NCBI GenBank assembly: GCA_021372575.1
Contig: JAJFUE010000098.1
Location: 1 to 36,126, forward strand
Length of the DNA stretch: 36,126 nt
Reading direction: 5' to 3'
DNA from: a bacterium
GTDB taxonomy: Bacteria; Sumerlaeota; Sumerlaeia; MVZB01
Of this stretch, positions 1-36,126 are shown one piece after another. The translations under genes and the position numbers were made by a program. Position 1 is the stretch's first letter, and every line of letters begins with the position of its first letter. The notes beneath the pieces are model-generated. The model made no database searches and was not told the origin of the DNA. It saw only the letters and a list, made by a program, of their open reading frames with translations.

Positions 1-1
1 G

Positions 2-694
2 ATGGCCAAGCTCGGGCAAAAAGCCGAGAACAAATGGGTCGGCGTCAACTGCGGAATCATGGACCAGCTTATTTCGGCCGAGGGCCGCGCCGGCCATGCC
101 CTGCTGATCGATTGCCGGTCGCTGGAGCTCAAGCCGTATCCGCTCCCGGCCGGCGCCAGCGTCGTGATCATGGACACCGCCACGCGGCGCGGGCTGGAGG
201 GCTCGGCGTATAACGAGCGCCGCGCGCAGTGCGACAAGGTTTCGGCATTCTTCGGGGTCAAGGTGCTGCGCGACGTAAGCGCCGAACAGTTCGAAGCGCG
301 CGCCGGCGAACTGGACGAGACGGCGCGGCGCCGCGCCCGCCACGTGATCACCGAAAACGCCCGCACGCTGGCGGCCGCCAAGGCGATGGCCGCCGGCGAC
401 GCCGTGACGCTTGGCCGGCTCATGAACGAAAGCCACGCCAGCCTGCGCGACGATTTCGAGGTGACGAACAAGGAACTCAACGACATCGTCGAGGCGTCGC
501 TGAAGGCCGAGGGGTGCTTCGGGGCGCGGATGACCGGGGCCGGATTCGGCGGCTGCGCCGTGGCGCTCGTGGCAACGGCGGCCGCGCCGGCATTCATCGA
601 ACAGGTCAGCGCGAAGTATCAGCGCGTGACGGGCCTGAAACCGGCGCTTTACCTGTGCCAGGCCACCGCGGGCGCGGAGATCGTCGAAGGTTAA
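2..694 (+). CDS. galK: Galactokinase, C-terminal part (5' end outside window)
   Basis: GHMP-family kinase that phosphorylates galactose to galactose 1-phosphate in the cytoplasm (Leloir pathway). The visible 230 residues carry the galactokinase motif GVNCGIMDQ near residue 14, which contains the catalytic Asp, and the late glycine-rich GHMP motif MTGAGFGGCAVAL around residues 176-188. The reading frame is open to the left edge and the N-terminal substrate-recognition region is missing, so the ATG at 2 is internal and the true start lies outside the window. Typical galactokinases are about 380 residues, so roughly 60% is present. It converges on a secreted alpha-galactosidase gene, which fits a galactoside-utilisation locus. 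A strong palindromic terminator follows the stop codon. Confidence 0.93.
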   Translation: MAKLGQKAENKWVGVNCGIMDQLISAEGRAGHALLIDCRSLELKPYPLPAGASVVIMDTATRRGLEGSAYNERRAQCDKVSAFFGVKVLRDVSAEQFEARAGELDETARRRARHVITENARTLAAAKAMAAGDAVTLGRLMNESHASLRDDFEVTNKELNDIVEASLKAEGCFGARMTGAGFGGCAVALVATAAAPAFIEQVSAKYQRVTGLKPALYLCQATAGAEIVEG

Positions 695-710
695 CGCCGA
701 CAAAAAATCA

Positions 711-743
711 TGGGTTGAATCGCAACAGCTGCGATTCAACCCA
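711..743. terminator. Bidirectional terminator between galK and the alpha-galactosidase gene
   Basis: A perfect 14-bp inverted repeat (711-724 with 730-743) encloses a 5-nt loop. An A-run at 702-707 on the left gives a U-tract for minus-strand transcripts, and TTTT at 747-750 on the right serves the plus strand. It sits exactly between two convergent genes, as expected for a shared intrinsic terminator. Confidence 0.8.
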
Positions 744-784
744 CGGTTTTGGACGCCGAACCGCTGACGCGGTCCCGGACGGGA

Positions 785-2359
785 TTATTTTACGCTCGTC
801 AACTTGTAGAGCATCACGCCGTGCGGGGGGACCGTGGCGGAGATGCTGTCCTCGATGTCGGGCAGGTCCTTCTGGCGCCAAAGATCTCGCACGCGCTGCT
901 TTCCGGCAATGCCTTGCGCGGCTTCAAGGTTTTTGAGCGTGACCGTCGATTTGACGTCGCCGCGGTTGAGGAAGCACAGGGCCACGGAGCCATCTTCCAG
1001 GGGCTTGCCATAGACGTGAACGTCGCCGAGCTTCGCGATTCGGACCGCCTGGATGCCGCGCGCGTCCTGGTCGATGGCCAGCACCTCGTCATTGGTCAAC
1101 AGGCCCAGCGTGAACGGGTCGAGCTTCGTCAGGTCGCAGCCGATCAGCAGCGGCGCCGACATCATGCACCACATGGAGATGTGGGCATACTGCTCGTCCG
1201 GCGTCAGGTGCGTGGGGTGCATTTTCGTCCGGATGCCGACCCAGCCGACGACCAGCATGTCGGGATCGTTCCAATGGCCGGGGCGGGCGACGGTGGCCCA
1301 GGCCTCCTGGGCGTCGATGATGCCGGTGATCGAGAACAGGTTTTGCTGGTCCAGGCGCGGGGCCCAATGATCCCAGATGTCGCCGGTCGTGCGCCACGCG
1401 TTGCAGTTCTTTGCGAGCTCGAAGCGGTTGTCGAAGGGCGCCTTGTTCGAAAGGCTGAAGACAACGTCCCTGCCGGTGGCGATCAGCGCATCGTTCATTT
1501 CCTGCGTGCTCGGGAGGTCGTTGGGGACCCAGTCGTATTTGAGGTAATCGATGCCCCATTCGGCGTATTGGCGGGCGTCGGCCTGGGCGAAGCGATACGG
1601 GCCGAGCTTCTTGCCCTTGGCGCCGCCGAGCCGCTCGCGGGTCCATTCGCCTTGAGGATTATCACCCGTCCCGCCGGGGAAATTCGCGTAGGACGTCATC
1701 CACGGCGTCGAGTAGATGCCCGCCTTCAGGCCCATGGCATGGATGCGGTCGCACAGCCCCTTGATGTCGGGGAACTTCTCGTTGCCCTGCAGGGCGTAAT
1801 CCTTGCCGGTGCGCTTGCCCTGCCAGGTGTCGTCGATGTTGACGTAGGTCCAGCCGTGGTTGATCAAACCGGATGAGACAATAATCTCGGCCGAGCGAAG
1901 CATCTTCTCTTGATCGATGTCATGGGCCCAGCTGTTCCAGCTGTTCCAGCCCATGGGCGGGGTCAGCGCGATCTCCTGGCCGACGACGATCTTGAAGTTC
2001 CTGCTGGCCGAGCCGAGGGCGTTGCGCGCCTTGAGAACGACGGGGTACGAGCCCTCGCCGGCCACCGCCCCGGTGATCCGGCCGGTCTGGCGATCGATCT
2101 TCAAGCCGTCGGGCAGGCCCTCGGCGCCGAATTCCATCGGGCGGTTGCCCGTGGCCGGAATGGTGTATAAGAACGGCGCATTGGGACGCACGCCGAACAC
2201 GCTGGGGCCGTTGATTTTCGGCGCGGGCGACGGCGGCGGCGTCAGGATGCATTGGGACAAATCGGTTGTGTCGTGTTGGCGCAAAACGCCCGTGAGCGAG
2301 CACGAAGCATTCGTCAGCGCCAGCGCCAGCGCGGATAAAACCAGCAGCAAATTCCTCAT
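785..2359 (-). CDS. Secreted GH27 alpha-galactosidase with N-terminal Ig-like domain
   Basis: Glycoside hydrolase family 27 enzyme predicted to remove terminal alpha-galactosyl residues outside the cytoplasm. The start chosen (MRNLLLVLSAL) has a strong AGGAGGGG ribosome-binding site 4-5 nt upstream; a longer frame begins at 2434 without such a site. Residues 1-20 form a signal peptide ending in NASC, a weak lipobox, so a lipoprotein is possible. Residues about 50-125 resemble a putative Ig/cadherin-like (He_PIG) domain (LPDGLKIDRQTGRITG). The GH27 barrel follows with TPPMGWNSWN, the nucleophile Asp in YLKYDW (about residue 276) and the acid/base region HWNDPDML (about 363-370), then a C-terminal beta-sandwich. 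Full length is 524 residues. It lies 99 nt downstream of the ELWxDGT gene on the same strand and may be co-transcribed with it. The neighbouring galactokinase could use the released galactose. Confidence 0.92.
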   Translation of the reverse strand: MRNLLLVLSALALALTNASCSLTGVLRQHDTTDLSQCILTPPPSPAPKINGPSVFGVRPNAPFLYTIPATGNRPMEFGAEGLPDGLKIDRQTGRITGAVAGEGSYPVVLKARNALGSASRNFKIVVGQEIALTPPMGWNSWNSWAHDIDQEKMLRSAEIIVSSGLINHGWTYVNIDDTWQGKRTGKDYALQGNEKFPDIKGLCDRIHAMGLKAGIYSTPWMTSYANFPGGTGDNPQGEWTRERLGGAKGKKLGPYRFAQADARQYAEWGIDYLKYDWVPNDLPSTQEMNDALIATGRDVVFSLSNKAPFDNRFELAKNCNAWRTTGDIWDHWAPRLDQQNLFSITGIIDAQEAWATVARPGHWNDPDMLVVGWVGIRTKMHPTHLTPDEQYAHISMWCMMSAPLLIGCDLTKLDPFTLGLLTNDEVLAIDQDARGIQAVRIAKLGDVHVYGKPLEDGSVALCFLNRGDVKSTVTLKNLEAAQGIAGKQRVRDLWRQKDLPDIEDSISATVPPHGVMLYKLTSVK

Positions 2360-2458
2360 CCGATCCCCTCCTGATTCGTCTGTGTCACTTCTTTCGAGGC
2401 ACACCTGTATCGCATGCGGCCGCGTGGAAATCAACCGTTTGAATGCGGGATCTGAAGA

Positions 2459-5400
2459 TTATCGATACAGCATCCAGGCGCCGGCAGCGTTACGCGGCTG
2501 GCCGGTGACGGTGAAATATGCGCTCCACGCCTGAAGCGATGAATTGGTTTCGCTGACGGCGCGGATTCGATAGTCGGAACCTGGCTGAACGGGCGGCAGC
2601 GCGATCTGCTCGATGCCGGTGCCGCCGGCTCCCCAGGCGTCCCGAAGGATCGCGATCGGCTGCGAGCCTTTCCAGAGCTCGAGGCGCACGACGGAGCCCG
2701 CCGTCACGGTGTCGGTCCGCCAACGGATCGTCAGCCAGCCGCCGTTGGCGACCACATCGCCGGCCTTCGGCGCAAGGATCTCGACCTCCTCCGGGACGTA
2801 CGCCCAAAGTTCCTTGCCCCACACGCCATCGTTGGCCGCGATCACGATCCGGCCGTCGCCCTTGAGGAAGAAATCGGGGCCCAGATCGGTCAGCACGGTT
2901 TCGTCGGGTTCGAGCAGCATCAGCATTTTCGTGCCGGCCGCCGTGCCGTCGGAAACCCACAATTGCTTGCCGCTCGCGGCGTTATTCGTAAAGAAGAAGC
3001 GCGTCCCGACGGCCCGGTCCGAATCGTAACCATCCTCGACCAGGTTCAGTCCCGACTTGAGGAGCGTCGTCCCGGCCGGCGTGCCGTCGCTCACCCAAAG
3101 CTCGCTGCGACCATAAACAGCCGGGTCCCGGAGCACGGAGAGGAACAACTTGCCATCGGTCGTGAGCTGCTTTCGGACGTTTCTTGCGTCCGGGAACGTT
3201 GCGAGCGCGATACAGCCGGCGGGAGTGCCGTCGGACTTGCGAACGACAAGATCCCTCGTCAGCGAAAAGCGTGTCGTTTCGCACGTATAAAACAGGCTGC
3301 TGCCGTAACTGATGAGCCCGCTGAACGCGCTGACGGTGGTTCCCTCATCGACGGTGCTGACCACGGACGCGCCGTTGATCTTCAGCAGTTTCGGTCCCCT
3401 GTCCATGCCGTAATCCTCAAGGCAATAGAGGTTGCCGCCCATCCTGACAAGATACATTAGGTGGGACCCCGAGCTGATCATGGTAGTATTGGCAACCGTG
3501 CCATCGGTCTTCCACAGCGACGAATACGGCATAAAATAGAACAGGCCGTTGAACTCCGACCAGAAATCGGGCGCGCTGCTATTGATCTTGAATGTGCCGC
3601 CGGGAGTGCCATCGGTGCGCCACAGCCTGAAATTGCCGTCTTCGAGCACGTTGAAATATAGAAGCCCGCCAACTTCGGCAACGCATTCGACCCAACTGTC
3701 CGGAAAGGATTTGACCATCACGGTCTCCGCGGCCGTCCCGTCGCTTTTCCAAAGTTGGAAGTTCAATCCGCCGGCGGGAGACCGCAGGACAAACCACAGG
3801 CAACTGGCGGCAGGGAAAAGGTCCAGGGACGAACCGGCGTTGTTGATGACGGGGAGCGTAAAGATCGGCTGCGTTCCGGCCACCGTGCCGTCGGAGCGCC
3901 ACAGGCGACCGATATATTTCGCATCCGAGCCGGTGAAGTAAAGCGCGCCTCTCCACGAGACCAGATTGCCCGCGTATGAGCTGCCGGCGCCGGGCACCAG
4001 ATCAACGAGCAGTTTGGTTCCCGCCTCGCTCAGGTCGCTGCGCCAGACTTCCTGGCCGTGTTCCTCGTCCATGCCGAGGAATTTCGCAGTGCCGTTGGTC
4101 TCCGCGAACGGCGCCTTGACACCCGACCAGGTCCGGTACTGCAGGGTCCCGAATTTCACCGTTCCGCCCGCGGTGCCGTCGCTGCACCAGAGCTGGCCGG
4201 TGCCGCTCCATGCCAGGGATCCGCTGCTTTTCTCCGGGAACCGGCCAAAAATCATGCGATTTGAATTGGCGTCGAGGAACCCGGGGACGGCCTCGCCGGG
4301 CGGGGAAATCAACGTCGGCGTCGTCGCCGAATCGATGACCTGCAGACCGGCATTGTTCAGGAAACAGGACTTGCCGGCGAACGCGACGATGTCGCGCACA
4401 TCGGATGCAATGCCGGGGATTTGTTCGAGCGCGTTCGTGACGGTGTCCACCCGGTACAGGGCCGGGGCACACCCACCCCACGGTATGCCAAACGGCACCT
4501 CGGTCGTCCCGAAATAAAGTTTCGATCCGACGGCGACAAACTGGATGAACTCCGATCTTGGATACGCGCTGAAGATGCGGGACGTTCCGGCCTGGGTGCC
4601 GTCGCTCGTCCAGAGCTCGTAATGCGGATACAGGATCGGACCGATATTCGGCTTCAATCCCGCTTGAACCACATACGGATCCACAAGCTTCGTGAAGAAC
4701 AACCTGTTGTTCACGAAAAGAATGCGCGCGCACGAAACCTGGAGAAGCAAACTCGTCCCCGAGGCGGAACCGTCGGTCTTCCAGATGGCGTCTTGCCCGT
4801 TGGAATCCTTGGCGGAGAAATAAACCACGCCGTTGCCGACCGTGAGCAGCGTTGGGGTCGAGGAGCCGCCGGGGCGCAGGTCCTTGACCATTTTCGTTCC
4901 GCCGGCGGTGCCGTCGGAGCGCCAGAGCTCGTCGCCGTCGATGCCATCGTTGGCGCCGAAATAGAGGATGTTGTTGAGCACGGCGAAATCGTGCGGCGAG
5001 GAGGACGCCGCGCCGGGATTGATGTCTTTCACCTTGACCGTGCCGGCCGTGGTGCCGTCGGTTTTCCAGAGCTCGGCGCCCGAGACGCCGTCGTCGGCCG
5101 CGAAATAAAGCGTCCCGCCGATCGCGGTCGCAAACTGAACGCCGGACGGCTCGAATCCCGGGCGGATGTCACGCACGAGGCGCGTCCCGGCCGCGGTGCC
5201 GTCGCTGCGCCAAAGCTCGCGGCCGGCGTCCGGATGCAGGGCCGTGAAATACAGGACGCCGTTTGCGACGACGAACCGGTCGGGATCGGACGAGGCGGCG
5301 CCCGGGAAAACGTCCTTCAGAAGATACGTTCCGGCGCTCGTGCCGTCGGAAACCCACAGCTCAAGGCCGCGGTCCTTGTCGGCGTTGGCGAAGAACAGCC

Positions 5401-5554
5401 GCTGGCCAACCATCGCATGAACCGGCGGCCGGGTCTTGATTTCACTGGAGATGCCGGTTCGGATGTCCTTGACGAGGCGCAGCGAATCCGCCTGGGCATG
5501 GTTCAGGCTGAAAACCAGAATTATCAAGATCGCGATAAGATGCGGGGGTTTCAT
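2459..5554 (-). CDS. Secreted ELWxDGT-repeat protein
   Basis: Large exported protein of 1031 residues built from about fifteen repeats with the signature ELWxSDGTxxGT followed by a hydrophobic run (e.g. ELWRSDGTAAGT, ELWKTDGTTAGT, QLWVSDGTAAGT). Some copies are degenerate (AIWKTDGS, EVWRSDLSEAGT). Such repeats probably fold as beta-propeller blades; no enzymatic residues are evident. Residues 1-23 (MKPPHLIAILIILVFSLNHAQA) form a Sec signal peptide. This start is favoured over 5605 because of the signal peptide and an upstream GGAG. The last 90 or so residues look like a Kre9/Ig-type module often found at the end of surface proteins. No membrane anchor or sorting motif is seen. The function is unknown; being upstream of the alpha-galactosidase suggests, without proving, a role at the cell surface in carbohydrate binding. 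Confidence 0.87.
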   Translation of the reverse strand: MKPPHLIAILIILVFSLNHAQADSLRLVKDIRTGISSEIKTRPPVHAMVGQRLFFANADKDRGLELWVSDGTSAGTYLLKDVFPGAASSDPDRFVVANGVLYFTALHPDAGRELWRSDGTAAGTRLVRDIRPGFEPSGVQFATAIGGTLYFAADDGVSGAELWKTDGTTAGTVKVKDINPGAASSSPHDFAVLNNILYFGANDGIDGDELWRSDGTAGGTKMVKDLRPGGSSTPTLLTVGNGVVYFSAKDSNGQDAIWKTDGSASGTSLLLQVSCARILFVNNRLFFTKLVDPYVVQAGLKPNIGPILYPHYELWTSDGTQAGTSRIFSAYPRSEFIQFVAVGSKLYFGTTEVPFGIPWGGCAPALYRVDTVTNALEQIPGIASDVRDIVAFAGKSCFLNNAGLQVIDSATTPTLISPPGEAVPGFLDANSNRMIFGRFPEKSSGSLAWSGTGQLWCSDGTAGGTVKFGTLQYRTWSGVKAPFAETNGTAKFLGMDEEHGQEVWRSDLSEAGTKLLVDLVPGAGSSYAGNLVSWRGALYFTGSDAKYIGRLWRSDGTVAGTQPIFTLPVINNAGSSLDLFPAASCLWFVLRSPAGGLNFQLWKSDGTAAETVMVKSFPDSWVECVAEVGGLLYFNVLEDGNFRLWRTDGTPGGTFKINSSAPDFWSEFNGLFYFMPYSSLWKTDGTVANTTMISSGSHLMYLVRMGGNLYCLEDYGMDRGPKLLKINGASVVSTVDEGTTVSAFSGLISYGSSLFYTCETTRFSLTRDLVVRKSDGTPAGCIALATFPDARNVRKQLTTDGKLFLSVLRDPAVYGRSELWVSDGTPAGTTLLKSGLNLVEDGYDSDRAVGTRFFFTNNAASGKQLWVSDGTAAGTKMLMLLEPDETVLTDLGPDFFLKGDGRIVIAANDGVWGKELWAYVPEEVEILAPKAGDVVANGGWLTIRWRTDTVTAGSVVRLELWKGSQPIAILRDAWGAGGTGIEQIALPPVQPGSDYRIRAVSETNSSLQAWSAYFTVTGQPRNAAGAWMLYR

Positions 5555-5827
5555 CCTCGTCACTCCACTTCGGTATTGCTCTTGCCGGATGGAATCGCCC
5601 GACATGCAATTCGAGCCGTCTCATGTAACCAACTCATTTAACTTATATACCGGTCACGAACCGGCAACAACCGTATTATCCATTCGGGAGCCGGCAACGC
5701 CGGCCGCGCCGACTCTTAAAAAAACCGGGTTTTCGCTTGCCAAATTCCGGATTGGGTCCCAACATATGGAATGAGAGGGTGGAAGTGTGGCTTTTACCCT
5801 CCGAATTTGGTATTGAGGTAGGACGCC

Positions 5828-6963
<1,136 letters not shown>

Positions 6964-7352
6964 GTTCGTGGATCGTCGATCGTCTTCGTGCTCGTAATCC
7001 TAAGCTGGCGTAGCCAGAACCAAATGATTGCATACCGTCCGGTTGTTTCTTGACCGGCGAATTCATCCGAGACCCGAGCCCCGGCAAGGGGCGACACAAA
7101 TTTGTATCGCTCCGTTGTGCCGCCCCTGCCGGGGCTCGGTATGACTGATGGAACTGCTGTCCCAGCGCTGACGCGCTGGGCTAACTTGTGTCGCCCCTGC
7201 CGGGGCTGGGCGTTCCATGACATGCGACTGCGTTCTCCAATATTTGTGCTCATTTTACATTCAATTTGGCGTGTTACAGAGTAATCGTAATCGAAACACA
7301 TCGATCAAGAAATGGCCGGCGAGGGCGCCGGCGAACTTTTTGCGTTTAGGTT
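6964..7352. repeat. Palindrome-rich intergenic region without a gene
   Basis: No convincing gene is seen in these 389 nt. Arms 7074-7099 and 7115-7139 (CCGAGCCCCGGCA / TGCCGGGGCTCGG cores) form a long near-perfect hairpin. A third copy of the right arm lies at 7186-7210. A perfect 8-bp stem with a 4-nt loop (CCCAGCGC/GCGCTGGG) occupies 7161-7180. Short fragments of the GATTAC/GAGCAC repeat family occur in reverse orientation at 6986-6999 and 7281-7295. The hairpin just after glnB could also end its transcript, although no clear U-tract follows. Confidence 0.65.
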
Positions 7353-7874
7353 TTAAACCGACGCAATCGCCTTTTCCATGAAGGCCCTCATGCTGGGCGC
7401 GATCACTTTAATAATCTTGATGCGCTCGTAAATCAGGATTTCTTCATGATCGAGCTGCACGATTGGACAATCTTCGCGGGATTTTCTAAATTTCGTGTCG
7501 AAACAAACCGGATCATAATTGCAGGCAAAAGGATTGCCAAATTGAAGGTAACCGTTGCTTAAACACGTAGGATAGAGACCCGGGTCGCGCAAGATTTTAT
7601 CCCTTACATGAATTTCATTCTCGTCTTGATTCGGTGCCGTTGCAAAAAACATGATTCCGCCGACTTCAAATTCGGGAAATTGAAATCGCGTTGCGAAAAG
7701 ATAATATAGGCTCGGGAAAACAAGACCGGCGCGCTGTTCGACCGCTTCGATCCAGTCGTCGGGCTGATCTGATGCCTGAATAACAGGCTTACCCATAGCA
7801 ACCTCTCCGATGCGCCTGGCCGCATCGACGAAGCGCTGCACCAATTCATCGTCACTCTTGCTGTTCCGATTCAC
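7353..7874 (-). CDS. SMI1/KNR4 (SUKH) family protein
   Basis: A 173-residue soluble protein resembling the SUKH superfamily. The N-terminal helical part leads to IEAVEQRAGLVFPSLYYLF, the family's LP-x-x-Y-like helix, followed by the GGIMFFAT strand and a C-terminal FDT...PIVQLDHEE segment typical of SMI1/KNR4 domains. Many SUKH proteins are immunity proteins against secreted toxins or have regulatory roles; which applies here is unknown. The start codon is GTG at 7874 and the ribosome-binding site is weak. It lies 34 nt downstream of the HEPN gene on the same strand and could be co-transcribed with the MNT/HEPN pair. No nuclease toxin gene is visible beside it. Confidence 0.72.
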   Translation of the reverse strand: MNRNSKSDDELVQRFVDAARRIGEVAMGKPVIQASDQPDDWIEAVEQRAGLVFPSLYYLFATRFQFPEFEVGGIMFFATAPNQDENEIHVRDKILRDPGLYPTCLSNGYLQFGNPFACNYDPVCFDTKFRKSREDCPIVQLDHEEILIYERIKIIKVIAPSMRAFMEKAIASV

Positions 7875-7908
7875 GATTCGCGATCCGTTCTCTCACAAAA
7901 AACGGCGT

Positions 7909-8316
7909 CTATTCGGATTTGACAACCAAAAGCAGATTGGATGCCCAAGCGATTGTGCTTGTCACCCAATTCGCCAGTTCGGCCCGGTCAAATACAATTG
8001 TCGCACCATCAATTTCATCTTCATAACGAAACACAGAACCGTAAGGGGTGAGCGTCGGCAATTCGCCGGCATCAGGTGGTTGTGGAATTTCGTTTTGCCG
8101 GATCAATTCAAGCAACATTGCCACATTATGCGTGCGCGGATAGATGATTGCTCGGTCGGTGAGAACAGACTTAATTGCTTTCTCAACAGCCTGTTGGGCA
8201 TGAAAACCGATGGTCCAAACAGGAACGGTTTCGCCATCGATCAGTCGCGAAAGCACGATCGCATCTCCCTTTGCCTTCTCTAGAAGAAGCAGGGCCGACT
8301 CATGCGACGCGTTCAT
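7909..8316 (-). CDS. HEPN-domain protein (HI0074-like partner of nucleotidyltransferase)
   Basis: A 135-residue all-alpha protein with the HEPN core helix FHAQQAVEKAIKSVL (residues 38-52) and the following YPRTHNVAMLL helix. Such proteins pair with a minimal nucleotidyltransferase as a toxin-antitoxin or two-component module. In HEPN ribonucleases the catalytic motif is R-x4-6-H. Here the nearest arrangement (R55, R61, H63) does not match, so ribonuclease activity is doubtful and the HI0074-type, non-nuclease subgroup is favoured. The start overlaps the 3' end of the MNT gene by 17 nt, a strong sign of translational coupling. Confidence 0.82.
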   Translation of the reverse strand: MNASHESALLLLEKAKGDAIVLSRLIDGETVPVWTIGFHAQQAVEKAIKSVLTDRAIIYPRTHNVAMLLELIRQNEIPQPPDAGELPTLTPYGSVFRYEDEIDGATIVFDRAELANWVTSTIAWASNLLLVVKSE

Positions 8317-8617
8317 AGATTATGCCCTCCTGGGCCGCGCGCCAGGCGAGTGTGTTGGGCGTGTCTTTCCAATGGTCATACTGGTCCTGGCTGAGCACAA
8401 CGACATCCGCGGGGATGAGCTTTTCGCCGAGCAGCCTCGCGAGGCGTGTCATTTCGGCATGCCGATCCGGTACATTTTGCTGGATGACCAGAAGATCCAC
8501 ATCGCTGTCCGGCTTCGCATCGCCACGCGCCCAGGAACCGAACAAAATGACTTTTGATCCCGGCGCAGCAACCAGAAGCTCATTGACAGCCTGATCAATA
8601 ATGTTCTCGTTTACCAT
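8300..8617 (-). CDS. Minimal nucleotidyltransferase (MNT), partner of HEPN protein
   Basis: A 105-residue protein of the DNA polymerase beta-type nucleotidyltransferase fold. The motif GSWARGDAKPDSDVDLLV spans residues 27-44. It holds the GS pair and the metal-binding Asp39 and Asp41. In characterised MNT/HEPN modules the MNT modifies the HEPN partner with AMP and acts as antitoxin; this pair may do the same. A GTG at 8623 also opens the frame, but a GAGGTG Shine-Dalgarno sequence abuts that GTG and is spaced properly for the ATG at 8617, which is therefore chosen. It is the first gene of a tight cluster with HEPN and possibly SUKH. Confidence 0.85.
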   Translation of the reverse strand: MVNENIIDQAVNELLVAAPGSKVILFGSWARGDAKPDSDVDLLVIQQNVPDRHAEMTRLARLLGEKLIPADVVVLSQDQYDHWKDTPNTLAWRAAQEGIIYERVA

Positions 8618-8697
8618 GTTCACTCACCTCACCGGATTCAGCAAAAGTAGCATACCGATCAGCTTTTAATAAATATTTGATCCACGATCCACGAAAC

Positions 8698-10182
8698 TTA
8701 CATCGCACCGTAACCCGTAATCACCACCACGAACGTTTTTGCCAGGATCTTGAAGTCCAGCCGCAGCGACCAGTTGTCGATGTATTCCAGGTCCAGCTTC
8801 ATCCAGGTCTCGAACGGCAGCATGTTGCGGCCGCTGACCTGCCACAGGCACGTGATGCCGGGCTTCATCGAGAGACGGCGGCGCTGCCAGCGGTCGTATT
8901 GGACGACTTCGTCGGGCAACGGCGGACGCGGGCCGACAAGGCTCATCTCGCCGCGGAGGACGTTCCAGAGCTGCGGCAGCTCGTCGATCGAGGTCTTGCG
9001 CAGGAAGCGGCCGACCGGCGTCACGCGCGGGTCGCGGCGCATCTTGAAGACCGGGCCTTCCTGCTCGTTGAGCGCGGCCAGGGCGGCTTTTTCCTGGTCG
9101 GCGCCGGGTCGCATCGTGCGGAACTTGTAGAGCGTGAACAAGCGGCCGTTGAGGCCGCAACGCGTCTGGCGGAACAGGATCGGCGCGCCGCGCTCTGAGG
9201 TCATCCGAATCGCCAGCGCCGATGCCAGCATCACCGGCGAGAACAAAGCCAACAGCCCCACGGCCGCGATCCGGTCGAACGTGTGTTTGAACAACAGCGC
9301 CGGACCCATCGGGCGCGTCGGCCAGTAGGATAGCACCGGCACGTCCTCGAACCAGTCGATGAGCGGCCGGGCGATGTGCGCGCGGAAGAAATTGAGCGGA
9401 AGGTGCGTGCGCACGCCCATTTCCTCGCAAACGGCCATGAGCGGCCGCACGGCCGAGATCGGCGCCGAATCCGGGATGAACACGACCTCGTCGATGGCGC
9501 GGCCCCACAGGACCTCCGGTGCGCGTGAAAGATCGGACAGGATCGGGTGGCCGAGCGAGGCCTCGGGGATAGCATCGGGCGCGAACGCATCGCCCTGGAA
9601 ATCGGGCCGGTCGGTGATGATCCCCTCGATCTGGACGCCCCAGATCGGATGGCCGCCGATGGCCGCGGCGAACTCGGCGAGCGGCTCGCCGGAGCCGACG
9701 AGGATCACGCGCCGCAAATGGTGCCCGCGAGCCCGGCGCGCCCGCAGGAACAGGCTCATGCACCACGCCTTCGCGACCAGCAGCGCCCACGCGATCGGCG
9801 GCAGGATCAGGATCATCGCGCGCGACGTCGAGCGCGCCCCGGCAGTCGCCAGCCAGTGACCGAACACAAAGTCGATCGCCATGAGCAGGATTGCGGATTC
9901 GACGCAGGAGAGCGCGGTTAACCGGGCGATCGGCCCCACGCGGCCGCCCAGCCGCTGGGCCGAATAGAGGCCGTTATACATGAGCGCAGCGACCAGAACG
10001 ACGGGCGCCACCGGCAGCAGCCAGACGTAATACATCAGCCGCGACGGCGGCACGAGGTCCGGCGCGAGGAACATGCTGATCAGCGTGCGCAGCACGTGCG
10101 CGGCAAAAAACGCAGCCGCCGTCAGGACGAGGTCCAGCGCAACCGTGATCTGACGCAGGATGTATTGTTTCTCTCGCAACAT
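8698..10182 (-). CDS. Polyprenyl glycosylphosphotransferase (initiating sugar transferase)
   Basis: A 494-residue inner-membrane enzyme that transfers a sugar phosphate to undecaprenyl phosphate, the first step of exopolysaccharide or O-antigen repeat assembly. The N-terminal half has about four or five hydrophobic segments (residues 10-40, 50-70, 90-110, 122-145), then a CoA-binding-like cytoplasmic domain with the glycine motif VILVGSGE. Another membrane helix follows (about 302-325), then the catalytic domain. The domain contains the conserved FRTM, TSIDELPQLWNVL, GEMSLVGPRP and KPGITCLWQVSGR motifs. It resembles the WbaP/WcaJ type; the sugar specificity cannot be read. No glycosyltransferase, flippase or polymerase genes are adjacent, so it stands alone here. 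Confidence 0.92.
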   Translation of the reverse strand: MLREKQYILRQITVALDLVLTAAAFFAAHVLRTLISMFLAPDLVPPSRLMYYVWLLPVAPVVLVAALMYNGLYSAQRLGGRVGPIARLTALSCVESAILLMAIDFVFGHWLATAGARSTSRAMILILPPIAWALLVAKAWCMSLFLRARRARGHHLRRVILVGSGEPLAEFAAAIGGHPIWGVQIEGIITDRPDFQGDAFAPDAIPEASLGHPILSDLSRAPEVLWGRAIDEVVFIPDSAPISAVRPLMAVCEEMGVRTHLPLNFFRAHIARPLIDWFEDVPVLSYWPTRPMGPALLFKHTFDRIAAVGLLALFSPVMLASALAIRMTSERGAPILFRQTRCGLNGRLFTLYKFRTMRPGADQEKAALAALNEQEGPVFKMRRDPRVTPVGRFLRKTSIDELPQLWNVLRGEMSLVGPRPPLPDEVVQYDRWQRRRLSMKPGITCLWQVSGRNMLPFETWMKLDLEYIDNWSLRLDFKILAKTFVVVITGYGAM

Positions 10183-10250
10183 GGCTCAAGTTTCTGAATA
10201 AGCGCGGCCAGATGCAAGCCCCAAAAGTGCGGAGTGCGGAATGAAAAATG

Positions 10251-10280
10251 TTCGATTACGATTACGAGCACGAGCACGAG
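10251..10280. repeat. Intergenic GATTAC/GAGCAC hexamer repeat
   Basis: Copies of GATTAC followed by copies of GAGCAC, directly preceded by two GTGCGGA heptamers at 10227-10240. The same composite occurs at 14518-14546 and 16177-16223. It lies in the divergent gap between the sugar transferase and HEAT-protein genes, too far upstream to be a ribosome-binding site. Confidence 0.8.
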
Positions 10281-10360
10281 TGAAAGAAGCGGGAACCTTG
10301 TCGTTACGATCTTTGTCGAATATGATGGATGGCTGAATCAATCACGAGAGGGAACCGACA

Positions 10361-11509
10361 ATGGACAAGCTGATTCGCGGAGTGGTGATCGGATCCGTGA
10401 TCATGTTCGCCTTGATCGCTGTAAGCGCCGCCACGGAGGCCGACCAGACGGAGCTGGTGCACCGGTTGCCGAACAACCATTTGGCCGGCCCGCCCGACGT
10501 CGCGCTTGAGGAAACAATTGCGAAGATGGGCGACAAGGCGCTGCCTGCGCTGGAGCAGGAACTCCGGTTGGGAATCTCGTTCCGGGAACTCGACGCACTC
10601 GCAAAAAAAGGCGAATTGCGCCGATGGGCGGTGATCCGCGTGCTGGCCCGCATGCCGGGCGAGCGGAGCACGGATCTAATTTGCCGATCGCTGTCAGACC
10701 CGCCGGACAATCATGCGATGCGCGAAACCGGATTGCGCGCGCTTGAAACGAGAAAACTGAGCGCAGCGCAAATTGCCGCCATGCTCGGCAACAACGAACC
10801 CGCGGTGGTTCTAGCGGGCATCAGGCATGCAAGCCGTGCGCCGGCGCCAACCGTTCAGTCCGCGCTGGAGCGCCTCATGGATCACGGCGCGGCCGCCGCC
10901 CAATTCCGAAATGAGTATGGCGCATCCACCGCCAATCCCGATCAGTTGTTTGAAGTGCTGCTCGCGGCGGGCTGCGCGCTCCATAAGGACATGGCCCCCG
11001 AGATGCGGTCGCGAGGCAAGGAGGTCCTTGCGCAGCTTAAAAATGAAACACTCCATCCGTCGAGGCCCGACCAGCCCGTGTGGACAAGTTATGCATCGAA
11101 GGCCGAACTGACCATCATGCAGGGCATCGAGAAACTCGCCGCGCTCGGCGATCCGGTTCGCGAGATTGTTCAGGCGGAGGCAAAAACGGCGCAGGGTGAT
11201 TACCTTCCCGTCCTCAACATGGCACTCGCGCGACTCGGCGATAAAACAAAAATCAACGCGGTCGCGAACTCGCTCACGACGAGCCAGAATCCGACGATCC
11301 GGTTTTGCGCGGCGATGACGCTGAGAAAATTGCGCGACCCGGCCGCGGTCCCGGCGCTGACGAAAGCTTTGCACGATCCATACCAGCGCGTGGACGGATC
11401 GGACGTCGGACCGAGGACCAAGATTTACCCCGTCCGGATCGTCGCCGCGGACGCGCTCGTCGAATTGGGAAAAAACCCGAAAGAAGTAAGGGCGACGATG
11501 CAGCATTAG
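10361..11509 (+). CDS. Exported HEAT-repeat-like protein
   Basis: A 382-residue protein with an N-terminal hydrophobic signal (about residues 6-24, ending SAATEA), probably exported. The remainder is alpha-helical with HEAT-like pairs. The best are near residues 60-110 (ALPALEQELRL...LRRWAVIRVLARMP), 235-290 (LGDPVREIVQ...LNMALARLGD) and 310-345 (NPTIRFCAAMTLRKLRDPAAVPALTKAL). HEAT repeats form solenoids for protein binding; no enzyme motif is seen. A GAGAGGG ribosome-binding site precedes the ATG. It lies 43 nt upstream of a secreted serpin gene on the same strand, so the two may be expressed together. Its substrate or partner is unknown. Confidence 0.75.
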   Translation: MDKLIRGVVIGSVIMFALIAVSAATEADQTELVHRLPNNHLAGPPDVALEETIAKMGDKALPALEQELRLGISFRELDALAKKGELRRWAVIRVLARMPGERSTDLICRSLSDPPDNHAMRETGLRALETRKLSAAQIAAMLGNNEPAVVLAGIRHASRAPAPTVQSALERLMDHGAAAAQFRNEYGASTANPDQLFEVLLAAGCALHKDMAPEMRSRGKEVLAQLKNETLHPSRPDQPVWTSYASKAELTIMQGIEKLAALGDPVREIVQAEAKTAQGDYLPVLNMALARLGDKTKINAVANSLTTSQNPTIRFCAAMTLRKLRDPAAVPALTKALHDPYQRVDGSDVGPRTKIYPVRIVAADALVELGKNPKEVRATMQH

Positions 11510-11552
11510 ACGGCGCCGCGGCGCCCGTGAATTTGAACGAAAGGAACCGGCG

Positions 11553-12743
11553 ATGAAGAACCTGATCAAATGCGCTGTGGCGTTCCAACTGGCACTGGGG
11601 GTGGCGGCGATGGCGGAAACGGATGTGGCGGCGGTGACGCGCGACAATACGGCGTTCGCGCTCGACATGTATTCGTTGCTCAAGAAGGAGCCGGGGAACC
11701 TGTTCTTTTCGCCCTACAGCATCTCGGCGGCGCTGGCGATGACGCAGGGCGGCGCGCGCGGCGAGACCGCGGCCGAGATGGAAAAGGCGCTGCGTTTTGC
11801 GCAGGGCGAACAGGTTCATGCGGCGTTCGGCAAGCTCAACGGGGAACTTGAGAAGGCGCAGGAAGGCGGCAAGATCAAGCTCTGCATCGCCAATTCGCTG
11901 TGGCCGCAGGCCGGCCACCCGTTCCTGCCGGAATACCTCGCGCTGATCAAAAAGAATTACGGCGCGAGCGTGACGCCGCTCGATTACAAGGCCGACCCGC
12001 AAGCCGCGGCCGAAACGATCAACAAGTGGGTCGAGCAAAAAACGCAGGACAAGATCAAGCAGCTCTTTTCCGGGCTCGACAGGCAGACGGCGATGGTCCT
12101 CGTGAACGCCATTTATTTTAAAGGCAACTGGGCCGAGCAGTTCGAGCCCAAGCGCACGCAGGAAGGCGAATTCACGCTGGCCGACGGGTTAAAAGTCAAA
12201 GCCCCGATGATGGGGATTAAAAAGAATTTCCCCAACGCCAAGCTCGACGGCGTTCAACTCCTCGAAATGCCCTATGTCGGCGACCGACTGTCGATGGTCG
12301 TGATCCTGCCGAACGAGCCGGCCGGCATCACCCAACTCGAGGACCGGCTCGACACCGCCACGCTGGCCTCGTGGATCAAACAGATGACGCCGCGGGAGAT
12401 CATCGTTTCGATCCCGAAATTCAAGATCACGTGGGGCGCGAAGCAACTGGCCGAGCCGCTCAAGGCGCTCGGGATGCGCGCGGCGTTCGAGGGCGGGACG
12501 GCCGATTTCTCCGGCATGGACGGCACGCGAAACCTGTTCATCAGCCAGGTCGTTCACAAGGCGTTCGTCGAGGTCAACGAGGAAGGGACCGAGGCGGCCG
12601 CGGCGACGGGCGTCGTCATGACGCTCACGGCGGTGCGCGAGCCGCTCATGTTCAGGGCCGACCACCCGTTCCTGTTCCTGATCCGCGACAAATCGACCGG
12701 CGCGATCCTGTTCATGGGCCGGGTGATGGACCCGACGAAATAA
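11553..12743 (+). CDS. Secreted serpin (serine protease inhibitor)
   Basis: A 396-residue serpin, a suicide-type protease inhibitor, with a signal peptide (residues 1-21, ending VAAMA) that directs it out of the cytoplasm. It shows NLFFSPYSISAALAMTQGGARGET near the N-terminus, VNAIYFKGNW, and the hinge EEGTEAAAAT (residues 343-352), whose small residues indicate an inhibitory rather than a substrate-type serpin. Counting from the hinge by alignment with antichymotrypsin puts P1 at Thr359 and P1' at Ala360; Arg362 is an alternative if the loop register is shifted. The loop C-terminal to P1' is slightly short. ADHPFLFLIRD and GRVMDP close the domain. The target could be an endogenous or competitor protease. 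A heptanucleotide array starts directly after the stop codon. Confidence 0.95.
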   Translation: MKNLIKCAVAFQLALGVAAMAETDVAAVTRDNTAFALDMYSLLKKEPGNLFFSPYSISAALAMTQGGARGETAAEMEKALRFAQGEQVHAAFGKLNGELEKAQEGGKIKLCIANSLWPQAGHPFLPEYLALIKKNYGASVTPLDYKADPQAAAETINKWVEQKTQDKIKQLFSGLDRQTAMVLVNAIYFKGNWAEQFEPKRTQEGEFTLADGLKVKAPMMGIKKNFPNAKLDGVQLLEMPYVGDRLSMVVILPNEPAGITQLEDRLDTATLASWIKQMTPREIIVSIPKFKITWGAKQLAEPLKALGMRAAFEGGTADFSGMDGTRNLFISQVVHKAFVEVNEEGTEAAAATGVVMTLTAVREPLMFRADHPFLFLIRDKSTGAILFMGRVMDPTK

Positions 12744-12773
12744 ATGATGAATGATGAGTGATGAATGATGAAT
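12744..12773. repeat. Heptanucleotide array directly after the serpin stop codon
   Basis: Four contiguous 7-nt units, ATGATGA, ATGATGA, GTGATGA, ATGATGA, begin at the base after the TAA. The same repeat type is found after clpP and cydB. Confidence 0.85.
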
Positions 12774-12795
12774 TGGGTGGTCATCCGCCACGCTT

Positions 12796-12825
12796 GTTCC
12801 GCCTGAAGGCGGGACTACAAACCAT
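12796..12825. repeat. Dispersed palindromic element (GTTCCGCCTGAAGGCGGGACTAC type)
   Basis: A short imperfect palindrome with the stem CCGCCT/AGGCGG and a GACTAC tail. Two nearly identical copies in opposite orientation occur at 32721-32748 and 32768-32794. It sits between the serpin and trigger factor genes and could act as a terminator stem, but lacks a clear T-run. Confidence 0.75.
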
Positions 12826-12940
12826 GGCGCCCGCGTACTTTTCCTTGCAAATCGCGGGTTGGACTTTAAACTGTTAACTTCGAGTGGTACGGGCGACAAT
12901 GTACTGACGCCAAACAGACTTCCAAGCAGGTAAAATCCGC

Positions 12941-14503
12941 ATGAACGACGACATCAAGGACAAGGTTGAGAACGCCCCCGAGGCAGCCCCCGAGGCTGAA
13001 GCAACGGCCGAAGAGCCCAAAACGCGCCCGATCACGATCGAGCTGGACGACCTGAGCGAAGAAGGCCGCAAGCGCATCGCCGAGCGGCTTGGCCGGCCCG
13101 TCGAGGACCTGCCCTACAAGGTCGTGAGCCAGGAGCCGCGCCCCGGTTCGGGCCTCATCGTGCGGATTGAGGTGGACCGCAAGGTCTTTCTTGCGGAAGA
13201 GGAACGCCTGCTGATCGACATCGGCAAGGAAATCACGCTGCCGGGCTTCCGCAAGGGCAAGGCCCCGCTCAAGCTGCTGCAGCTGCGCCTGGGCGAGGAC
13301 GCCGTGCGCGACACGATCGGCTCGCTGGCCACCAACGCCATGCGCCAGGAAAAGGCCAAACAGGACCTCAAGATCATCAGCAACCTGCGCGTGGGGAGCT
13401 TCTCGGCCGAAGCCGCCGACCAGCCGGTGACGTTTGAAATCGATCTGGAGCTCGAGCCCAAGGTCGAGCTCAAGCAATACAAGGGCATCGCGGTCGAGGC
13501 CGAGGAACAGCCGGTCACGGACGAGATGGTCGATGCGCGCATCGAGCAGCTGCGCCAGCGCGCCGCCGTCATGGAGACCGCCGAGGACGCCGAGCTTAAG
13601 GAAGGCGACTACATCACGCTCGACATGGACGTGAAGAACGACAAGGGCGAGGCCCTGCCGCACCTGTCGCGCAAGGACTGGCAGCTTTACAACTTCAAGC
13701 AGCAGCTCGACCCGAAGCTCGCCGAACAGCTCGAGGGCAAGAAGGCCGGCGCGACCGTCACGGCGAAGATCGAGAACGTCTCGAAGAACCGCCGCGGCGA
13801 GGACGTCACGCACACCGACGATTACACGGTCACGATCAAGCAGATCCAGCGCGAGAAACTGCCGGCCCTCGACGATGAATTCGCCAAGGACCTCGGCCAG
13901 TATCAGACGCTGGCCGAGCTCAAGGCCGGCGTGCGCAAGGACATCGAGAAGGAAGCCGGCGACCGCGAGCGCGGCCAGGCGCTCGGCAAGATTTTCGAAA
14001 AGCTGATCGAGCTCAACCCGATCGACGCGCCGAAGAGCCTTCTGGCCAAGGCGCAGTATGACATCATCATGGAAGACAGCTATCAGTTGGAGCGCATGGG
14101 CCTGCGCCTCGAGCAGGTCGTGCAGGACACGTCGGCCTACGTCAGCAACCGCCGCGAGAGCGCGGCCCAGCAGGTCAAGGCCGGCATGATCAGCGGCGCG
14201 ATCAGCGCGGCGGAAAACCTCGAGGCGACCGAGGCCGACGTCGAGGCCGAAATCGCGAAGATGGCCGAGGAGAGCGGGCGCAAGCCGCTGGCCATCCGCG
14301 CGCGCCTCGAGGCCCAGAAGCAGTTCGACGCGTTCCGCGGCGAGATCACGCGGCGCAAGGTCAACGACTTCCTGCTGGCCAACAACACGGTCACCAAGGT
14401 CGCGCCGAAGAAGGAAGAAGAAGCCAAGGAAGAAACGGCTGAAGAAAAACCGGGGAAGAAAACCGCAAAGAAGGCCGCGAAGAAGGACGAGAAGAGCGAG
14501 TAA
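12941..14503 (+). CDS. tig: Trigger factor with acidic N-terminal extension
   Basis: Ribosome-associated chaperone and peptidyl-prolyl isomerase that folds nascent chains at the polypeptide exit tunnel. The ribosome-binding signature GFRKGKAP is at residues 102-109, against about 43-50 in E. coli. The protein therefore has an N-terminal extension of roughly 58 residues, rich in Glu, Ala and Pro. The isomerase-type domain is divergent (about 210-295, EGDYITLDM...ENVSKNRRGED). The C-terminal helical arms follow, ending in a Lys/Glu/Ala tail (about 485-520). Family members usually have 430-450 residues; this one has 520. The first candidate ATG with an AGGT upstream was taken, and a start inside the extension cannot be excluded. 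clpP follows 64 nt downstream, the classic tig-clpP order; clpX is not next. Confidence 0.94.
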   Translation: MNDDIKDKVENAPEAAPEAEATAEEPKTRPITIELDDLSEEGRKRIAERLGRPVEDLPYKVVSQEPRPGSGLIVRIEVDRKVFLAEEERLLIDIGKEITLPGFRKGKAPLKLLQLRLGEDAVRDTIGSLATNAMRQEKAKQDLKIISNLRVGSFSAEAADQPVTFEIDLELEPKVELKQYKGIAVEAEEQPVTDEMVDARIEQLRQRAAVMETAEDAELKEGDYITLDMDVKNDKGEALPHLSRKDWQLYNFKQQLDPKLAEQLEGKKAGATVTAKIENVSKNRRGEDVTHTDDYTVTIKQIQREKLPALDDEFAKDLGQYQTLAELKAGVRKDIEKEAGDRERGQALGKIFEKLIELNPIDAPKSLLAKAQYDIIMEDSYQLERMGLRLEQVVQDTSAYVSNRRESAAQQVKAGMISGAISAAENLEATEADVEAEIAKMAEESGRKPLAIRARLEAQKQFDAFRGEITRRKVNDFLLANNTVTKVAPKKEEEAKEETAEEKPGKKTAKKAAKKDEKSE

Positions 14504-14517
14504 TCAACGGCCGGGTT

Positions 14518-14546
14518 TTCGATTACGATTACGAGCACGAGCACGA
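14518..14546. repeat. Intergenic GATTAC/GAGCAC hexamer repeat between tig and clpP
   Basis: Essentially identical to the copy at 10251-10280 over about 27 nt, in the same orientation. It fills most of the 64-nt spacer between the two genes and ends about 20 nt before the clpP start. Confidence 0.85.
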
Positions 14547-14567
14547 AACGAAGTGGAGGAATAGACG

Positions 14568-15170
14568 ATGTATATCCCGTATGTGATCGAGCAGCACGAG
14601 CGCGGCGAGCGCGCGTATGACATCTATTCGCGCCTGCTGAAGGACCGCATCATCTTCCTCGGCACGCCAATCGACGACACGGTCGCCAACGTGATCATCG
14701 CCCAGCTCCTGTTCCTCGAGAGCGAAGACCCGGACAAGGACATCAACCTCTACATCAACAGCCCCGGCGGCATTGTCAGCTCGGGCATGGCGATCCTCGA
14801 CACGATGCGCTTCATCAAGCCGGACGTGGCGACGACGTGCGTCGGGCAGGCCGCCTCGATGGGCGCGGTGCTGCTGGCGTGCGGGTCCAAGGGCAAGCGC
14901 TTCGCCCTGCCGCACGCGCGCGTTATGATGCACCAGCCGGCCGGCGGCTTCCAGGGCCAGGCATCGGACATCGACATCCACGCCCGCGAGATCCTGAAAA
15001 TCCGCGCCGAGCTGAACCAGATCCTTTCCGAGGCCACGGGCCAGAATCTCGACCGCATCGAAAAGGACACCGACCGCGACTTCTTCCTGCGCGCCGACGA
15101 GGCGAAGGAATACGGCGTGATCGACACGGTCATCACGAACAAGTCGGACATCCCGACGCAGGGCAAGTAA
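14568..15170 (+). CDS. clpP: ATP-dependent Clp protease proteolytic subunit
   Basis: A 200-residue serine protease that forms the tetradecameric Clp chamber and degrades proteins delivered by ClpX or ClpA. The catalytic triad is complete: Ser97 in GQAASMGA, His122 in MMHQPAGG and Asp171 in [14 protein letters not shown] (residues 62-68) forms the oxyanion-hole strand. The short N-terminus, [15 protein letters not shown], matches the usual start, and GGAGGA precedes the ATG by about 8 nt. It lies directly downstream of trigger factor. A heptamer array starts at the first base after its stop, followed by a long-stem hairpin likely to terminate transcription, which explains why clpX is not co-transcribed here. 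Confidence 0.97.
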
Positions 15171-15201
15171 GTGCTGAGTGCTGAGTCCTGAGTGCTGAGT
15201 G
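15171..15201. repeat. Heptanucleotide array directly after the clpP stop codon
   Basis: Units GTGCTGA, GTGCTGA, GTCCTGA, GTGCTGA and a decaying GTGAATA follow the TAA without a gap. Confidence 0.85.
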
Positions 15202-15222
15202 AATAACGAATCATCGAAGAAG

Positions 15223-15257
15223 AAAAGGTTCGAGGCGCTGAATGCCTTGAACCTTTT
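15223..15257 (+). terminator. Probable clpP terminator hairpin
   Basis: A 14-bp stem (AAAAGGTTCGAGGC with GCCTTGAACCTTTT, one G-U pair) and a 7-nt loop. The TTTT lies at the 3' end of the stem, followed by an AT-rich stretch. It is placed after clpP and before the next gene. Confidence 0.7.
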
Positions 15258-15326
15258 CATCATTAGGTGATAATTTCGTCGTGTCGTTGTGGTTCATTTT
15301 TTGTGTGCCAAAACCGAGGTGGAACC

Positions 15327-16175
15327 ATGAAATTCTTGCGCGCATTATCGTTGACCCTGTTGCTGCTTGGCGTGCTGGCCGTCGCGCTTGATCGCCTGCT
15401 CAGCGGGCTGTGGGGCCTGGGCGTGAATCCGATCCTGGGGCGGCTGTTCGCCTGGTCGCCGGCGTTGATCAATCCGCTCACGTCGGCGCTCAACGCGCAG
15501 TTGTGGGCGGCGGCGGCCCTGATGCTGCTGGCGATTTACTGGGTGCTGTGCGTGACGATCTGGTTGAGCCGGCCGCGGCCGCTTCGCGTGCGCACCTTGA
15601 GCGGCGGCACGATGCTGATCCACCCCGGCGCGATCATCAAGTTCGTCAAGATGCAGATCGACAGCCACCCGGCAGTGATCTCGAGCCGCGTTCGCGTGCG
15701 CCAGACCGGCAACAGCAACCTCGCGGTCGGGGCGACGATCAACGTCCAGCCGATCGAGAGCCTGCCGGTCATCGACGAGCAGATCAAGGTGGCCGTGCGC
15801 GACGGGCTGAGCCAGGTGATGGGCATCGAGAAAATCGACGAGATCACGCTGCTGCTCGACATCGACCAGAAAAACATCTCGCTCAAGCCGGGGCCGTCGG
15901 CCGAAGCAGAGCCCGAGCCGATCCCGCCGGCGCGCGCGTCGCTCCATGCCGGGCAGAAGGCCGGGACGGCCGAAGCCGCGCCCGAACCGGCGCCCTCGCA
16001 CGAAATCCACTTCGAAGAGCCCGCGAAGGAAGCCCCCGTGGCGGCGCCGGAAACAGAGGCTGAGCCGCCGGTTGAAGCCGAGCCTGAGCGCCTGCGCGAC
16101 CAGGAGCAGATTTTCATGCCGGGCCTCGCGCCGGAAGAAACCCCTGAAGAAACCGAAGAAAAGAAGCCGGAATAA
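15327..16175 (+). CDS. AmaP/Asp23-like membrane protein
   Basis: A 282-residue protein with two N-terminal transmembrane helices (about residues 6-24 and 58-78). A cytoplasmic Asp23/Gls24-like domain follows (about 92-180: GGTMLIHPGAIIKFVKMQI through ITLLLDI). The last 100 residues are Pro/Glu/Ala-rich and probably disordered. This layout matches AmaP, the membrane anchor of the alkaline shock protein Asp23 in Firmicutes; the acidic tail is additional. The start at 15327 is supported by GAGGTGGA 4 nt upstream and the signal-like N-terminus, rather than the upstream ATG at 15267. No asp23 gene is next to it. A role in envelope stress is inferred only from the family. Confidence 0.68.
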   Translation: MKFLRALSLTLLLLGVLAVALDRLLSGLWGLGVNPILGRLFAWSPALINPLTSALNAQLWAAAALMLLAIYWVLCVTIWLSRPRPLRVRTLSGGTMLIHPGAIIKFVKMQIDSHPAVISSRVRVRQTGNSNLAVGATINVQPIESLPVIDEQIKVAVRDGLSQVMGIEKIDEITLLLDIDQKNISLKPGPSAEAEPEPIPPARASLHAGQKAGTAEAAPEPAPSHEIHFEEPAKEAPVAAPETEAEPPVEAEPERLRDQEQIFMPGLAPEETPEETEEKKPE

Positions 16176-16176
16176 C

Positions 16177-16223
16177 ATTCGATAACGATTACGATTACGA
16201 GCACGAACGAAAAGAGCACGAAC
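16177..16223. repeat. Intergenic GATTAC/GAGCAC hexamer repeat, longer copy
   Basis: GATAAC, GATTAC, GATTAC, GAGCAC, then an interrupted second GAGCAC. It starts 2 nt after the stop of the AmaP-like gene and ends 25 nt before the next start codon. Confidence 0.8.
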
Positions 16224-16248
16224 CCGTCCACACCATAAAGGTCCCACC

Positions 16249-16737
16249 ATGCGCGACAAGATTTACGCCTCGGACGAACTGATCACCCTGCTGGGCGAAC
16301 GCCGCCGTGCGGGCGAGCTGAAGAAAATCGTCTTTACCAACGGCTGCTTCGACCTGCTGCACGTGGGGCACCTGCGCTACCTGTGGGAAGCGCGCACGCT
16401 CGGCGACGCGCTGGTCGTGGCGATCAATGACGACAACTCGATCCGGCGGCTCAAAGGGGAAGGGCGGCCGGTGCTCAAGCTTCAGGAGCGCCTCGAAGTG
16501 CTCGCCGGCCTCGCGTGCGTCGATTACGTGACGTGGTTCACTGAGGACACGCCGATCCCGCTGCTCGAAAAAATGCGTCCCGAGGTGCTGGTCAAGGGCG
16601 GGACGTATCCGGTCGAGGGCGTCGTCGGCCGCGAAGTGGCGCTCACATGGGGCGCCGACGTGCGCGTCCTCTCCGTCGCCGCCGGCCGATCGACCACGGC
16701 CTTGATCGACAAGATCAAGGAAGCCGGGAAGAAATAA
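16249..16737 (+). CDS. rfaE2: D-glycero-beta-D-manno-heptose 1-phosphate adenylyltransferase
   Basis: A 162-residue cytidylyltransferase-fold enzyme that makes ADP-heptose from heptose 1-phosphate and ATP, for the LPS inner core or heptosylated glycans. It shows TNGCFDLLHVGHLRYL (residues 30-45) with the HxGH nucleotide-binding motif, NDDNSIRRLKGEGRP, and the C-terminal GRSTT signature. This is the adenylyltransferase half of the bifunctional HldE; the kinase half (RfaE1/HldA) is not in the window. The ribosome-binding site is weak (AAAGGT). Only 10 nt separate its stop from the convergent CHAD gene. The enzyme supports a diderm envelope. Confidence 0.93.
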   Translation: MRDKIYASDELITLLGERRRAGELKKIVFTNGCFDLLHVGHLRYLWEARTLGDALVVAINDDNSIRRLKGEGRPVLKLQERLEVLAGLACVDYVTWFTEDTPIPLLEKMRPEVLVKGGTYPVEGVVGREVALTWGADVRVLSVAAGRSTTALIDKIKEAGKK

Positions 16738-16747
16738 TTTTGCGCAT

Positions 16748-17692
16748 TCAGTTTTTGGCGGCCTCGGGCTCGGGTTGTGCCTGAGTCTCGGGCGGGTTGC
16801 GGCGGCGCTTTTCGATCGAGCCGATGAAATCCGCCGGTTTTTGCGAGAAAAGTTTCTTGCCCGGCTTGGCGGACAGCTTGCGCAGCCGCGCCGAATAGCG
16901 CGACAGGTCCTCGAACACGGCGGCGCCGGGGGCATGGTCGCCCGCCGCAAGCCCCGCCAGCTTCTCGCGCAGCATCACGAGATCGTGGTCGCGGCCGAGC
17001 GTCTTCTCGAGCTTGTTCAGCGCCTTGACGCGCTTGCCGCTGCGCGCCTGCTTCATGCGCTCGAGCAGCCGCAGCTGGAAGAACAGGTACTTCGTGCTTT
17101 TGCGCCAGTTGTGGAAGTCGATGTCGCCGCCGGTCTGGTAGGCCTGCTTCATCCGCTTGCGGCCCTGCTTATAGACCCGCCCGACGCCGGGCTGCCATGC
17201 CAGATCGGTCTCCGCGGGCAACGCATCGATGGCCTCGTGGGTGGTACGGAAGGCATCGAGCGCGCCGTAAAGCGCCGGCTTGACCGATTCGAGCGTGACC
17301 GGCTTCAGGGCGTCGCCAAGCGTATCCGAAAGGTGCGCCTTGAAGGCCTCGCCGGCCTCGCGCCACTGGCCCCGGCCGCGGCGGCTGCGCCGGCGGGTTC
17401 TCATGCGCTCGAGCGTGTCGAGCAGCACGACGGCGTCACGAGCGCCGGCCATCGCGCGGGCGGCGTCGCGCAGGCGCAGGTTTTCGCGGCTGTAAAGATC
17501 CTCGCCGACGGCCGGCCGGATCATCCGCCACAGCGCCCGCAGCTCCTTGCACATGCGCCGCAACTCGTGAACCGAACGCTCGAGGTCCCTGGCGGCATCG
17601 GCGACGTGGCGTTCGGCGCGGCGGCGGCGGCGGCTGATCAGCCGCAGGAGCGCATTCCTGAAGCCAGGGTCGGATTCGGTCATCATTGCCAT
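16748..17692 (-). CDS. CHAD domain protein
   Basis: A 314-residue, Arg/Lys-rich helical protein. The two conserved histidine-helices of the CHAD family are seen at VHELRRMCKELRALWRMIRP (residues 41-60) and FHNWRKSTKYLFFQLRLL (193-210). CHAD domains bind inorganic polyphosphate on a basic surface and target proteins to polyphosphate granules. No CYTH phosphatase domain is fused or adjacent. The C-terminus is a Pro/Glu/Ala tail. The exact start is uncertain: ATGs at 17692, 17686 and 17683 are all close to the GGGTGA site. The initiation region lies in an 18-bp tandem duplication. Confidence 0.9.
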   Translation of the reverse strand: MAMMTESDPGFRNALLRLISRRRRRAERHVADAARDLERSVHELRRMCKELRALWRMIRPAVGEDLYSRENLRLRDAARAMAGARDAVVLLDTLERMRTRRRSRRGRGQWREAGEAFKAHLSDTLGDALKPVTLESVKPALYGALDAFRTTHEAIDALPAETDLAWQPGVGRVYKQGRKRMKQAYQTGGDIDFHNWRKSTKYLFFQLRLLERMKQARSGKRVKALNKLEKTLGRDHDLVMLREKLAGLAAGDHAPGAAVFEDLSRYSARLRKLSAKPGKKLFSQKPADFIGSIEKRRRNPPETQAQPEPEAAKN

Positions 17693-17723
17693 TCACCCAT
17701 TCCGGGCCATTCACCCATTCCGG
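17688..17723. repeat. Perfect 18-bp tandem duplication over the CHAD start region
   Basis: Two exact copies of GCCATTCACCCATTCCGG. Read on the minus strand, each copy has GGGTGAATG, so the ribosome-binding/start region is doubled. The outer ATG (17710) opens a five-codon frame whose TGA directly abuts the ATG at 17692. Confidence 0.9.
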
Positions 17724-17959
17724 CATGCAAAGCCGGCGATTTTCCTGTTCGTTCGTCCAACATCCTAACTTACCCCGATGAAAATCCGCAATCCGATTCG
17801 ATTTCCGACCCAAAAATACGCCCGGGAATCGATTTGGGATACCTCCCGAGTCGAAATCTCAGGTTTTCCCCGATATTCAAACCCGGCCCAAACCGTTATG
17901 CTTGCCCAAAATGAATGTTACAGGTTTGACGGAAACGTCACTCGTCAGGGGGACAAATC

Positions 17960-18400
17960 TCAGGGGTGTGTCCCGGGGTCCCCGGCAGCGCCTCCTTCGA
18001 CCGGCGAAGGGGGATTTTTTTTGCCGTCAAGCTCAGCGCGGCGGTCCAGAATCCCCGCCCCGATTTCCTTGCCGCAATACTGGCAACGCTGGGCCGTCGC
18101 CGGGCTGATCCGCCCGCACGTGGGGCAAGCCACGGGCGATTTGTCCTGCGTCAGCTTGCCGTCGGCCCGCCCGTCGAGCAGATCAATCTTTTCGATCATC
18201 CTGGCCAGCTCGTCCTTGTCGAAAATCTTCTTCTCCAGCAGGATCATGACCAGCGAGTGGATGATCAGCTGCTGGCGGGCGATCGTGGTTTGCAACTCGG
18301 CCAGCGTTGCCTGGCCGGCGCCGGCCGATTCGGTTTTGCCGATTTTGGCCGTGTCGAGCCCCTGGCGGGTAATGAGGTATGAGAGTGTCGGACTGACCAT
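17960..18400 (-). CDS. Small zinc-ribbon protein of unknown function
   Basis: A 146-residue soluble protein. The N-terminal 80 residues are helical (AELQTTIARQQLIIHSLVMILLEKK, then DKDELARMIEKIDLLDGRADGKL). They are followed by a four-cysteine zinc ribbon (CPTCG at residues 92-96 and CQYCG at 106-110) and a Gly/Pro-rich tail. AAAGGA lies 8 nt upstream of the ATG. The gene is 75 nt downstream of the dehydrogenase on the same strand, so co-transcription is possible. Nucleic acid or protein binding by the zinc ribbon is typical but not shown. No named family is recognised. Confidence 0.75.
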   Translation of the reverse strand: MVSPTLSYLITRQGLDTAKIGKTESAGAGQATLAELQTTIARQQLIIHSLVMILLEKKIFDKDELARMIEKIDLLDGRADGKLTQDKSPVACPTCGRISPATAQRCQYCGKEIGAGILDRRAELDGKKNPPSPVEGGAAGDPGTHP

Positions 18401-18475
18401 GGCGATCTTCCTTTCGAAATTTCACGCCTCACAACGTAATCGTAACCGAATCCATCCCGTCAAGCGCAATGCGAC

Positions 18476-19483
18476 TCAGGCGATGCGCTTGATGAGCGCC
18501 TCGACGAACTGTGCGGTCGTCGCGGTCCCGCCGATGTCGCGGGTGCGCTCGGCCGGGTTGCCTTCCTCGATCGCCGGGTTGTAGGCCGCCTTGATGCGCT
18601 CGGCGGGGGCGGTCAGGCCGATGTGGTTGAGCATCATCACCGAGCTCATGATGACCGCAAGCGGGTTGGCGATCCCCTTGCCGGCAATGTCGGGCGCGCT
18701 GCCGTGGACCGCCTCGAAAATCGCGCAGTCGCGGCCGATATTGGCGCCCGGCACGACGCCGAGCCCGCCGACGAGGCCCGCGCACAGGTCGCTCACGAGG
18801 TCGCCGTAGAGGTTTTCCATGAGCAGCACGTCGAACCGGCCCGGGTCGCGCACCAGCTGCATGAAGCCGTTATCGACGATCAATTCCTCGTATTCGACCT
18901 CGGGGGCGACCGCGGCGCGCATGCGGCGCGCGCAGTCGAGGAACAGGCCGTCGGTGAGCTTCATGATGTTGGCCTTGTGGAACACGCTGACCTTGCGGCG
19001 GCCACGGGCGCGGGCGTAATCGAACGCGAACCGCGCGATGCGCTCGCACGCGGGGCGCGACGCGATCTTAAGGCTCTGCATCACGCCCGGCACGATCTCG
19101 GCCTCGATCCCCGAATAAAGCCCTTCCGTGTTCTCGCGGATGACGACCAGATCGACGCCGTCGTAGCGCGTCACGAGGCCGCGCAGGGAACGGACGGGGC
19201 GGACGGCCGCGTAAAGGTCGAAATGTTTGCGGAGCTGAACGTTGACGCTCGCGTGGCCGCCGCCGATGGGCGTCGCCGTCGGGCCCTTGAGCGCGATGCG
19301 ATGGCGCGCGATGGCCTCGAGGGTCTGCGCGGGAAGGGGCGAGCCGAACCGCTCGGCGGCCGCGGCGCCGGCCGGAAGCTCGATCCAGTTGACCGAAACC
19401 CCCGCGGCCTCGATCACGCGCCGGGCGGCGGCGGTCACCTCCGGGCCGATCCCGTCGCCGGGTATGAGGCATATGGTCGGCAT
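18476..19483 (-). CDS. Isocitrate/isopropylmalate dehydrogenase family enzyme, NAD-IDH-like
   Basis: A 335-residue beta-decarboxylating dehydrogenase. It opens with PTICLIPGDGIGPEV (nucleotide/fold signature). SVNVQLRKHFDLYAAVRPVR contains the substrate-binding Ser and Arg residues. RENTEGLYSGIE, the metal-binding YGDLVSDLCAGLVGGLG and the cofactor segment FEAVHGSAPDIAGKGIANPLA follow. The pattern fits the short NAD-dependent isocitrate dehydrogenase group (homologous to eukaryotic IDH3) better than LeuB; homoisocitrate or tartrate dehydrogenase activity remains possible. The ATG at 19483 is chosen because the family begins here; the upstream in-frame stretch is only GTCCTGA repeats. The leuCD and gltA genes are not nearby. 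Confidence 0.87.
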   Translation of the reverse strand: MPTICLIPGDGIGPEVTAAARRVIEAAGVSVNWIELPAGAAAAERFGSPLPAQTLEAIARHRIALKGPTATPIGGGHASVNVQLRKHFDLYAAVRPVRSLRGLVTRYDGVDLVVIRENTEGLYSGIEAEIVPGVMQSLKIASRPACERIARFAFDYARARGRRKVSVFHKANIMKLTDGLFLDCARRMRAAVAPEVEYEELIVDNGFMQLVRDPGRFDVLLMENLYGDLVSDLCAGLVGGLGVVPGANIGRDCAIFEAVHGSAPDIAGKGIANPLAVIMSSVMMLNHIGLTAPAERIKAAYNPAIEEGNPAERTRDIGGTATTAQFVEALIKRIA

Positions 19484-19493
19484 ATCAAGAAAA

Positions 19494-19514
19494 GTCCTGA
19501 GTCCTGAGTCCTGA
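19494..19514. repeat. Heptanucleotide array upstream of the dehydrogenase start
   Basis: Three exact copies of GTCCTGA on the plus strand, 11 nt upstream of the dehydrogenase ATG on the other strand. Here the array lies before a start rather than after a stop. Confidence 0.85.
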
Positions 19515-19583
19515 GTCAATCATACTGCGATCATTCTGATGCGTCATGAAAAACTCGGGTCCCGGCACCCGCGGCCATCAAAC

Positions 19584-19614
19584 AAAAAAGCGGGCGGGAA
19601 ATGATCCCGCCCGC
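19584..19614 (-). terminator. Intrinsic terminator of beta-helix gene 1
   Basis: A perfect 10-bp GC-rich stem (19590-19599 with 19605-19614), 5-nt loop, followed on the minus strand by six U residues (A-run 19584-19589). It lies 27 nt after the stop codon. Confidence 0.9.
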
Positions 19615-19641
19615 CGAATGGCTTCGTGAGTGCCGAGTTGG

Positions 19642-21186
19642 TTACTGCAGGGTGAACGTCGAGAGTTCGACCGGAACGCCCATGAGGAACGCGCGGTCGG
19701 AACCGATGTTCAGGGCCTTGACCGACTGGTTATAAACCGTCAGGTCATAGGCGTTGATGGCGGCCGTCGGATCGCCGCTGCCGTCCATCGCACCGTAACC
19801 CGGGTTCTTGCCAGGCTGGACGCAGTTGGAAAGCACCCAGTCCGTCGCATACGCGTTGCTGGTGCTCCAGTCGTTGCACTGGACCATCTTGAACGTGGAG
19901 CCAGCGGCGCGCCGGCCGGCCTGGATGTTGCTGCCGTTGATGCCGAAGAAGTTGCACCGGGTGGCCGTCGTCTGATGGTTGCCCGTGGCGCACGCCGTGC
20001 GCGGGCAGACGTTGACGAAATTGCCGCGCGTGTATGCGGCAACCGTCGGGACGTAGATGTCGCTGTTGACCAGCGTGACGGCGGACTGCGGGCAGTCGAT
20101 GTTGATGCCCGAGCCGCAGCCGATGATCGCACTGTTGGTCACATTGAGGACGTTCTTCGACTGATCCATCAGGCTGATGGCGCCGAAGGCGTTCAGGTTG
20201 TCCGGCGAAGTGCGCGACCAACGGGTGCCGTCGATATAGTTGGCGTTCGGTGCGTCATTGCGAAGGTAGCAGTTGTCAACATTGATCACGAACCCGTTCG
20301 GGTGGGGGGTGCCGAAGCCCATCGTGGCGACCGGGCAGCCCATGCGCGCGCCGTTGATCATCGTCGGGTCGGTATAGGCGAACCGGCAGTTCTTCAGGTT
20401 CAGCGTGCCCCACTGGGTCGAATAGTTGCTGCCCTCGAAGCCGCACGTCACGACATAGCCCTGGATCGTGTTGCAGCGGCAGTTCTCGAGCGTCATGACG
20501 GCGCCGCTGGTAAGATGCGCGCGAACGACCGTGTAGTTGTTCGCCGCGCTCGGATTAACCGACGGCAGGCCGGCCGGGATCTGGAAATCGATGTCCCGCA
20601 GGATGACGGTCGTGCCAAGCGGAGCGGTCGTCGTGGAATCGGCCGTCAGCAACCAGAGCGGATAATTGTTCGTATTGGCGACATTCGTGCCGAGGTTCTT
20701 GAAGACCAGGTTTTCCAGCGTAGTCGTGGAAGCCACGTTCCACGGTTTCGCGCCGGCGGCCACCTGGGTCGGCGTGGGATTCCAGATGTTGTTCAGGTTA
20801 ATGCCGCGGTTGCTGGTTCCCTGGCCATCGAAGGTGATCGTGCCGCCCGCGTTCGAACCAACGCGGCAGCCATAACCAAGGATGTACCAAAGATTGCCAC
20901 TGCCGGCCGCCGGGATCTTCAACGTCGGGGCCTGACCCGCTGCGGCAACAATCGACGTCTGCGGAGCATAGATATACTTCGTTCCGGCTGTGGTGTAAGT
21001 CGCGCTGTCATCGATCGAAATCGTGTCGCCACCCGATCCGACGTTGACGGCGTCAATCGCCGCATCCACGGTCGAGAAGTTCGGCGAGACGTTGTTCGCC
21101 GTCGCATACACGTGATACGTCGTGGCTCCCGCCACCTGCGGCAGCAACAACATCCCAAGGCAAAGCATCGCTTGCAACTTTCTCAT
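19642..21186 (-). CDS. Secreted beta-helix paralogue 1
   Basis: A 514-residue exported protein, signal peptide about residues 1-21 (LLLPQVAGA). After it comes TTYHVYATANNVSPNF and GGDTISIDDSATY, resembling the cap of right-handed beta-helix proteins. The body has repeated strands with an Asn-Cys ladder (LENCRCN, LKNCRFA, VDNCYLR, VTNSAII, LVNSDIY). It ends with the block shared by all four paralogues: CNDWS, NPGYGAMDG, LTVYNQSVKALNIGSDRAF, GVPVELS. AAAAAGGAGCGG precedes the ATG. No catalytic triad, anchor or sorting signal is recognised. Paralogue 2 is its closest relative here. It may be a surface protein, adhesin or polysaccharide-binding protein, but the function is unknown. Confidence 0.85.
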   Translation of the reverse strand: MRKLQAMLCLGMLLLPQVAGATTYHVYATANNVSPNFSTVDAAIDAVNVGSGGDTISIDDSATYTTAGTKYIYAPQTSIVAAAGQAPTLKIPAAGSGNLWYILGYGCRVGSNAGGTITFDGQGTSNRGINLNNIWNPTPTQVAAGAKPWNVASTTTLENLVFKNLGTNVANTNNYPLWLLTADSTTTAPLGTTVILRDIDFQIPAGLPSVNPSAANNYTVVRAHLTSGAVMTLENCRCNTIQGYVVTCGFEGSNYSTQWGTLNLKNCRFAYTDPTMINGARMGCPVATMGFGTPHPNGFVINVDNCYLRNDAPNANYIDGTRWSRTSPDNLNAFGAISLMDQSKNVLNVTNSAIIGCGSGINIDCPQSAVTLVNSDIYVPTVAAYTRGNFVNVCPRTACATGNHQTTATRCNFFGINGSNIQAGRRAAGSTFKMVQCNDWSTSNAYATDWVLSNCVQPGKNPGYGAMDGSGDPTAAINAYDLTVYNQSVKALNIGSDRAFLMGVPVELSTFTLQ

Positions 21187-21234
21187 GAATAACCGCTCCT
21201 TTTTGAATAATGCAAAAACCCGTAAGTGGCATAC

Positions 21235-21262
21235 ATAATATTGAATATTGGCTTTCAGTCAA
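21235..21262 (-). promoter_or_regulatory. Predicted promoter of beta-helix gene 1
   Basis: On the minus strand TTGACT (21262-21257) and TATTAT (21240-21235) are separated by 16 bp, about 50 nt upstream of the ATG, in an AT-rich leader. Confidence 0.5.
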
Positions 21263-21346
21263 GGAAATAGTGATATTGCGCGACGAAAACAACCCGATGG
21301 ATATTGATCAAGATGTCATCTATCGCCTTTTATGAATCATCGACTG

Positions 21347-21362
21347 TGTGAATATAGTCACA
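21347..21362. promoter_or_regulatory. CRP-like palindrome upstream of beta-helix gene 1
   Basis: TGTGA-N6-TCACA, an exact match to the E. coli CRP core, lies about 90 nt upstream of the predicted -35. A related site occurs upstream of gene 2. Whether this organism uses a CRP/FNR-type regulator here is inference. Confidence 0.35.
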
Positions 21363-21533
21363 ATTCAAAGACGTGCAAAAACAGAATTCAGCTTTATTGT
21401 TTAATTTATTTGCAATATTGAGAATATTCCATCGAGGAAAGTTCAAGGCATTCCCGGCCTCCGGAATCCGATTCGCAACCGCCAAGCGCGCCGGAGGCCC
21501 TGGCCCGCACCTTAACCGGATCGGTGTACAAAG
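21363..21533. other. AT-rich intergenic stretch, no gene seen
   Basis: This is the rest of the 407-nt gap between beta-helix genes 1 and 2. No open reading frame with a ribosome-binding site and no RNA gene is apparent. Confidence 0.6.
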
Positions 21534-21562
21534 AAAGCGGGCGGGATCCGGATCCCGCCCGC
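21534..21562 (-). terminator. Intrinsic terminator of beta-helix gene 2
   Basis: A perfect 26-nt palindrome (21537-21562, GCGGGCGGGATCC and its complement) followed on the minus strand by a short U-rich tract. The stem core matches that of the gene 1 terminator, evidence of common descent. Confidence 0.8.
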
Positions 21563-21593
21563 CCAGTCGCGCGCATTCGATCGATTCAAGGAA

Positions 21594-23129
21594 TTAGCGA
21601 ACGCCGAACGTCGAGAGCTCAACCGGGACGCCGAAGTTGAAGTCACGGTTGGAACCAATGTTCTGCGACTTGATCGTATTGTTATAGACGGTGAAGTCGC
21701 GAGCGTTGATGGCGGGCATCGGGTCAGCTTCGCCGGCCATCGCGCCGTAACCCGGGTTGAGGCCGGGGTTCACGCAACTGGCGGTGACCCAGTTGCTGGC
21801 ATAGGCATTTTCCGGGCTCCAGTCGTTGCAGGTGGTCATCGAGAAGACCGAGCCGGCGCCGCGCGGGCCGGAGTTGATCCGGCTGCCCTTCACGCCGTAG
21901 AAGTTGCAACGCGTCGCGGAGCACTGAAGGTCGGCCGACGTGGCAACCGCTGAGCGCTCGGCCACGGAGATGAAGTAGCCCTGCGTGTACTGGCCGGCGG
22001 CCGGCACGTAGATGTCGCTGTTGAACAGGCCGACATGCGCGTGGGCCGAGTTGATCTCGATGCCGGCGCCCTTGGCGACGAACGCACTATTCGTGATGGT
22101 CACGTTGTTCTTCTGGTAATTGGCCAGGAAGAGAGCACCCAGGGCTTCACTGGTGTCGCGCGTGCCCGCCGTGAGGGCCGGAGAGATGTGCGTCGGCGAC
22201 CAGATACCGTTGTTGGTGGCATCCGAACGCAGGTAGCTGTTGTCGATGTTCATCACGTAGCCGTTGATGTTGTTCGTCGAGCCGCCGCCCCAGATCGCAA
22301 CCGGGCTGCCCATCTGGCGGTAGTTCGTCATGGTTGGATCGTCATAAACGAAGCGGCAGTTCTTGATGTTGACGATGCCGCACTGCGTCGGGCGGTCGGC
22401 CGTCTCATTGGAGGCGGAAACGACATAGCCGGTCAGCGTGTTGGAGCGACAGTTCTCGATGTTGATCGTCGCGATGTTGGTCGGGTGGACACGGATGCCG
22501 ATGTAAGCGGCGCCCGCGCCAATGGTGACTGTGGGTTTGCCGGGCAGCCACTGGAAGTCGATGTACTTGAAGTTGACGACCGTGCCGACAGGGACGACCG
22601 AGGTGCCGTCGTCGGAGAGGATCCAGAACACGTAGTTACTGGTGCAGACGGTGTTCGTCCCCATGTTTTTGACGATCAGGTTCTCGTACGTGTTCGTCGA
22701 AGCGCCGTAGGCCGCCCATGCAGCGTCCGTGTTCGACTGGTTGATGAACCGGCGGGCGGTTTTGTTGCCGTCAAGGGTGATCGTGCCACCCGCAATCGAG
22801 CCGAGCCGGAAGCCGGGCTTGGTGATGCCGAGGCAGAATGACCCGCTGGTGCCCAGGAGGCTTTGGATCACAGGGGACTGGCTGGATGCCGCGACAATCG
22901 AGGTGTCGTTTTGGGCAATGGTGAGCGTCGCGCTGAGGGAATACGTCGAACTGTCGTCGATCGAAATGGTGTCGCCACCGGTGCCCGCGTTCACCGCCTG
23001 AACGGCACTGGTCAGGTTGTCGAAGTTGGGACTGACGTTCGTTGCGGTTTTGAAAACGTGATACGTCGTCGCCCACGACTGACCTGCGAGTAAAATCCCG
23101 AGACAGATCAGCAAGGAAAGTTTTTTCAT
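21594..23129 (-). CDS. Secreted beta-helix paralogue 2
   Basis: A 511-residue exported protein with a signal peptide (about residues 1-20, ending GQSWA). It shares with paralogue 1 the post-signal segment TTYHVFKTATNVSPNF, GGDTISIDDSSTYS, and a final block with NPGYGAMAG, FTVYNNTIKSQNIGSNRDF and GVPVELSTF. The Asn-Cys strand pattern (IENCRSN, IKNCRFV, IDNSYLR, ITNSAFV, LFNSDIY) indicates a parallel beta-helix. AAAGGAG lies 8 nt before the ATG. The gene has its own predicted promoter and terminator, so it appears monocistronic. Function unknown; no active-site residues of pectate lyases or other beta-helix enzymes are evident by eye. Confidence 0.85.
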   Translation of the reverse strand: MKKLSLLICLGILLAGQSWATTYHVFKTATNVSPNFDNLTSAVQAVNAGTGGDTISIDDSSTYSLSATLTIAQNDTSIVAASSQSPVIQSLLGTSGSFCLGITKPGFRLGSIAGGTITLDGNKTARRFINQSNTDAAWAAYGASTNTYENLIVKNMGTNTVCTSNYVFWILSDDGTSVVPVGTVVNFKYIDFQWLPGKPTVTIGAGAAYIGIRVHPTNIATINIENCRSNTLTGYVVSASNETADRPTQCGIVNIKNCRFVYDDPTMTNYRQMGSPVAIWGGGSTNNINGYVMNIDNSYLRSDATNNGIWSPTHISPALTAGTRDTSEALGALFLANYQKNNVTITNSAFVAKGAGIEINSAHAHVGLFNSDIYVPAAGQYTQGYFISVAERSAVATSADLQCSATRCNFYGVKGSRINSGPRGAGSVFSMTTCNDWSPENAYASNWVTASCVNPGLNPGYGAMAGEADPMPAINARDFTVYNNTIKSQNIGSNRDFNFGVPVELSTFGVR

Positions 23130-23169
23130 TACTCAACTCCTTTGATGGATTTAATGCCATGTAGCCTCC

Positions 23170-23199
23170 ATATTATGGACACTTTTGTCGATTAGTCAA
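23170..23199 (-). promoter_or_regulatory. Predicted promoter of beta-helix gene 2
   Basis: On the minus strand TTGACT (23199-23194) and TAATAT (23175-23170) are separated by 18 bp, about 40 nt upstream of the ATG. The -35 is the same hexamer as at gene 1. Confidence 0.55.
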
Positions 23200-23233
23200 G
23201 CGGTATTTTACGAATGTGTCTTTATTGACAAAT

Positions 23234-23249
23234 GGTGAATCATTTCACA
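23234..23249. promoter_or_regulatory. CRP-like palindrome upstream of beta-helix gene 2
   Basis: GGTGA-N6-TCACA, one base off the CRP core. The common pattern with the gene 1 site is GTGAAT-N4-TCACAAT. It lies about 35 nt upstream of the predicted -35. Confidence 0.35.
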
Positions 23250-23606
23250 ATCTCTTGACTCGCACAACGCATACAACATTCATGAAGTCCCTGTTTAACC
23301 ACTGATAGGCAACCCGGAACGCCGAATATCGAGGTCATATCTTTGTCACTTACTTGGTTATTTCATCCCATATTAACGTTGTGCCTGCATTGATTCGAAC
23401 CACGCCCCGGTCCCAACGGGATCCGCCATCCAGCAAAGGGCCATTACAAAGATTATCAAAACCTTACATCGTTCAGGGCGCGTTTTTCCGCTTCCGGGGA
23501 AAGGCGAACATACCCTGGGTTTGAAGGCAACAGACCGAAAAAAATATCCGACCGGGAATTGCCAGATTGCTGGCACCCGACCGGTCATTATGCCCACGCC
23601 ACACAC
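23250..23606. other. Intergenic stretch, no gene seen
   Basis: This is the remainder of the 538-nt gap between beta-helix genes 2 and 3. A TTCGAATC motif on the minus strand (23393-23400) recalls a tRNA T-loop, but no tRNA can be folded around it. No coding region with a ribosome-binding site is seen. Confidence 0.6.
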
Positions 23607-23607
23607 T

Positions 23608-23645
23608 AAAAAAAACCGGCCAAGGGCATGCGACCCTTGGCCGGT
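23608..23645 (-). terminator. Intrinsic terminator of beta-helix gene 3
   Basis: An 11-bp stem (23616-23626 with 23634-23644, CCGGCCAAGGG), 7-nt loop, then eight U residues on the minus strand (A-run 23608-23615). It lies 23 nt after the stop codon. Confidence 0.9.
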
Positions 23646-23667
23646 ATGTTCGGGAATCAGCTGTGAC

Positions 23668-25218
23668 TTAGTTCACCTGGAACGCGGACAGCTCAACCGG
23701 GACGCCCATGTTGAAGGCACGGTCGGAGCCGATGTTGGCCGCCTTGATCGTCTGGTTATAGACCGTGAAGTCACGGGCATCGATGCCCGGCTGCACATCC
23801 GAGCCGCCGGCCGGCAGACCGTAGCCCGGGTTCAGGCCGGGGTTCTGGCAACCGGTGGTGATCCAGCCCGGAGCATAGGCATTGACCGGCGACCAGTCGT
23901 TGCAGTTGACCATCACCCAGCGATCGGTTGACGGCATGATGGAGTTTTGCAGGTTGCTGCCGGCAAGGCCGTAAAGGTTGCAACGGGTCATCGTCGTCTG
24001 GTGGTTGCCGAGATACGCCACGCGCGGCGAGATGTTGACGAAGTAACCGGGGGTCACATAACCCGTCGGGGTGCCGTCGGATGCGGTGGTGACGCCGTTC
24101 ACATACAGATCGCTGTTGGTCACGCGGATCTGCGAGCTGGTGGTTTCAAGCGCGAGGACCGCGCCCATGCCGACCAGCGCGCTGTTGGTGACCGTGAGGT
24201 TGTTCTTGCTGCATGCATTGAGCGTAATGCAACCGGTGCTGTTGCTGGTCTCGGACGTGCGCGTCCAAGCAGCGATCTGGGTGGCATGCAGGGCATCGGT
24301 GCGGATGAAGCAGTTGTCGATGTTGATGTCATAACCGCCGTTGCGAGGATCCCAACCGCCGGTCTGAATCGGAGCCTGGACCAGCGGGCTCGTCGTAAAC
24401 TGATCCTGGTAGAAGGAGCAGTTCTTGATATTGACGGTGCCGCCAGCCTGCGGGTATTGGGCAGCACCCGAACCGATATCAACGATGTAGCCGCGCGAGC
24501 CGTTGCTGCGGCAGTTTTCGATGTTGAACGTCGCGCCGTTGTCGGGGCCGAGGGTGAGGGCACCGACTTTTTGGCCGGCGATCATCGGCTGGGTCGCGGG
24601 GAGCTTGAACTCGACGTTGCGGATGTTAATCACGTTGCCCCCGTTCATTGGAGACGCTGTGGACCAACCGCCGGCGCTGATGGCCCAGAAGTACTTGGCC
24701 CCAGTATTGCGCCCGTCGTTTACACCTTGGATGACGATATTCTCAATCGTCGTTGTCGCAGTGGCCGTGGTCGGCCAAATCACAGAGGTGCTTAAACCGA
24801 TGAAACGGCCGATGTTGTTGCCGCCATCGAACGTGATCCGGCCGTCTTCACCGGCGGCGCTGGAACCGATCTGGACGCCAGGGAAGCCGATGGAGACAAA
24901 CCACTGCGTGGTGTTTGTGCCACCCTTGAAGTAAATAATCGGGGCGGTGCCCGAAGCCGCAACGATCTTGATAGGCTTACTGATCGGGCTCATGCCGCTG
25001 GTCGAAGTTCCCAGATCGTAGGTGGAACTGTCATCGATCATGAGCGTATCGGTCGTCGGGTATCCAGCCAAGACAGAGGTGAGCGCGGCCTTGAACGCCG
25101 TGCCGTTGGCAGTATTGGTGCCGCCACCCGAAATGTGCTTGACCAGTCCGGCCGCGCAAACCGAACTCGCGAACATCATGAACGCAACAAAACAAGATAA
25201 AACTTGCAATCTCCTCAT
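23668..25218 (-). CDS. Secreted beta-helix paralogue 3
   Basis: A 516-residue exported protein, signal peptide about residues 1-22 (MMFASSVCA). The front part (ALTSVLAGYPTTDTLMIDDSSTYDLG) is similar in layout to paralogues 1 and 2 but diverged. The beta-helix body has the Asn-Cys strand motif (IENCRSN, IKNCSFY, IDNCFIR, VTNSALV, VTNSDLY). The last 90 residues are almost identical to paralogue 4 (CNDWSPVNAY, GWITTGCQNPGLNPGYG, DARDFTVYNQTIKAANIGS). The corresponding DNA is also visibly very similar, so this pair is the more recent duplication. An AAGGGGGATCGGAG segment precedes the ATG. Function unknown. Confidence 0.85.
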   Translation of the reverse strand: MRRLQVLSCFVAFMMFASSVCAAGLVKHISGGGTNTANGTAFKAALTSVLAGYPTTDTLMIDDSSTYDLGTSTSGMSPISKPIKIVAASGTAPIIYFKGGTNTTQWFVSIGFPGVQIGSSAAGEDGRITFDGGNNIGRFIGLSTSVIWPTTATATTTIENIVIQGVNDGRNTGAKYFWAISAGGWSTASPMNGGNVINIRNVEFKLPATQPMIAGQKVGALTLGPDNGATFNIENCRSNGSRGYIVDIGSGAAQYPQAGGTVNIKNCSFYQDQFTTSPLVQAPIQTGGWDPRNGGYDINIDNCFIRTDALHATQIAAWTRTSETSNSTGCITLNACSKNNLTVTNSALVGMGAVLALETTSSQIRVTNSDLYVNGVTTASDGTPTGYVTPGYFVNISPRVAYLGNHQTTMTRCNLYGLAGSNLQNSIMPSTDRWVMVNCNDWSPVNAYAPGWITTGCQNPGLNPGYGLPAGGSDVQPGIDARDFTVYNQTIKAANIGSDRAFNMGVPVELSAFQVN

Positions 25219-25268
25219 CGCTCCGATCCCCCTTGATTTAAGATATTCAATTCAGACAATTCAGACCG

Positions 25269-25298
25269 ATATCATGACCCATCCGACTTTTTTTTCAA
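25269..25298 (-). promoter_or_regulatory. Predicted promoter of beta-helix gene 3
   Basis: On the minus strand TTGAAA (25298-25293) and TGATAT (25274-25269), 18-bp spacer, about 50 nt upstream of the ATG. Weaker match than at genes 1 and 2. Confidence 0.4.
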
Positions 25299-25412
25299 GC
25301 CTTTTTTGTGAAATAATGCTCCGATTAACATTATGATAAAGTTGTTAATAATGTCCAGTGCGTATCTATCTCAAACAACAACAAGCATCTATATGCACAG
25401 CTAGGTTTGCGG

Positions 25413-25607
25413 TCAGGCTTTGACTGTTTGCCCATTCGTGCTTTTTTGCACAAATTCGCCGGGCGGTCCCGGCTCGTCCGGGTGCCGCCGGCCCTTCTCC
25501 ATCCTCGTTTTTCTCGTAATGAAGGGGTAATTAGACCCGCGCACAGGATAGTTCCCATCGAATGCGGCCGTCTGCCCGTGCTGGCGAGTCATCGATTCAA
25601 CGCAGTT
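25413..25607 (-). pseudogene. Decayed 3' fragment of the DNA methyltransferase gene
   Basis: Translation of the minus strand gives about 64 residues matching the C-terminus of the intact methyltransferase at 27452-28225. For example, GNYPVRGSNYPFITRK aligns with GNYYLRGFNYLFIMRK, preceded by RQHGQTAAFD against RRHWHTAAVE. Both end at a similar position. The fragment has no start codon or catalytic motifs and starts right next to the terminator of beta-helix gene 4. It lies upstream of gene 3 exactly as the intact methyltransferase lies upstream of gene 4 (194 and 217 nt). This is best read as the scar of a tandem duplication. Confidence 0.8.
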
Positions 25608-25641
25608 TTTCGCAACACAAGAAAAATCAAGGGCCCACCCC

Positions 25642-25700
25642 AAAAGAAATCCGGCCAGCGCCCTGAGCCAGAGGTACTGGCTCAGGGATCGCTTGGCCGG
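25642..25700 (-). terminator. Hairpin terminator of beta-helix gene 4
   Basis: A long interrupted hairpin: outer stem CCGGCCA/TGGCCGG (25651-25657 with 25694-25700) and inner 11-bp stem CCCTGAGCCAG/CTGGCTCAGGG. The following U-rich tract on the minus strand is weak. The outer stem resembles the gene 3 terminator. Confidence 0.75.
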
Positions 25701-25722
25701 AAATGTTCGGAGCAGAAGTCGC

Positions 25723-27234
25723 TTACTTGATCTGGAACGCCGACATCTCAACCGGGACGCCCAGGTTGAAGGCGCGGTTGGAACCGATGTTGGCGGCCTT
25801 GATCGTCTGGTTATAGACCGTGAAGTCACGCGCATCGATGCCCGGTTGCACGTCCGCACCGCCGGCCGGCAGGCCGTAGCCCGGGTTCAGGCCGGGGTCC
25901 TGGCAGCCGGTGGTGATCCAGCCGGTGGCATAGGCATTGACGGGGCTCCAGTCGTTGCAGTTGACCATGACGAATCGCGAGCCGGCCGGCTTAAGAAAGG
26001 CGAGCAGGTTGCTGCCGGCTTCGCCGTAGAGGTTGCACCGGGTCATCGTCGTCTGGTTGTTGCCGGCGGCCACAACGCGCTGCGACAGGTTGACGAAATA
26101 GCCCGGCGTATAGAGCGTCGGATTCTTCACATACAGGTCGCAGTTGGTCATGACGGCCTTGCAGGCAAGCGTGTCGATGTTGAGGCAGGCGCCGGTGCCC
26201 ACGAAGGCACAGTTGGTGGCGGTCAGGTCGTTCTTCGCATAGCTCAGAAGGCTGACGCAGCCAAGGCTGTTGCTGGTGTCGTCGGTATAGGGCCAGCTGC
26301 CGGTGATCCGCCCGCTGCGCGTGAGGTCGGTGCGCAGGAAGCAGTTATTCATGGTGACGGTATAGCCGCCCGTGTTGCTGGTGCCCCAGCCTTCGACGAG
26401 CAGCGGAGCCGTCGAATACGTGCTGGTCGTGTAAGCGTCGGAAACAAACTGGCAGTTGGTGAAATTGACGGTGCCGGTCTGGGAGGCGAAATTGCCGACC
26501 TTGGAGCCGACGATCGCGCAGGAACCCATCGTGCCGTTGACGCGGCAATTGGTGACGTTGATCGTGCTGCCGTTTTCGGGGTTGAGGTTCATGCCGTAGA
26601 TTTCGGAGCCGGTGGAGACGCCGTTTTTGCCGCCGGACTTCCTCTGGTCGTCAAACACGACATTGACGCCGGTGAGATTCACGGTGCAGTTGGCCGCCAT
26701 GCCCGTGGCCTGCGTCCAGCCGCTGACCATGATCGTATAAGCATCGCACCGGTACCAGACGCCGATGCCGGTGATGACCAGGTTTTCCAGCTTGGTGGTC
26801 GTTGCGCCGGCGGGAGCGGTCCACGCGGCGGAGTCGGTTCTGTTCATAATGATGAAGCGGGTATGATAGCCGCCGCCATCGAGCGTGATCTGGCCGCCAT
26901 CGACCGAACCGAGTTGGAACCCGGGCGCCTCGACGCGGAACATGAAATTGCCCGAACTGTCCGCCGTATAAATCCGCGGATGCTTGCCGGAAGCGGCCAC
27001 GATTTTGATCGGCTTCGTGATCTGATAATAATCCGCCGTCATCGTCGGCAGGGTGTACGTCAGGTCGTCATCGATCGAAACCGTGATGTCGCCACTCGGG
27101 TAGTTGGCTTGCGCCTGGGTAATCGCCGCGGTCAGCGTTGCAACGTCGCCGCCGGTCACCGAGATTGCGCCCGCGTGCTGGGCTGTAAAAACCACCATGG
27201 CCCCCAAAAGCAACAGTACATTCAGATGTCTCAT
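25723..27234 (-). CDS. Secreted beta-helix paralogue 4
   Basis: A 503-residue exported protein. The ATG at 27234 (MRHLNVLLLLGAMVVF) is preferred over 27264 because of a strong AAGGAGGAG 5 nt upstream and a proper signal peptide ending QHAGA. After IDDDLTYTL, the beta-helix body repeats the Asn-Cys strand motif (VTNCRVN, FTNCQFV, MNNCFLR, ATNCAFV, MTNCDLY, MTRCNLY). The C-terminal block matches paralogue 3 almost exactly. The gene lies between the intact methyltransferase upstream and the methyltransferase fragment downstream. No anchor, sorting motif or catalytic residues are recognised. The family's role remains unknown. Confidence 0.85.
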   Translation of the reverse strand: MRHLNVLLLLGAMVVFTAQHAGAISVTGGDVATLTAAITQAQANYPSGDITVSIDDDLTYTLPTMTADYYQITKPIKIVAASGKHPRIYTADSSGNFMFRVEAPGFQLGSVDGGQITLDGGGYHTRFIIMNRTDSAAWTAPAGATTTKLENLVITGIGVWYRCDAYTIMVSGWTQATGMAANCTVNLTGVNVVFDDQRKSGGKNGVSTGSEIYGMNLNPENGSTINVTNCRVNGTMGSCAIVGSKVGNFASQTGTVNFTNCQFVSDAYTTSTYSTAPLLVEGWGTSNTGGYTVTMNNCFLRTDLTRSGRITGSWPYTDDTSNSLGCVSLLSYAKNDLTATNCAFVGTGACLNIDTLACKAVMTNCDLYVKNPTLYTPGYFVNLSQRVVAAGNNQTTMTRCNLYGEAGSNLLAFLKPAGSRFVMVNCNDWSPVNAYATGWITTGCQDPGLNPGYGLPAGGADVQPGIDARDFTVYNQTIKAANIGSNRAFNLGVPVEMSAFQIK

Positions 27235-27451
27235 AACCACTCCTCCTTCGCGATTTTCGTTCAAAAAAAAACAGTGATTAAACTAAGCACTTTCCAATCA
27301 AGTTAATCAAGTCTTTTCTTGTGAAAAAAGGGGCATAAATTTCCATCGAAAAAGCTGTAAATAATACAGCCTCCGTGATGTATCTCCAATAATATGAATA
27401 CTAAAGGCATATGCCAGGAATGCAATCCAGTTGTATTGCGTGAATTCTTGT

Positions 27452-28225
27452 TTAAATTTTTCCGCGATGTCGGGGGCGGCTGTTCGTGCCAAACGACTCC
27501 ACCTGCCGCCCGATATCTTCCGCGCGTCGGCGGTCGCCTTCCGGCCCCGGCTTTCTCATGATGAACAGGTAATTAAATCCGCGCAGGTAATAGTTCCCCT
27601 CGACCGCCGCCGTGTGCCAGTGCCGCCGCAGCATCGTGCGGTTGTGCCGCACAACTGCCACGATATCGACCGGATCAAAGCGTTTCCTCATGATGTCGAA
27701 CAGTTCGAACCCGATCGGCAGGAACGGCTTGCCCTTGCGCGCCGAGTCCGACACGTAGAGCCCCATGTAGCGCCCCGGCTTGAGGATCCGATCGATCTCG
27801 GCGATCACCTCGCCCATGGCCTCGTAATACGCCGGGGCGTCGGCCGACAACTCGCCGATGCAGCGCTTGTCGCCGCTATACTTCAGGTGCGTCGAGTACG
27901 GGGGGTCGATGAACACGAAATCGGCCTTGGCGTCCTCAAGCGGCAGGTGGCGCGCGTCGCGGCGGAAGATGTCAGGCCTCGTGACTTGCAGGTCGTAGCC
28001 CAGGGCGCGCCGGTCCAGGTCGCGCGCCACGTCGAGCGTCGTGCCGCTGCCGGCCATCGGGTCGATCACGAGGTCGCCCGGCCGCGTGTAGCGCTCGAGG
28101 AGGTTCCAGATAATGTAAGCCGGCGTGGCGCCGCGATACTCCTGGTCCCCCTGCGCCTCGTCGCCGTATTGCTGCGACGGGAAATCCCACAGCGTGGTGG
28201 TCATGATCTTGGGTTTGTCGGCCAT
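27452..28225 (-). CDS. Orphan DNA methyltransferase (N4/N6 type)
   Basis: A 257-residue SAM-dependent DNA methyltransferase. DPMAGSGTT (residues 55-63) forms the AdoMet-binding motif, and IDPPYSTHLKY (106-116) contains the catalytic DPPY tetrapeptide of N4-cytosine/N6-adenine enzymes. The AdoMet motif precedes the catalytic motif. No clear target-recognition domain is seen and no restriction endonuclease gene is adjacent. It could be a regulatory (orphan) enzyme or methylate another substrate. The start at 28225 avoids the low-complexity upstream TGGGACC repeat, which is in frame up to 28285. Its 3' end was duplicated with the downstream beta-helix gene. Confidence 0.85.
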   Translation of the reverse strand: MADKPKIMTTTLWDFPSQQYGDEAQGDQEYRGATPAYIIWNLLERYTRPGDLVIDPMAGSGTTLDVARDLDRRALGYDLQVTRPDIFRRDARHLPLEDAKADFVFIDPPYSTHLKYSGDKRCIGELSADAPAYYEAMGEVIAEIDRILKPGRYMGLYVSDSARKGKPFLPIGFELFDIMRKRFDPVDIVAVVRHNRTMLRRHWHTAAVEGNYYLRGFNYLFIMRKPGPEGDRRRAEDIGRQVESFGTNSRPRHRGKI

Positions 28226-28250
28226 GTCGCGTTCGCCTGTTGCTAAAACA

Positions 28251-28284
28251 TGGGACCAATAGGACCGATGGGACCTATGGGACA
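28251..28284. repeat. Degenerate TGGGACC tandem repeat
   Basis: Four imperfect units of about 9 nt with a GGGAC or GGACC core lie 26 nt upstream of the methyltransferase start. Confidence 0.65.
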
Positions 28285-28356
28285 CATCCCCCCAACATAA
28301 AACAATACGGCGCGTTTGGGTAGGCGGTTTTGCCGTCAGGCCGGTTTGGTCAGTAG

Positions 28357-28385
28357 GTCGCTTCGGCTCGAAGCGACATTTTTTT
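28357..28385. repeat. Direct repeat copy 1: hairpin plus T-run
   Basis: GTCGCTTCG-GCT-CGAAGCGAC, a perfect 9-bp stem followed by A and seven Ts. It resembles an intrinsic terminator on the plus strand, yet no plus-strand gene precedes it. It matches 29384-29404 except one loop base. Confidence 0.8.
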
Positions 28386-28471
28386 GGCCCCTTTGGTCCT
28401 TGTTTCTCACGCCGATTCGTATTGCATCCTGCTGCCCCCGAATGAACAATTCACTCCACGAGGAAAACGCA

Positions 28472-29383
28472 ATGAATCCGAGGGACGAATCCAGGATCGA
28501 CAAGCCCGCACAACGGCCTCAGTGGTGGGCGATCGGGTTGATCGCAACCGGCCTGCTCTGCGCGGCCGTGCCGCTGGCAATCTATTTTGTAAAGTATCTT
28601 ACGCGCCAGACCGTGACCGACCGGCTGTTGCTGATCGATTACCACGAATGCCCGACGATCATGCTGGGCGTTGTCCTAGTGTATCTGGGAATCGTGAAGA
28701 CAAAGCGGCGGTCGGCGCTGTGGTTCGCGGGCGTTGTTTCATTCTTTCTAGTCGCGATACCCACTGTTCTGATTTCGGCGATGAGTCTGATTACGACCGC
28801 TTGCTGCATCTTCTTCATGGTTCTGACCTTGATTGGAAGACCGCGCGGCAAGGCATTTCATTACGCGTTCCCTTTCATTGCCTTATTCTTTGGAGCGATT
28901 GGAACGCCCAATATCGAATGGGCTTCGATTCGCGGCGATGTCGGCGCTACCCGGAACGAAATGCACTATTACGCTTCGATCCTGGATAAATACCATGCTG
29001 ATCACCACGCTTACCCGCCATCGACTTCCAATCCAGTGCTGCGCGCCGACTGGGATTCAACATCGCAGATGCCGGGCTTTGCGGCTTACACTCCCGGCGG
29101 GCCGCCGACACTCACCACGCCTGTTACCTACCTCGAACATTACTATAACGATGATTTTCGGTTCCTCGACGAAACGCGAACCTACGCCTATCACCGCTGG
29201 GACGAGAACTCGTGCATCCTGATCGGCGCCGGCCCGAACTGCGTGTTCGACATCAAGCCCGAAGACCTGCCGCGGCTCAAACCCGCCAACGGCATCTCAC
29301 CTCCCGAGTTCACTATTCTTCTATATGACCCCACCAACGGCACGGTCAGCGCGGGCGATATTGTCAAGGTTGTCAGTCAATAG
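28472..29383 (+). CDS. Multi-pass membrane protein with pseudopilin-like C-terminal domain
   Basis: A 303-residue protein with four hydrophobic segments (about residues 20-40, 58-74, 84-104 and 128-144). The extracytoplasmic part begins with MHYYASILDKYHADHHAYPPS, like the YYA-x-x-YPP region of GspG-type pseudopilins. It ends with the ILLYDPTNGTVSAGDIVK motif typical of prepilin-like proteins in some uncultivated phyla. It has no classical prepilin leader (G-F-T-L-x-E). GAGGA 8 nt upstream supports the ATG at 28472 over earlier ATGs. It stands alone and is bracketed by two near-identical direct repeats. A fusion of a membrane module and a pseudopilin-like domain is inferred; the function is unknown. 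Confidence 0.72.
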   Translation: MNPRDESRIDKPAQRPQWWAIGLIATGLLCAAVPLAIYFVKYLTRQTVTDRLLLIDYHECPTIMLGVVLVYLGIVKTKRRSALWFAGVVSFFLVAIPTVLISAMSLITTACCIFFMVLTLIGRPRGKAFHYAFPFIALFFGAIGTPNIEWASIRGDVGATRNEMHYYASILDKYHADHHAYPPSTSNPVLRADWDSTSQMPGFAAYTPGGPPTLTTPVTYLEHYYNDDFRFLDETRTYAYHRWDENSCILIGAGPNCVFDIKPEDLPRLKPANGISPPEFTILLYDPTNGTVSAGDIVKVVSQ

Positions 29384-29410
29384 GTCGCTTCGGATCGAAG
29401 CGACATTTTC
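29384..29410 (+). terminator. Terminator hairpin; direct repeat copy 2
   Basis: GTCGCTTCG-GAT-CGAAGCGAC followed by ATTTTC. It abuts the stop codon of the membrane protein gene; the TAG is itself within the shared repeat sequence. A good terminator for that gene. Confidence 0.8.
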
Positions 29411-29459
29411 TGGGATTCCTCATGCACAATAAGTGCCTGCGATTCCGATGAAAGCCCAT

Positions 29460-29496
29460 CCCCGTAGGCCGCGTTCGGCGAACGCGGCCTACGGGG
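29460..29496. repeat. Perfect 17-bp palindromic element
   Basis: CCCCGTAGGCCGCGTTC and its complement around a GGC loop. A shorter version of the core (GCCGCGTTC/GAACGCGGC) lies at 33324-33344. Confidence 0.85.
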
Positions 29497-29591
29497 GTTG
29501 CGCCTCTACTGATTCGAAATCAAATATTGCCCGATCGGGTTTCCGCGGGTTACGATTCGCCGTTGAGGAAAACAAAACGAAAGGGGTCCCC

Positions 29592-32500
29592 ATGAGTCGT
29601 CGCGATAGCATTCTGATCGGGTTGTTCCTCGTCGCCGTGATTGCAATCGGCAGCTACGCCGTCTGGCAGCGCTCGCCGCTGCACAGCAAAGCCGTGCGCG
29701 CCGAGGAAAAAGCCATTGCCGACTCCAGGCGGCCCCTGGCGGGAAAGGTCGAGCTCAAGGACGGCTCGTTCAATCCGCTCCCGCCGGTCAAGGCCAAGCC
29801 GTCGGACAGCCCGGCCGACACCATTGCGGCGAACCACTGGCGCGACGTCTATGAACCGCTGCTCAAGCAGGCCGGCCCCGCCGATGGCCAGCCCGGCTTC
29901 TATGTCTATACGTTCCTCGACCGCACGAAGGACGGCGTCGGCATTCAGTTCACATACGGCTGGCAGCCGCTCGGCACGGCGGCGCTGGCGGCTTTGACTC
30001 GCGCGCGCCTCACACAAACCGCCCCGCCCGACCGCTACGGCCTGCCGATCATCGATGAGCAATCGACGGCCCCGCTCGCCGAGGCATCCCCGCAACGGTT
30101 CGCGCCGCCGACGCTCGAGGAAGCCAAGCGACGCGCTCTCGCCGACTCGGCCACGTCCGCCGCGCGCTACATCGTTCTAGGCTGCTACGAAGACGAACCC
30201 GGATCGGCGCAGTGCAAGCTCACGGTCTATCTCATCGACCGGCAAAACCCGGACGCGGGCAATGAGATCCCGCTTTACCAGTCCAACCCGATCGATTGCG
30301 GGGATCTCAATGCGCTTTCGGCCGACCAACGCGAGGCCGTGCGCAAAATGACCGACAAGCTGATCGGCATGGACCTTGCCCCGAAGCGCCGCGCGCCGAA
30401 GGCAACGCGGCCCGACCTTGACGCCGAGCTCGGCAAGGTCGCCAATATGCTCGACACCGAGGACGCGTGGGCGATCATGGACGGCATCGACCAGGCGCTG
30501 GCGCTCCAGCAGCTTTACCCCGACGAAACGATGCCGATTCAGGCCGCGGCCTACGGGCTGCAGCAGTTGACGTGGTCGTATTTCCAATACAGGTGGACCA
30601 CGATCTATAAAATCGACTACGTCATGCGCGCCTACGGCCTGGCGCAGCTCGCGCTGGCGATGAATCCCAAGCCCGCCATGTCGCAGCTCAACCTGATCGC
30701 CGCAAACAAGTGCCTGGGCGTGGTCGGCAGCCAGCTTCTCGCGATCAACACCGCCGACGACTCGACGCGCTCCAATCCCGAGTTGCTCAGCTACCGCAAG
30801 TTCGTCCTCGACGACATCCACGGCGACATCCGCGGCGATCTTCTGGCCGCCGCGCCCGACTGGCTGGCGCTGTGGCAGGACCAGCAGCAAAGCGGCTTCG
30901 ACGGCAGGCCGCACCAGGCGCGCCAGCGCTTCGACGAGTGCTTCGAACAGTGGCGACAGCGCGACGCGTACGTCGTCGCGTTCGCGCAAAACCTGCTCGG
31001 CTATGGATACCCCGGCTTGGAGAAGGTCGGGTTTTACCGGTATATCGCCGCATCGGCGCCATTCACGCAGGCGACGATCGCGGCCGAGCTGGCGACGATC
31101 CTGATGCTCGAGCCCGACGCCGCGCGCGACCAGGCGTGCTCCGAGGCCGCCGGCCTGACCGGCGCCAACGACGCCGACCTCAAGCTCGCCGCGGCCAACC
31201 ACGATTACTACAAGCTCCGCGCCTCGATCCTGCAAGGCATTGCCCAATGGGACGCGCCACGCGACGCCGGCCACCCCGCCTATGAAACCCTCAAGTGGAT
31301 GAACACACAGGCCGCGGCGATCCTCGCCGACCCGCGCTGGAGCGCGTCCGGCACCGGCTACGCCGGCCTCGATTTCACGCGCGCCGAGATGTTGCGCTTC
31401 TTCCAGCGCCGCGACCACATCGGCCCGATGCTCGTCGCCAACCACGAAGAGAAGGTCTTCGGCTCGGTGAACGGCTCGGGCGAGATCTGCGAGTGGTATC
31501 TCAAGGCGCGGCCCGGCAACGCCGGCGCGCTGCACGAATACGCGCTCTACCTGACCAACAACATGGAGGACGACGACCTCGTCGCCATCCAGCGCCGCGG
31601 GCTTTTCCTGAACACGATCCAGGCGTTCCCGGTCAATTACGACAACTACTACAACATCGGCCGCGCGGATTATTACCTGGACTCGCGCCGACGCGGCCTC
31701 AACTACATTTATGAATATATGCGGCTGGCGCGCTTCAGCTCCGACCGCGCGACGAAGATGGCCGAGTTCGCGAGCCGCTACGGGTTCAACGCCGAGGCGG
31801 TGAAGTTTTACGACGAGGCGCTCAAGCTGATGCCCAAGCGCTACGACCTCGCCGACGACCGCGCCGACCTGCTGTGCCAGATGGGCCAATACATGGACCC
31901 CGAGATCAGGAAGACGTTCGCCACGCCGGTGCAGGCGCTCGTCGGCAACTCGACGTTCCACGAAAGAAACCTTGAATACCTCTACCACTGGGTCGGAGAG
32001 ACGACCTCCACGCGCGAGGCCGCCGCGTTCTTCCGCCAGACGCACCCCGATTCGCAGAGCGCGCTCTTGTGGCAGTTCAACGTCGAGCGCTTCGACGGCA
32101 ACACGACCAAGGCGCTCGACATCCTGAATGGGGCGCTCGAGCCGCCGGCGTCGGCCCGCGACCCGCTTTCGATCGCGAGCCATTACGCCTCCGTCGCGCA
32201 ACGCTTCATGGATCTGGGCATGCTCGACAAGGCACGGCCCTACATCGAGAAGTCGGAACAGTTCGGCCCCGGCATGGGCAACGTGATCCGCGTCGTCGGG
32301 CGCTACTATTACCTGAGCGGCAATTACGACAAGGCGATCGCGCAATACGAGGCCGAGCTCGAGCGCTACGGTCAGAACACCGACCTGATCGAGGCGATCG
32401 CGCAGAGCTACGACAAAATGGGGCAGCTCGACCGGGCGATCGGCATGATCGAGACACGCATGCTCGCGTCGCGCGCCAATTCGACGGCGATCTACCTCGC

Positions 32501-32705
32501 TCCGCGCCTGCTGGAGTTCTATGAGAAGAAGGGCGAGAAGGAGAAAAGCCGCAAGGTCATGACCATGGTGATCGAGTCGCCCAGACGCACGCGCGCCATG
32601 ATTTTCCGTTCGCTCAAGATCTACGAAAAACTCTACCCGAAGGAAGCCGCCGAGATCCGGAAAAACATCGACCAGATCATGGCCGGCCCGAAGCTGTTCG
32701 AATGA
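29592..32705 (+). CDS. Large membrane-anchored TPR protein
   Basis: A 1037-residue protein with one N-terminal transmembrane helix (about residues 7-25, ILIGLFLVAVIAIGSYAVW), so probably periplasmic with a membrane anchor. The middle is helical without a recognised domain. The C-terminal third holds TPR units, e.g. NYYNIGRADYYLDSRRRGL, YGFNAEAVKFYDEALKLMP, YYLSGNYDKAIAQYEAELERY and SYDKMGQLDRAIGMIETRM. An AAAGGGG site lies 6 nt upstream of the chosen ATG. The longer frame from 29433 has no ribosome-binding site and includes the palindrome. It may organise a protein complex at the envelope; no partner is indicated by context. Confidence 0.8.
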   Translation: MSRRDSILIGLFLVAVIAIGSYAVWQRSPLHSKAVRAEEKAIADSRRPLAGKVELKDGSFNPLPPVKAKPSDSPADTIAANHWRDVYEPLLKQAGPADGQPGFYVYTFLDRTKDGVGIQFTYGWQPLGTAALAALTRARLTQTAPPDRYGLPIIDEQSTAPLAEASPQRFAPPTLEEAKRRALADSATSAARYIVLGCYEDEPGSAQCKLTVYLIDRQNPDAGNEIPLYQSNPIDCGDLNALSADQREAVRKMTDKLIGMDLAPKRRAPKATRPDLDAELGKVANMLDTEDAWAIMDGIDQALALQQLYPDETMPIQAAAYGLQQLTWSYFQYRWTTIYKIDYVMRAYGLAQLALAMNPKPAMSQLNLIAANKCLGVVGSQLLAINTADDSTRSNPELLSYRKFVLDDIHGDIRGDLLAAAPDWLALWQDQQQSGFDGRPHQARQRFDECFEQWRQRDAYVVAFAQNLLGYGYPGLEKVGFYRYIAASAPFTQATIAAELATILMLEPDAARDQACSEAAGLTGANDADLKLAAANHDYYKLRASILQGIAQWDAPRDAGHPAYETLKWMNTQAAAILADPRWSASGTGYAGLDFTRAEMLRFFQRRDHIGPMLVANHEEKVFGSVNGSGEICEWYLKARPGNAGALHEYALYLTNNMEDDDLVAIQRRGLFLNTIQAFPVNYDNYYNIGRADYYLDSRRRGLNYIYEYMRLARFSSDRATKMAEFASRYGFNAEAVKFYDEALKLMPKRYDLADDRADLLCQMGQYMDPEIRKTFATPVQALVGNSTFHERNLEYLYHWVGETTSTREAAAFFRQTHPDSQSALLWQFNVERFDGNTTKALDILNGALEPPASARDPLSIASHYASVAQRFMDLGMLDKARPYIEKSEQFGPGMGNVIRVVGRYYYLSGNYDKAIAQYEAELERYGQNTDLIEAIAQSYDKMGQLDRAIGMIETRMLASRANSTAIYLAPRLLEFYEKKGEKEKSRKVMTMVIESPRRTRAMIFRSLKIYEKLYPKEAAEIRKNIDQIMAGPKLFE

Positions 32706-32720
32706 GATCGCGGAAACCCC

Positions 32721-32794
32721 GTTCGTAGTCCCGCCTTTCAGGCGGAACTCAACCTTGCGACCGCCCTGTTCCGCCTGAAGGCGGGACTACGAAC
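32721..32794. terminator. Large inverted repeat between convergent genes
   Basis: Arms of 28 and 27 nt (32721-32748 with 32768-32794) match except for one extra T and form a long hairpin with a 19-nt loop. Each arm is a copy of the palindromic element also seen at 12796-12825. It sits between the TPR gene and the convergent deacylase gene, where it may terminate both. Confidence 0.7.
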
Positions 32795-32797
32795 CAT

Positions 32798-33268
32798 CTA
32801 TCGCGTCAGCGCCACGACCTTCGCGTTGGCGGCGCGGATGTAATCGGCGGGACCCAAGATCAATTGCAGGCCGCGGCGACCGGCCGAGACCGAGATCCAG
32901 TCGAACAGCTCGATCGTCTCGTCGGCGAACACGGGATACGCCTTTTTCGCCCCGAACACCGTCACGCCACCGCGAATGTAGCCGGTGAGCGGCTGGACTT
33001 CCTTAAGGTGCTCCATCTCGGCCTTCTTGCCGCCGGCCGCCGCCGCGAGCTTCTTGAAATCCAGTTCCGCATCGCCCGGCACGACCGCAAAGACATGCTC
33101 CTTGCCGTCGATCACCGCCAGCAGCGTCTTGAACACCTGCTCCGGCGGCATGCCAACCTTCCGCGCGACCGTTTCGGCCGACAGGTCGCTCTCATCGACT
33201 TCATATTCGCGCGTCTCGTAGTGGATGCCGAGTTGATCGAGCAGCCGGGCGGCGTTGGTCTTGATCAC
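32798..33268 (-). CDS. ybaK: YbaK/EbsC-type Cys-tRNA(Pro) deacylase
   Basis: A 156-residue trans-editing enzyme that hydrolyses Cys mischarged onto tRNA(Pro). It follows the family layout: [45 protein letters not shown], then [22 protein letters not shown] with the conserved lysine region, and [14 protein letters not shown] plus [16 protein letters not shown]. The start is best placed at GTG 33268, giving [11 protein letters not shown] as in relatives, with AAAAGG 9 nt upstream. The frame extends to a TTG at 33286, which abuts the ATGATGA array. Typical family length is about 155-160, in agreement. Confidence 0.93.
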
Positions 33269-33287
33269 GGGCGGAGACCTTTTCAAA

Positions 33288-33381
33288 ATGATGAATGATG
33301 AATGATGAATTCAAAATTTCCAGGCCGCGTTCGCCGAACGCGGCATCTATCATTCATCATTCATCATTCAGCATTCATCAT
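33288..33381. repeat. Inverted pair of heptanucleotide arrays around a palindrome
   Basis: Three ATGATGA units (33288-33308) face five units in reverse orientation (33347-33381: ATGATGA, ATGCTGA, ATGATGA, ATGATGA, ATGATAG on the minus strand). Between them lies GCCGCGTTC-GCC-GAACGCGGC (33324-33344). The whole 94-nt spacer can fold as one imperfect hairpin. The reverse array starts 2 nt after the cydB stop codon. Confidence 0.85.
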
Positions 33382-33383
33382 TT

Positions 33384-34406
33384 TTAGTAGCTGAACTTGT
33401 CCAGCTTCACCTTGCCGCGGAAGATCCAGTAGATCGACACCGTGTAGGCGAGCACGAACGGCAGGCCGATGGCCGCGATGACGAGCATGACCGTGAGCGT
33501 GTAATGACTGCTCGCGGCGTTGTAGATCGTCAGATTAAACGCCGGGCCGAGCGACGAGCGGATCAGGTTCGGGAAGATGCCGAATCCGAACAGCGTAATG
33601 AGCGCCGCGATCGCGCACGCCGAGCTGATGAACGCCTCGATCGGCCGCCCGAAATGCACGGCGCGCGGGATGTTCGCGATCGCCAGCACGTTCAGCGCGA
33701 CCAGCCCCCACATGAACGGGAACCGCGTAAAATTGCCAAGCATCGACGGGATCAGCGCGAGCGTGAGGATCGTCGTCAGCACGTACATCGCGATGAAGAA
33801 CGGCACCGTGACGCGGATCCACCCCCGCACCCTCCGCTGCAGCTCCCCTTCCGTCTTCAGATACAGATAGATCGATCCGTGCATGGTGAAGATCGACAGG
33901 TTGAACACGCCGACGACGAGCGGATACGGCCGCAGCAGGTCCATGAAGCGGCCGGCGTATTCCATGTCGCGCCCGACCGGAATGCCGACGATCATGTTGC
34001 CGACGGCCACGCCGAACAGGACCGACGCGCCGATACTCGAGACGCCGAACGCCCAATCCCACAGCGTGCGCCACCAGCGCCACGCCTCCTTGCCGCGCAT
34101 CTCGATCGCCACCGCGCGGAAGATCAGCATGAACAGGACCAGCACGAACGCCAGGTAAAAGCCGGAAAACGACGTCGCGTAGGCGTGCGGGAACGCGGCG
34201 AACAGCGCGCCGCCGGCCGTCACCAGCCACACTTCGTTGCCGTCCCACACCGGCCCGATCGAGTTCATCAGCAGCCGGCGCTCGTCATCCTTGCGCGCGA
34301 ACAGGTGCAGCGCGCCGACGCCCAGGTCGAAGCCGTCGAGGATCGCGTAACCGATCAGGAGCACGCCGATCAGCAGGAACCAGATGATGTTCAGGTCAAT
34401 CGTCAT
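33384..34406 (-). CDS. cydB: Cytochrome bd quinol oxidase subunit II
   Basis: A 340-residue integral membrane protein, partner of CydA in the high-affinity terminal oxidase that reduces oxygen with quinol. The N-terminus [31 protein letters not shown] contains the conserved GFDLG motif, and NSIGPVWDGNEVWL is the second signature; about nine membrane helices follow. The ATG at 34406 has AAGGAGGCG 6-8 nt upstream. It overlaps the cydA stop by 11 nt, showing translational coupling. No cydX-like small ORF was recognised downstream; a heptamer array begins at once after the stop. Confidence 0.95.
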   Translation of the reverse strand: MTIDLNIIWFLLIGVLLIGYAILDGFDLGVGALHLFARKDDERRLLMNSIGPVWDGNEVWLVTAGGALFAAFPHAYATSFSGFYLAFVLVLFMLIFRAVAIEMRGKEAWRWWRTLWDWAFGVSSIGASVLFGVAVGNMIVGIPVGRDMEYAGRFMDLLRPYPLVVGVFNLSIFTMHGSIYLYLKTEGELQRRVRGWIRVTVPFFIAMYVLTTILTLALIPSMLGNFTRFPFMWGLVALNVLAIANIPRAVHFGRPIEAFISSACAIAALITLFGFGIFPNLIRSSLGPAFNLTIYNAASSHYTLTVMLVIAAIGLPFVLAYTVSIYWIFRGKVKLDKFSY

Positions 34407-35841
34407 GGCGCGCCTCCTTGCTGCCGTCGGTCTCATGCCATTGCGATTTGCCGCGTCGGCCTCCGGCCTCAAAGAACTCGCTCGGCGGGTGATGCGGATC
34501 GACCCCGCCGGATTCTACCGGCTCGGGCCCGCCGCGGATTTTGCGGTCGAGCACATAGATGAAAAGCATGAACAGCATGGCATAGACGGCGCTGAACATG
34601 ATGAGCGAGAACATGATTTCAGCCGAACCGACGGCCGGCGACGCCGCCGTCGCGGTGCGCATCAGGCCGTACACAATCCACGGCTGGCGGCCGATCTCGG
34701 CGACGATCCAGCCGGCCTCGTTGGCGATGAACGGGCCCGCGACCGCAAACACGAAAATCCACATCAGCCAGCGCTGCTCGAATAATGTGCCCCGCCACAA
34801 CAGAAACAATCCCAGCAGCGTGATCGCGATGAAGAACATCCCGAGCGCGATCATGAGGTGATACATCTGGAACGTCGGCTGGACCGGCGGCCAGTCGGCG
34901 CGCGGGACTTTGTCGAGGCCCGTGACCGGCTGTTTCGGATCGAAATACGTCATGAGGCTCAGCAGCCCGGGGATCGCGACGTGCGCGCGGACGACGCCCT
35001 GCTTTTCATCCGGAATGCCGAACAGTGAAAGCGGCGTGTAGGGCTTGGTTTCAAAAATCCCTTCCATCGCGGCCATCTTGGGCGGCTGGTATTTCACGAC
35101 GACGCGCGCGCTCCAATCGCCGGTGAGGAGTTGCGCCAGGCTGACGATCGCGCCCCAGACGAGCGCGATCGTGAACGCGCGCCGCGCCAGCTTCAGGTGC
35201 CGGCCTTTCACAATGTAATAGGCGGTGATGCTCATGACGAAAAACGCGCCGAGGATAAAAGCTCCGATCAGCGTGTGGATCAGGCGCGACGGCGCCGACG
35301 GATTGAACACGACCGCCCAGAAGCTCGCCGTCTCGGCGCGCGGCCCGAATGGCGTCTGCACGAGATGATACCCCGCCGGCGTCTGCATCCAACTGTTGGC
35401 CACGACGATCCAGATCGCCGAGAAGATCGACCCGAGCGCGACCATCACGGTCGAAAAGAAATGCATGCGCGGACCGACGCGGTCCCATCCAAACAGCAAT
35501 ATCGCAAGAAAACCCGACTCGAGGAAGAACGCGAAGATGCCCTCGGCCGCAAGCGCCGCGCCGAACACATCGCCCACATACCGCGAATACGAGCTCCAGT
35601 TCGTGCCGAACTGGAATTCCATCACGATCCCGCTGGCGACGCCCATGGCGAACACCAACCCGAAAATGCGCGTCCAGAATTTCGTCATCGCCTCATAGAT
35701 CGGGTCGCCGGTCTTGAGGAACATCCCTTCCATGAACACCAGCATCACGCCCAGCCCGATCGAGAGCGGCGGGAACAGGTAATGGAACATGATGGTCAGG
35801 CCGAACTGGATGCGCGCGAGCAAGACGACATCAGGGCTCAT
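34396..35841 (-). CDS. cydA: Cytochrome bd quinol oxidase subunit I
   Basis: A 481-residue haem-bearing subunit with the quinol site. His20 in FHYLFPP matches the high-spin haem ligand, and the Glu pair in [14 protein letters not shown] matches the proton/haem channel region. The b558 ligands probably are His in [10 protein letters not shown] and Met in [29 protein letters not shown] is the conserved C-terminal signature. The Q-loop is of the short type, which is linked in part of the family to cyanide-insensitive oxidases. The start at 35841 has GGGAGAGG about 5 nt upstream. The C-terminal tail ([17 protein letters not shown]) is polar. cydDC assembly genes are not in the window. Confidence 0.95.
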
Positions 35842-35939
35842 GGCGACCTCTCCCGGGCGAATCATTTCAACGTGAAAAGGTTATCAATACATCAATCCGG
35901 AAATAGTGTACGAGACGCTTGGTGCATAACGCAATATTT

Positions 35940-35968
35940 TGAACGCGATCCGCAATCATCCGCGTTCA
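35940..35968. promoter_or_regulatory. Perfect inverted repeat upstream of cydA
   Basis: TGAACGCG (35940-35947) and CGCGTTCA (35961-35968) with a 13-nt spacer, about 100 nt upstream of the cydA start. It could be an operator or the end of an upstream transcript; no T-run follows, so neither is established. Confidence 0.4.
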
Positions 35969-36041
35969 ATGTATGTGTTCAGCGCCTTCTTTAAAACCGT
36001 TGAAACAGGAGGCTCTTGCAAAAAGGAAAAAACCTAATGTG

Positions 36042-36126
36042 ATAGGGGTAGGGAGAGCCTTCCGACTCCCCCTCCCTCCGAACCGGACGGGCGGGTCTCC
36101 CGCATCCGGCTCTCCGGTCGGTGGTT
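36042..36126 (-). mobile_element. 3' end of a group II intron (domains V and VI), truncated by window edge
   Basis: On the minus strand, 36112-36080 reads as domain V: GAGCCGGATG...GTCCGGTTC, with the AGC catalytic triad, a GC-rich upper stem with a GAGA-type cap, and an asymmetric bulge. Domain VI follows with an 8-bp stem (AGGGGGAG/CTCTCCCT) and the CCTACCCCTAT end. The candidate branch-point A is 36049 and the 3' splice site is near 36042. The reverse transcriptase/maturase gene would lie beyond the right edge. The insertion is upstream of cydA in the same orientation. Confidence 0.85.

Follow-up and report, generated by a model that had tools for sequence, protein, structure and literature searches.

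A lineage-specific tandem array of secreted beta-helix paralogues in a Sumerlaeota genome

Four neighbouring genes on a bacterial contig encode paralogous proteins with like ends and divergent bodies, which raises the question of what kind of protein they specify, how the copies arose, and what such a set might do outside the cytoplasm. We addressed this for the window, by which we mean the whole 36,126-nucleotide stretch of DNA that was analysed, together with the rest of the source genome and the genomes available for comparison.

The four genes and their transcription units

The four open reading frames are all intact, lie on the minus strand between 19642 and 27234, and are transcribed in the order P25, P23, P21, P19. 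The tandem quartet of secreted paralogues of 503-516 aa proposed in the preliminary description is therefore present as described, and the motifs it named are found in the alignment.

25723..27234 (-): P25, array gene 1, secreted beta-helix paralogue, 503 aa, ATG at 27234 (ORF)
23668..25218 (-): P23, array gene 2, secreted beta-helix paralogue, 516 aa (ORF)
21594..23129 (-): P21, array gene 3, secreted beta-helix paralogue, 511 aa (ORF)
19642..21186 (-): P19, array gene 4, secreted beta-helix paralogue, 514 aa, the copy used for modelling (ORF)
25726..25968 (-): C-terminal block of P25 (alignment)
23671..23913 (-): C-terminal block of P23 (alignment)
21597..21839 (-): C-terminal block of P21 (alignment)
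19645..19887 (-): C-terminal block of P19 (alignment)

Each protein has a Lys/Arg-plus-hydrophobic signal peptide, an IDDS-TY cap and Asn-Cys/Ser rungs, and carries a C-terminal block that reads C-N-D-W-S and then NPGYG, TVYN, NIGS-R-F and GVPVE. R237, K338 and R412 of P23 are invariant Arg/Lys positions. The four align end to end with a mean column identity of 61%; P19 and P21 are 51% identical, P23 and P25 51-52%, and identity between those two sets is about 40%. In the DNA, the 3' ends appear as a 300-nt repeat spaced at 1952, 2074 and 2055 nt. By codon composition the quartet is native to the host, with a GC3 of 0.78-0.84 vs a genome-sample mean of 0.80. We set aside the large antisense reading frames over P19 and P25, for which there was no independent evidence, as probable shadow frames of genes with high GC3.

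The regions between the genes hold the following elements.

27361..27417 (-): weak promoter-like boxes 5' of P25, matches 9/12 only
25651..25700 (-): terminator hairpin of P25, weak T tract, -42.3 kcal/mol, z -6.7
25271..25357 (-): promoter-like boxes 5' of P23, TGGACA-16-CATAAT and TTGAAA-16-CATGAT, consensus match only
23615..23645 (-): terminator hairpin of P23, with T8; CCGAACAT..CCGGCCAAG in common with the P25 terminator
23172..23199 (-): promoter-like boxes 5' of P21, TTGACT-16-CATAAT, consensus match only
21535..21564 (-): terminator hairpin of P21, z only -2.1 (GC-rich surroundings)
21235..21262 (-): promoter-like boxes 5' of P19, TTGACT-16-TATTAT, consensus match only
19589..19615 (-): terminator hairpin of P19, stem GGCGGGCGGGATC in common with P21

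A hairpin of -26 to -42 kcal/mol follows every quartet gene, with a T tract that is clear in three of the four and weaker for P25; the P23 and P25 terminators resemble each other, as do those of P19 and P21. Every gene is also preceded by an AT-rich leader, in intergenic stretches of 217-538 nt, with sigma-70-like boxes (12 observed in the region vs 3.8 expected); when the leaders were compared with one another, no convincing alignment was obtained. The claim that each copy has its own leader and its own terminator was thus borne out for all four genes. Judged from these elements, each copy is probably a separate transcription unit that can be expressed separately, and the separate promoter-like sites and terminators would allow the copies to respond independently.

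Predicted fold and relatives of the family

An AlphaFold model of P19, built from the four-sequence alignment, is a beta-helix with repeated strands along most of the chain (pLDDT 66.9, pTM 0.76); the N-terminal cap reaches a pLDDT of 82-92 and several rungs exceed 80, while the last 55 residues are absent from the model. When the C-terminal 160 residues were modelled alone, the block scored a pLDDT of 25-30 and gave no usable model. The best folds found by Foldseek in the PDB were a GH87 glucanase, the AlgE6 epimerase, PL6 lyases, RbmB, GH28 and tailspikes, and the matches in a viral set were mostly pectate-lyase-like or tail proteins. Since the TM-scores are only 0.2-0.5 and the P19 model is of medium confidence, these nearest folds indicate a beta-helix and not a function. 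The structure prediction nevertheless agrees with the beta-helix claimed earlier: the P19 model and its Foldseek matches show the stacked short strands of a right-handed parallel beta-helix.

No family match was found for the quartet in Pfam, NCBIfam or PHROG, including PL6, GH28, GH87 and AlgE, and a PDB sequence search was likewise without a match; we therefore file the quartet by its fold and not by a sequence family. The same three databases returned nothing for the C-terminal block, in keeping with the earlier remark that it is no named domain. Compared with the pectin-lyase-like superfamily (PL6, GH28, GH87, AlgE epimerases, tailspikes), the predicted fold, N-terminal cap, Asn ladder and export signal are alike, but the quartet lacks a family-level sequence match and a known catalytic set, and no known catalytic signature or carbohydrate-active family was matched in it.

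The family is not confined to the locus: four copies stand there, and a fifth lies elsewhere in the same genome, on contig C35 (L017:7441-8967). This copy adjoins two GH28-type genes, which match the NCBIfam alpha-d-galacturonidase model at an E of about 1e-102, under the model's curated cut-off, and a heparinase II/III-like gene. The quartet itself has a gene for an isocitrate/isopropylmalate dehydrogenase on one side and one for a DNA methylase on the other, and does not lie in a polysaccharide locus. Among the genomes searched, in which the genus is represented by the source genome alone, the full family including the C-terminal block occurs only in the source genome. Pattern-plus-tblastn scans of about 85,000 species' genomes, for the whole family and for the C-terminal block that the preliminary description had proposed to look for elsewhere, found no relatives; because a hit in these contig scans requires a short peptide pattern and then a clear tblastn match, distant members may have escaped. 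A viral contig scan and a plasmid tblastn search were also without relatives of the quartet, and 60 other genomes (family, class, phylum and outgroups) yielded N-terminal-cap matches only. In the relatives examined, no quartet-family beta-helix gene stands beside the flanking dehydrogenase and methylase genes within 1.5 kb on each side, so that their equivalent site looks array-free over that distance.

A sister family, B, forms a three-gene tandem array on contig C12 and a two-module fusion on C31 that is joined to InlB-like repeats. Its N-terminal ~170 aa are homologous to those of the quartet (hhalign E 3e-13), and the C12 array resembles the quartet in being tandem, in having its own terminators and in having 3' ends that are alike, whereas the body differs, and so does the C-terminal block, for which a comparison gave E 0.015 over 15 columns. 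One member, B1, has a weak DUF5123 match (E 9e-4, below the Pfam cut-off).

The genome encodes many other secreted beta-helix proteins, among them 14 choice-of-anchor-Q stretches, some joined to other repeat domains. The choice-of-anchor Q proteins (NF041518), which are common in the genome and the class, are secreted beta-helix proteins like the quartet, and by eye they have a similar closing segment, 'D/N-P-aromatic ... D-F-x-V ... I-G-S/A'; the quartet lacks the W-x-x-Y tail (see below). The likeness was seen by eye against the G001 relative L006 (DPQWA..DLTVGNPVL..DIGS). No NF041518 domain was matched in the quartet at 25 bits or more, and a search of the genome itself lists other loci only. 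Reading the C-terminal block as such a closing segment in diverged form was rejected, as the profile comparison was not significant (E 0.27).

Age of the copies and possible exchange of 3' ends

In the family tree, P23 and P25 group at 100/100, and P19, P21 and the C35 copy group at 100/100, with C35 beside P19 at 91/92. Of the two pairs described earlier, numbered there by position (1-2 for P19/P21 and 3-4 for P23/P25), the pair P23/P25 is therefore upheld and not P19/P21, which is not exclusive because C35 branches inside it. Identity at four-fold sites is 0.45-0.64 between copies vs 0.38 by chance, and from this near-saturation of silent sites we conclude that the duplications are old.

The 3' ends show a different pattern from the bodies. 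In a comparison with few sites, a split point picked after inspection and a possible contribution from conserved codons, silent identity between P23 and P25 was 39/54 in the last 118 alignment columns vs 44/90 before them (p 0.009), and in the sister array, under the same limits, B1 resembles B3 more closely in the body, yet over the last 52 columns it is closer to B2 (20/23 silent sites, p 0.007). At their 3' ends, P23 and P25 agree without a difference along a stretch of 35 nt and are 84% identical in DNA across the last 300 nt vs 62-66% for the other copies; B2 and B3 have a nearly identical stop-plus-terminator stretch in common. This modest signal suggests that gene conversion may occasionally have acted on 3' ends between copies.

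What the proteins may do

In kind the quartet is for the most part unremarkable: it is a secreted beta-helix family specific to its lineage. The explanation toward which we lean, with confidence that only just tips in its favour, is that its members are Sec-exported right-handed parallel beta-helix paralogues, each of which has, most likely, its own glycan to bind or modify outside the cytoplasm. The signal peptide would direct Sec export, and the exported chain would fold into a rod capped at both ends, with the fixed N-terminal cap opening the helix and the fixed C-terminal block closing it. The diverged rungs and loops would then be presented outside the cytoplasm, to a different glycan in each copy. 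Old tandem duplication would have built the array, with one copy now elsewhere among carbohydrate-active genes, and occasional exchange of the 3' segment, C-terminal block and terminator together, may help to keep the ends alike. The glycan reading draws on the nearness of the fold to polysaccharide-active enzymes and on the GH28-type and heparinase-like neighbours of the C35 copy; the dehydrogenase and methylase flanks of the quartet, the absence of a catalytic family and the low TM-scores count against it. An extracellular location and a glycan ligand are each probable to us and not more, and an enzymatic action is a possibility. Different polysaccharide ligands for the different copies, one of the roles first suggested, are the best account we can give of the divergence, and cutting, isomerising and binding only are all putative activities of proteins that match no catalytic family.

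A possible alternative, to which we give appreciably less credence, is that the proteins are non-enzymatic, beta-helix rods of the surface or matrix that serve in adhesion or as a structural coat, and that the copies differ in partner and not in substrate. The lack of a catalytic family suits such rods, the Asn-Cys ladders and the long-diverged bodies would be as much at home in adhesins as in enzymes, and secreted beta-helix proteins are otherwise numerous in the genome, some of them linked to further repeat domains; against this, the quartet showed neither a membrane anchor nor a known domain for surface anchoring, and it also lacks the common tail of other secreted proteins (see below). A paralogous set of beta-helix surface proteins is known in the chlamydial polymorphic membrane proteins (Pmps), which PMC11166332 describes as autotransporters with a large beta-helical domain; in the quartet, neither a C-terminal barrel nor any other domain typical of autotransporters was recognised. 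Phase or antigenic choice had also been suggested; under it, the surface would vary because single copies take turns in being expressed or because the copies are reshuffled. Promoter-like sites and a terminator for each copy would fit it, as would bodies that diverge between similar ends and the signs of 3' segment exchange in two arrays. We consider it very unlikely, as the bodies are near silent-site saturation with no fresh duplicates, no invertible repeat of useful length was found (one pair, 23 nt at 87%, lies inside coding sequence), none of the window genes scanned was recognised as encoding a recombinase, and no silent fragments were seen. Programmed switching is without positive evidence, and the only features worth watching are the leader tracts, A8 5' of P23 (25288-25295, minus-strand reading) and T9 5' of P25 (27263-27271). 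Least probable of all, in our estimate, is capture by the host of phage tailspikes or other mobile cargo: the fold is common to tailspikes, but there was no match in PHROGs, viral contigs or plasmids, the proteins have their own signal peptides, GC3 is host-like, and the flanking genes encode a dehydrogenase and a DNA methylase.

The tail just mentioned is a by-product of the analysis. Many secreted proteins of the source genome and its order end in N-A-x3-W-x2-Y-x. In a 662-kb sample, and by a home-made signal-peptide rule, 20 of 142 signal-peptide-like reading frames vs 5 of 397 others end in W-x-x-[YFL] plus no more than one residue; the rate is inflated, as part of the sample had been picked around beta-helix genes. 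Genome-wide, the tail pattern was found at 23 sites in the source genome, at 6, 2 and 5 in the three nearest genomes and at 0-2 elsewhere, while the pattern read backwards was found at none in the source genome and at no more than 2 elsewhere. At each of the 21 sites that were re-examined, the tail closes a long open reading frame, which in most cases also encodes a signal peptide; one tail-bearing gene, for an ELWxxDGT-repeat protein, lies in the window (2459-5605). NCBIfam models gave no match to the tail in six proteins tested, and a shallow check of the literature on C-terminal sorting signals found no title or abstract describing it. Family B has a variant, N-R-A-H-G-W-[TA]-V-L-[KE], that is absent from the quartet, and membership of the quartet in the W-x-x-Y group was ruled out, since its proteins end in S-x-F-x-[VIL]-x. 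It is conceivable, though we think it doubtful, that the two tandem arrays are a modular display, in which diversified bodies are set on 3' modules (C-terminal block plus terminator) spread by gene conversion and the quartet block would serve as a novel signal for export or attachment in place of the N-A-x3-W-x2-Y-x tail.

Of these results, the proposed 3'-end exchange and the tail most deserve further attention, and the tail looks more novel than the quartet family itself; if real, it would lead one to ask how proteins are sorted to the cell surface in this group. If the glycan reading is right, the quartet represents an uncatalogued beta-helix family in a little-studied lineage, and its diverged paralogues would lend themselves to relating changes in the loops to the glycan recognised.

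Genes, RNA elements and short repeats in the window

The window encodes a serpin, matched by Pfam over its full length at E 1.6e-123, and its gene lies next to those for trigger factor and ClpP, all on one strand. Two RNA elements were matched by Rfam.

7161-7207 (+), Acido-Lenti-1 RNA
11553-12743 (+), serpin gene
36042-36114 (-), group II intron

Short 7-bp tandem repeats (AATGATG, AGTGCTG and AGTCCTG, for example) are dispersed across the genome, occurring at window positions 12743, 15170, 19493, 33287 and 33349 and on the sampled contigs. In the 662 kb sampled, part of which was chosen around beta-helix genes, 50 repeat rows had period 7 versus 4 with period 8. Hexamer runs of CGATTA/TCGTGC recur too.

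A second tandem array

Three secreted beta-helix genes form a second tandem array (L016:7763-12776). The body of its gene B1 resembles that of B3, and B1's 3' end resembles that of B2; from these sequences, the 3' ends look to have been swapped among copies.

C-terminal tails of secreted proteins

Many secreted proteins of varied architecture in this genome end in a short C-terminal tail, N-A-x3-W-x2-Y-x.

2459-5605 (-), window example, an ELWxxDGT-repeat protein
L105, L107-L110, L145-L164, examples elsewhere, genome-wide

Another C-terminus common to other secreted proteins has the form 'ITKQVRIEAPSGGARIG' (L111 on contig C167; L018:6722-9727).

A pattern search of this genome found 23 exact N-A-x3-W-x2-Y-x sites versus 0 in the backwards-read control, and secreted proteins elsewhere in the order also carry the tail. 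Judged by sequence, N-A-x3-W-x2-Y-x looks like an uncatalogued signal for sorting or attachment.
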